A DNA stretch of 47,986 bases from contig JAKQPK010000074.1 of the NCBI GenBank assembly GCA_029564765.1, forward strand, positions 1 to 47,986, read 5' to 3'. The notes below the pieces were generated by a model. The model made no database searches and was not told where the DNA came from. It saw only the letters and a program-made list of their open reading frames with translations. The translations under genes and the position numbers were made by a program. This stretch comes from Candidatus Omnitrophota bacterium (GTDB lineage Bacteria > Omnitrophota > Gorgyraeia > Zapsychrales > Aceulaceae). Positions 1-47,986 of this stretch are shown here, in pieces; position 1 is the first letter of the stretch, and every line of letters begins with the position of its first letter.

Positions 1-3000
1 AAATTCGGCTCAAAGCTAAGACTGCCGAAAGAATATTGCTCTCCCTTAGGGTCTTCCTCTGCAAACTTGATCCCTTCAACCCTAAAGCCAAGATGTCCTG
101 CAGCAAAATTATAATCTGAACCTGCTTCAATGGGCGCAATGTCAGTAATAACGCGGGTATTGGGATCTGAAGCATCAACAAAAGAAATTTCCTTTAAAGG
201 CAATGGCCCAACTAAGCTTTCGCTAGGCTGGCCGTTATCTTTCGGCGCTGGCTGTGGCGCGTCTAAATAAGGAGAATAAATGAAAGCAGCTGTATTTTTA
301 GCAAAGAAATCTAAGCTATTGGTGTTTGAAACCGCCTCAAACCCTTTAAGATTAGTATATGACTTAATACCTGTGATATTGCCTTGATCATCTTCTACAA
401 CTTCCATCTTCCCGTCTTTAATAAGCGTCTGGATATCTGCTTCTTCTTTGCCTAGCAAAGAAGATAGATTCTTGACCAAGGTTGCTTCTGTCATTGGCTT
501 ATGAACTTGTGTCTTAACACCATCGGCGCGGCCATAATAAGTGGGCTGCTCGTCAGCTTTCTTCATCATGACCTGAACAGGATTATCAAGGCTAGCGGTA
601 AACTCAACATCCCCAGCTCTGACCATGGCATACTGACCATCTTCTGTTGGCGGTCCCATAGGAACTTCTGCGTTTCTTTCTGAGATCTGCTGCAGCCCTA
701 CTTTTGAGTGTCCGTACAAAACATCTTTTTTGCCGCTACCATCTTCTTTTGACCCTCGATCAACAACCAGCGATCGGCGAGCGATCTTTGAATCCGCATC
801 AAAGCCAAAAGTGTCGGTGGTCGCTAAAAGCTGCTCTTGTTCTTCCATGCGGGAAGCGAACATGCCATCTGACATGAAAAGGCTTTCGCTTCCTAATATC
901 ATAGGCATGCCAACAAGAGCCAGCGGATTGGTCTCAACGAGTTGATTTTCTTTTGTAAAGGCATTTACCTTGTAACCCCAATCGCCTTTGGCTGAGGCGT
1001 AGACATTAAAGCCTGCCCCTGCGTTAGCATTTCTCTTAAATCCCAAAGCGCCAAGATAGCTTCCTGCCTTTGCTCTGTTAGCAAGGGTAATATCAACCCG
1101 CACCTCGCCTTGGGCGTGCGCAAGTTCATCGCTTAAGAAAGAAAATACCGGTCGCTGGGCAACGCGATCCGCCCCAAGGCGGTCCATTGTTTCGCGAGCA
1201 GCTGCTTCGTTCACGCCTTGTGTACCGTTCAGGTAGGCCTTTCCATCTTTATATACAAGCCTTATAGCCTCACCACCCTGTATGATGCCGGCCTCGCTGA
1301 GGTCAACATTTTTTAGAACAAGATTGAACGAACTGTTGTCAAGGATCGTTTTTCCGGTCTGAGAATCTACGTAAGAGCCAGGCGTGCCTTCAGCAACAGT
1401 CTTTTTATTGATCGTCCTGATAAAGCTGTCGCCGTCATTAAGGTCGCTGAAATACTTTGCTGCTTTTTCGCGCTTTGAAAACAACAAAGGTGCGGCTAAC
1501 ACATTGCGCAGCATGCCTGAAGCTAATCCGTCAATACGGGTTCCTGTTTCATAAGCGATCGTTTCATCTTTTGTCCGGCGGATAACTCGATCCCAAGGCG
1601 TATACAGCGCCATCATCACGGTGCCGCCTTTGACAAGATCGGTAACAACTTTTCTATCACCTAACCCGATAGCGCTTAAATTAAGTCCTCCTTTGGCATA
1701 CTCCAACGCTGAAAAAAGGTTTTGCGTGGATGCTTCACGAAGCTTGTTTGTTTGAAATCTATATAAATTTCTTTCATAGGTGTTGTTAGCGACCATCCAA
1801 TTGACACCGTCAATTGTTTGCTGGCGCGACAGGGCGATCTCTTCCGCGGTCATCGGATTGCCTGATTGCGCGGCCAAGGCGATCTTTTCTTCGTTCTTGG
1901 CAATGGCCTTCTTGCGAGCAGTGTCATACTGGACAAGGAATTGCGGAGTAAATCCGGACAGGTCCATAATATGATCAACAAAATTCATCTGCGCGCGCGA
2001 TCCTTGGTCATAATAAGCGATCTTGCCTTGACTGGCGCGATTCTTGGCTTCTTCCGCTGTCTCGCCTGTTTGTGATCCAAGTCCGCCCAGTCCAAAATAA
2101 TCTTTGATGAATACAAGATTGCGATTAGCAAATTCATTGATCGCAACATCAGAAAATCTTTTCTTTTTGGCCTGCTCTGCAGAAACGGTTTGGGCTTGAT
2201 CCAGATCCCCCGAAGAAGATTTTTTTGACTTATTTTCAATGGAATATTGGATGCCAGCGGCGACTCCGGACAAGGCCGCAGTGGTCAAGTGAGCAAGAGC
2301 ATAAAAATTCAAGTCCGCGTCTTGAGCGCTGATCTTTCCATCGTTGATACGGTTGATCTTAGCTCTATCGAAAGCATAACCAACGCCGGCTTCAAGAAGG
2401 CCGCGGCCGATCGTACCGCTCAGTTTTTTCCAAGGACTACCAAACTGTATAATATTATTAAAATTGTCTTTCTCTGCCAACATTTCAATCTTGTCGATGT
2501 TGGTATACACCTCTTTTTGGACATTAGCGCCAGTCGCATCTGTGGAATTAAAACTTTTAATGTTTGCCAGCGCGGTCACATCCTTTGATGTAGAATCTTC
2601 GGAAGCTAAAACTTGCTCATGGATATGAACGACACCAGGATTCTTAGTATCAATGCCCTTAACCTCAAAGAAAGAAACTGTCTTATCATCAGGATTGACA
2701 TAAAAGCCATAGCCGTTCTTTGCTAAATCTTTTCCAAGATTCTTTGTTTTCTTATACACATCCCGCCAGTTATCGTTCTTAACCTTTTCTCCGTTCTCGA
2801 TGATAAAATTCCCTTCTTCATCTTTCTTATACTTAAAGTCTTCTTTGCTAAGTTCCTTTTTGGATACTTCGAACTGGATCGAAAGCCATTGGTTTCCTTC
2901 TTGCTTTTTGGCAGCGCGATATTCTGCTCGCCAGTTGCTGTTGAAATCCTCTTTCCCGTCATTATTAGTATCCGTATCCAACTTATTAGGATCATCCAAG

Positions 3001-5000
3001 CTGTATTTATAACGATCTTTTGTGATCCGCTTTCCTTCGCTGTCATAAAGCCTTGCCCTGTTAGGCGAGAGGAAGTCTTCCATCACGACCTGCGTAATAG
3101 AGCTTCCTAGTTGTTGCATCCCCTGAACAAACATGCTTTGGATCGCGTTTCCGTCCTTGTCTTTCATGCTGTCCTTGGTCAACTGCTCAGCCGCAAAGCC
3201 TAAGCCGGCACCTCCGGCAACCACAATGGCATTCTTTCCTTCGATCTTCAGCGTGTCGACGATCTTATCACCAAAAGAAATCTCTTTTCCGGATTTGATC
3301 CCAAAATCTTCCGCAACGTTAATATTTCCCTCATCTCCTGCAAGATTCGCCAAACCATCCACGCCAGCTGTTATCGCAACTGTAGATAAATTGGAAATAG
3401 CAGAGATGGCGATCCCGGCGATCGCTTGCTTGAGAACATCGCTTTCAATGCCGGAGTCTTCAAGCAGTTTAGTGATCTGATAACCAACAAATCCCTTAAC
3501 AGCGCCTACCGCAAGCCCTGTGCCAAAATTAATAAGAAAGTTAGTTGCGATCGTGTTTGCACTTGCGCTGATAGCGCTTGAAGCGATTGTATTAAGCGCA
3601 ACTGCGGAAGTCATGGTTGGATTAAGAGCTTGTGCCGCAGAAGCTGCCTGCTCGATCGTTGTAATAGCATCAGCGGCTGTTTCAACGCCATTAATAACAA
3701 CGGTTCCTCCATTCTTAATAACCTCTTCTTGAACCGCGCCTACAGCAGATTTATCAAGAGCACCAGCCGCTCCTTGAACTGCAATGGTGATCGCTGTTGC
3801 AACAGCGCTACAGATGATCCCTGTTGTTTGCGCATCCCATCCCCACTTCATAACGCCTATTTGCCCAACAGTATTAACAAAAGCGGCAACGGAACGGGAA
3901 AGCATATATGACTTATAAAGACCCGCAAGCGTTGTTCCCAGGTTTAAGAGCTTCCCAACGCCAAAAGTAGCGACCATGCACACAACATCAATAAGCAGAG
4001 AAGTCCAAAAGCTGGAAGCATCGAAAGCTTGCGACTTGATAATATCTTCATAAGGATTAGCCCACTGCGAACCCCAGATAAATGCTTGTTTTTCATGAGA
4101 AACGATCTCAGCACCCTGAAGATCACTTGCGCTGGAGGCCAACACATAGCCGGTAAATTTATTTAAGAAATCCTCTTTAAAATAGACCTTTTGCTCGCCA
4201 ATATCGCTAACAGTGATCGTTTCATCCGCTACCTCGGTCACCAGCACAAAGTGCTCGGGCTCAAGACTGGCAATAAACGGAACCTCAACCTCATCAAGGC
4301 TTTCTTTGGCTATCTTATAAGACTTAACGTTCAAGCCATAAGCTGTCGCGATAGAATTTAAAGAGTATAAAGATGTTTTTAGCCGAGGTTCGCCGGCCTT
4401 GATGATCTTGCCTAAAATGTCCACAGTTAAGGTCAAAACGGATGCTTCTTCAAGGCCAATACCAACATGGTTCTTTTGCAAGAGATCACGTAAAGCATAA
4501 ACACCGCAGTTCAAATGGTGAATGCTTGGCTGTTTTAGCCAGCTATCAAAACTATTAATATCATCTTGGGTAAACTTGGCGGAAGTGGTCAGGATCAAGC
4601 CCTGATTGTTGGTCGCGCCTGATACACCTGTGTTGGGAAGCTCGATCTTAACCCGTGATTGTTCTTTATCACGAATTTGCGTAAGAAGGTCCTTGATGCT
4701 TTCTGAGACAGTGGCGGCTGCCTTGACACCAACAAACGCATCCACCTTCTGGCGGCCCCAAAGGACAGCAGGATTATAATTAAAAGCCGCACAAATTTGC
4801 TCAGGGGTAAAGATCAGGACAACAGCCAAAGCAACGGCACGGATCCAAGGACGGATATTGCTGCGATATGTTAGGCCAGATTCAACTTCTGCGGAGGCGG
4901 AAGGCTTGGAAAAACCCACAAAAAGACCATTTAAGTACAAAGAAGAAAGACTCTTTGTCTTTATGGTATTAGATATGTGGTTCATCTTTTGTTTTTCCAT
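1..5000 (-). CDS. Giant exported protein with C39-like cysteine peptidase domain (5' part, runs off window)
   Basis: I read an uninterrupted minus-strand frame of about 1666 codons from the ATG at 5000 to the window edge; the C-terminus is missing. Residues 50-72 hold a charged then hydrophobic segment (RPWIRAVALAVVLIFTPEQI) that looks like a late signal sequence, as seen in very large Omnitrophota-type proteins (family style recalled, not searched). Residues about 155-270 resemble a C39 papain-like peptidase: NCGVYAL with Cys165, PEHFVLV with His250 and VSDIG with Asp266, in the order and spacing of a Cys-His-Asp triad. Several long hydrophobic Ala/Gly/Val stretches follow (about 310-520), then Asp/Asn-rich segments and a long soluble region rich in polar residues. 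Substrate and role are unknown; it may be a self-processing or processing-linked surface protein. The start is set by the promoter and leader at 5001-5138; the Shine-Dalgarno sequence is weak. Confidence 0.8.
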   Translation of the reverse strand, partial: MEKQKMNHISNTIKTKSLSSLYLNGLFVGFSKPSASAEVESGLTYRSNIRPWIRAVALAVVLIFTPEQICAAFNYNPAVLWGRQKVDAFVGVKAAATVSESIKDLLTQIRDKEQSRVKIELPNTGVSGATNNQGLILTTSAKFTQDDINSFDSWLKQPSIHHLNCGVYALRDLLQKNHVGIGLEEASVLTLTVDILGKIIKAGEPRLKTSLYSLNSIATAYGLNVKSYKIAKESLDEVEVPFIASLEPEHFVLVTEVADETITVSDIGEQKVYFKEDFLNKFTGYVLASSASDLQGAEIVSHEKQAFIWGSQWANPYEDIIKSQAFDASSFWTSLLIDVVCMVATFGVGKLLNLGTTLAGLYKSYMLSRSVAAFVNTVGQIGVMKWGWDAQTTGIICSAVATAITIAVQGAAGALDKSAVGAVQEEVIKNGGTVVINGVETAADAITTIEQAASAAQALNPTMTSAVALNTIASSAISASANTIATNFLINFGTGLAVGAVKGFVGYQITKLLEDSGIESDVLKQAIAGIAISAISNLSTVAITAGVDGLANLAGDEGNINVAEDFGIKSGKEISFGDKIVDTLKIEGKNAIVVAGGAGLGFAAEQLTKDSMKDKDGNAIQSMFVQGMQQLGSSITQVVMEDFLSPNRARLYDSEGKRITKDRYKYSLDDPNKLDTDTNNDGKEDFNSNWRAEYRAAKKQEGNQWLSIQFEVSKKELSKEDFKYKKDEEGNFIIENGEKVKNDNWRDVYKKTKNLGKDLAKNGYGFYVNPDDKTVSFFEVKGIDTKNPGVVHIHEQVLASEDSTSKDVTALANIKSFNSTDATGANVQKEVYTNIDKIEMLAEKDNFNNIIQFGSPWKKLSGTIGRGLLEAGVGYAFDRAKINRINDGKISAQDADLNFYALAHLTTAALSGVAAGIQYSIENKSKKSSSGDLDQAQTVSAEQAKKKRFSDVAINEFANRNLVFIKDYFGLGGLGSQTGETAEEAKNRASQGKIAYYDQGSRAQMNFVDHIMDLSGFTPQFLVQYDTARKKAIAKNEEKIALAAQSGNPMTAEEIALSRQQTIDGVNWMVANNTYERNLYRFQTNKLREASTQNLFSALEYAKGGLNLSAIGLGDRKVVTDLVKGGTVMMALYTPWDRVIRRTKDETIAYETGTRIDGLASGMLRNVLAAPLLFSKREKAAKYFSDLNDGDSFIRTINKKTVAEGTPGSYVDSQTGKTILDNSSFNLVLKNVDLSEAGIIQGGEAIRLVYKDGKAYLNGTQGVNEAAARETMDRLGADRVAQRPVFSFLSDELAHAQGEVRVDITLANRAKAGSYLGALGFKRNANAGAGFNVYASAKGDWGYKVNAFTKENQLVETNPLALVGMPMILGSESLFMSDGMFASRMEEQEQLLATTDTFGFDADSKIARRSLVVDRGSKEDGSGKKDVLYGHSKVGLQQISERNAEVPMGPPTEDGQYAMVRAGDVEFTASLDNPVQVMMKKADEQPTYYGRADGVKTQVHKPMTEATLVKNLSSLLGKEEADIQTLIKDGKMEVVEDDQGNITGIKSYTNLKGFEAVSNTNSLDFFAKNTAAFIYSPYLDAPQPAPKDNGQPSESLVGPLPLKEISFVDASDPNTRVITDIAPIEAGSDYNFAAGHLGFRVEGIKFAEEDPKGEQYSFGSLSFEPN

Positions 5001-5107
5001 AGCTTTCGCTCATGAAAAAGGGCTATGGTTCTTTGCAGAAAGCCATAGCCCACAAATTAATAAATGATACCTTTTACAACTACTGATCCCGTGGCTTTAC
5101 TGCAAAG
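4997..5107 (-). promoter_or_regulatory. Structured 5' leader with alternative hairpins before the giant protein gene
   Basis: Seen in the sequence, reading the minus strand: GCTATGG occurs twice, once in the 5' arm of a terminator stem (5049-5043) and once over the start codon (5003-4997). The single complementary CCATAGC (5028-5022) lies between and can pair with either copy. A second pairing links the leader 5' end (5107-5092) to the terminator arm and loop (5045-5031), 15 pairs with one bulged base. So the RNA can form a terminator, a start-codon-masking hairpin, or a long-range or pseudoknot pairing. This is the architecture of a riboswitch or protein-controlled attenuator, but I recognise no known ligand class. 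Confidence 0.5.
5015..5051 (-). terminator. Intrinsic terminator in the leader of the giant protein gene
   Basis: On the minus strand a perfect 9-bp stem, GGGCTATGG (5051-5043) with CCATAGCCC (5028-5020), encloses a 14-nt loop and is followed at once by TTTTT. It sits between the promoter at 5111-5138 and the start codon at 5000, so it can only act on this transcript, as an attenuator. Confidence 0.65.
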
Positions 5108-5110
5108 GAG

Positions 5111-5138
5111 AATATAGCACAGAGCGATTAAGTGTCAA
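5111..5138 (-). promoter_or_regulatory. Sigma70-like promoter of the giant protein gene
   Basis: On the minus strand TTGACA (5138-5133), a 16-bp spacer and TATATT (5116-5111), preceded by TG-C as in an extended -10. It predicts a start near 5104 and a leader of about 105 nt. The 12 bp CTGTGCTATATT recur upstream of the pilin operon at 15057-15068. Confidence 0.6.
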
Positions 5139-5538
5139 GTATTGGACATTCTTTATCCTGTTGTATTACAATACTTTACAGTAATTCAAGAAAATATTTA
5201 CGCATCTTTTCTAAGAAAGCGAGTATTTGAGCAATATGGCAAAAACGCGTGTCAAGGCCTCTTGATAAATTTCTCCAGCCCTAAGGTCAGAGCTCTTAAG
5301 AGATCTTGTCTGTTTTTCCATTATCTCCGACGAGAAGATAGATCATTGCTGATCACGAATATTAAAACACGCACAAAACATCATCAGCTATTTAGGGTTA
5401 CGCAACAATGAAATGATACAGGATACAAGAAACAAAAAGGTGGGAGAAAAGAAAAATTTATGTGATTTTTACCGAAGAATATTTTTGGACATTATAGAAT
5501 GGACAAAAATATGCTTAAAAATGTCCAGAATTGGATTT
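5139..5538. other. Intergenic region between tadC and the giant protein gene
   Basis: About 400 bp in which I see no convincing gene; short open frames have no ribosome site and no recognisable protein. TGGACA or its complement occurs at 5143-5148, 5486-5491, 5500-5505 and 5522-5527. The last two form an inverted repeat just past the tadC stop codon that could act as a weak end-of-operon hairpin or as a protein-binding site. Confidence 0.5.
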
Positions 5539-6423
5539 TTATCCGCCGGCGAGCTTCGAAAATGTGTTGCCTTGCATGAACTGCAAGAGCACTGGACCAG
5601 CAACAAGAATACCTACGACAGGAAAGATGCAGAATAAAAGAGGGAAAAGCATTTTTAAAGGTGCCTTGAGGGCTACTTGTTCTCCGCGCCGATATCTGGA
5701 AATACGCATATCCTCCGAAATGATGTTCAGCGCGTCGGCGACAGATGTTCCCATGCGATCCGCTTGTACAAGCGCGCGGGTAAAAGTGGACAGGTCAGGG
5801 AGCTGATATTTATTGGCAAAATCTGTTAACGCATCTCTGCGCGGCTTTCCCAGGTTGACTTCCTGCAAAACCTGCTGAAGTTCTAAGATAAGGATCGAGG
5901 GGATCGACTTCTCAATGACCCATTTAAGGGCCAACAAAAAGTCAAGGCCAGCGTTCACGCACAAGCTTAAAAGATCAATGGTGTCCGGCAAATGCCGAAC
6001 GATCGAGTTCTTGATCTTCTGGATCTGGCCCTTCAGCCAGAACTCTGGAAGATAATATCCCAAACCGATCGTCATCAAAAGCCATAAACCTCGATTCTCA
6101 GGATCAGACATAGGGTATGTGAAAAAGAGCAATCCAGCGATCAAGATCTCCTTGATCAACAAAAAAACCTCTGGAGAGATCGGAATGCGCGCTAGGGCCA
6201 GGTCTTTACGCAGTCGCTCTCCCAAGGCCCCTACGCATAAAGGCATATTAAAAAAAGCTAAAGACGTCAAAAATGAAAATTTATTACTTTTCTTTTCTTC
6301 TTTTGGAAATTCATCTGCCAATATCTTTAATGTTGGCGGCTCTTCGATCTTGACGATCGAAAGAAGGCCCACTGCAAAAGCCAGAACACAAAAGAATGTT
6401 AATCCTAAGATCAAAGCGATCAT
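5539..6423 (-). CDS. tadC: TadC-like pilus assembly platform protein (GspF family)
   Basis: 294 aa. Inner-membrane platform protein of a Flp/Tad pilus machine. An N-terminal membrane segment (about 1-22) and further hydrophobic segments around 85-125 and 265-285 flank a cytoplasmic GspF/T2SF helical domain with LPDTIDLLSLCVNAGLDF, typical of TadC. It follows tadB by 3 nt and is the last gene of the pilin-tad operon, as in many tad loci. TadB and TadC together are expected to couple the TadA ATPase to pilin extraction. Assignment as TadC rather than TadB rests on order and this motif. Confidence 0.88.
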   Translation of the reverse strand: MIALILGLTFFCVLAFAVGLLSIVKIEEPPTLKILADEFPKEEKKSNKFSFLTSLAFFNMPLCVGALGERLRKDLALARIPISPEVFLLIKEILIAGLLFFTYPMSDPENRGLWLLMTIGLGYYLPEFWLKGQIQKIKNSIVRHLPDTIDLLSLCVNAGLDFLLALKWVIEKSIPSILILELQQVLQEVNLGKPRRDALTDFANKYQLPDLSTFTRALVQADRMGTSVADALNIISEDMRISRYRRGEQVALKAPLKMLFPLLFCIFPVVGILVAGPVLLQFMQGNTFSKLAGG

Positions 6424-6426
6424 ATA

Positions 6427-7284
6427 TTAAAAATCTCCTATCGTGCTAAATTTGATAATGAAGAATGCGCCAACGATCTCAAGCCCGGCAGACAAAATAA
6501 GCAAGTTACGTCCTAACTCTGATTCAAGCATGACATCAAAATAATGAGGATTTGACCCATAAATAAAGACCGCAAAAGCGATCGGCAACAAAGACATGAC
6601 AAAGCCCTGGATCTTTCCTTGGACCGTTAAGGTTTCAATGTTCTGCTGGATCTTGCGGTTCTCGCGAATGGTCTGGATAATACGATTAAAGATGACTGGC
6701 AAGTTACCGCCAGTCTCTCTAGCGAGCAAAACAGCGGAAATAAATTGCTGCAAGGCGGGGCTTCCCAAGCGGGCATAAAGCCTATCAAATGAGGTTTCCA
6801 AAGAAACCCCCATCTTGTTCTCGCCGATCAAGATCGCGAATTCCTGGCTGATAGGCTCAGGCATTTCATCAGCTACAACTTCCATGGCCTGCAGCAAGCT
6901 TAGCCCGCCTTTCAAGCCGCTATTCATCATTAAAAGAGAGTCGATCAGCTGCGCGTAGAATTTACGTTTTCGCTGCGCAGCAAGATAACGGATATAAACT
7001 CCTGGGGCTATAAACCCTAAAATAAGACCGATCAAGGATACCGGAAGACGCAGATGATCCGGCGCGAAAAGAAAACCGGCACCCGCGAGAATAAAAGGCG
7101 CCAGCGCATACATCAAGACCGTTTGCTTTTTCTTGACCCGGATGAACATCTGGTCCATGGTATCTGCCATCTTATCCGCTCGCCTTCTGCTAAAACCCCC
7201 CAGAAGACGGATAAGGTCCGGCAAAAAGAAAAAAGCAAAACTGCTAATAGAGAAAAAGGAGAGGAAAAAAATAAGAAATCGCAT
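6427..7284 (-). CDS. tadB: TadB-like pilus assembly platform protein (GspF family)
   Basis: 285 aa. N-terminal hydrophobic segment (about 1-20), a second pair around 60-100, then a T2SF domain with GLKGGLSLLQAMEVVADEMP and LARETGGNLPVIFNRI, which match TadB/GspF helical bundles, and C-terminal membrane segments (about 215-280). It should form the inner-membrane platform with TadC and interact with the TadA-like ATPase encoded at 17617-19776. It starts 12 nt after the TadG-like gene and ends 3 nt before tadC, so the genes are co-transcribed. Confidence 0.88.
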   Translation of the reverse strand: MRFLIFFLSFFSISSFAFFFLPDLIRLLGGFSRRRADKMADTMDQMFIRVKKKQTVLMYALAPFILAGAGFLFAPDHLRLPVSLIGLILGFIAPGVYIRYLAAQRKRKFYAQLIDSLLMMNSGLKGGLSLLQAMEVVADEMPEPISQEFAILIGENKMGVSLETSFDRLYARLGSPALQQFISAVLLARETGGNLPVIFNRIIQTIRENRKIQQNIETLTVQGKIQGFVMSLLPIAFAVFIYGSNPHYFDVMLESELGRNLLILSAGLEIVGAFFIIKFSTIGDF

Positions 7285-7296
7285 ATTTATTTTTCT

Positions 7297-10200
7297 TTAC
7301 CAAGGGCAAGGAACAAATTTGACCCCAAAACGGCTTGATCGATAAAGTGTTGAACCGTGACGCGCAAAATATTCCGCGCATGATTTTGCCTGTGTCCCAG
7401 TTTTTAATAGTTCATGGACCTCGTCCCAGCATGCTTGATTAAAGGATGACTTGCAGTTCAGAATAAACGCTGAACTTCCGCTAGGGACATCTCTAATGCC
7501 GTAAGAGCATCCTGCGTCTGGTGTCTCGGACGACCCTATAACAGCAGAACACACTGCATTAAGTGTGTTCGAAGGATCGCTTGACGTAACATTAGGATTA
7601 AAAAATTTCGGCTGCCAAAATTGAAGGCCTGTCGCCCAGCTTAAAAAATTCTTACCTTCATCATAGCGAACAATACTGGCTCTGACCAATCCGCCTTTGA
7701 AACATTTTGCAACATCCTTGTAGCTTTCTTTGTTGCTATAACTACTGCCGTTATTTTTCCCGCACTTACCTTTTTTAGCTCCACTTTCACTCTCATAGTC
7801 GATCAAAGAGTACCAGAAACGTGTTCCAAGATCATGTTTCCAATTCTTAACCCATGGCATATAAGGCTCCGCGCATTGGGTCCCATTCGTTGCATCAGAC
7901 TGTCTTTCACAGGTCGTTCGGCCGCATTTCCCGCCGCAAAGCGTTGGAATAAACGCTTCCGCCCGCACAGCGTGCCATCTTCCGCTAAACGCTGCCTGAC
8001 CTGATTTAGCTTCGTCCTGCCACGCATAGACCACGGTGCCACCGTCTTGGACAAGGGCTTGACCACTAGAGCTAAACATGTCCCTGATCGCCTGCACTCT
8101 TGGATCGTTTAAAAAGCTCTCAACCTTTTGCTTGGCCACATCAAGGCTTGCTATTGCAGCCTGTGTCCGATTATAAGCATTGACAAGATAGTCCCTTCGA
8201 TGCTCTAATTTTTTCTTCCAATTAGCAAGTTCATGCTGAAAAACGTAATTCGCCGTAAAGGCTGTGCATCCTGTAGCCTGTCCAGCATAAGGAGCCACAG
8301 CTCCTGATGCGGGCTCTGCGAAATAAAGGCCAAGCTGGCTGGCTAAATTGCTGCATGCGGTGATATTGCTTGCACAATAAGATGCATCCATGCAATTTTG
8401 GATCGTTGTGATCGTACTGTTTAAACATGTCGCTACAGCAGAAGGGGTGTTTCCGGGACAAACAAAGCTTCCGGACGCGAACGTTCCAGCCTGCAAGCTA
8501 ACAAGTTGCTGCTTGATGGCTGTAAACATATTGGTCCATTGCGTAAGCTCTCCACTGGTCTTGATCCACTTAACGAATTGCTCAAGAAACGCTGCTTGTC
8601 CTCCCGCCAAAGCTTCTGGTCCTTTAAAAAATAAATTTTTGACCTCGGTAATAAAAGCGTCTACGCTGTTTGGACCATAACGAAGATAATCGAGGGTGTC
8701 TTCGCGCCATAGATCTTGGTTGGCAACGCTGTTACCTAGACCATCTTGTCCGCAATCCCACGAAGGCAAACAACTACTGGAACACTGGCTATCATCTAAA
8801 CAGCAAGCTGAATTATTATTTTGATTAACGCATGTGCTGGCACAATTCTTGCCTGAACATATATCATATGGCACATCAACAGAACAATAGGCGTTATGAC
8901 CTTTCTTCCATCTAAAGCTTGACGCAATATGAACATAACATGTGTTTTCAGCGATCTGCGAAGGCGTTGCCTGCGTTGGGTCAGTATTTGTCTTTAAGCA
9001 CCAGCAATCGCGTAAACCATTCGGCGAAGACTGATAATGAGGATTGTTTGCGTTACATGCTTGGGGCTGAGGTAGTGTAAACCCAGAAAAAGGAGAAGGG
9101 CAATAGCTAAAGCTTTGCCCAGCCCCGGAACCGGAACCACACCAAGCACACCCTTGATGATTACCAGATCCGAGACTGTTAATAACGTTTAGGTCTACTC
9201 TGTCTAGATCCCACAAGAGCCGATACAGTCCCGTTGCATCCTCACCCAGCCATTCCGCAGTGGCAAGATTTTGAGCTGAGGCTCCTGCTGCTTGAGGGTT
9301 TGTTGAAACAGGAGTAAAAAAGATATCCTTGTTTTCATCATCCCTTCCGATCTTCTCTCGAAAAGATATAAAGCTATTCGTTGGATCTTCCCAGTTCCCA
9401 TCATAAATAAGTGTCCAAGGAGTTCCATTGGGAGGACACAGCTGTGGCATCATCGTGCTTGACGAACACCAGGATGTCTCACATTCATTTTTAAAATATC
9501 CACCGCTTGGACATCCTGTAAAATCTTTGTCATACAAACCAAAGCCGTCCAGAGTAATATCCCAATAAGGATCCCAAGGAAAGATCTTATAACCAGTGCC
9601 TGGGTTGATGATAGAATGCTGATCATAAAGAAGTTCTGCCAGGGCCTTTAAAAAATCCTTAACAGGGCCAACGCGAGAAATGATTTTTTTAGACAAGAAT
9701 TCCGCTCTTTTGGTATAAAGGACAGAGAATCTTCCGACCTTATCTGCCTCCCCTTCGGGCGTTCCATCGCCCTTTAAGTAGCCATCCATGTCATAATCTG
9801 CAATGTCATCGATCAAGACAGGATCCTGCGCTGATGCGGAAAAAAGACTTTGGATCCCCTGCTCACGGAACTGCTCTTGTGTTGACAGATTGCGAAACAT
9901 CCGATTCCAGGCACCCTGCATTGCGGGTTGCACAACAGCAAACTGTAAAATAACTGTTGCTAAAGAAAGGACAACCGCTGCTACAGCGATCAACATAGCT
10001 CCTGGCCCGCTTAGCACGCCTGTACAAACAAGAACTAAGCCGATGATCGCGATAACAAGGCTCGCGATATACGTCCAAATATTCGATGTTTCTCTGCGGC
10101 TTAAAGACCAGTCTTCATCGTGGTCTCCTCCTCCCATGATGGTTCCATGATATTGGGCTGACGCATAGCTTGCGAACATGGATGCCATAAGCGCTGCCGA

Positions 10201-10350
10201 TCCGTCCACGGCGATCGTTGCGGAAACTTTATTTTGAGACAGTTTTCCAATATTAACAATAACCGCAAAAATGGATAAAAGGATGGCGATAAAAAGAATA
10301 AGGATGACTGATATTTGGCCAGAGCGCTGATGCTTATTTCTTATCAACAT
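7297..10350 (-). CDS. Very large TadG-like pseudopilin, cysteine-rich
   Basis: 1017 aa. The N-terminus (GQISVILILFIAILLSIFAV) is a type IV/Flp-like membrane segment after a Gly, as in TadG proteins, but the usual Glu at +5 is absent. A further hydrophobic stretch lies near 90-145. The rest is a large extracytoplasmic region rich in Cys, Asn and Ser (for example SACCLDDSQCSSSCLPSWDC), suggesting many disulfides. TadG proteins are normally a few hundred residues, so this one is oversized. A good Shine-Dalgarno (AAGGGAG) precedes the ATG. Neighbours TadE-like and TadB support a role as minor pilin or envelope-spanning component. I see no von Willebrand A motif. Confidence 0.72.
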   Translation of the reverse strand: MLIRNKHQRSGQISVILILFIAILLSIFAVIVNIGKLSQNKVSATIAVDGSAALMASMFASYASAQYHGTIMGGGDHDEDWSLSRRETSNIWTYIASLVIAIIGLVLVCTGVLSGPGAMLIAVAAVVLSLATVILQFAVVQPAMQGAWNRMFRNLSTQEQFREQGIQSLFSASAQDPVLIDDIADYDMDGYLKGDGTPEGEADKVGRFSVLYTKRAEFLSKKIISRVGPVKDFLKALAELLYDQHSIINPGTGYKIFPWDPYWDITLDGFGLYDKDFTGCPSGGYFKNECETSWCSSSTMMPQLCPPNGTPWTLIYDGNWEDPTNSFISFREKIGRDDENKDIFFTPVSTNPQAAGASAQNLATAEWLGEDATGLYRLLWDLDRVDLNVINSLGSGNHQGCAWCGSGSGAGQSFSYCPSPFSGFTLPQPQACNANNPHYQSSPNGLRDCWCLKTNTDPTQATPSQIAENTCYVHIASSFRWKKGHNAYCSVDVPYDICSGKNCASTCVNQNNNSACCLDDSQCSSSCLPSWDCGQDGLGNSVANQDLWREDTLDYLRYGPNSVDAFITEVKNLFFKGPEALAGGQAAFLEQFVKWIKTSGELTQWTNMFTAIKQQLVSLQAGTFASGSFVCPGNTPSAVATCLNSTITTIQNCMDASYCASNITACSNLASQLGLYFAEPASGAVAPYAGQATGCTAFTANYVFQHELANWKKKLEHRRDYLVNAYNRTQAAIASLDVAKQKVESFLNDPRVQAIRDMFSSSGQALVQDGGTVVYAWQDEAKSGQAAFSGRWHAVRAEAFIPTLCGGKCGRTTCERQSDATNGTQCAEPYMPWVKNWKHDLGTRFWYSLIDYESESGAKKGKCGKNNGSSYSNKESYKDVAKCFKGGLVRASIVRYDEGKNFLSWATGLQFWQPKFFNPNVTSSDPSNTLNAVCSAVIGSSETPDAGCSYGIRDVPSGSSAFILNCKSSFNQACWDEVHELLKTGTQAKSCAEYFARHGSTLYRSSRFGVKFVPCPW

Positions 10351-10368
10351 GCAATATCTCCCTTGACG

Positions 10369-10662
10369 TTAATTACCAAGAAGCTGTCCTGGAAAAACAA
10401 GTTTTAATTGTGGATATTTCTTGTCGCCATGGGACAGCTGATGCAAAGCGCTGGCAGAAGAGCTATTCGCGCTGTTAGTATACTGATAGCTATAGATCCC
10501 CTGGTAATGCTGCTGAACAGGTGATAGCATCACGATCCCCAGCCACTGCATGGCTCTAACGACACTATAAAAAATAAGGACCAAGATAATAAAAGCAAAA
10601 GCGAACTCAAGCGTCGCTTGAGCAGCTTGACCAAAAAAATGCTTTTTTCTTTCTCGTGCCAT
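10369..10662 (-). CDS. tadE: TadE-like minor pseudopilin
   Basis: 97 aa. Prepilin-like N-terminus: basic leader, then A|QATLEFAFAFIILVLIF, where the Glu at +5 and the following 20-residue hydrophobic helix fit TadE/Flp-type processing. A short polar C-terminal tail rich in Ser and Ala follows. It starts 5 nt after the preceding gene without a strong ribosome site, suggesting translational coupling, and lies directly before the TadG-like gene, the usual tadE-tadG arrangement. Confidence 0.78.
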   Translation of the reverse strand: MARERKKHFFGQAAQATLEFAFAFIILVLIFYSVVRAMQWLGIVMLSPVQQHYQGIYSYQYTNSANSSSASALHQLSHGDKKYPQLKLVFPGQLLGN

Positions 10663-10667
10663 ATGCT

Positions 10668-12272
10668 TTAAGGAAAACTTGTTGTCGGTTTTGTTGTTTT
10701 AAATTTATGACCTATTTTTGCTCCGGCTAAGGAGCGTACATATAAAATAAGGGTGCTGCGGTTAAAACAGGTTCTGTATTTATTTGCTCCATCGCTACAG
10801 CAAGTACTTCCGGAGCATGATACATCAACTTCATTTATAGGGTCAAAACAGGAACAGTTTACCGTACACACGGGATTGACGCCCGCAGGAAGAGTATGGC
10901 AAGGAGGAAGGGATGAATTTATATCAAATCGCCCTGTGTTGTTGCTGAGCTGGATCTCGCGCTCAATAATGTTGATCGTATCTTTCTTTTGCGTAGAAAT
11001 ATTGGTCGTCTGAGATCCTTGGGCAAGCTGAGAAACGTCAAGGTCGCCAGTGGCGTAGGTTTTAATAGACGCTTTAGCGCTTGTAAAACCAGGCTTTGGC
11101 TTACCCTGTAATTTATCAATAGTGTTATATGCCATGTTGATATCGCCATTTTGATAATCAATATAGTGTACTTTATACACTTTAAAGTTGCCGCCATAAT
11201 TGTTCCAGCCATTATGACAACAATGGCTATTTGGATTAAAATCATAGTTATCAGACATTGTTCGATTTGACCAATAGTTTTGAGCGGTAACCTTGCATTC
11301 CTTATCCACAACCTTTTTTCCGCATCCAAAAACCGCTCTTTCTTCAATGTTGGTTATAAGTTCCTCATGGCCGTCAAAATCCACATCAAGGTTCAGCAAA
11401 GAATCGTTCGCGCTGTAGAAATCGATCGCAAAATGATTCCCCCAAACAGGAAACCATTGCCATTGCAAATATTGACGAAGGTGTTGCGGAACGATCTGTC
11501 CGTTCACAGGATCCAATCGAAAACGTTCTTCAAAATCTTGATCAGCCCATCCCGGGGTCACATGAGTGCAATAATGATCAGGTGGATCGTTGGGCCCATA
11601 GCAAAATCTTTTATCTGTTCGGGAAATCTTTGTCCAAAAAGCAGGTGTCTGGCCACCGGCAAAGCCCCAGGGAGGGGTATTTTCTCGAGGCTTTGGGAAC
11701 ATTGTCAAGCATTTGTTAACACGCTGTCCAGGAACAGGATCACAAACAGCATCGTTCCACGCCCACTCCCATCCTCCTCCGGGATTCCAGGTAGCAGGAA
11801 CGGTTTTAAGAAAATTTCCTTTAACGCCATACGCAAATGTTGTAAAGCTAAAACGCTTTCCGTTCACAAAAACATCCATCATAGGAATGCTTTTGGCGTC
11901 CCCGTAAACCAAAGGATATTGTAAAAGATTGGTCATGGTGCCTGTGCCAAAAGAAATCGTTGGCGTTAGTGATGCCGCGCCATATTTTTCTCCTCCCTCA
12001 ACCGTCGGCACATCTTCGATCCAAAGCACAGAGGCAGTTTTTCGATTAGCATTTAACGATGGGTTGCCGTTTCCATTGAATACCAGAGCTTCGGCAGCTG
12101 ACATTTTAAGCGCTTCACGCATGGCTTTTAGCTGACCCGACTGGGCTTGGGCCAGGGAAGAAGAATAGCGTAAAAGCATTCCTAATATACCCAACAAGGC
12201 GGCTCCAAGGATCGATAGCTCGATGATCGATTGAGCGCTTGAATTCCACTTCTTTCTGTTGCTTCTTATCAC
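10668..12272 (-). CDS. Large prepilin-like protein with cysteine-rich C-terminus
   Basis: 534 aa from a GTG start at 12272, preferred over an upstream ATG at 12341 because AAAGG lies 8 nt before the GTG and the longer version would run 56 nt into the upstream gene. The N-terminus (A|QSIIELSILGAALLGILGML) is a class III prepilin signal and helix. The long extracytoplasmic domain is rich in Trp, Asn and Gly. Near the C-terminus lies a Cys cluster (VCTVNCSCFDPINE and SGSTCCSDGANKYRTC). A Flp-type pilin of this size is unusual; it may be a tip or adhesive subunit (inference). No domain family recognised. Confidence 0.72.
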   Translation of the reverse strand: MIRSNRKKWNSSAQSIIELSILGAALLGILGMLLRYSSSLAQAQSGQLKAMREALKMSAAEALVFNGNGNPSLNANRKTASVLWIEDVPTVEGGEKYGAASLTPTISFGTGTMTNLLQYPLVYGDAKSIPMMDVFVNGKRFSFTTFAYGVKGNFLKTVPATWNPGGGWEWAWNDAVCDPVPGQRVNKCLTMFPKPRENTPPWGFAGGQTPAFWTKISRTDKRFCYGPNDPPDHYCTHVTPGWADQDFEERFRLDPVNGQIVPQHLRQYLQWQWFPVWGNHFAIDFYSANDSLLNLDVDFDGHEELITNIEERAVFGCGKKVVDKECKVTAQNYWSNRTMSDNYDFNPNSHCCHNGWNNYGGNFKVYKVHYIDYQNGDINMAYNTIDKLQGKPKPGFTSAKASIKTYATGDLDVSQLAQGSQTTNISTQKKDTINIIEREIQLSNNTGRFDINSSLPPCHTLPAGVNPVCTVNCSCFDPINEVDVSCSGSTCCSDGANKYRTCFNRSTLILYVRSLAGAKIGHKFKTTKPTTSFP

Positions 12273-12285
12273 GCCATGCACCTTT

Positions 12286-12714
12286 CTAAAAGAAACATTG
12301 TGTTGACTGGCATCCTTGGGCGCAGCATTTATGCTTATCATAATCGGAGAGAGCGCTGTTGCGACAATTTGTTAAAGAATTTGCGGCAGGATTAAAACCT
12401 GAGCAGCTTGTCGCATAATTACCCGATGCAGAATTCACATACCGGCAACATTCAAAACATTTCTGCTCATACCAAATTTCAGTTCCCCATCCTGTCTGTC
12501 CGATCCGAGGAACATATCGTCCGCATTCCAGGGTCGTGTTCGGATCGTACTGCTCTCCGTGGCCAAAGGTGTCGCCGAGGCTTTTCCATCGGCCAAAAAA
12601 TCCGCGCGCGACTTGTTTTTGCATAACCAAGATCGCCGTTAAGAACATCACGATAAGAATAATATATTCAATGGTGGATGATCCTTCTTTGAAATTGTAA
12701 CCATTTTTGAGCAT
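12286..12714 (-). CDS. Flp-type prepilin paralogue with Cys-rich tail
   Basis: 142 aa. Signal and helix G|SSTIEYIILIVMFLTAIL, then the QVARGFFGRWKSLGD segment and EQYDPNTT, which echo the neighbouring paralogue at 12722-13054 (IQRGVQGKWKETMDG, KQYDPAGN). The C-terminal third has about nine cysteines (CFECCRY, CCAQGCQSTQCFF), suggesting a disulfide-stabilised head. It lies 7 nt after the upstream pilin gene, with AGGA before the ATG. Confidence 0.8.
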   Translation of the reverse strand: MLKNGYNFKEGSSTIEYIILIVMFLTAILVMQKQVARGFFGRWKSLGDTFGHGEQYDPNTTLECGRYVPRIGQTGWGTEIWYEQKCFECCRYVNSASGNYATSCSGFNPAANSLTNCRNSALSDYDKHKCCAQGCQSTQCFF

Positions 12715-12721
12715 ATAATTC

Positions 12722-13054
12722 CTACGGCAAAAGATGGATGTCTTCTGTCTTATCTTCGATCATGTTCATTATGTCTGTACGCCAGGTTGTCAGCCCGCCG
12801 GGCTGCACAAGAACATTCACGGTCGTTTCTGCGTTGGTGCTCATGGAGGATGTCAGGGTCATGTTGCCGGCCGGATCATACTGTTTTCCCATGCCGTCCA
12901 TTGTTTCTTTCCATTTTCCCTGGACTCCACGCTGAATATATTTTTGCATTGTTAAGAAAGCTGCCACCAAAACAATAAACAACACAACAAATTCGATCAA
13001 TGTTTGCCCTAAAGCTTTTGATTTCTTTTTTACTGGATTTTTCTGATCAATCAT
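12722..13054 (-). CDS. Flp-type prepilin paralogue
   Basis: 110 aa from the ATG at 13054, chosen because GGAG lies 9 nt upstream, whereas the ATG at 13069 has no ribosome site. Basic leader KKKSKALG, cleavage expected before QTLIEFVVLFIVLVAAFLTM, then QKYIQRGVQGKWKETMDG and KQYDPAGN, a pattern shared by several pilins here. The gene overlaps the end of the upstream pilin gene by 8 nt. Extracytoplasmic part is short and polar. Confidence 0.8.
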   Translation of the reverse strand: MIDQKNPVKKKSKALGQTLIEFVVLFIVLVAAFLTMQKYIQRGVQGKWKETMDGMGKQYDPAGNMTLTSSMSTNAETTVNVLVQPGGLTTWRTDIMNMIEDKTEDIHLLP

Positions 13055-13379
13055 GGATAAAAGCTCCATTAGAATAGGTCTTGCTTTGCACGCGTGTTGT
13101 CTCTGATTCTGTAGCTGTATAGTTCCCTGCTATGTCGGAAATACTTGAAGAACTGGTTGTCTGGCTTTGGCTCTGCTGAAGATTAAGAAACCCGTCGTCA
13201 GGGTTCGCTGCCTGCTCAGCCCCGGCCTGAAAACCTATCGCATCAGCTGTACTTTTAAGCACTTGTTGCGCGCTCCACCGAAAACCAGGACCCATGACCA
13301 TCAACACAACGCTTATAATGCCGATCACGAGCGCATATTCAGCCAGGCTTTGTCCTTTTGTGATTTTCGCCATATGCAT
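13047..13379 (-). CDS. Flp-type prepilin paralogue
   Basis: 110 aa. Starts MHMAKITKG; initiation at the second Met (13373) is equally possible since neither has a strong ribosome site. The signal G|QSLAEYALVIGIISVVLMVM is a classic Flp motif with Glu-Tyr at +5/+6. Downstream it lacks the QRG/QYDP motifs of its neighbours and is rich in Ser, Thr and Gln, so it is a divergent family member. A hairpin (13388-13423) precedes it. Confidence 0.8.
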   Translation of the reverse strand: MHMAKITKGQSLAEYALVIGIISVVLMVMGPGFRWSAQQVLKSTADAIGFQAGAEQAANPDDGFLNLQQSQSQTTSSSSISDIAGNYTATESETTRVQSKTYSNGAFIHD

Positions 13380-13387
13380 CCAATCAT

Positions 13388-13423
13388 ATAGAGTAAGACA
13401 GCATTTTCGTTGCTTTACTCTAT
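13388..13423 (-). other. Hairpin between two pilin genes
   Basis: Perfect 9-bp arms (ATAGAGTAA and TTACTCTAT) with a further AGCA/TGCT pairing inside. No T-run follows on the minus strand, so it is not a simple terminator. Placed in a 52-bp gap inside an operon, it may be an mRNA processing or stabilising element that sets unequal pilin levels (inference). Confidence 0.45.
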
Positions 13424-13431
13424 CTTTGTTG

Positions 13432-13806
13432 CTATAGATCTTGGGCAGGTGTTTCGCGCGAAACGCTTCTGATATTCATCAACTTTTGTTCCTCAGACAC
13501 ATACGTCCCCGCTGGCCCATTGATCAAAATCGTCACCTGTCCATCGTTCGCTGCATCAGCTGTTCTGTTCACATAATAAGGCTCGTACTCCATTGTGCCA
13601 TTATAGTCCTGTCCGGTACGAGCCTTATGAATGCTTCGTATTTCAGGCCCAAGCTCGCTCATCATATATTGCCTTGTATCTTGGACGCGGGCTTGAAAGC
13701 CCCGTTGAATAAAATACGTCATGGCCATGATCGCCAGAACGACCAGCGATAACAAGACAGTATATTCTCCAAGCGACTGGGCCTGAAATACTTTCTTTTT
13801 CAACAT
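13432..13806 (-). CDS. Flp-type prepilin paralogue
   Basis: 124 aa. Leader MLKKKVFQA, then QSLGEYTVLLSLVVLAIMAM with Glu-Tyr at +5/+6 of the predicted mature protein, then YFIQRGFQARVQDTRQYM, the QRG-hydrophobic-Q motif shared by this pilin set. The polar tail has no cysteines. AAGGAG lies 13 nt before the ATG, a long spacing. Confidence 0.82.
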   Translation of the reverse strand: MLKKKVFQAQSLGEYTVLLSLVVLAIMAMTYFIQRGFQARVQDTRQYMMSELGPEIRSIHKARTGQDYNGTMEYEPYYVNRTADAANDGQVTILINGPAGTYVSEEQKLMNIRSVSRETPAQDL

Positions 13807-13827
13807 CGCTTTTCGGGCGTCTCCTTG

Positions 13828-14133
13828 CTATTGCGTATCCGTATTCGATGTCATGTTCGATGTTGTAGTTTCAGGCGACAACAACGTTGTTCTCGATCCA
13901 ATATTACTTGTCGTATCCCTGACGTTTGAAGTCGTTGTCCTAACAGAGTTATATGTTGTTCTTTCTGTATCATATTGTTCAGAGCTAATATCATCCGTTG
14001 AAGACTTGATCTTGCCCTGGATCCCGCGCCTTAGATACGCTTGGATGCTTAACAATGCACCTATAACAACCACAGCAAGCACAGCATATTCAAGCGTGCT
14101 TTGAGCCATTTTCTTTCTAAGCTTAATTAACAT
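13828..14133 (-). CDS. Flp-type prepilin with Ser/Thr-rich repeat tail
   Basis: 101 aa. Signal A|QSTLEYAVLAVVVIGALLSI followed by QAYLRRGIQGKIKSSTDDI and SEQYDTE, related to the paralogues downstream. The last 45 residues are almost only Thr, Ser, Asn and Arg, with repeated TTSN units (TTTSNV, DTTSNI, TTTSNM), a low-complexity tail of the sort often O-glycosylated (inference). Strong ribosome site AAGGAGG. Confidence 0.82.
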   Translation of the reverse strand: MLIKLRKKMAQSTLEYAVLAVVVIGALLSIQAYLRRGIQGKIKSSTDDISSEQYDTERTTYNSVRTTTSNVRDTTSNIGSRTTLLSPETTTSNMTSNTDTQ

Positions 14134-14172
14134 TAAGAACCTCCTTAATTTTTATATAAGCGTGTTCTTTTG

Positions 14173-14535
14173 TTAGAAGTTTATCCCAGCGCCTATGTTT
14201 GACGATGCGTTTAAGTATGTGTTTGACCCGCCACCTGTCGCTCTTATCGATGTCGCGTTTGTGGCAAGGCGCTCTTCCGTGCCGTCTCCGGCTTTTGATT
14301 CTGCATCAGTCTTAGTTGTATCATAAGCGCTGTCTTGATAGTACGCCTCGTATTGTGCCGTGTTTCCGAGCGTAGAGGTGTTGTCAACCATGTATTTTGT
14401 AGCATCGCGCATTCTCGCTTGAAGCCCGCGCTGGGCAAACTTTTGCATCGCAATAACCGCACCAACAACAAGGGCGATCAAGATCGCGTATTCAGCGACG
14501 TTTTGCCCTTTGTTCTTTTTAAAGAATTTCATCAT
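14173..14535 (-). CDS. Flp-type prepilin, possible major pilin
   Basis: 121 aa from ATG at 14535; AGGAGG ends 7 nt upstream, whereas an in-frame ATG at 14577 has none. Signal KKNKG|QNVAEYAILIALVVGAVIAM, then QKFAQRGLQARMRDATKYM. The tail is Ala/Ser/Thr/Gly-rich and lacks Cys. The strong ribosome site and compact form make it a candidate for an abundant subunit, but that is a guess. Confidence 0.83.
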   Translation of the reverse strand: MMKFFKKNKGQNVAEYAILIALVVGAVIAMQKFAQRGLQARMRDATKYMVDNTSTLGNTAQYEAYYQDSAYDTTKTDAESKAGDGTEERLATNATSIRATGGGSNTYLNASSNIGAGINF

Positions 14536-14580
14536 TTTTTTGCCTCCTTTTATCTGCGTTATTTCTTTCATGCCCACAGT

Positions 14581-14772
14581 TTACCAGCTGCTTGTCAAAT
14601 TGGTTGTCAGAGTGTTAATACCTCCTGCAACCTGACCGTAACTATGGTTTACGGTATCATACAGTCTTCCACCTTGTTGCGGTCTCAAGAAAACAATCGC
14701 CACCGCAATGATCGCTGTTACTAAAATAATATATTCCAGCGTGCTTTGGCCTTTTCTGTTGCTCTGTTTCAT
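14581..14772 (-). CDS. Short Flp-type prepilin
   Basis: 63 aa. MKQSNRKG|QSTLEYIILVTAIIAVAIVF and a 30-residue polar tail: the length and form of classical Flp pilins. AGGAGG precedes the ATG. It sits second in the operon and 3 nt before the next pilin gene region, so it is a strong candidate for the main fibre subunit. Confidence 0.83.
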   Translation of the reverse strand: MKQSNRKGQSTLEYIILVTAIIAVAIVFLRPQQGGRLYDTVNHSYGQVAGGINTLTTNLTSSW

Positions 14773-14805
14773 TGCCTTCCTCCTGTTGGTTTTGTTATAA
14801 CCCTT

Positions 14806-14961
14806 TCACCTTGCTGACTGCTCAATATCCTTTTGAACAGACTGAACCGACCGCATGATATACGTATACATCGCCACTGTCACAGCGGCAATCAACGATA
14901 TCACGATCGCGTACTCGATCAATGTCTGTCCTTTGTGAAAACGTCTACGAAAAGAAAACAT
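14806..14961 (-). CDS. Very short Flp-type prepilin, first gene of pilin operon
   Basis: 51 aa, translated by eye: ATG at 14961, TGA at 14806-14808. Sequence begins MFSFRRRFHKG and continues QTLIEYAIVISLIAAVTVAM, an exact Flp-type signal (Gly, then Glu-Tyr at +5/+6 and a hydrophobic helix), ending in a short polar tail. GGAGG lies 6 nt before the ATG. It is the first gene after the putative promoter region 15057-15096. Confidence 0.82.
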   Translation of the reverse strand: MFSFRRRFHKGQTLIEYAIVISLIAAVTVAMYTYIMRSVQSVQKDIEQSAR

Positions 14962-15056
14962 TTTTTCCTCCGTGGCGCGTAAGGATACTAAGAAAAAATG
15001 CTAACAGGTGCTTTTGTCTTGTGCAAACACTTACCTATCATGCTTGCTTATTATTA

Positions 15057-15096
15057 AATATAGCACAGGGGTTGTTGAAAATCTATGTTATTTCAA
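15057..15096 (-). promoter_or_regulatory. Putative promoter/operator of the pilin operon
   Basis: Minus strand CTGTGC-TATATT (15068-15057) forms an extended -10 (TGC before TATATT) identical over 12 bp to the one before the giant protein gene. No good -35 is seen; instead an inverted repeat TTGAAA-N10-TTTCAA (15075-15096) covers that position, which would suit an activator or repressor site. The leader to the first pilin would be about 90 nt. Confidence 0.4.
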
Positions 15097-15127
15097 ACAA
15101 ATCTCCTTATGCGCTCGCACAAAATCT

Positions 15128-16792
15128 TTATATAAAAATAATGCGCCTTCCTTGCGGATCGTGGATAGCGCTTTCATTGATCCTTTCTATGGCAAAAGCT
15201 GTTTGTAAGGCGCTATTCTCTTGCTTGGAAGAAGCTATTTTGATACAGACACGATCTTTTTCTCGGACCACCTCTCCTGGCAGCGAATAAATCTTTCTTA
15301 TGGCTTCTTCAAAAGAAATCTGAGCCCACTGCACAGGAAAAAAATGCCGGCACGCGTAATCATGAATGCGCAGCAATATAGCGTTTGCGCTCTGCGATAA
15401 AAAGCTTTTTTCTTCAAAAAGATTTTCGCAGGACAAATGTTCTATCTTCTCGTCGGGATAGGCAATGATATCCCGGCTTGATGCCAAAACGGTTTTCTGC
15501 CGCTCCTGGAAATAAGCATGGCCTCTGACAGGGTTTGGCCATCTTTCTAAAAACAAACGGATCGTTTCATCAACGGATCCGTCTTTAAAAACCATGTTCG
15601 TCAGCAAGCCAAATTGTGGGTCATCACTGTTTTCCGCACGCACAAAAATGATGCTGGAAGAAATCTGGGTCCCACCTGGCAAGCGAAAAGCAGTCGTCGC
15701 AGTAGCATAGCGATAGGTCTTCTGCGTCGCAGAAGAAAAAGTTTTAAACATCTGCTGCTTGTTACCTAAGATCTTTTGTGCAAGATCGTCGCAGTCGTAA
15801 ATCCCAATAATAAAAAAACGACGTTTATGCAAAAGCTTTTCAAAGGATGAAATGATCTCTTTTTTACTGGTCAAAAGATCGACTCGCTTCATACGTTTTC
15901 CTGGGATGTTCTCAAAAGCCGCCATCATACTTAAAAAGCTTGGCGAAAAATTCCCTTCACTTGCTGCTTGACGCAAAATAACAGGTTGTGAATTATTAAT
16001 AATATTCTTTGATAAAAAATCAAAACTTTTGTCCAAACAAGAAGAAAAATCACAATGGACATTATCTTCATCCCAGGAAGAGTTGTTTTGGCAATCTAAA
16101 CAAAAACTTGTGCCATCCTCAAGGAAAATCTGAAAGAAACTAGCCTCAGAAAAGATCTGTCCGTGCTCAAGCAAGACCTGAGACCTATTCTTTTCTAAAC
16201 TTTTTAACACATCAAAGCTTTCAGCCTTCTGATATGTCGTAGGCTTTGTTTCTAGATCGTTGACATCCCAGAACGACTTGTTATCAAAAGACAAGAAATC
16301 TTCTTCGCATCTGACGCCAAAAACTGGTAAAAATAAAAAACTTTCCGCTGCTTTCAATATTTTTTCTTCATGTGTGTCCGTGCTGTATTTCTCACATAAA
16401 AAACGCAAAACACCCTGGCGCTTCATCTGCCATTCAGCTGCTTTTAAAAAGAATATGCCGGAATTTTCTAAAAGAGGCTTAACAGAAACAACGGTAGGTG
16501 ACTGAGGTTGAACGGTCAAGATAGTCGCTGGAATATTAACAAAGATCTGCTCTTTGCGATGAGCGGGGATCTTAAACTTGTCTTCTCTTGATCTTTTCCG
16601 ACCACGACGCCCAACAGGACTGCTAAGAGAGGAATCTTTAAGGATGGCGTTAATGGAGGATTTTGATATCTTTCTTTGAAAACGTGCGCTAGCAAGCTCA
16701 GAGATCTTGCGACAGCTTAGATTTTCATCCAGCTTCTTAAGTTCAAGAATATAATCAATAACTTCTTGTTTTAGTTTGTAAACAACGCCCAT
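15128..16792 (-). CDS. HTH protein of unknown function, possibly transposase-derived
   Basis: 554 aa. Residues 1-60 (KLKQEVIDYILELKK, CRKISELASARF, ISKSSINAILKD) read as a helix-turn-helix, followed by a basic RRGRKRS linker. The central part has acidic pairs (IFLEDGTSFCLDCQ) and the C-terminal third has IRLFLERWPNP plus INESAIHDPQGRRI, which loosely recall IS4/IS1634-type transposase C-termini; I see no terminal inverted repeats, so an active insertion element is unlikely. It lies between the two tad blocks on the same strand, with its own promoter (16916-16944) and paired TGGACA boxes (16879-16905). A role as regulator of the pilin genes is only a hypothesis. Confidence 0.5.
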   Translation of the reverse strand: MGVVYKLKQEVIDYILELKKLDENLSCRKISELASARFQRKISKSSINAILKDSSLSSPVGRRGRKRSREDKFKIPAHRKEQIFVNIPATILTVQPQSPTVVSVKPLLENSGIFFLKAAEWQMKRQGVLRFLCEKYSTDTHEEKILKAAESFLFLPVFGVRCEEDFLSFDNKSFWDVNDLETKPTTYQKAESFDVLKSLEKNRSQVLLEHGQIFSEASFFQIFLEDGTSFCLDCQNNSSWDEDNVHCDFSSCLDKSFDFLSKNIINNSQPVILRQAASEGNFSPSFLSMMAAFENIPGKRMKRVDLLTSKKEIISSFEKLLHKRRFFIIGIYDCDDLAQKILGNKQQMFKTFSSATQKTYRYATATTAFRLPGGTQISSSIIFVRAENSDDPQFGLLTNMVFKDGSVDETIRLFLERWPNPVRGHAYFQERQKTVLASSRDIIAYPDEKIEHLSCENLFEEKSFLSQSANAILLRIHDYACRHFFPVQWAQISFEEAIRKIYSLPGEVVREKDRVCIKIASSKQENSALQTAFAIERINESAIHDPQGRRIIFI

Positions 16793-16878
16793 TCTTGGAT
16801 TTCTCTAGGGTCTTTCTCTTCTTGTGTCTCCGGGCTTCAGCGAAGCAATGCTTTCTCACGTATGTTGGAGGGAGATTA

Positions 16879-16905
16879 TGTCCAAAATAATTTTATTTGT
16901 CCAAA
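16879..16905 (-). promoter_or_regulatory. Direct repeat of TTTGGACA downstream of a promoter
   Basis: TTTGGACA occurs twice in the same orientation with a 19-bp period (plus-strand TGTCCAAA at 16879-16886 and 16898-16905), just past the predicted transcription start of the HTH gene. Similar boxes recur at 5143-5148 and 5486-5527. Position fits an operator. Confidence 0.4.
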
Positions 16906-16915
16906 GTTCTTTTTT

Positions 16916-16944
16916 ATTATATACCACATACATAAGTGTCGCAA
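16916..16944 (-). promoter_or_regulatory. Sigma70-like promoter of the HTH protein gene
   Basis: TTGCGA (16944-16939), 17-bp spacer, TATAAT (16921-16916) on the minus strand. The spacing is ideal and the -10 is perfect. Confidence 0.6.
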
Positions 16945-17036
16945 GAACTAAACCAAGGTTATAGCAATCTCTTAATAAAATGCTTGTCAAATCTTAAAAT
17001 TAAAGTCAAAATAGAAATAAATCTTTTGGAGAACGC

Positions 17037-17267
17037 ATGAAAAAATGCCCTTATTGCTTTGAGACCGTTGAAGATCATCCGCCAAAGTGCCCCCATTGTG
17101 CACAATTTCTTCTTGATGAACCGATTGAGGTCGATTATTCTGGAATTGATAAAAAGAAATGTTTTTTCTGCGGAAAAAAAGTATTAAAAGAAGCTAAAGT
17201 CTGTAAGTTCTGTCACCAGTGGCTAGATCAGGTCGATCATGGCGCCAGCGATTTTGATCAGATCTAG
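17037..17267 (+). CDS. Double zinc-ribbon protein
   Basis: 76 aa, the only plus-strand gene left of the origin. Two zinc ribbons: CPYC...CPHC (about residues 4-21) and CFFC...CKFC (about 42-61), each able to bind one zinc. The ATG follows GGAG with 6 nt spacing. Function unknown; such small proteins often bind nucleic acid or protein partners. Its stop codon shares the CTAG palindrome at 17264-17267 with the stop of the convergent DUF192 gene. Confidence 0.75.
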   Translation: MKKCPYCFETVEDHPPKCPHCAQFLLDEPIEVDYSGIDKKKCFFCGKKVLKEAKVCKFCHQWLDQVDHGASDFDQI

Positions 17268-17611
17268 TTCTCTTCAAAAATCAGCACGTCCCCTAAGGCA
17301 ATTTGTTTTTTTTCGATCGATCCAACCGCAAGCTCAATAGCAAAATGAGCCCTAAAAAATATTGGGCTTAACGTAAAGGGTCGGATATTCTTGATCAACC
17401 CGATCACGCGTCGATCACCATCAACAAAAACAACATCGATCGGAAACTGCATAAAAAACATGTGGATCGCTTGACAGTGTGGGAGAACAAGGGCTTTTTC
17501 TTGCTCAAGGCGCTTTCTTCCTAAAAGCCCTCGGGCACGCGCAAAAAAATTCTTTGCGAGCTCTGCCTCTGAAGAAATTTCATTTTTCTGGGTAAAATTA
17601 TAGATCCGCAT
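17264..17611 (-). CDS. DUF192 family protein
   Basis: 115 aa. Typical DUF192 features: ARGLLGRKRLEQEKALVLPHC (about 27-47), IHMFFMQFPIDVVFVDGD (about 49-66) and a C-terminal AIELAVGSIEKKQIALGD. No signal peptide is visible, although many relatives are exported. The molecular function of the family is not established. It starts 5 nt after the TadZ-TadA fusion gene, so it is the last gene of the assembly operon; DUF192 genes are often found near tad genes. Confidence 0.82.
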   Translation of the reverse strand: MRIYNFTQKNEISSEAELAKNFFARARGLLGRKRLEQEKALVLPHCQAIHMFFMQFPIDVVFVDGDRRVIGLIKNIRPFTLSPIFFRAHFAIELAVGSIEKKQIALGDVLIFEEN

Positions 17612-17616
17612 GCGGG

Positions 17617-19776
17617 TTACGGATTGAAGATGTTCACGTCTATGGGAACACCTTTTTTAATAAACTCTTCAAGGCAGCGAGGACGATATCCTGTAGCCTT
17701 ATACTCACCTAAAACCTTGCCATCAACATCAAGACCTTGGCGTTCAAAAACAAAGATGTCCTTTAAGATCAGATCTCTTTTGTCATCTAAACCAACGACC
17801 TCTGTAATGCCGGTGATCTTACGCGTGCCATCTGGAAAACGAGAGATCTGAACAATAATGTCAATGGCCGTCGAGATCATTTCGTAGATGGCTTTCAAAG
17901 GAAGATCCATCCCGCTTAAAAGGATCATGGAGCTCATGCGCACCAAAACATCGCGAGTCGAGTTGGCGTGCAAGGTCGTCATAGAGCCGTCGTGTCCTGT
18001 GTTCATAGCTTGCAACATATCGAGGATCTCTGGGCCGCGGCACTCTCCAATAATGATGCGATCCGGGCGCATACGCAGGGAGTTAATAAAAAGGTCGCGG
18101 ATCGTGACCTCGCCTCGCCCTTCAATGTTCGGTGGGCGAGACTCTAGGCGTCCCCAGTGGCTTTGACGAAGCTTTAGCTCAGCCGCGTCTTCGATCGTTA
18201 AAATACGCTCATTGTCCGGAATAAACGATGAAATGATGTTTAAAAGCGTTGTTTTTCCAGACCCGGTCCCTCCGGAAACAATAATGTTCATGCGCGCCAA
18301 GACGCAAACGCTCAAGAAGTCAACGATCGGTTGCGACAGTGAATGATGCACATGCAAAAGATCCTCGACGGTGATCCTTTCCTGGGCAAACTTGCGGATC
18401 GTCAACATCGGCCCTTTAAGTGATAGCGGTGGAATGACAGCGTTGATACGAGACCCGTCGGGAAGTCTGGCGTTCACCATCGGAACAGATTCATCAATAC
18501 GGCGCCCAAGCGGAGCGATAATGCGATCGATGATGGCGCGGATCTGAGCGTTGGAAATGAACTTTTTGTTCGTCAGGACGATCCTTCCTTTTTTCTCAAC
18601 ATAAAGCTCGTCTTTATTGTTGACCATGATGTCCGTGATCTCGGGATCAGCTAAAAACTCTTCCAAAGGACCTAGACCTAAAGCCTCATCAGTGATCTCC
18701 TTAACAAGACGTCTGCGCTCTTCCAAGGAAGAGATCAAAGTGCCAGACTCTTCAGCGATCAAATCACCGATGATCTTTTCTGCGCTTTCACGAATTTTCC
18801 GAGATTGCACAGGGTCTCGCAAGGCCTCCATAGTAATATTTCGCAAATTCATACGGTCGATCAGCTTATCATGCACAGCTTGCTTAAGACGTATAATATT
18901 GTCATCTTCTTTTGTTGCGGAGAGAACTTCTTTGCTTTCGGATAACTGTTGACTGATGCCAAATTTTTCCCAAAAATTCTCCTCCTCATCAGAGCGTCCT
19001 TTAGTGCTCATGCGCACAGATTCTGCCCCTTGGATAAAGAGCCCCTCTTTTAGGAAGCTGCTGACAAGCTGATTAAAGCTGTCTGCGACAGCGCTATCAG
19101 GGCTATCAGTAACACACGGAACCCCCCGGTTAAGCGCCAAACCAACAGCCTTGCCGTCCGATGGGATCTGAGCAAAAATATCACATGGCAGAACTGAACG
19201 GACCTCTTGCCAGGCAACACCGCCGCGGCTTTGAGAACGATTTAACACAAGCTTAACAATATGGCTGGGAAAATGAAGAGCGGCTAAAACATTTAAACAA
19301 GCTCTTGCCTGGTAAACGGCTAAAACATCAGGCGTTGCGACCAAAAGCACAAGATTGGACTGATCAAGCGCTGTGATCAAAGTTTCGTTGAAAACTTTCC
19401 CGCCATCAATAACGATAAAATCATAAACCAAAGAACAATTCTTAAGAAAAAGGCGGATCTTGTCCTGATCTATTTTAACAGTTTGGTCGATTTGCAATAC
19501 GCAAGGGATAAAATCAAATCCGCTAGGATGTTTGATGGCCTGCGCAGGAATAAGGCGAGGATCCTCCATAATGCCTGCGTCCAAGCAAATATCAACAGCG
19601 GATCGTATGGGCTTGAGATTAACGCTGCGCGCTAGATCTTGACCAGCCTGCAGATCAAAATCAAGCAACAAGATCTTTTTTTTCTTAAGAGCTAAAGAAA
19701 CAGCTACGTTGAGGGCAATGAACGTCTTGCCAACGCCCCCTTTTGTGCTAAAAACAACGGTTGTTTTTGCGCTCAT
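17617..19776 (-). CDS. TadZ/CpaE-TadA/CpaF fusion ATPase
   Basis: 719 aa. Residues 1-245 form a MinD/ParA-type domain like TadZ/CpaE: deviant Walker A KGGVGKT (12-18), FIVIDGG near 120-126. A linker with acidic residues leads to a complete CpaF/TadA secretion ATPase from about 295: Walker [10 protein letters not shown] (502-510), Walker [10 protein letters not shown] (573-581, Glu578) and the TTLHANS His box (600-606). In most bacteria the two are separate genes, TadZ placing the machine in the cell and TadA powering pilin assembly. Here one frame runs through both with no stop. Ribosome site AGAGG 7 nt upstream. It follows the secretin gene. Confidence 0.9.
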
Positions 19777-19802
19777 TTCGAACCTCTTAGGAAAACATTA
19801 TC

Positions 19803-21461
19803 CTAATTTAGCTGAAAAACAATCGGAATTGTTATGGTCACTTTTTTGAGAGTCGTTTCGCTGGGAAAGGCGCGATACGGAGAAAGCCGATGAACGGTTT
19901 CCATCGCTGCTTCATCTAAAATCGTATGTCCGGAAGTTTTGTTCACAGAGGCGGAGGCTAAGGCACCGCTTTTTAAAATAGTTAAAGTAACGTCAACGGT
20001 TCCTTGCTGCTTAGAGTCGCGCGCAGCCTTTGGATAAGTAACGTTCTTTGCGATACGCTCTTGAACATCTTTAACATAAAAAGCAATGTCTCCTGAAACC
20101 AACACTGGATGATACTCGGCTTTGGGTGTCTCTACTTCGGCCTGTACTAAAGAAGAGATGATAGCTTGCCCCTTTTTTTCTTGTTGGGCCTGCGCTTCTT
20201 TTGCCGCCTGCTGTTTATTATCATTTTTCTCATTTCGGGCAACAATACGAGGTGTTAAGGTGATAAAAAGCTCTGTTTGTGAATTTGGCGCCGCGCTTTT
20301 ACTCCTAAAAAGAAATCCAAAAATAGGGATCGATCCAGCCAAGGGAACCCTTTTAATAGTTTCACCCTTATTATCTTTCATAAATCCGGCTAAAATGATC
20401 GTCTGCCCATTATCTAAAAAAAGTTTCGTTTGGGCAGAGCGCGTGGTATATGCGACGACATCGCCAACAGCGTTGGCAGCGTCGATATCGCTTATATCAA
20501 CCTTTAATTCGATGTCTATCTTATCGTCTTCCTTCGCCGTTGCTTTAATGTTCAATTGAACGCCATAATCCTTGAACGTTACATTTTCCTCAACGTTCCC
20601 GCCAGAAGAGGTGGTTGTCGTCTTAACGGGGATCTGTCCTCCTACTAAAAATGAAGCATCTTCCCCGCTTTTAGCAACGATCTTGGGCTTTGATAAAACC
20701 TTTCCTTTTCCCTCAGTGATAAGAGCGTTGATCTTAGCCTGAATAGCATCGATACGAGACATTTTTCCGATGCGAAAGATATCTGTAAATTGTTTAACGT
20801 TTCCTGCTGGTAAAGCCTCAGTAAAGCTATATGATCCTTCGCCGTCTGTATTGGTCCACTCAATACCAATATTGGATGTGTACGTCGCGCTTACTTCCGC
20901 GATCTGGACATCGATCTCGATCAGTTCTTTTTTCTCTCTTTCCTTAACAAGATCGATAACGCTTTCCTTAAAAGGCTCAATGATCGCTTTGTAGTCTTCC
21001 TTCATCTTTTCTTCGATCTCTCCGGAAGCAACGATCTTGCCTTCTAAGCTATTTTTTGTCAAAGAAACGGTTTTGATGCCAGCGGCAGACAAAAGCTCAG
21101 TGATCCGCTCTTGCACGAGATCTAGGCTTTCTTCAAAAACCCAAACTGTTGTTTTCCGCTTGCCATAATGGTCCCAAAGATAGATGTCTGTTTTTCCTGG
21201 CTTTTTACCTATCACAAGCACTTCTGTCGCTTTAGTCTCGATCACATCTGCAACAGCCGGATTAGCTACGGCCACGCGCGTTAGGTCTTTAGCCCAAATA
21301 GTATCAATGTCGCCGACAACAATATGTAGTTCGCCTTCATTTTGTTGTCTTAAGATGTCTTCGAGGATCTTACAAAAGGCTGGTTTATGACTTACAAAAA
21401 TAAGGGTTGTGGTAAAAAATAAAACAATAAGAAAATAAAAAATATTCCTTTGTTTTTTCAT
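19803..21461 (-). CDS. cpaC: Secretin (CpaC/RcpA) fused to TonB-like C-terminal domain
   Basis: 552 aa. Signal peptide (about 1-30), the pilus-assembly N-terminal domain (about 45-112; VAVANPAVADVIETKATEVL), a BON-like segment (about 113-175), and a secretin core (about 240-410) ending in the signature VPLAGSIPIFGFLFRS (372-387) and ELFITLTPRIV. This should form the outer-membrane channel for the Flp pilus. Beyond it, after a Gln/Lys-rich linker, residues about 465-552 match a TonB C-terminal domain (YPKAARDSKQQGTVDVTL, then TSGHTILDEAAMETV). That addition is not part of normal CpaC proteins. The gene starts 2 nt after cpaB stops, with GAGGGGGT as ribosome site. Confidence 0.88.
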   Translation of the reverse strand: MKKQRNIFYFLIVLFFTTTLIFVSHKPAFCKILEDILRQQNEGELHIVVGDIDTIWAKDLTRVAVANPAVADVIETKATEVLVIGKKPGKTDIYLWDHYGKRKTTVWVFEESLDLVQERITELLSAAGIKTVSLTKNSLEGKIVASGEIEEKMKEDYKAIIEPFKESVIDLVKEREKKELIEIDVQIAEVSATYTSNIGIEWTNTDGEGSYSFTEALPAGNVKQFTDIFRIGKMSRIDAIQAKINALITEGKGKVLSKPKIVAKSGEDASFLVGGQIPVKTTTTSSGGNVEENVTFKDYGVQLNIKATAKEDDKIDIELKVDISDIDAANAVGDVVAYTTRSAQTKLFLDNGQTIILAGFMKDNKGETIKRVPLAGSIPIFGFLFRSKSAAPNSQTELFITLTPRIVARNEKNDNKQQAAKEAQAQQEKKGQAIISSLVQAEVETPKAEYHPVLVSGDIAFYVKDVQERIAKNVTYPKAARDSKQQGTVDVTLTILKSGALASASVNKTSGHTILDEAAMETVHRLSPYRAFPSETTLKKVTITIPIVFQLN

Positions 21462-21463
21462 TG

Positions 21464-22333
21464 TTATTGACCCCCTCGATAAACCTTGATCTCGGGTTCT
21501 GGCGGCGGAAGATTCTTTTTGGGCGCCTCGGGCTTACGCAAAGAGACAGGAGGCTCGATCATCACGCCTTGGGTCGCTTCTAAATATTGTGTAAAGGTTT
21601 CCCAGTTCGCGGATGGCAGCTGATACGCGGTTCTCTCTCCTGGCCCGCGTAAGATCAACTGCAACTTGCCATAAGATTCGGCAAAAGCAATGAGCTCTGC
21701 CTGCTGCGGATCAACAGCTAACGTAATAATAAGGTTGGACGATTTTTGCTGCCCGTCAAAATCTGCTGGTTCGTTCACGTTTGATCCTATCGCCAGGATC
21801 TGAATGCCTTGAAATAAAGTTATTGTTGTTTTGGTGGTTTCTTTTTCTTTGCTACCGTCTTTTTTCTCTACGGCAACATTATCAACAGAAGGAATAGAAA
21901 GGTGGACTAAAACATCAACAACATCCCCCGGGTTAAGCAACCCGCCAACAGCGGAAAGCGTTGTAATATTCACCGTCACAGCGCGCTTTCCTGTCGGGGT
22001 TTTAATGGCTAAGGATTGTTTTTTTACTTCCGGCTTTTCGGTCGTAGGCTGCTGAACAACTTGCGCCTTCTGACTTCTCACAAGATTATCCAGCTCTTGT
22101 TGTATGCGGCTTGCATACGCGGCTTGCTTTTGATTCAAAGCCTTGTTTGCCTCTTCGAGCTCTTGAACCTTAGCTAATAAAAAATGGGCTTGTTTTGATC
22201 CCGCCCCTTCTTCGATAGAGCGTCCAATATAAATATTCATCAAAACTGTCGCCGCAATCGCAGAAGCAAGCGCTAAGACTAAAACAATGATTTTTGGTTT
22301 ATCTAGTTTGTTAAAATCAATAGGCATAGGCAT
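21464..22333 (-). CDS. cpaB: CpaB/RcpC-like Flp pilus assembly protein
   Basis: 289 aa. Membrane segment (about 14-32), a coiled coil (about 48-85; LLAKVQELEEANKALNQ) where the usual SAF domain is expected, then the RcpC/CpaB domain (about 105-265; LLNPGDVVDVLVHLSIP, GIQILAIG, LAVDPQQAELIAFAESYGKL). Proline-rich tail. It acts in the periplasm with the secretin. Its ATG uses the last A of the upstream TAA, so the genes are coupled; a second ATG lies 6 nt in. Replacement of SAF by a coiled coil is a variation worth noting. Confidence 0.83.
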   Translation of the reverse strand: MPMPIDFNKLDKPKIIVLVLALASAIAATVLMNIYIGRSIEEGAGSKQAHFLLAKVQELEEANKALNQKQAAYASRIQQELDNLVRSQKAQVVQQPTTEKPEVKKQSLAIKTPTGKRAVTVNITTLSAVGGLLNPGDVVDVLVHLSIPSVDNVAVEKKDGSKEKETTKTTITLFQGIQILAIGSNVNEPADFDGQQKSSNLIITLAVDPQQAELIAFAESYGKLQLILRGPGERTAYQLPSANWETFTQYLEATQGVMIEPPVSLRKPEAPKKNLPPPEPEIKVYRGGQ

Positions 22334-23295
22334 TATTTGAGAAGGTTTTCGTTAATGACAATATTGGCTTTTGTTTTAAGGCTGTCAATGTAGTCAGCGA
22401 CAGCCTTCTGTCGTCTCATCGCTAAAACATATTGTTTTAATTGCTCATAATCTTGGGCCTCGGCTTTAATGTTGCCTAGAGGCTCTATGTCTCCACCTTT
22501 TTGCTCCTCAAGTCTGACGATATAAAAACCTTGGTTCCCTTTAAAGACCCCGCTTGTTTCTCCGACATCAAGAGTCAAGACCATGTTTTGTACCTTTGGG
22601 TCTTCAAACTCTAAAAGCAACCCCGTATCGCCTCCATTGGCAGCTGTTTTTGTAATAGAATTTGCGCGCGCGATCTCAGCAAAATCAGCCCCTTGCGCCA
22701 GGCTGGCTAAAAGCTCTTTTGCTCTTGCTTCATCAGCAACGACAACCTCGCGAAGACGCCATTGATAGGGCTGTCGAAAAAGATCCTGGTTATTAGGATC
22801 ATTGTAAAAATCTTCAACATCTTTATCAGTAACTTGAATATTGTCAACAAGACCCTTAGCAAGCTGCTGGACAAGCAAGGTTTTGCGATACTCCTCAATA
22901 GCCGCAACAACGTCTTTATCTTTGGCCAAACCTTTTCGCTCTGCCTCTCCCACCAAAAGCTGTTGACGAACAAGCTCATCTAATATCGCTTTTCTGTTTT
23001 CAATATCCTTATCGTCAAAGTCACCCATCACCTCTTTTAATGCAGCAACTTTTTCGTTAAATTCTTTAACGGTCAGCGTCCAATCATTAAGCTTAACCAA
23101 AACATCCTTGGAAGCAGCTGAGGAAGTGCTTGTGGTCGCTGAGCTTTCTGTTTTCTGGCTAACAACATCACCCTTATTTTTTAAAGAAGGAAAATAATCC
23201 CCCAAGAAGGTCATCTTGTCACACCCGACAACGCTAAAGCAAACAACACACACAAAACTAATGAATACTATTAATTTTTGCTTAACCAACACCAT
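22333..23295 (-). CDS. PpiC/SurA-type peptidyl-prolyl isomerase lipoprotein
   Basis: 320 aa. Lipoprotein signal with lipobox VVGC (Cys25), then a Ser/Thr-rich linker, a SurA/PrsA-like helical N-domain (about 68-160) and a parvulin domain (about 170-270; FRQPYQWRLREVVV, LAQGADFAEIARANS, GDTGLLLEF, GNQGFYIVRLEE). Expected to fold or chaperone exported proteins in the periplasm. It opens the Tad assembly operon behind a promoter at 23347-23375 with an AAAGGAGG ribosome site, so a dedicated role in secretin or pilin folding is likely (inference). Confidence 0.85.
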   Translation of the reverse strand: MVLVKQKLIVFISFVCVVCFSVVGCDKMTFLGDYFPSLKNKGDVVSQKTESSATTSTSSAASKDVLVKLNDWTLTVKEFNEKVAALKEVMGDFDDKDIENRKAILDELVRQQLLVGEAERKGLAKDKDVVAAIEEYRKTLLVQQLAKGLVDNIQVTDKDVEDFYNDPNNQDLFRQPYQWRLREVVVADEARAKELLASLAQGADFAEIARANSITKTAANGGDTGLLLEFEDPKVQNMVLTLDVGETSGVFKGNQGFYIVRLEEQKGGDIEPLGNIKAEAQDYEQLKQYVLAMRRQKAVADYIDSLKTKANIVINENLLK

Positions 23296-23346
23296 ATAAA
23301 GCCTCCTTTAATTGATCTTACGTTAAATTTCTTTCAGAATATTTTT

Positions 23347-23375
23347 ATTATAAAGATGGTTATTGTGAAACACAA
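23347..23375 (-). promoter_or_regulatory. Sigma70-like promoter of the Tad assembly operon
   Basis: TTGTGT (23375-23370), 17-bp spacer, perfect TATAAT (23352-23347), about 52 bp upstream of the ppiC-type start codon. Confidence 0.55.
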
Positions 23376-23387
23376 GTCTTTTCTATA

Positions 23388-24902
23388 TTATTTCGCCTGC
23401 AAGGAGCAAATTGTAAACTTTTCTGTTTCTAAAATATCTTTGAGAATAACGTAAGTCGTATAAAAATTTAACGGGGACACCTTACTATCAACACAAAAAA
23501 CAAGATCATAATGATTTTCTTGTTTGGGATGCCCAGTGAGCCTTACCTCAAAAAATTCATTTTTATAAACCCCCGCCTTCTTCCTGTCCCCGCCCAAAAC
23601 CTTCACAGACCCTAAAAAACATCGAAAATCAGGCTGCAAAGGCTTGCTGCACTCCTGATCGGAAAAACAAGCTACCTTGATCTGGTTAAAAACCCATTTT
23701 TTATCTAAGCCTCTTTTATGTGCATAATCCACGAGCTTCATATCATGTTCAATGATATCCTCATAAATGACTACAGGATCATGATCATAGACTACTTTTA
23801 AAGGAAGCTTTTGAAAATATGTCGTGATCCAAACAATATCACCTTTTAAAAAAGAAACCTGTTGATATAAAGGATCTCGATTAAAAACATACCCTTGGGC
23901 CAAAACCATGCCTTGCGAAAAAACAACATAAAAAAGACCGATAATTACCAGGGCGACCCCTGGCTTGGAGCGAAAGACAAAAAATAAAGCGATGGATCCT
24001 GCATAAAGGACAAGAAGGGCTATATAAAATGGAAAATAAAATAAAAAAATGTTGGCATATGTATGAAAAAGAAGCAAAAGTAAAATAGAAAAAGTGCAAA
24101 AAAGAAATTCTGGCTTGTAGCTTTTAAGTGGTCGCTGCGCGCGATAACGCAAAAGAAAAACAAAACAATTAAACGCAAAAACAAACTGATGCGTGAACAT
24201 CCCTCCGTCGACCAAGTACGACAATAAAGAAAACGAGCTAATAACATACAAAGGCAAGAAAACTATTTTCTCTTTTTTCCATTCCTGGGCTTTCTGCACC
24301 AAAATGATCGACAAAAGAACAAAAAGGCTAAAGCATATAAAGAAAGAAAGGTAAAAAAACCAAGGCGGTAAAATTTCTGTGGCTGGATAGCCAGCCCCAA
24401 CGAACGAAAGAGGCTTGAGCATAGTGGCTGGGTCAAGCCGCCCAAAGAAATGCTGTGCCTTAAAGAAAGAAATGGCATAATACCAGGTGGGTTTAAGCGT
24501 ATGAAGGTGGTGAAGGCTTGTGGTGTCACCCACCCCATCAAGCCAAAACCAGTATTTTCCTTGGAAGCTAAAAGGAAGCTCTCTGTACAGTAAAAAAGCA
24601 AAATGTGAAAAAATTCCAAAAAAAGCTAAAAGAAAAACAAGAACAAAGCTTGCTTTTTCAACCTTTTTAATATCTAGAGAAACTTTGCGATCACAACTTA
24701 CAAAAAGCAAAAAGCAACAAAATGCTGCGTATATAAGAAAAAATGAAACTTTAATATCATAGCTTGTCGCGTAAGCAAAAATGCACACAAAGTCATTCAG
24801 CGCCTGCATCAACCAAGAATAGGTACGGGCAAGAAAAAATAAAACGACAAAAAAACACGATAACATTAAGAATTTAACTTGTTGTCGCACAAGGCCTTCC
24901 AT
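23388..24902 (-). CDS. Polytopic membrane protein, unrecognised
   Basis: 504 aa. About ten hydrophobic segments: around 10-30, 50-67, 85-108, then further groups between 180 and 330 (for example FFICFSLFVLLSIILV and ALLVLYAGSIALFFVF), followed by a soluble C-terminal domain of about 160 residues. A loop DGVGDTTSLHHLHTLKPTWY (about 133-152) lies between early segments. The layout (many membrane helices and a soluble tail) resembles membrane glycosyltransferases, but I see no sequence motif to prove it. Located between a prepilin gene and the assembly operon; A/T-rich codon use. Role unknown. Confidence 0.6.
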   Translation of the reverse strand: MEGLVRQQVKFLMLSCFFVVLFFLARTYSWLMQALNDFVCIFAYATSYDIKVSFFLIYAAFCCFLLFVSCDRKVSLDIKKVEKASFVLVFLLAFFGIFSHFAFLLYRELPFSFQGKYWFWLDGVGDTTSLHHLHTLKPTWYYAISFFKAQHFFGRLDPATMLKPLSFVGAGYPATEILPPWFFYLSFFICFSLFVLLSIILVQKAQEWKKEKIVFLPLYVISSFSLLSYLVDGGMFTHQFVFAFNCFVFLLRYRAQRPLKSYKPEFLFCTFSILLLLLFHTYANIFLFYFPFYIALLVLYAGSIALFFVFRSKPGVALVIIGLFYVVFSQGMVLAQGYVFNRDPLYQQVSFLKGDIVWITTYFQKLPLKVVYDHDPVVIYEDIIEHDMKLVDYAHKRGLDKKWVFNQIKVACFSDQECSKPLQPDFRCFLGSVKVLGGDRKKAGVYKNEFFEVRLTGHPKQENHYDLVFCVDSKVSPLNFYTTYVILKDILETEKFTICSLQAK

Positions 24903-24914
24903 TATTACAATAAA

Positions 24915-25535
24915 TTATTGAATCATGCAGGGAGGGCACGACGCGTGAGAAACGCAACATGGATCCCCCGGAAACCAAGGATGATCACATGTCGGAATTG
25001 GATGCCAATAACAAAACCCTCCACCTCCTCCAGCGTTCGCACATGCTGTCGCTGTTGTATACGCACCACAAATAGGCGTTCCTTGACAAGGAGGTCCTGA
25101 GTGATAACATCCAGCCATTGCACTACAAATACCCATATCTGTAATCTGGGCACAGGTATGTCCCCAGGGCAACTGACACTGAGAAAGCGTTGTTGTTGCT
25201 ACGCAATATGTTGTAGTAAAACAAGAGCCTCCAGAATGATTAACTACTGTCTTCCATGTACAATCAAGCGTTCCATCGTTTGTTTCACACAAGCCTTGGC
25301 TACCGCTAAACTGAGAACATGTTGGAGGGGGAGGGGGCACGCTTCCTGGGATCTCCGAAGGATTTAAAGCAACATTTGGATTGCTGTTCGCCTGACTAAC
25401 TGATATCTCCCAGGACCGCATGTAGGCGTTGACGCTGCGAACAACATAAGGCCCCATAACAAAAATGCCAGCCAAGACCAAAATAATGACCATGATCAGT
25501 TCAAGCGTAGACTGGGCTTGAAAAACCTTTTTCAT
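24915..25535 (-). CDS. Cysteine-rich prepilin-like protein with PSI-like repeats
   Basis: 206 aa. Prepilin signal KKVFQA|QSTLELIMVIILVLAGIFV, a proline stretch (PPPPPT, about 67-72), then a domain with 18 cysteines. Three units share a Cys-x7/8-Cys-x5/8-Cys pattern, two ending in an aromatic residue: CSQFSGSQGLCETNDGTLDC followed by TW, CAQITDMGICSAMAGCY, and CGAYTTATACANAGGGGGFC followed by YW. The pattern resembles plexin/PSI-like disulfide modules. Likely a minor pilin or tip subunit with a stable head (inference). AAGGAG before the ATG; promoter at 25557-25585. Confidence 0.75.
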   Translation of the reverse strand: MKKVFQAQSTLELIMVIILVLAGIFVMGPYVVRSVNAYMRSWEISVSQANSNPNVALNPSEIPGSVPPPPPTCSQFSGSQGLCETNDGTLDCTWKTVVNHSGGSCFTTTYCVATTTLSQCQLPWGHTCAQITDMGICSAMAGCYHSGPPCQGTPICGAYTTATACANAGGGGGFCYWHPIPTCDHPWFPGDPCCVSHASCPPCMIQ

Positions 25536-25556
25536 ACCGCTCTCCTTATGTTATAA

Positions 25557-25585
25557 GTATATCTGCTCTTTACCTTTTAAGCAAA
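25557..25585 (-). promoter_or_regulatory. Sigma70-like promoter of the cysteine-rich prepilin gene
   Basis: TTGCTT (25585-25580), 17-bp spacer, TATACT (25562-25557), about 20 bp upstream of the start codon, so the leader would be very short. Confidence 0.45.
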
Positions 25586-25591
25586 AAGAAA

Positions 25592-25909
25592 TCATGGTTG
25601 TTTTTTTAATTCTTTGAGCAATTTCTCGAGTTTTAAAAAATTTTCGTTAAAATCGATATCAGGTCTTTGTTCGTTTTGAGGCTCTTCTCGCCCTTGTACT
25701 TCTTGAATAGAAACATCCGCTTGCGCGTCCGCCTCGTGGAGAACTTTTTTAAGATTATCTATTTCTTGCTCTTGCGGTTTTGGCAAAGCCTCTAAAGATC
25801 GCTCTTGCGCGGAGTCGGAAGGGTTTTCTTGCAAAACTTCTTTTTTGATCTCTTTGAGAACATCTTCGATGCTGGATGAAGATTGCTCAGAATTTTTTTC
25901 GTCGCTCAT
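25592..25909 (-). CDS. Small acidic coiled-coil protein, unrecognised
   Basis: 105 aa from the ATG at 25909, 1 nt after the mdh stop; a longer frame from 25993 would lie inside mdh and encode an improbable basic stretch. The protein is rich in Glu, Gln, Lys and Ser, with helical segments SIEDVLKEIKKEVLQE (about 13-28) and NENFLKLEKLLKELKKQ near the C-terminus. No signal peptide or membrane segment. Tight spacing suggests co-expression with mdh. Function unknown. Confidence 0.55.
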   Translation of the reverse strand: MSDEKNSEQSSSSIEDVLKEIKKEVLQENPSDSAQERSLEALPKPQEQEIDNLKKVLHEADAQADVSIQEVQGREEPQNEQRPDIDFNENFLKLEKLLKELKKQP

Positions 25910-25910
25910 A

Positions 25911-26900
25911 TCATAAATCCGCCAACAACGCTTCAACTTCTTTTTTTTCTTCCCATAGCTCCTTAAGCGTAACGGCGATCTTTTTGCGAGCAAAGTCCGT
26001 CAACTCAAGATGCTCAACGACCTCCCAGTCATTGCCATTACTGCGGACTGGAAAACCAAACATAATACCGCTCGGAATATCATAGCTTCCGTCGGAACAT
26101 ACAGCCACTGAGAAAAAATCTCCTAGCGGTGTGGGCGTTGTCAATCGCTTAACGGTCTGCACAACGCCCTCAGCCGCTGAAGCCGCAGAGGACTTACCTC
26201 GGGCAGCAATGATCTCGGCTCCGCGTTTTTGGATCCTTTCAATAAAAACTGTTTGCAGCCATGTCTCATCGTCAACGACTTCTAGCAAACGTTTTTTTCC
26301 AACCCTAGCATTGTAAAAATCAGGATATTGCGTGGACGAGTGGTTCCCCCAGATCGCGAGATGCCCGACCTCAGCAATACTCACGCCTGCCTTGCGCGCA
26401 AGTTGAAAAACCGCCCTGTTTTGATCCAGCATGGTCATCGCGAAGAAATTCTTTGGAGGGATCCTTTTGCAGGTTTCTTTAGCGATAAAAGCGTTCGTAT
26501 TGCAAGGATTTCCAACAACCAAAACCTTGCAATCGCTCTTGGCACAAGCATCAAGAGCCTTTCCTTGTTCGATAAAAATCTTACCGTTAATGGACAGGAG
26601 TTCTTTGCGCTCCATGCCAGCCTTGCGCGGAACGCTTCCGACGAGCAAGGCCCAGTCTACGCCGCTAAAGGCTTCATTTAAAACTGAGGTTGTGCTGACG
26701 CTTTTTAACAACGGAAAGGCGCAATCTTCGAGCTCCATCACAACACCTTGCAAAGCAGGCAAGGCTTGCGGCAACTCAAGCAAGCTGAGCTCAATATCAG
26801 CGTTTGGTCCAAACATCTCTCCCGAGGCAATACGAAAAAGCAAGGCATAGCCGATCTGTCCTGCAGCTCCCGTCACAGCAACTTTGATCTTTTTGTTCAC
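25911..26900 (-). CDS. mdh: Malate dehydrogenase
   Basis: 329 aa, GTG start with AGAGGG upstream. NAD-dependent oxidation of malate to oxaloacetate in the cytoplasm. Motifs: GAAGQIG nucleotide-binding loop (11-17), substrate arginines Arg92 and Arg98 in [19 protein letters not shown] (130-136), catalytic Asp159 in MLDQNRA with Arg162, and catalytic His187 in IWGNHS. The MDH type is that of the larger (about 330 aa) cytosolic-like group. It follows the hydroxyacid dehydrogenase gene by 10 nt. Confidence 0.93.
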
Positions 26901-26910
26901 GCGGCCCTCT

Positions 26911-27909
26911 CTAAGAATTGTGTGTTTCAGGAATAGGAAATGGAAATTTATTTTCCGCTAAAAAAAGAACAACAGACTCCATCGCCTGGTCGGCCTTGCG
27001 CGCTAACGCTTCCTGAGTATTGAATGCGTTGTGTGGAGTAAAAACAACGTTCGAATATTGCGCAAGCTCAAGAGCGCAAACCGTAGACGCGCTCTTTGAA
27101 CTGTGCAAACCAGCTCTTAGGTCGTGCGCCAGGATGTGTTCGTCCTCGAAAACGTCAAGCCCTAGGCCACTAAGGATCTTTTCATCCATCAGGCGTTTTA
27201 AACCGCCCAAAGGAGAGATCTCTCCTCTTGCGATGTTAATAAAAATAGCTCCTGTTCTGACCCGACGCAGCATATCATAGTCGAGCATGTTCTTTGTTTC
27301 CTCTGTAAGGGCCGCAGCGCAAATGATCACGTCAGCCCATGCCAATCCTGGAACAAGGTCAATATATTCTAAGGACGGCAGCTTTCGGTCAATATCGACA
27401 CCGGCAACCTTCATGCGAAGCCCGTGCGCAATGTCGACGATCTCCGCGCCAATATTGCCAACACCAACAACTAACAGCCTTTTTCCTTGGCATTCTTGAC
27501 CCGTAAGACCGTTACGATGGAACTGTTGAAAAGATCGTTGCTGTGATGGAAGCTTGCGCATCAACGATAGCATCATCGCGATCGCCTGTTCTGCTACGGC
27601 CCGACTGCAATACACAGGCAGATAACCTAACGCTGCTTGGGTTCTAGTTTCTTGTTTATAGGCAAGCACATGGTCGAAGCCTGTGCTGCGCGTTAAAACA
27701 CCATCGATATCATCTTTCCACAGCAAAGGGATCCTGGACTGTGTGCGAATGCTTAAAAAACGCGCCGGCGCCTTTACAAGGCGCGCCTCCTGAATGGTCA
27801 GCGGGGTAAACTCTGCGTGGACATGCGCCGGACAGATCTTACGCAAAAGCTCCTGCTCTTCGTCAAAGGCCTCAAAAAAAACAATATCAGGTTTTTTATG
27901 GCTTACCAT
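26911..27909 (-). CDS. D-2-hydroxyacid dehydrogenase family protein
   Basis: 332 aa. NAD-binding loop GVGNIG (149-154), catalytic Arg228 in NIARGEI, acidic residue in LDVFEDE (about 251-257) and catalytic His293 in TPHNAF. N- and C-terminal substrate-domain segments are complete. Substrate not determinable; phosphoglycerate, lactate, glycerate or glyoxylate are all possible. Its ATG overlaps the trpB2 stop by 7 nt (ATGGTAA), a coupled pair. Confidence 0.87.
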
Positions 27910-29294
27910 TTCCCTGTTTTTCTCATCTCGGCTTTTGGGAAATGCTCCAAATTGCTTAAAGCTTTTTTAACATCCTCATGCGACAAATGAAACGCTTCTA
28001 ACTTGCCTGTTAAATATTTTTCATACCCTAAAAGATCCATGAGTCCATGACCGCTATAATTGAATAGAATGACTTTTTCCTTGCCTTCTTCTTTGGCTTT
28101 TTTCGCCTCGTCGATAACGCAGGCGATCGCGTGGCTTGTTTCCGGCGCGCAGATCGTGCCTTCGGTTTTTGCCCAGGTAAAGGCGGCTTCATAACATTTC
28201 AGCTGATCATAAGCTTTAGGCTCGACCAACCCTTCCACGGCCGCCTGGCTGACCAATGGCGCCATGCCATGATACCGCAAACCACCAGCGTGAATAGATG
28301 GGGGAATAAAATTATGCCCTAAAGAGAACATCGGCAACAAAGGTGTTTTTCCGGCGACATCGCCAAAATCATACATGAATTTCCCCTTGGTCATCTTCGG
28401 GCAAGCGGAAGGCTCTACGGGGATGATCTTGATCTTTTTTCCGTGGATCTTATCCGCGATAAAAGGAAAAGCCAGCCCGGCAAAATTGCTCCCGCCGCCG
28501 GCACAGCCTATAATAACATCCACTTTTTTCTCTCGAGCATGCGCGAGCTGCTTTTTTGCCTCAAGGCCAATGATCGTTTGATGAAGCAACACGTGATTTA
28601 AAACGCTTCCTAATGAATATCGTGTTTTTCCTGTCTCATCCGCTAGCGCGTCCTCGATCGCTTCACTGATCGCGATCCCCAGACTGCCTGGTGTATCAGG
28701 CATCTTCGCAAGAATTTCTTGGCCTATCTTTGTGTCCGGACTTGGGCTTGGGACACAATCCCCTCCCCAGGCCTGCATCAAAGCTTTGCGCAAAGGTTTT
28801 TGATCAAAACTGATGCGGACCATATAGACCTTGCAATGCAAGCCCAGCAAATTACACGCGAACGAAAGAGCACTTCCCCATTGTCCCGCGCCAGTTTCTG
28901 TTGTTAATTTCTTAATGCCGAACTGCTTGTTGTACCACGCCTGAGCGACAGCTGTGTTTGGTTTATGGCTTCCAGCAGGCGAAACACTTTCGTCTTTGTA
29001 ATAAATTCTTGCTGGGGTTTTCAGGAATTGCTCCAGATATACCGCGCGACGAAGAGGTGCCGGACGCCATCGATACAGAATTTCTAAAATTTCTTGCGGG
29101 ATGTCGATCCAGCGCTTGGGGCTCATCTCCTGTTCTAAGAGATTGCCTGGAAATATTTTGGCAAGCATTGCCGGGTCAACGGGTTTCCCGTCATAATTTA
29201 ACGGCGGCAGCATCGCGGTAGGCAAGTCCGCGGCCAAATTGTACCACTTGCGAGGAATATCTTTTTCGCTGAGGTTGATCTTAATGTTTTTCAT
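27903..29294 (-). CDS. trpB2: Tryptophan synthase beta chain, TrpB2 type
   Basis: 463 aa, longer than TrpB1 (about 400), as usual for TrpB2. PLP lysine Lys111 in GSHKPNTA, catalytic Glu133 in [10 protein letters not shown], phosphate-binding [10 protein letters not shown]. It should condense indole with serine to tryptophan, although TrpB2 enzymes may work without TrpA. No other trp gene is in the window. AAGGAG ribosome site. First gene of a set with the hydroxyacid dehydrogenase and mdh. Confidence 0.92.
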
Positions 29295-29321
29295 AAAACT
29301 CCTTATTATTTCTTTTGATCT

Positions 29322-29660
29322 CTATCTAGGATCCTTCCAAAGAACTTCGCAGTTCTTTCGTTCAACAAAAAAATCTGTGCATGTCCCGTCGCCATCTCCG
29401 CCTTCTCCTCCGTCAGGAGAGCATACTTCTTTTCCTTCTTCATTAAAAAGTATGCTAGGGATATCACAACATTGGGGAGGCACATAATAAACGGTCTCGC
29501 CGCGATATTCACATCGTGAAATGCTTAGCGCGGGATTCGCAACAGGCATGTTTTCGTATCTCTGAATAAGAGCTTGAACCCACTGAGGAGATTTTTTTTC
29601 TTGAGAAAAGGCTGAAGAGGCGAACAATAGGCAGGCAACAACAATAAAAATTGTTTTCAT
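29322..29660 (-). CDS. Small secreted protein, DUF6970-like
   Basis: 112 aa from the ATG at 29660 (AGAAAGGAAG upstream); a longer frame to 29732 would read through a tRNA-derived repeat. Signal peptide MKTIFIVVACLLFASSAFSQ, then RYENMPVANPA, VYYVPPQCCDIPSILFNEEG, and Cys-containing tail with a Gly/Asp-rich GGEGGDGDG. The pattern 'YYVPPQCCD...L.n.eG' matches the DUF6970 type as I recall it. Periplasmic or secreted, function unknown. Its 5' region begins directly beside the 36-bp repeat at 29685-29720. Confidence 0.7.
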   Translation of the reverse strand: MKTIFIVVACLLFASSAFSQEKKSPQWVQALIQRYENMPVANPALSISRCEYRGETVYYVPPQCCDIPSILFNEEGKEVCSPDGGEGGDGDGTCTDFFVERKNCEVLWKDPR

Positions 29661-29684
29661 ATTGGTCTTCCTTTCTAAAAAAGA

Positions 29685-29720
29685 AAAGCGCCCCAAAATA
29701 ATAAGCGACCCCAACGGGAT
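29685..29720. repeat. 36-bp direct repeat, copy 1 (partial tRNA-Glu 3' end)
   Basis: Identical over 36 bp to 29932-29967. It includes the last 15 nt of the tRNA-Glu gene (half T arm and acceptor strand) plus 21 bp of downstream sequence. This is how attachment-site duplications beside tRNA genes look, but the two copies lie only 211 bp apart. Confidence 0.85.
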
Positions 29721-29726
29721 AAATGA

Positions 29727-29767
29727 TGACACAGCTTATGGATTGAAATGAACATAAGCTGTTGTCA
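29727..29767. repeat. Inverted repeat between the two tRNA-derived repeats
   Basis: Perfect 10-bp arms (ACAGCTTATG and CATAAGCTGT) that extend to 14 bp with one bulge. No T-run on either side. The only strong structure in the segment between the two direct repeats. Confidence 0.6.
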
Positions 29768-29914
29768 GAATTTACCCAGCTCACAGCTGTGCTGCTCGCA
29801 TCAAACTGAACACTTTGTCAAAAGGAATGGTTTCGCTTTCTGCTCAACCACTTCCTCGCCAAGGCTCGGTCGCCCGCTCGCGAAGGCTCGTGCGAGGCTC
29901 TTTTCGCGAAGTCG

Positions 29915-29951
29915 TTATTATTCCGGGGCATAAAGCGCCCCAAAATAATAA
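29915..29951 (-). terminator. Hairpin just downstream of tRNA-Glu
   Basis: Arms TTATTATT and AATAATAA plus GGGGC/GCCCC around a 7-nt loop, directly after the tRNA 3' end. Stable, but not followed by a T-run; it could be a terminator variant or a processing signal. Confidence 0.4.
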
Positions 29952-29967
29952 GCGACCCCAACGGGAT
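29932..29967. repeat. 36-bp direct repeat, copy 2 (within and beyond tRNA-Glu)
   Basis: The parent copy of the repeat at 29685-29720; it spans the tRNA-Glu 3' end and the downstream hairpin arm. Confidence 0.85.
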
Positions 29968-30026
29968 TTGAACCCGTGCTGCAAGCTTGAAAAGCTTGTG
30001 TCCTAACCAGGCTAGACGATGGGGTC
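29953..30026 (-). tRNA. tRNA-Glu (TTC)
   Basis: 74 nt cloverleaf on the minus strand: acceptor GACCCCA/TGGGGTC, D arm CGTCTAGCCTGGTTAGGACA, anticodon stem CAAGC with loop TTTTCAA (anticodon TTC), T arm CGGGTTCAAATCCCG, discriminator G. CCA is not encoded. A strong promoter lies just upstream. Confidence 0.93.
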
Positions 30027-30043
30027 GTTAGAAAACAGAGCAC

Positions 30044-30071
30044 ATTATACTCATTGGCCTTATAGCGTCAA
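30044..30071 (-). promoter_or_regulatory. Sigma70-like promoter of tRNA-Glu
   Basis: TTGACG (30071-30066), 16-bp spacer, TATAAT (30049-30044) on the minus strand, about 17 bp before the tRNA 5' end. Confidence 0.7.
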
Positions 30072-30079
30072 GGAAAACT

Positions 30080-32545
30080 TTATTCTTCCCCGCCATCGTC
30101 CTCTTTGGCCATAATGCGCGCTACAGAGCTCACGGCATCACTTTTTTCAATGCTGATCAGTTTCACCCCTTGGGTGTTGCGGCCGGTCTGGCGGATATCC
30201 TTAACAGCACATCGCACCATCATCCCCTGTTTGGTCACGACCATCAGTTCATCTTCCTCGTGCACCGCTAAGCTGCGCACAACCTCGCCGTTTTTATCTG
30301 TAACACTGATGTTGATGATCCCTTTGCCACCCCGTGACTGTTGACGATATTCATCGAAGGATGATCGCTTAGCAAAGCCGTGGGCTGTAACGCTTAAAAA
30401 TGTCACGCCCGTCTTTTCGACGCCGGGGATCAAGACCTCCATGCTCACGACAACATCTTTTTTGTCGATCTTAATGCCTCGGACGCCTTTAGCGCCTCGA
30501 CCCATCTCGCGAATTTGCTCTTCTTGAAAGCGGATCGCTTTTCCTTCACGCGTTGTTAAAAGCACTTCACATTTGCCGTCGCTTAACGCTGTACCAACCA
30601 AGATGTCGCCTTTTTCTAGAGAAATACCGACGATGCCGCTTTTTCGCGGATTGCTGTACGCTGACAATTTGGTTTTCTTAATATTCCCTTGGGCTGTCGC
30701 GGCTACGATAAACTGATTATCGGAAAATTCTTTGACAGCGACAATCGATTGGATCCTTTCATCCTGCCCGATCGATAAAAGATTGACGATCGCTTTTCCT
30801 TTGGCCGCACGCGAGGCGATCGGGATCTCGTACACTTTCAACCAGCGCACGATACCCTTGTCAGAAAAGATCAAAAGATAATCTTTCGACGAGGCAACGA
30901 ACAAATGCTCCACAAAATCCTCTTCTTTTGTTGTCATGGCAGAAACGCCCTTGCCGCCACGCTTTTGCTTGCGGTAGGCGTCCACGGCCAAACGCTTGAT
31001 ATATCCTGTATTGCTGATCGTGATCGCCATGTCTTCTTCAGCGATCAAGTCTTCGATCTCGATCTCCTCGACCTTGGCCGCGATCTCTGTGCGACGCTCA
31101 TCCGAGAAACGTTTTCTCACATCCAACAGCTCATCTTTGATCAAACCGTCGATCTTTTTTTCAGAAGCCAAAATGGCGCGATACTCCTCGATACTCTTGA
31201 GCAGTTCTTTATATTCAGCATCGATTTTGTCTTGTTCAAGCGCTGTTAAGCGCTGGAGCTGCATTTCCAAGATCGCCTGCGCCTGGATCTCAGAGAGCTC
31301 AAATTCTTTCATCAAGGCGATCTTGGCCTCTGCTGTTGATTTGGATGCTTTAATGGTCTTGATGATCTGATTGATGTATTGGATCGCGATCTTCAAGCCT
31401 TCCAAAATATGAGCTCGGCGAAGCGCGCGATCAAGGTCAAACTGCGTCCGGCGGCGAATGATCACTCGTCGATGATCAACATAATACGTCATCAACTGCT
31501 TAAGGTTAAGGACCCGGGGTTGATTATTAACAAGCGCGAGATTAATAATACCAAAAGTAGTTTCAAGCTGTGTATGTTTATAAAGATAGTTGAGGACGAT
31601 CTGCGGCTCCACATCCCGGCGAAGCTCGATCACAACGCGAATCCCGTCCTTATCACTTTCATCCCGAATATCCGTGATCCCGTCAACTTTTTTGTCTTGG
31701 ACAAGCTGGGCAATGGTTTCAATAAGGTTTGCCTTGTTCACTTGATACGGGATCTCTGTAATAACAATAGTGTCTTTGTTACCCTTCTGCCTCTCAATGG
31801 ACGCTTTCGCGCGGATCAGGACTTTGCCGCGGCCTGTCGTGTAGGCATCGACGATACCTTGGCGTCCGCAGATGATCCCGCCAGTTGGAAAATCAGGCCC
31901 GCGCACATGCTTGCACAATTCTTTGATCTCCACATCCGGATTATCGATCACGGTCACGATACCATCTACAACCTCTGCTAAATTATGAGGCGCCATATTG
32001 GTTGCCATACCTACCGCGATACCGCTAGAGCCGTTGATAATCAAATTGGGAATAGCGGAAGGCAATACTTGCGGCTCTTCTAAAGAATTATCGAAATTGG
32101 GAGAAAAATCAACGGTTCTCTTTTCCAGATCTTTCAAGATCTCTTCCGCGATGGACTCCATGCGAACCTCGGTATAGCGCATGGCGGCAGCGGAATCGCC
32201 ATCCACGGACCCAAAATTGCCCTGTCCATCGATCAAAGGATAGCGTAACGAAAAATCTTGGACCATGCGGACGATCGAATCATAAACGGCAGTATCTCCA
32301 TGAGGATGATATTTACCTAATACTTCACCGACGATACGAGCGCTTTTTTTATACGCCTTGTTATGCTCCATCCCCAGCTCTTGCATCGCGTAAAGAATGC
32401 GTCGGTGGACAGGCTTGAGGCCGTCCCTGACATCCGGCAAGGCGCGGCTAACGATAACGCTCATTGAATACGAGAGATAAGAACTCTTCATCTCCTCTTC
32501 AATGTTCACGGGAAGTATTTTTTCTTTGATCGTAAAATCTTTCAT
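30080..32545 (-). CDS. gyrA: DNA gyrase subunit A
   Basis: 821 aa. Type II topoisomerase breakage-reunion subunit, forming A2B2 with GyrB. N-terminal sequence with [17 protein letters not shown], active-site Tyr124 in [23 protein letters not shown] (Thr85 at the position of E. coli Ser83, a common natural variant) and the six-bladed C-terminal wrapping domain with the GyrA box-like QKRGGKG (near 520). Full length. About 110 bp downstream of gyrB. Confidence 0.97.
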
Positions 32546-32580
32546 GAATCAAAACCTTTCTTAAATAAAACTTATGTTAC

Positions 32581-32643
32581 CCTTCGCCAAGAAAGGCGAA
32601 GCAAGCTTGACCCAAACGCTTGCGTTCGCTTTGCTCTGCAAGC
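32581..32643. repeat. Inverted repeats between gyrB and gyrA
   Basis: CTTCGCC/GGCGAAG around a 6-nt loop, followed by two copies of GCAAGCTTG about 35 bp apart. Looks like a small extragenic palindromic element; no T-run, so not a clear terminator. Confidence 0.45.
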
Positions 32644-32657
32644 TTGGGCCTCATTAA

Positions 32658-35416
<2,759 letters not shown>

Positions 35417-35418
35417 AC

Positions 35419-36510
35419 CTAAATACGCATAGGAAGTGCCAGATACAAATAATCATCCAGGCGGATCACGCCTGGTTTATCAGCCCCTAAAAATTCCAAA
35501 TGGATCTTGTCCTCAGCAATATTCTTTAAAACTTCGATGAAAAAAGCCGGATTAAAACCAACGATCACCTCAGAGCCCCCGTACTCGATATTAACCTCTT
35601 CGCGGGATTCTCCTACATCAGGCGTTACTTTAGAGACGACCAGTTTATCCTTAAAAACCTCAAATTTAACAGCTTGAAAATCGGGCGTAGCTAATAAATT
35701 TGCTCGGCGTATAGCAGCTAACAATTCTTGTGTTGCGACACGGATCTTGGACGATTGTTCTTTAGGGATCACCTGGTGATAGTTCGGGAATTCTCCTTCA
35801 ATGATACGCGTTGCGATCAACACATTATTAATATCGAACAAAAGTTGGTTCGTCCCAGTTAAAAACGACATCGCGCCGTCATCTTTAAGATTACGAGTGA
35901 TCTCTTGGACCGCTTTCAAAGGAATAATGATCTTGATCTCTTTTTTAATAGCGGTTTCCGTTTTTCTTTCGATCTTAGCTAAACGCCGACCATCCGTTGC
36001 GACGATCCGAATAATATCCCCATCGATCTCCAAAAGAACACCGTTTAAAACATAGCGGGCTTCTTCATGAGAAACAGCAAAAGAAGTCATGCGCAACATT
36101 TCTTTTAAGGTTGATTGATCGATTGATATTGCTTCTGCGTTCTTAAACTCTGGAAATTTCGGAAATTCTTCTTTTGGTAAGCCGATCAGTTTAAAAAGGA
36201 ATTTATCCCCTTCAATTTCTATATGATTATTCTTTTTTGTCGATATTACAATGTCTCCTGCTGGCAACTCTTTAATAATATCGCTGAATTTTTTGGCTGG
36301 GATCGTAATCGCTCCCTCTTCCATGATTTGCACAGGTATTTCACATGAAATTCCTATATCAAGGTCTGTTGCATACAACCGAATGGATGAATTTTTTCGT
36401 GTTTCCAGTAAAATATTCGCAAGGATTGGTAGTGATGATTTTAAGGATACTACATTTTGTACCTTTAAAATTCCTTGCAATAAGTCTTCTTTAAAGATTT
36501 TGATTTTCAT
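35419..36510 (-). CDS. dnaN: DNA polymerase III beta sliding clamp
   Basis: 363 aa, the family's usual length. Three similar domains; recognisable segments KFSDIIKELPAGDIVI, ATDGRRLAKIE, EGEFPNYHQVIP, and the C-terminal ending LALPMRI, typical of beta clamps (PMRL). Follows dnaA in the same direction across a 145-bp gap containing DnaA boxes. Confidence 0.96.
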   Translation of the reverse strand: MKIKIFKEDLLQGILKVQNVVSLKSSLPILANILLETRKNSSIRLYATDLDIGISCEIPVQIMEEGAITIPAKKFSDIIKELPAGDIVISTKKNNHIEIEGDKFLFKLIGLPKEEFPKFPEFKNAEAISIDQSTLKEMLRMTSFAVSHEEARYVLNGVLLEIDGDIIRIVATDGRRLAKIERKTETAIKKEIKIIIPLKAVQEITRNLKDDGAMSFLTGTNQLLFDINNVLIATRIIEGEFPNYHQVIPKEQSSKIRVATQELLAAIRRANLLATPDFQAVKFEVFKDKLVVSKVTPDVGESREEVNIEYGGSEVIVGFNPAFFIEVLKNIAEDKIHLEFLGADKPGVIRLDDYLYLALPMRI

Positions 36511-36679
36511 AGGGAACTACTTTCTAATATTTTAAAATTACAAAATAGTTGTAGTTGTAATAGTGTTTGTGGAAACTGTGAATAACAACGAAAATACCAA
36601 TAAAATAACAGGTTATAAAAATATTATATGTGAAAAACGCTTTAATAAAATCATTTTATGTTTTTATTTCTGTGGATAA
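36511..36679. other. oriC: Probable origin of replication, dnaA-dnaN part
   Basis: DnaA boxes of the form TTWTNCACA or complement: TGTGAATAA (36577-36585), TGTGAAAAA (36629-36637), TGTGGATAA (36671-36679, perfect, inside the dnaA 3' end) and a one-mismatch TGTGGAAAC (36568-36576). Very A/T-rich sequence at 36586-36660 could serve as the unwinding element. Gene direction switches nearby, from minus to plus. Confidence 0.65.
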
Positions 36680-37996
36680 ATGCTCAATGATGTTTTTTAA
36701 TTGGTTATTAATAGTTATCTCTTTCTCTATTTTTTTACATGAATGAAGGACAGTTGTATGGTCTTTGCCCCCGAAACAAGCTCCGATCTCAGGCAAAGAT
36801 AGATTTGTTTGTCGGCGGGCGATATACATCGCCACTTGCCTTGGTAGAACGATATTTTTGTTCCGTTTATTCGTTTTTAGGTCAAATAAAGAAACATTAA
36901 AGTGGTTCGCTACAGATTTTTGGATCATATCAATATTAATGATCTTTGTACTTTCTTGAACCATATCTCGTAAAATAATTTTCGTCATTTCTAAAGAAAT
37001 CGGTTTTTCTTCTAATAAGGAATATGCCATAACCCGGACCAAAGCACCTTCTAGCTCGCGGATATTGGTTTTGATCTGCTCTGCTATAAAGGTGATCACG
37101 TCATCCGGAACCTTGGCCGGCTCCCGTTCTATTTTTTTGCGCAATATTGCTACGCGGGTTTCAAAATCCGGCGGCTGAATATCTGTGATCAGGCCCCAGG
37201 CAAAGCGCGAACTAAGGCGCTCTTCAAGCTTAGGAATACTTTTTGGGGGTTTATCTGATGAAACAACGATCTGCTTACGGTTTTCGTGCAAGTCATTGAA
37301 AGTATGAAAAAATTCTTCTTGAGTGGATTCTTTGCCAGCAATGAAGTGGATATCATCGATCAGTAGAACATCAATAGTGCGAAAACGTTGGCGAAACTGT
37401 ACGGTCGCGCGATGACGGATCGCGTCGATCAAGGCATTGGTAAATTTTTCAGATGAGATATAACAAAATTTTGTTTTAGGCTGCTTGACCCGAATACGGT
37501 TCGCGATCGACTGCATCAAATGCGTTTTACCTAAGCCCACCCCCCCATAAATAAACAGCGGATTATATGCCTTGGCCGGAGACTCTGCCACGGCCAAGCT
37601 TGCCGCGTGGGCAAAACGATTGGAAGACCCTATAACAAAATTTTCAAACGTAAAACGCGGCGTTATGGAGGATGCGTCCTCAGCGGGAGTTGTTGGCCCA
37701 GCGGTCGGTGTTATTTCGGGGAAAGGAAGTTTAGACTTATCCGCGAAAAGATGAGGGTTGACCTCAAATTCAATGTTGATGTTGGTCGGCGTAAGATCGT
37801 TGAGGACATTTTCGATCGTTTCAAGATAATGCTCGATGATCCAGTTCTTAAAGAATTCATCAGGGGTTTCAATGACCAGGGTTTCTTCGTTCTTTGTTTT
37901 GACCGCCAGAGAAGAAAACCAGGTTTCATAAGCTGTATCCCCTATTTGTAGGCGGAGATTTTTTTGTGTTTGTTGCCAGATCGTCAGTAGACTCAT
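36656..37996 (-). CDS. dnaA: Chromosomal replication initiator DnaA
   Basis: 446 aa. AAA+ domain with Walker A GGVGLGKT (151-158) and Walker B LLIDD (211-215), domain I at the N-terminus and DNA-binding domain IV ending in GGKDHTTVLHSCKKIEKE, the DnaA signature. Initiates replication at the adjacent boxes and, through boxes in its leader, probably represses its own promoter. Confidence 0.97.
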   Translation of the reverse strand: MSLLTIWQQTQKNLRLQIGDTAYETWFSSLAVKTKNEETLVIETPDEFFKNWIIEHYLETIENVLNDLTPTNINIEFEVNPHLFADKSKLPFPEITPTAGPTTPAEDASSITPRFTFENFVIGSSNRFAHAASLAVAESPAKAYNPLFIYGGVGLGKTHLMQSIANRIRVKQPKTKFCYISSEKFTNALIDAIRHRATVQFRQRFRTIDVLLIDDIHFIAGKESTQEEFFHTFNDLHENRKQIVVSSDKPPKSIPKLEERLSSRFAWGLITDIQPPDFETRVAILRKKIEREPAKVPDDVITFIAEQIKTNIRELEGALVRVMAYSLLEEKPISLEMTKIILRDMVQESTKIINIDMIQKSVANHFNVSLFDLKTNKRNKNIVLPRQVAMYIARRQTNLSLPEIGACFGGKDHTTVLHSCKKIEKEITINNQLKNIIEHLSTEIKT

Positions 37997-38048
37997 CTAA
38001 AACCTGCTTGTGAACTTTCTTGCACAGCTCTTCCACAGATTGCACAGT

Positions 38049-38087
38049 TTTTCCACAGGAAGAGGTAAAATAAATGACCGTGGATAA
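38049..38087. other. DnaA boxes in the dnaA leader (second part of oriC)
   Basis: TTTTCCACA (38049-38057) is a full match to TTWTNCACA; CGTGGATAA (38079-38087) has one mismatch; TCTTCCACA (38029-38037) is weaker. They lie between the dnaA promoter and start codon, suiting both autoregulation and a bipartite origin. Confidence 0.55.
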
Positions 38088-38110
38088 GATCCGCGGCGTA
38101 AAACGAATTT

Positions 38111-38138
38111 ATTATAACAAAGGATTTTTGAATTTCAA
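38111..38138 (-). promoter_or_regulatory. Sigma70-like promoter of dnaA
   Basis: TTGAAA (38138-38133), 16-bp spacer, perfect TATAAT (38116-38111). Predicts a leader of about 105 nt crossing the DnaA boxes. Confidence 0.65.
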
Positions 38139-38234
38139 CATAAAACAATTATGGTCCACGGTACAACGTTTGGCAGATACGGCAAAAATGTAACGTCTTG
38201 ATCGACAAAATGTTTTAACCCGCCTAGAAAAAAC

Positions 38235-38262
38235 TTGACTAGAAAAATGAGCGTGATATACT
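38235..38262 (+). promoter_or_regulatory. Sigma70-like promoter of rpmH
   Basis: TTGACT (38235-38240), 16-bp spacer, TATACT (38257-38262). Start of transcription expected near 38269, giving a leader of about 68 nt. Confidence 0.65.
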
Positions 38263-38289
38263 TAACCAAATTATTTTTATTTAATCTCT

Positions 38290-38321
38290 AAAGATGCTGC
38301 AAGGCAGTATCTTTTCTTTTT
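38290..38321 (+). terminator. Attenuator-like hairpin in the rpmH leader
   Basis: An 11-bp stem (AAAGATGCTGC with GCAGTATCTTT, one G-U pair) and a 3-nt loop, followed by TTCTTTTTGC. It lies between the promoter and the ribosome site, so it may attenuate transcription of the ribosomal protein and downstream genes. Confidence 0.45.
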
Positions 38322-38336
38322 GCAAGGAAAAGGATC

Positions 38337-38474
38337 ATGAAAAAACATCTTAAGACGCCAACGAACATTAAAGGTAAAAGAAGCCACGGTTTTCGCCGAC
38401 GCATGAAAACTTCCGACGGGCGAAAGATATTAAAGCGCCGACGACAAAAAGGGCGCAAAAGACTCGCAAAGTAG
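38337..38474 (+). CDS. rpmH: 50S ribosomal protein L34
   Basis: 45 aa, translated by eye: [20 protein letters not shown], then [20 protein letters not shown] and KRLAK before TAG. All hallmarks of L34 (HGFRxRM, GRxxLxRRRxKGRxxL). AAGGAAAAGGATC precedes the ATG. Opens the plus-strand operon next to the origin. rnpA, which normally follows, is not here. Confidence 0.95.
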
Positions 38475-38499
38475 TAAGGCTGGATACTCTCCGCTACTC

Positions 38500-38709
38500 A
38501 TGACAAGAATCCTAACGTTCATCATTGTTTGTTATCAACAAATAAAACACGCGTTTTTTCCGGCGACGTGCCGGTTTTACCCTTCATGCTCTGCGTATAG
38601 TCTTTTAGCGCTTAAAAAATATGGCGCGCTCAAAGGATCTTGCAAGGCGATCTTACGTGTTTTACGCTGTTCTCCCCTGTCCAAGGGAGGATATGACCCC
38701 CTAACCTAA
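38500..38709 (+). CDS. yidD: Membrane protein insertion efficiency factor YidD
   Basis: 69 aa. CRFYPSCSAYSLLALKKYG and the C-terminal SPLSKGGYDPLT are the YidD signatures (CRFxPSCSxYA, HPxxxGGxDP). Small membrane-associated protein that aids YidC-dependent insertion. It begins only 25 bp after rpmH and 10 bp before yidC. No strong ribosome site is seen. Confidence 0.92.
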   Translation: MTRILTFIIVCYQQIKHAFFPATCRFYPSCSAYSLLALKKYGALKGSCKAILRVLRCSPLSKGGYDPLT

Positions 38710-38719
38710 AAGGATCATA

Positions 38720-40306
38720 ATGGAAAAAAGAACATTTTTAGCTATTATTTTATCTGTATTAGTATTATTTGTTTACCAGAGCATGGTGTCTTCCAATCTG
38801 AACAAGCCAGGCCAGAAAACAGATATTATACAAACTGTTGATAATAAAGAAGTTATAGCTGTAAAAAATGATGACAAGAAAGAAAGCTTTTTGCCTGAAG
38901 AAATCTCTCTGCCCCAAAAAGAGCAAGTAGTTGCTGAAGAAACAGTTGTTATAGAGAATGAAAATCTTTTTGTTGAGATCTCCAACATCGGCGCAAGGAT
39001 CAAAAAGATCGATATTAAGGGCAAAGAAACATTTCCTGTTTATAACATTTTTCATTTTGATGGTTTTTCTGATCTAGTTTTTTCAGTCAGAGAGGCTTTT
39101 GGCAATAAAATTGTTTTAAGTTCAAAAAAGAACGGTGTAGAAATAAGCAAGATTTATGATTTGTCCAATAAAGGGTATGAAATTAAACAAGAAATCGTAA
39201 TATCAAATTTTGATAAAATGTCCAATGTGAAAGAGATAGATATCATCGCTATTGGTATTGACGCAAAACTATCGGAAAAGATAAACACTCAAGAGTACGG
39301 ATTATATGAGTATAGCGTTGCTACGCAAACAAAAACTATTCGCAAAAATAACGCACATCGGTTTTCTTCAAAAGAGTCAAAAACAGAGAGCGAACCTGTT
39401 AAATGGATTGGATTTAGAAATAAATTTTATTGTTCTGTTTTTCGGCCAGAATCTAGAACAACAGGATATGCGATCAATGTGATTGACGAAAATAAAGCCC
39501 TAATATCATTTAAAACAGATGATATTTCAAATAACTTATCTTTAAAAGGGTTGCTTTATGTTGGGCCCCAAGATATGAGACTTCTTAAAGAGGCAGGATT
39601 TGATGATTTTATTGTTTTCAGCAAGTTTTGGCTTATTGATATGGTATCAAAAGCAGTGCTTAAATTCGTTGAATTTACACATAAATACATACCAAACCCT
39701 GGTCTTTCGATACTTTTGGTAAGTTTTCTAATTTATCTTGCTATGTATCCGCTTACAATAAGCGGAATGGTTTCAATGAAGAAAATGCAGTCTCTTCAGC
39801 CAAAGATCGCGAAACTAAAAGAACAGCACAAAAATAACCCGCAGAAGCTCAACCAAGAGGTAATGGAGCTTTATAAACAGAATTCGGTTAATCCTTTAGG
39901 CGGATGCCTGCCGTTTATTATACAGATGCCAGTTTTTATAGGGCTTTATCAAGCGTTGTGGAGGTCTGTATTGTTTGATGGGCAGAGCTTTTTGTGGATC
40001 AAAGATCTGTCAAAGCCAGATAGGCTTTTTACATTGCCTTTTAACATACCTTTTCTTGGTAATGAGTTTAATATCTTGCCAATATTGATGATGGTCGCCA
40101 TGTTCATTCAGCAGAAGCTTTCTTCCAAAAACATGGTGATTACTGATGAAAATCAGGCAATGCAACAAAAGATGATGACGATGTTCTTTCCGATATTTTT
40201 GGGCGTTATATTTTACAAATTTGCTAGCGGTCTTAATCTATATTTTACAATGTTTTATTTCTTATCAGCGTTTTCGCAATATAGAATGTCCAAAATGAAG
40301 GTTTAA
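38720..40306 (+). CDS. yidC: Membrane protein insertase YidC (Gram-negative type)
   Basis: 528 aa. N-terminal membrane segment (about 5-22), a periplasmic domain of about 300 residues (about 60-335), then the five-helix insertase core from about 340 (MYPLTISGMVSMKKMQSLQP, NPLGGCLPFIIQMPVFIGLY). The large periplasmic domain is the form found in bacteria with an outer membrane. AAAAGGATC ribosome site. Its TAA is directly followed by the ATG of the next gene. Confidence 0.95.
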   Translation: MEKRTFLAIILSVLVLFVYQSMVSSNLNKPGQKTDIIQTVDNKEVIAVKNDDKKESFLPEEISLPQKEQVVAEETVVIENENLFVEISNIGARIKKIDIKGKETFPVYNIFHFDGFSDLVFSVREAFGNKIVLSSKKNGVEISKIYDLSNKGYEIKQEIVISNFDKMSNVKEIDIIAIGIDAKLSEKINTQEYGLYEYSVATQTKTIRKNNAHRFSSKESKTESEPVKWIGFRNKFYCSVFRPESRTTGYAINVIDENKALISFKTDDISNNLSLKGLLYVGPQDMRLLKEAGFDDFIVFSKFWLIDMVSKAVLKFVEFTHKYIPNPGLSILLVSFLIYLAMYPLTISGMVSMKKMQSLQPKIAKLKEQHKNNPQKLNQEVMELYKQNSVNPLGGCLPFIIQMPVFIGLYQALWRSVLFDGQSFLWIKDLSKPDRLFTLPFNIPFLGNEFNILPILMMVAMFIQQKLSSKNMVITDENQAMQQKMMTMFFPIFLGVIFYKFASGLNLYFTMFYFLSAFSQYRMSKMKV

Positions 40307-40504
40307 ATGCTTAAAAAAGAAAATAAAATTAGACTTGAGTTTTATGGTATTTCTGTTGACGATGCCGTACAGAAAGCTATTAAAGAATTAAATGTTCCAC
40401 GTGAAACATTGGTTGTTAAAGTTGTTTCTGAGGAGAAGAAAGGGCTTTTTGGAATGGAAGGAGAGAAGCCTGCAAAAATCATTGTTTCTTTAAAGAGAAA
40501 GTAG
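40307..40504 (+). CDS. Stand-alone Jag N-terminal domain protein
   Basis: 65 aa. IRLEFYGISVDDAVQKAIKE, then EEKKGLFGMEGEKPAKIIV are the Jag_N domain (as in Jag/KhpB/EloR). Full Jag proteins continue with KH and R3H RNA-binding domains; here the frame stops with TAG after Jag_N, with no KH or R3H coding in the following 45 bp. It is adjacent to yidC, the usual jag place. A parS site lies inside the gene (40393-40408, coding NVPRET). Either a reduced functional protein or a truncated gene. Confidence 0.8.
   Translation: MLKKENKIRLEFYGISVDDAVQKAIKELNVPRETLVVKVVSEEKKGLFGMEGEKPAKIIVSLKRK
40393..40408. other. parS: parS centromere site 1 (inside the jag-like gene)
   Basis: TGTTCCACGTGAAACA, matching the conserved parS palindrome TGTTnCACGTGAAACA. 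Target of ParB, encoded 950 bp downstream. Confidence 0.9.
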
Positions 40505-40522
40505 TACAATGATGCAAATAAA

Positions 40523-40538
40523 TGTTCCACGTGAAACA
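40523..40538. other. parS: parS centromere site 2 (upstream of parA)
   Basis: Second copy of TGTTCCACGTGAAACA, 12 bp before the parA start codon. The position could also let ParB affect parA expression. Confidence 0.92.
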
Positions 40539-40549
40539 TAGAGGTTTTT

Positions 40550-41347
40550 ATGGGAAAAATAATCGCATTATGTAATCAAAAGGGCGGAACAGGGAAGACA
40601 ACAACAGCCGTCAATCTCTCTGCAGCTTTAAGCGAAAAAGACAAGAAGGTCCTTTTGGTTGATATGGATCCTCAGGGCAATGCGACTAGCGGTCTTGGGA
40701 TCAACAAGAATCAAATAGAGAGATCTATATACGATGTTTTGCTTAATAGAATTAAAATTAATGAGATTTGTGTCCAAACTGAATTTAACAATCTGTTCGT
40801 TGCTCCTTGTAACATAAATTTAACAGGCGCTGAAATTGAACTCGTAGGCGCTTTGTCTCGAGAAACAAGACTTAAAAGAGGGCTGGAAGAGATAAAAGAA
40901 AATTTTGATTATATTTTTATTGATTCACCGCCATCATTAGGGCTAATTACGTTAAATTCTTTAGTGGCTAGCGATTCAATTATTATTCCAATACAATGTG
41001 AATTCTACGCGCTAGAAGGAGTATCACAGCTTTTGAATACGATCAACCTTATCAGAGAAGGCTTAAATCCCAAGCTATATATTGAAGGCGTTTTAATGAC
41101 CATGGCAGATTTTAGGACAAACCTTACTGTCGAAGTCATCAACGAGATCAGAAACTTTTTTAAAGACAAAGCATATACAACAGTGATCCCGCGAAACGTT
41201 AAGTTGAGCGAAGCCCCAAGCTATGGCAAGCCAATCTCGGTATATGATAAAAATTCTATCGGCGCAAAGAAATATGAGCAGTTCGCGCGCGAGTTTCTCG
41301 GCGAAAAAATAGCTGAAGAAACAGAAAAGATTTCTCAAGCCAACTAA
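40550..41347 (+). CDS. parA: Chromosome partitioning ATPase ParA/Soj
   Basis: 265 aa. Deviant Walker A KGGTGKTT (11-18), VDMDPQGNAT (about 38-47), FIDSPPSLG (Walker B region) typical of chromosomal Soj. Works with ParB on the two nearby parS sites to segregate the origin. AGAGG-containing leader; parB follows after 13 bp. Confidence 0.96.
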   Translation: MGKIIALCNQKGGTGKTTTAVNLSAALSEKDKKVLLVDMDPQGNATSGLGINKNQIERSIYDVLLNRIKINEICVQTEFNNLFVAPCNINLTGAEIELVGALSRETRLKRGLEEIKENFDYIFIDSPPSLGLITLNSLVASDSIIIPIQCEFYALEGVSQLLNTINLIREGLNPKLYIEGVLMTMADFRTNLTVEVINEIRNFFKDKAYTTVIPRNVKLSEAPSYGKPISVYDKNSIGAKKYEQFAREFLGEKIAEETEKISQAN

Positions 41348-41360
41348 GAGGGGGAACATT

Positions 41361-42212
41361 ATGGAAAAAAGTGCATTAGGCAAAGGCTTGTCAGCTCTCA
41401 TTCCCGAAAATGTAAAAATAGAAAAAGATGATATTGTCACGTATCTTCCTATAGCGCAGATCAAAAAAAATGCTTTTCAGCCGCGCAAAGAATTTAACGA
41501 AGAAAAACTTTCAGACCTGATCTCTTCGATCAAAGAAAAAGGCGTTTTACAGCCGTTGCTTGTCAGAAGATCAGCAGATGGTTATGAGCTGATCGCAGGC
41601 GAGAGACGTTTACGGGCGGCCCAAACATTGAATATTGACAAAGTTCCAGTCATTGTAAAAACAGCTAGCGATCAAGAGGCTCTTGTTCTTGCTCTTATTG
41701 AAAACATTCAGAGAGAAGAGCTTAATCCTATCGAAGAATCAAAGGCTTATCAGCGTCTTATAGAGGATTTTAATTTTACGCAAGACCTTGTGGCACAATC
41801 AGTTGGGAAAGATAGATCAACTGTTACAAACATGCTACGCCTATTGTCTTTGCCGGAAGATATTCAAAAAAGTGTTTCTTCAGGTTCTTTTTCTGTCGGA
41901 CATGCCAGAGCTCTTTTGTCCATTCGGGATGAATCTCAGCAAAAAGTTTTTTGGAAAAAAACAACTGAAAAAGGCCTTTCTGTTCGAGAGCTTGAAAACA
42001 TTATTAAAAGCGAAGCTCACGGTACCTCGAGAGGACGGAAAATATCAGGGGATCGTAAAGATCCTTATGTTGTGTCTGTTGAGGAAGAGTTGCAGCGCGC
42101 GTTAGGTACCAAGGTTCGCATTGCGGCAAAAAAGAAACGGGGAAAGATCATTGTAGAATATTATTCAAACGATGATCTTGAGCGCATAACAAAAATCATG
42201 ACAAGACAATAA
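41361..42212 (+). CDS. parB: Chromosome partitioning protein ParB/Spo0J
   Basis: 283 aa. N-terminal KGLSALIPEN, CTP-binding motif GERRLRAAQ, ENIQREELNPIEESKAY, central HTH (LVAQSVGKDRSTVTNMLRLL) and a C-terminal dimer domain. ParB binds parS and spreads as a CTP-dependent clamp. AGAGGGGGAAC precedes the ATG. Confidence 0.96.
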   Translation: MEKSALGKGLSALIPENVKIEKDDIVTYLPIAQIKKNAFQPRKEFNEEKLSDLISSIKEKGVLQPLLVRRSADGYELIAGERRLRAAQTLNIDKVPVIVKTASDQEALVLALIENIQREELNPIEESKAYQRLIEDFNFTQDLVAQSVGKDRSTVTNMLRLLSLPEDIQKSVSSGSFSVGHARALLSIRDESQQKVFWKKTTEKGLSVRELENIIKSEAHGTSRGRKISGDRKDPYVVSVEEELQRALGTKVRIAAKKKRGKIIVEYYSNDDLERITKIMTRQ

Positions 42213-42222
42213 AGGATCGTTT

Positions 42223-43044
42223 ATGATCAAGGGCATGACAGGTTTTAGTTCTGTTGAGGTCGTCCAGGGTGCCACAAAGGCTGTGCTCGAGATCCGCAGC
42301 GTTAATCATCGCTATCTGGATGTCGCATATTTTCTCCCGCCGGGATTTGTTTGTTTCGAGGATAAGATGCGGGCGGTCATTCAGCGGTCCGTGGTTCGTG
42401 GGCGTGTCATTGTTTCGATCAAGATCACCGAAAAACAAGAGCCTGGCATTGCTTTCAACAAAGGCGTTATTCGCGCGTATCTGAAGCGAGAAAAAGAGAT
42501 CAAAAAAGAATTTCACCTGCAGGGGGACTTAAGTCTTAGCGACCTGATCAAGCTTCCGGGAGTTGTTGAGGTCCACGAAGTTGAGCCCAAAACAGCCTTG
42601 CTTTGGCCAGCAATAGAAAGATCTATGACAAAGGCTTTGAATATCTTGACCGTTATGCGTCAAAGAGAAGGAAAGAGCATTGCCAAGGATATTACAAAAC
42701 AAACTTCTTGTATGTTATTGGGAATAAATAAGATAAGATCTAAAGAAAAAGAATTGATCTCGCAAAAGAAGCAAAAATTATCTACAGAAGAGCTAGAATC
42801 GTACCAGAAAGGCATTGATGTTAACGAAGAACTTTCCAGGCTTTCACATCACATTGAAGAGGTCCGAAGACTGTTGAAGAGCAAGGAAGCCATAGGCAAG
42901 CAAATCGATTTTATTGCGCAAGAAATGCAGCGAGAAGCGAACACGATCGGATCTAAGCTACAAGACAAGGTTGTTTCAAGCACCGTGATCGCGTTGAAGA
43001 GTAGCATTGAAAAAATACGCGAACAGGCGCAAAATATCGAATGA
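42223..43044 (+). CDS. yicC: YicC family protein (putative endoribonuclease)
   Basis: 273 aa. Starts MIKGMTGFSSVEV, with EIRSVNHRYLDV (about 26-37) and the C-terminal signature QEMQREANTIGSKLQD (about 232-247). YicC proteins of E. coli are reported RNases acting on small RNAs. Place before gmk and rpoZ is conserved in many bacteria. Ribosome site AAAGGATC. Confidence 0.9.
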   Translation: MIKGMTGFSSVEVVQGATKAVLEIRSVNHRYLDVAYFLPPGFVCFEDKMRAVIQRSVVRGRVIVSIKITEKQEPGIAFNKGVIRAYLKREKEIKKEFHLQGDLSLSDLIKLPGVVEVHEVEPKTALLWPAIERSMTKALNILTVMRQREGKSIAKDITKQTSCMLLGINKIRSKEKELISQKKQKLSTEELESYQKGIDVNEELSRLSHHIEEVRRLLKSKEAIGKQIDFIAQEMQREANTIGSKLQDKVVSSTVIALKSSIEKIREQAQNIE

Positions 43045-43051
43045 GCTATTT

Positions 43052-43633
43052 ATGAGCCGACGCGGGAAAATTTTTGTGCTTTCTGGCCCTTCAGGTTCAG
43101 GAAAAACAACGCTTCATAACGCACTGCTCTGTGACAAAAAAACCAGAAAGTCGCTGATCAAAACGATCTCTGCGACGACACGCTTACCTCGCGCAGGAGA
43201 AAAGAACAAGGTCCATTATTTATTCTTTTCTAAAAAATTGTTTCAAAGCCGGATCAAAAAAGGCTATTTTCTGGAGTGGCAAAAAGTTTTTAATGATTAT
43301 TATGGAACGCCGAAGGCTCAGGCCAAGCGTGTTTTAAGGGCCGGTCGCAGTGTTTTGCTTTGTATCGATGTGAAAGGCGCAAAAGTAGTTTTTGATCTTT
43401 TCCCTGACGCGGTTGGGATCTTTGTGAAAGCGCCCTCTTTAGACGCTTTGCGAAAACGCCTTCAAGGGCGGGGGACCGAAGGTAAAAAGGTGATTGCGCA
43501 TCGACTGGCGGTTGCGCGCAAAGAATTAAAAGAAGCGAAACGCTATCGTTATGTGATCGTCAATGATCAGATAAAAAAAGCAGTTAAAGAGCTTAAAAGT
43601 ATCGTCGAGCAAGAATTATCTAAAACGACTTAA
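43052..43633 (+). CDS. gmk: Guanylate kinase
   Basis: 193 aa from the ATG at 43052; an upstream in-frame ATG at 43007 lies within yicC. P-loop GPSGSGKTT, TISATTRLPRAGE (GMP-binding region), then EWQKVFNDYYGTPK and a conserved R-rich lid (RLQGRGTEGK). Phosphorylates GMP to GDP. The motif normally read SATTRxPRxGE is intact. Weak ribosome site, coupling to yicC likely (7-nt gap). Confidence 0.95.
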   Translation: MSRRGKIFVLSGPSGSGKTTLHNALLCDKKTRKSLIKTISATTRLPRAGEKNKVHYLFFSKKLFQSRIKKGYFLEWQKVFNDYYGTPKAQAKRVLRAGRSVLLCIDVKGAKVVFDLFPDAVGIFVKAPSLDALRKRLQGRGTEGKKVIAHRLAVARKELKEAKRYRYVIVNDQIKKAVKELKSIVEQELSKTT

Positions 43634-43653
43634 TAGCAGGGGAAAGGAAAACT

Positions 43654-43917
43654 ATGGCGTATCAACCGTTAGAAAGATTGTTGCCAAGAGCAAAAAGCAG
43701 TATTTATCGACTTGTTCTTTTAGGCGCAAAGCGTGCCACAGAGCTTGCTGAAGGCATGCCAAAGCTCATTGATCGACCCAGCACCATCAAAACGACAACG
43801 CTCGCGCTGGAAGAGATCGCCGCAGGCAAGGTTGTTTTAAAAGGATGTGAGGATCAGCTTGAAAAAAAGCAGGAAGACGCTGATGTCGCGCCTAAAAAAG
43901 GGTCTAAAGGAAAGTAA
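43654..43917 (+). CDS. rpoZ: RNA polymerase omega subunit
   Basis: 87 aa. YRLVLLGAKRATELAEG (about 18-34), TTTLALEEIAAGKVVLKG match RpoZ. Lys/Asp-rich tail. GGGGAAAGG before the ATG. Stabilises RNA polymerase assembly; gmk-rpoZ-coaBC is a common order. Confidence 0.92.
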   Translation: MAYQPLERLLPRAKSSIYRLVLLGAKRATELAEGMPKLIDRPSTIKTTTLALEEIAAGKVVLKGCEDQLEKKQEDADVAPKKGSKGK

Positions 43918-43920
43918 GCC

Positions 43921-44481
43921 GTGTCTGGAAAGAAACATATTCTTTTAGGGGTAACAGGGAGCATTGCCGCATACAAGGCGTGCGACATCATTCGTTGTTT
44001 GCAGCGCCAGGATGTGGATGTTGCCGTTGTGATGACGCAAGAAGCTAAAAATTTTATTACCCCGCTGACCTTGGCGAGCTTGTCACGTAACCGCGTGTAT
44101 TCGGAAATGTTTTTAAAGGATTTTGCGGATTGGGACATTGAGCACGTTAGCCTTGCGCAGCGCGCGGACCTTTTGTTGATCGCGCCTGCCACAGCTAATA
44201 TTATTGGCAAGATCGCCCACGGGATCGCGGACGATCTTTTATCTTGTATCGCGATGACGACACGCGCGCCGATCGTGATCGCTCCAGCCATGAACGACGG
44301 GATGTATACGAACAAGATCGTTCAGGAAAACATGAAAAAGCTGCACGCAAGTGGTATGCACTGTGTCAACCCCACAAAAGGCTTGCTGGCGTGTGGGACA
44401 GTGGGGGAAGGGCATTTGGCAGACACCGAAGTGATCGTAAAAAAAGTTTGCGCTCTTTTGAAAAATAAATACAATATGTAG
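43921..44481 (+). CDS. coaC: Phosphopantothenoylcysteine decarboxylase (CoaC only)
   Basis: 186 aa, GTG start 3 nt after rpoZ. Flavoprotein fold with GVTGSIAAYKACD, His in DIEHVSLAQRADLLLIAPATANIIGK, PAMNDGMY (PxMNxxM motif) and GLLACGTVGEGHLAD. Converts phosphopantothenoylcysteine to 4'-phosphopantetheine in CoA synthesis. The usual CoaB synthetase half is absent: the frame ends with TAG after 186 codons and non-coding DNA follows, so CoaB must be elsewhere or a separate gene. Confidence 0.92.
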   Translation: MSGKKHILLGVTGSIAAYKACDIIRCLQRQDVDVAVVMTQEAKNFITPLTLASLSRNRVYSEMFLKDFADWDIEHVSLAQRADLLLIAPATANIIGKIAHGIADDLLSCIAMTTRAPIVIAPAMNDGMYTNKIVQENMKKLHASGMHCVNPTKGLLACGTVGEGHLADTEVIVKKVCALLKNKYNM

Positions 44482-44792
44482 ATTATTTGACAAAGAGGTT
44501 GTTTTCGGCGAGGTAGCCTCCTAGTTCTTTGAGAGATGTTTGTCGTTCATTTTTAAAAGGTCTTTGCTGGCGACGCCCCGATTTTCCCTAGAGAATAATT
44601 AAGAAGAAATCGGGACGCCTCGGTTTCCTCTAAAAATTTAAGGATAAATCGAGACGTAGCCAAGCGGGGCGACTTTTCTGAAAGAAATTTTGGAAGTCGA
44701 CGCTCATCTTCCTTTCAAAAAGAGAAAAGATGAGCTAAGGCAGATTCCTTTATTTTTCCAGCACGGCGGTGCTTTGTAGAAGGATTTTTTTC
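44482..44792. other. Intergenic region with inverted repeats between coaC and tRNA-Cys
   Basis: 311 bp with no supported gene. Three structures: GGCG..CCCGATTT with AAATCGGG.CGCC (44568-44613), GCTCATCTT with AAGATGAGC (44702-44736), and AGCAC/GTGCT before a T-rich stretch near 44760-44790, which may end the coaC transcript. GTAGCCAAGCGG (44656-44667) resembles a tRNA D arm, but no complete cloverleaf can be built. Confidence 0.5.
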
Positions 44793-44867
<75 letters not shown>

Positions 44868-44879
44868 AAGATATGTTTT

Positions 44880-44962
44880 GGGCAAGTGGTGGAATGGCAT
44901 ACACGAAGGACTTAAAATCCTTTGGCCGTAAGGCTGTGAGGGTTCGACTCCCTCCTTGCCCA
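44880..44962 (+). tRNA. tRNA-Leu (TAA)
   Basis: 83 nt with a long variable arm: acceptor GGGCAAG/CTTGCCC, anticodon loop CTTAAAA between AAGGA and TCCTT (anticodon TAA), variable stem GGCCGTAAGGCTGT, T arm GAGGGTTCGACTCCCTC, discriminator A. CCA not encoded. 12 bp after tRNA-Cys. Confidence 0.93.
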
Positions 44963-45140
44963 TGTAAAAAAGTCAAAAGTCAAAGCGAACAAAAAAAGAA
45001 ATCTCTAAAGTAAGAAAAAATTTGTGTGACGACATTAAGTTTTTGTAATATATTTTTGACTTTTAGCAGTTTGTTTTTTAAAAGGTTTTTGGTTTGTTAG
45101 TGTTTGACTTTTGGTTTTTGAATTTTGAATTAATTTTTGT
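44963..45140. other. A/T-rich spacer with repeated GTCAAAAG/CTTTTGAC boxes
   Basis: 178 bp. AAAAGTCAAAA (44968-44978) pairs with TTTTGACTTTT (45054-45064), and TTTGACTTTTGG recurs at 45103. TTGACT (45104-45109) with a poor -10 (TGAATT) sits just before tRNA-Val and could be its promoter. No gene seen. Confidence 0.4.
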
Positions 45141-45217
45141 GGGCTTATAGCTCAGTTGGTTAGAGCGCTTCCTTGACATGGAAGAGGTCTGAGGTTCGAG
45201 TCCTCATAGGCCCACCA
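45141..45217 (+). tRNA. tRNA-Val (GAC)
   Basis: Acceptor GGGCTTA/TAGGCCC (one G-U), D arm TAGCTCAGTTGGTTAGAGC, anticodon loop TTGACAT between CTTCC and GGAAG (anticodon GAC), T arm GAGGTTCGAGTCCTC, CCA encoded. Only 9 nt separate it from the thrS start codon. Confidence 0.93.
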
Positions 45218-45226
45218 GATTTTTAT

Positions 45227-46951
45227 ATGAACATACAACTTAATACCCTACGACATAGCTGTTCGCATATCATGGCACAAGCTGTTAAAGAGCTTTGGCC
45301 TGATGTGAAGGTCGCGATCGGGCCGGCCATTGACAACGGCTTTTATTATGATTTTGACAAAAAAGATCCGTTCACTCCGGATGATTTGAAAGCTATTGCT
45401 AAGCGCATGCGTCAGATCATAGAGAAGAAACCCGCGCTGACACAGCGGTTTGTGCCAAAAGCAGAGGCCATCAAGCTATTTCAAGAGCGCAACGAACCCT
45501 ATAAGATCGAACTTATTAACGAGATCCCTGATGAACAAGTTTCCATTTATCAAACAGGGGACAGCTTTGTTGATCTGTGCAAAGGGCCTCATGTCAAGAA
45601 TGCTGGCGAGATCAAAGCGTTCGCGCTTTTATCCGTGGCTGGCGCCTATTGGCGCGGCGATGAGAAAAACGCTATGTTGCAGCGTATTTATGGTACATGT
45701 TTCCCGACGGAAAAAGAGCTGAAAGAACATCTACAGCTTTTAGAAGAAGCCCAAAAGCGCGATCACCGCAAGCTTGGGCCTCAGCTGGATCTTTTTAATT
45801 TTTATCAAGACGAAGCCGGCGCGGGGCTGATCTTTTATCACCCCAACGGCGCGATGGTGCGCAAATTTATCGAAGACTATATTAAAGATGAGAATCTTAA
45901 GCGCGGTTATGAGCCGGTCGTGACGCCGCATATTTTACGCGGCAAACTTTGGGAAATTTCCGGGCATGCTGGATACTATAAAGAAAACATGTATTATTTT
46001 CATGTGGATAACGAAGAGTATGCCGTAAAACCCATGAATTGCCCGGGGCATATTTTGATCTATAAATCACGGCTGCGCTCCTATCGGGAAATGCCTGTGC
46101 GTCTCTTTGAGTTGGGGACCGTTTATCGACAAGAGAAAGCCGGTGTGCTGCATGGACTTTTGCGTGTGCGTGGATTTACACAGGATGATGGCCATATTTT
46201 TTGCCGGGAAGATCAGATCCGCGATGAAGTCAAAAACGCCATTGATTTTGTTTTTGCGGTCATGAAGGATTTTGGGTTTGAAAGTTCTGAGATCGAGTTG
46301 AGTACGCAACCTGCCAAATTCATCGGAACACAACAAAATTGGGACATGGCTACAGAAGCCTTAAAAGATTCTTTAGAAGACAAAAAGATTCCTTACGCTA
46401 TTAATCCCGGCGACGGTGCTTTTTATGGCCCCAAGATTGACATCAAGCTTAAGGACGCGATCGGTCGTTTGTGGCAATGTGCCACGATCCAGTGTGATTT
46501 TGCGCTACCTGAACGCTTTCAAATGACCTATGTTGATGAGAGCGGCCAGGAGAAGCGCCCGATCATGATCCATCGGGCTATTTTAGGAAGCTTTGAGCGG
46601 TTTTTTGGTATGCTGGTAGAACATTATGCCGGAGCTTTTCCTTTGTGGTTGGCTCCTGTGCAAGTAGCCCTGATCCCTATCCGGGAAGCGCATATCGATT
46701 ATGCCAAAGGTGTAAAAGAAGATTTACAAGCGCAAGGTTTTCGGGTTATAATGGACGCCAGAAACGAAACGCTGGATAAACGCATCCGTGAAGCATCCTT
46801 GAAAAAAATTCCCTACATAGCGATCATCGGTGACAAAGAGGCAGGTGCTAAGACCGTTTCTATGCGCAAGCGTGGCAGCGGGGAGTCCGGCGTTGTACCC
46901 GTTGCGGACCTTGTAGAAAAACTTAAAGTAGAAATTTCTCAAAAAATATAA
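45227..46951 (+). CDS. thrS: Threonyl-tRNA synthetase lacking the TGS domain
   Basis: 574 aa from the ATG at 45227; an upstream in-frame ATG lies inside tRNA-Val. The protein opens directly with the editing domain: RHSCSHIMAQAV (HxxxH, His10/His14), DLCKGPHV; catalytic core with MNCPGHILIYK, RVRGFTQDDGHIFC, and the anticodon domain (APVQVALIPI). Bacterial ThrRS is usually about 640 aa with an N-terminal TGS domain, which is missing. No ribosome site: only GATTTTTAT lies between the tRNA CCA and ATG. Confidence 0.93.
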   Translation: MNIQLNTLRHSCSHIMAQAVKELWPDVKVAIGPAIDNGFYYDFDKKDPFTPDDLKAIAKRMRQIIEKKPALTQRFVPKAEAIKLFQERNEPYKIELINEIPDEQVSIYQTGDSFVDLCKGPHVKNAGEIKAFALLSVAGAYWRGDEKNAMLQRIYGTCFPTEKELKEHLQLLEEAQKRDHRKLGPQLDLFNFYQDEAGAGLIFYHPNGAMVRKFIEDYIKDENLKRGYEPVVTPHILRGKLWEISGHAGYYKENMYYFHVDNEEYAVKPMNCPGHILIYKSRLRSYREMPVRLFELGTVYRQEKAGVLHGLLRVRGFTQDDGHIFCREDQIRDEVKNAIDFVFAVMKDFGFESSEIELSTQPAKFIGTQQNWDMATEALKDSLEDKKIPYAINPGDGAFYGPKIDIKLKDAIGRLWQCATIQCDFALPERFQMTYVDESGQEKRPIMIHRAILGSFERFFGMLVEHYAGAFPLWLAPVQVALIPIREAHIDYAKGVKEDLQAQGFRVIMDARNETLDKRIREASLKKIPYIAIIGDKEAGAKTVSMRKRGSGESGVVPVADLVEKLKVEISQKI

Positions 46952-46975
46952 ACCCTTTTACAGGAGGTAATGGCT

Positions 46976-47494
46976 ATTAATAAGTACGTTCGCATTAACG
47001 AGTATATTCGCGTTCCAGAAGTCCGTGTCATTGGGGCAAATTCTGAGCAGTTAGGCGTCATGATCGTGCGCCGAGCTGTTGATATGGCCAAAGAGCAAGG
47101 ATTGGACCTTGTGGAAGTCGCGCCCATGGCCAAACCTCCCGTATGCCGCATCATCGATTTCAGCAAGTACAAATACGAACAGGAAAAGAAGGAGCGCAAA
47201 AGCAAAAAAAGCCAGCACGTGACCCATTTAAAAGAAATTCGTGTGAAGCCGCATATTGACGAACATGATTATCAGGTCAAGCTTAAGCAGTCGATCGCTT
47301 TTTTAACAAAGCACGATAAAGTAAAGATCAACCTCTTTTTCCGAGGGCGAGAAATGGCCTTTAAAGAGCAGGGCCGCCAGGTATTGAGCCGTTTTGTCGC
47401 CGACCTGTCCGAGCACGGACAGCTGGAAAAAGATTTTGGCTTAGAGGGGCGCGTGATGTCTTTGGTGGTCGCGCCGAAAACCGCTAAGAAATAA
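46976..47494 (+). CDS. infC: Translation initiation factor IF-3
   Basis: 172 aa from ATT at 46976, or 174 aa from ATG at 46970. AGGAGG (46962-46967) is 8 nt before the ATT but only 2 nt before the ATG, so ATT is preferred, as in E. coli and Bacillus where the rare start permits IF-3 autoregulation. Sequence VRINEYIRVPEVRVIGANSE, LDLVEVAPMAKPPVCRIIDFSKYKYE and HDYQVKL are typical. Order thrS-infC-rpmI-rplT is conserved. Confidence 0.93.
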   Translation: MNKYVRINEYIRVPEVRVIGANSEQLGVMIVRRAVDMAKEQGLDLVEVAPMAKPPVCRIIDFSKYKYEQEKKERKSKKSQHVTHLKEIRVKPHIDEHDYQVKLKQSIAFLTKHDKVKINLFFRGREMAFKEQGRQVLSRFVADLSEHGQLEKDFGLEGRVMSLVVAPKTAKK

Positions 47495-47512
47495 ACACAA
47501 CGAGGGAGACGT

Positions 47513-47710
47513 ATGCCAAAACTTAAAACGAACCGTTCCGCCCGGAAACGATTTCATGTTACAAAAACCGGAAAACTAAAGAAGCGAAGCGCTTTTCGAG
47601 GGCACATCTTAGGCAAAAAAAGCCGTAAGCGAAAACGCCATCTTCGCCAAAGCAGTTATTTAACCAATTCTGATGCAAAAAAGATCAGGAAGATCCTGCC
47701 CTACGCTTAA
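47513..47710 (+). CDS. rpmI: 50S ribosomal protein L35
   Basis: 65 aa, usual size. PKLKTNRSARKRFHVTKTGK and the basic RSAFRGHILGKKSRKRKRHL match L35. GAGGGAGACGT precedes the ATG. Between infC and rplT, as usual. Confidence 0.95.
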   Translation: MPKLKTNRSARKRFHVTKTGKLKKRSAFRGHILGKKSRKRKRHLRQSSYLTNSDAKKIRKILPYA

Positions 47711-47719
47711 TAGCGTAGG
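47700..47719 (+). other. Hairpin spanning the rpmI stop codon
   Basis: CCTACGC/GCGTAGG, 7-bp stem with a 6-nt loop that holds the TAA of rpmI. No T-run. May influence rpmI-rplT translation; unproven. Confidence 0.35.
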
Positions 47720-47747
47720 CGCACAACATTAAGGAGGAAGTTGTCTT

Positions 47748-47986
47748 ATGCCGCGTACCAAACACGCTGTTGCTTCGCGTAAACGAAAAAAAAGAGTTCT
47801 CAAGCTAGCCAAGGGCCAGTTTGGGCAAAGAAGTAAAAGATATCAACAGGCTGATCGCTCAGTCCGTCGAGGATTGAGGTTCGCGTATCGTGACCGCAAA
47901 GTAAAGAAACGCGAGTTTCGCGCTTTGTGGGCTGTGCGCATCAATGCTGCTTGCCGTGAGGCTGGCATTACCTATAGCCGCTTTAT
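47748..47986 (+). CDS. rplT: 50S ribosomal protein L20 (5' part, runs off window)
   Basis: 79 codons visible: MPRTKHAVASRKRKKRVLKL, AKGQFGQRSKRYQQADRSV, REFRALWAVRINAACREAG. Clear L20. AAGGAGG upstream with 10 nt spacing. Truncated only by the window end. Often represses its own operon by binding a leader RNA. Confidence 0.95.
   Translation, partial: MPRTKHAVASRKRKKRVLKLAKGQFGQRSKRYQQADRSVRRGLRFAYRDRKVKKREFRALWAVRINAACREAGITYSRF

Follow-up and report, generated by a model that had tools for sequence, protein, structure and literature searches.

Giant open reading frames and Tad loci have been described in Omnitrophota, and the giant genes are presumed to act in attachment or predation (PMC10066038). 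Nothing on the control of their expression was found in the literature searched, nor any paper that brings together c-di-GMP, riboswitches and Omnitrophota. The 5' part of such a gene, preceded by a compact leader, lies in the stretch of DNA analyzed here (the window; 47,986 nucleotides, contig C7 of the 1.86 Mb Omnitrophota genome G000), which raises the question of what this leader does. It was compared within the family of the window (f1; four genomes, G000-G003, three of them from one genus), the class was searched for homologues of the giant gene and 40 further upstream regions were read. Candidatus Aceula is among the nearest relatives of G000 that were compared.

The giant gene and the promoter of its leader

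On the minus strand, a frame of 1666 codons is open from position 5000 to the window edge (3-5000), and residues 202-289 of its product form a Peptidase C39 domain. N-termini of homologues (MEKQ / MKRQ / MKRQ) back the start codon at 5000, and homologous frames in the class reach up to 57,756 codons. Cut at the contig end (window 3-140), the frame continues on contig C53 (G000:C53:13049-13186) in a frame of 4395 codons, the two overlapping by 46 identical residues. The giant gene is immediately preceded by two T2SSF genes (5539-7284), of the kind found in Tad pilus loci.

The first-pass annotation had placed promoter, leader, terminator and start codon within about 140 bp before the giant gene, and all of these elements, including a leader of about 100 nt and a terminator hairpin, were indeed present at 5138-4997 of the minus strand. 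The -35 element TTGACA (5138-5133) and the -10 element TATATT (5116-5111), the latter preceded by TG, are separated by 16 nt and together match in 11 of 12 positions. The same TTGACA-16-TATATT arrangement is found in G001-G003, and in all four genomes it is preceded by GTCCAAT, so that by comparison the promoter is credible. Transcription is predicted to start at about 5104-5101; a start near 5104 would lie upstream of nearly all leader elements that had been noted.

Just 5' of the -35 element, a ATTGGACA box (TGTCCAAT on the minus strand; 5141-5148) is common to the family. The corresponding word AGAWTGGACA / TGTCCAWTCT is present in the window at 5141-5148 and 5496-5505 and, throughout the order, is concentrated around the giant-gene locus; further copies precede the giant gene in L009-L031, G008:C13, G010:C138 and G005:C42. 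In 49 kb of leader sequence AATGTCCA was counted 60 times, but the word is not a genome-wide repeat, and it is a candidate operator.

Terminator and predicted antiterminator strands

The terminator is formed by strand B (GGGCTATGG, 5051-5043) and strand C (CCATAGCCC, 5028-5020), followed by a U-run of five (T5, 5019-5015). With -19.1 kcal/mol (z -3.9) the hairpin at 5051-5020 was matched by none of 200 shuffles. A G+C-rich hairpin with a U-run, as in intrinsic terminators, was detected in G000, G001 and G003, the U-run being longer in the latter two, while G002 has kept the long hairpin and lost the U-run (CCCTTAAAAATTT). In G001-G003 the terminator reads GGGCTGTGGCT..CAGCCC and stands behind AAAAGCCACGGAA. 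When only the arms were aligned and the loops taken out by hand, 97% of cells were paired; one base pair had changed on both sides from G-C to A-U, a compensatory exchange that supports the terminator, and wobble changes were also observed. A strict hairpin scan separated f1 and its sister family f9 better than a relaxed version, whose strand bias over 1 kb was weak (169 sense, 124 antisense). In G001-G003 the giant gene itself contains a second hairpin, followed by T8, within its first 45 codons (L008 1414-1458; L015, L007); it reaches z -6.7 in G001 and is weak in G000.

Upstream of the hairpin lies strand A, AAAGCCACGG (5098-5089), which can pair with the terminator arm. AAAGCCACGG, AGTA and GGGCTnTGGCT are invariant across the family, and AAAAGCCACGGAA is found upstream of the homologous gene in G001, G002 and G003, in two copies in the latter two. 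The pattern GCCACGG-N20..50-GGGCTnTGGC occurs at one locus per genome in all four, each time at the giant gene; likewise, every family genome has a single locus with promoter, AAAGCCACGG and hairpin, always 5' of this gene. The comparison thus establishes the parts of the leader and their conservation, while the folds described below and their order are predicted.

In the window, strand A is extended to CTTTGCAGtAAAGCCA (5107-5092), although transcripts may lack the portion that precedes about 5104, and its partner TGGCTTTCTGCAAAG (5045-5031) spans terminator 5' arm and loop. This is the third pairing that had been proposed between the leader 5' end and the terminator, and it was recovered: CTTTGCAG-t-AAAGCCA (5107-5092) with TGGCTTTCTGCAAAG yields -22.0 kcal/mol (0 of 1000 dinucleotide shuffles as good), and -17.3 when counted from the predicted start (TGCAG...; 4 of 1000 shuffles). 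The A:B duplex was calculated at -14.4 (G001), -16.2 (G002) and -14.3 kcal/mol (G003), energies matched by no more than 2 of 500 shuffles. When limited to the 14-nt core strand, A:B in G000 reaches -10.2, an unremarkable value that 87 of 500 shuffles matched; here the changed terminator leaves a C.A mismatch, and strand A did not follow. Because strand A is invariant, A:B shows no covariation. Covariation in orthologous leaders, which the first-pass annotation had suggested looking for, was seen in the terminator; the start-codon pairing is confined to G000.

Step-wise folding of growing transcripts predicted that A:B forms ahead of strand C in all four genomes. For the G000 leader up to the hairpin end, the antiterminator fold is the minimum (-21.1 kcal/mol) and beats the terminator. 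Once the full hairpin is present, the antiterminator remains the lowest-energy fold in G000 and persists in part in G001, whereas the terminator takes over in G002 and G003. As modeled, a conserved upstream strand pairs with the terminator arm in a manner mutually exclusive with the terminator; this strand exchange is a conserved sequence feature, whose predicted set point varies between species.

Among 86 leaders, a few of which come from one genome counted twice, AAAGCCACGG occurs 29 times in sense and never in antisense orientation or as reversed control, partly inside and partly outside aptamers. Genome-wide, AAAAGCCACGGA was counted 0-4 times per genome, about twice the reversed control over 246 genomes, and is thus not a genome-wide repeat. 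A profile search of genome contigs with alignment A1 returned 37 loci, mostly in the same genomes; a contig search with P0001 alone as query gave no match.

Leaders of homologous genes and the c-di-GMP-I riboswitch

The claim that the leader matches no known riboswitch class held for the window's leader itself: searched against Rfam at both thresholds, the window and the loci gave no family at the leader. RF03167 did not match the f1 leader at E<=10, and the gathering threshold for RF01051/RF03167 was not reached. The claim did not extend to the homologous gene in f9, which is preceded by a c-di-GMP-I riboswitch whose core shares AAAGCCACGG. Rfam placed the c-di-GMP-I-GGC riboswitch (RF03167) in 19 leaders, 18 from f9 and one from f55 (L117), with 56.7-68.1 bits; 17 of the 19 exceed the gathering score, which L130 and L123 narrowly miss. 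Riboswitch and terminator together were seen before the giant gene in L110, L113-L115, L117, L118, L120-L125, L128-L131 and L133-L135. A further such riboswitch was detected in L119 (f9), where it precedes the conserved protein core by over 1 kb. Control of giant genes by c-di-GMP is accordingly put forward as a candidate for f9 and one f55 genome.

The riboswitch core of these leaders, CRCAAAGCC[AG]CGGRTCY, contains AAAGCCACGG, and the f9 leaders share the terminator GCCGGGYTGCCGAA..TTTGACARYCCGGY-TTTTT. In the f9 consensus structure (model R1, built from the 19 f9/f55 leaders), AGCC-A-CGG pairs with CCG-GGYU, which is the terminator 5' arm. Several f9 leaders (L114, L124, L125, L134) have an extra AAAAGCCACGG between transcription start and aptamer, and f1 leaders start similarly; AAAAAGCCACGG shortly after the start is common to f1 and several f9 leaders. 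L111 (f9) has kept AAAGCCACGG and the terminator while the remaining aptamer has diverged (16 bits, E 0.33), which is suggestive of a partly eroded intermediate. Between terminator and start codon, f9 leaders L113-L135 carry a conserved GGGGTAAGGGGGAA..TATATAGG block.

Model R1 matched neither f1 nor order leaders, and the P1b hairpin (GGYAAAC / GRCRCAAAG core) was not found in the leaders of G000-G003. The AAAGCC(A)CGG core strand is present at 5098-5089 and invariant in the four genomes, with only about 6 nt between the predicted transcription start and AAAGCCACGG in G000. Since the ligand-binding hairpin is missing in the family, c-di-GMP is not expected to act on this leader as its direct ligand. 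The absence of the sensor is not accounted for by loss of the ligand, as c-di-GMP signaling looks intact in G000, which encodes GGDEF proteins and has four c-di-GMP-I riboswitches elsewhere (C30, C17, C20, C9). No covariance model connects the f1 leader with the riboswitch; the case for their homology draws on a 10-nt word, on where it stands and on the gene that follows.

In other families of the order, short frames (M-R-x-A-T) are combined with GCCACGG and a terminator RRCTACC..GGTAGYY, and the frames vary. The M-R-x-A-T frames lie between promoter and terminator in L009, L011, L013, L016, L019 and L021, and in the same loci a second small frame overlaps the giant-gene start. In family f7, the promoter is located directly at the start codon. 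Read together, these sequences suggest that the order leaders may represent different states of a single ancestral leader.

Proposed attenuation, its alternatives and known systems

These results point to a transcription attenuator that occupies the 5' leader of a giant gene linked to a Tad pilus. Transcription would begin near 5104, and strand A (AAAGCCACGG, to which the window adds GCAG on the 5' side) would, as it emerges, pair with strand B (in the window, with B and the loop), giving read-through as the default outcome of co-transcriptional folding. If strand A were sequestered or occupied, B would pair with C (CCATAGCCC), and hairpin and U-run would stop transcription about 15 nt before the start codon. 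This arrangement is the one seen in the expression platform of the c-di-GMP-I riboswitch in front of the f9 homologue. A choice between terminator and antiterminator as such is probable; that the attenuator is related to a c-di-GMP-I riboswitch leader and lost, or never had, the sensor is an evenly balanced proposition that draws on sequence comparison and predicted folds. Descent from a riboswitch leader and present control of strand A are inferred, and AAAGCCACGG may originally have been an element of its own that predates the riboswitch. It is conceivable, although unlikely, that the expression platform outlived its sensor and that AAAGCCACGG, retained in one or two copies, now answers to a protein or trans-acting RNA by which it is bound, and so controls a giant gene with a presumed role in attachment or predation.

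Among the alternatives, a plain intrinsic terminator or stabilizing hairpin that lowers a costly gene to a fixed extent without switching fares best and is still rather doubtful; GCCACGG would then have been retained for some other purpose, for instance protein binding, and would complement the arm by chance. This alternative would agree with the hairpin as the best-supported element, with a strand A that stayed invariant though its partner changed in G000, with the missing U-run of G002 and with leader terminators in order relatives. It does not account for the significant A:B pairing in G001-G003, for the longer pairing in G000, where the core pairing is weakened, and for the f9 riboswitches, which show the identical exclusivity of A:B and B:C.

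Leader-peptide attenuation, in which AAAGCCACGGAA would be part of a short frame (K-A-T-E) and the ribosome would decide which hairpin forms, appears improbable. M..KATE frames do exist in G001 (TTG start) and in G003 (GTG start, through the hairpin), and among the order relatives with M-R-x-A-T frames between promoter and terminator, L011/L019 encode A-T with other codons. In G000 and G002, however, the KAT frame over the decision region has no ATG, GTG or TTG, and in L113 and L129 the word is read in another frame (K-P-R), so that the nucleotides are kept and not the peptide.

Translational control was suggested by the first-pass annotation, which noted that GCTATGG is present twice (5049-5043 and 5003-4997, the second copy containing the start codon) with its single complement CCATAGC (5028-5022) between them on the minus strand. 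This is correct for the sequence, and the layout recurred in 11 of 3000 leader shuffles; over the whole window, five such word/complement places within 70 nt were counted against a mean of about one per shuffled window, the other four being A/T-rich words. The pairing CCATAGC:GCTATGG is specific to G000 and absent in G001-G003, and the claim that termination and start-codon masking are mutually exclusive states is not supported for the family. A hairpin of the U-run and CAU with AUGGAAAAA, with GCGAAAGC inside (5019-4992), could also mask the AUG by pairing with the A-run after it. Its predicted stability is high in G000 (-8.7 kcal/mol, matched by 1 of 500 shuffles) and intermediate in G003 (-6.2), but the hairpin is absent in G001 (-0.5) and G002 (0.0). 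Start-codon masking as a second state was rejected, as the pairing is not conserved across the family, and translational control is quite improbable. Of the proposed riboswitch or attenuator layout, the attenuator is supported, with strand A and hairpin kept in all four genomes and a compensatory change in the terminator, and the masking state is not. A new ligand-binding riboswitch class, as envisaged earlier, would fit the conserved AAAGCCACGGrAnnAGTA block with its expression platform and the missing Rfam match, but is very improbable, as length and sequence vary outside this block and no aptamer-sized conserved fold was seen in the family leaders.

For giant genes, the riboswitch before the f9 homologue represents a concrete and testable input. 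The attenuator of the window's family may be the f9 expression platform minus its sensor, with L111 as a partly eroded intermediate; if so, loss or replacement of the sensor in riboswitches becomes open to study.

In leader-peptide attenuators of the trp/his type, a terminator or an antiterminator is chosen before the first gene. The window resembles them in this choice, and some relatives have short frames; unlike them, it has no leader-peptide start codon. With the c-di-GMP-I GGC variant of f9 it has the gene, the kind of promoter, AAAGCCACGG and its position in the leader in common, and in both the terminator 5' arm pairs with either a GCC.CGG strand or the terminator 3' arm. In contrast to f9, neither the P1b hairpin (GGYAAAC..GRCRCAAAG) nor the GUCC..GGAU stem is present in the leader of the window, and RF03167 does not score it; AGCCACGG against CUGUGGCU would be used in the same way as AGCC-A-CGG/CCG-GGYU, without the ligand-binding hairpin. 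By analogy, the f9 riboswitch would have an ON-switch layout resembling that of pilM. In pilM-type ON switches, as predicted for the window's leader, a pairing on the aptamer side excludes the terminator and is needed for read-through, but there the ligand stabilizes the antiterminator (PMC9262584), whereas the window's leader has no aptamer and its antiterminator is predicted to be stable alone.
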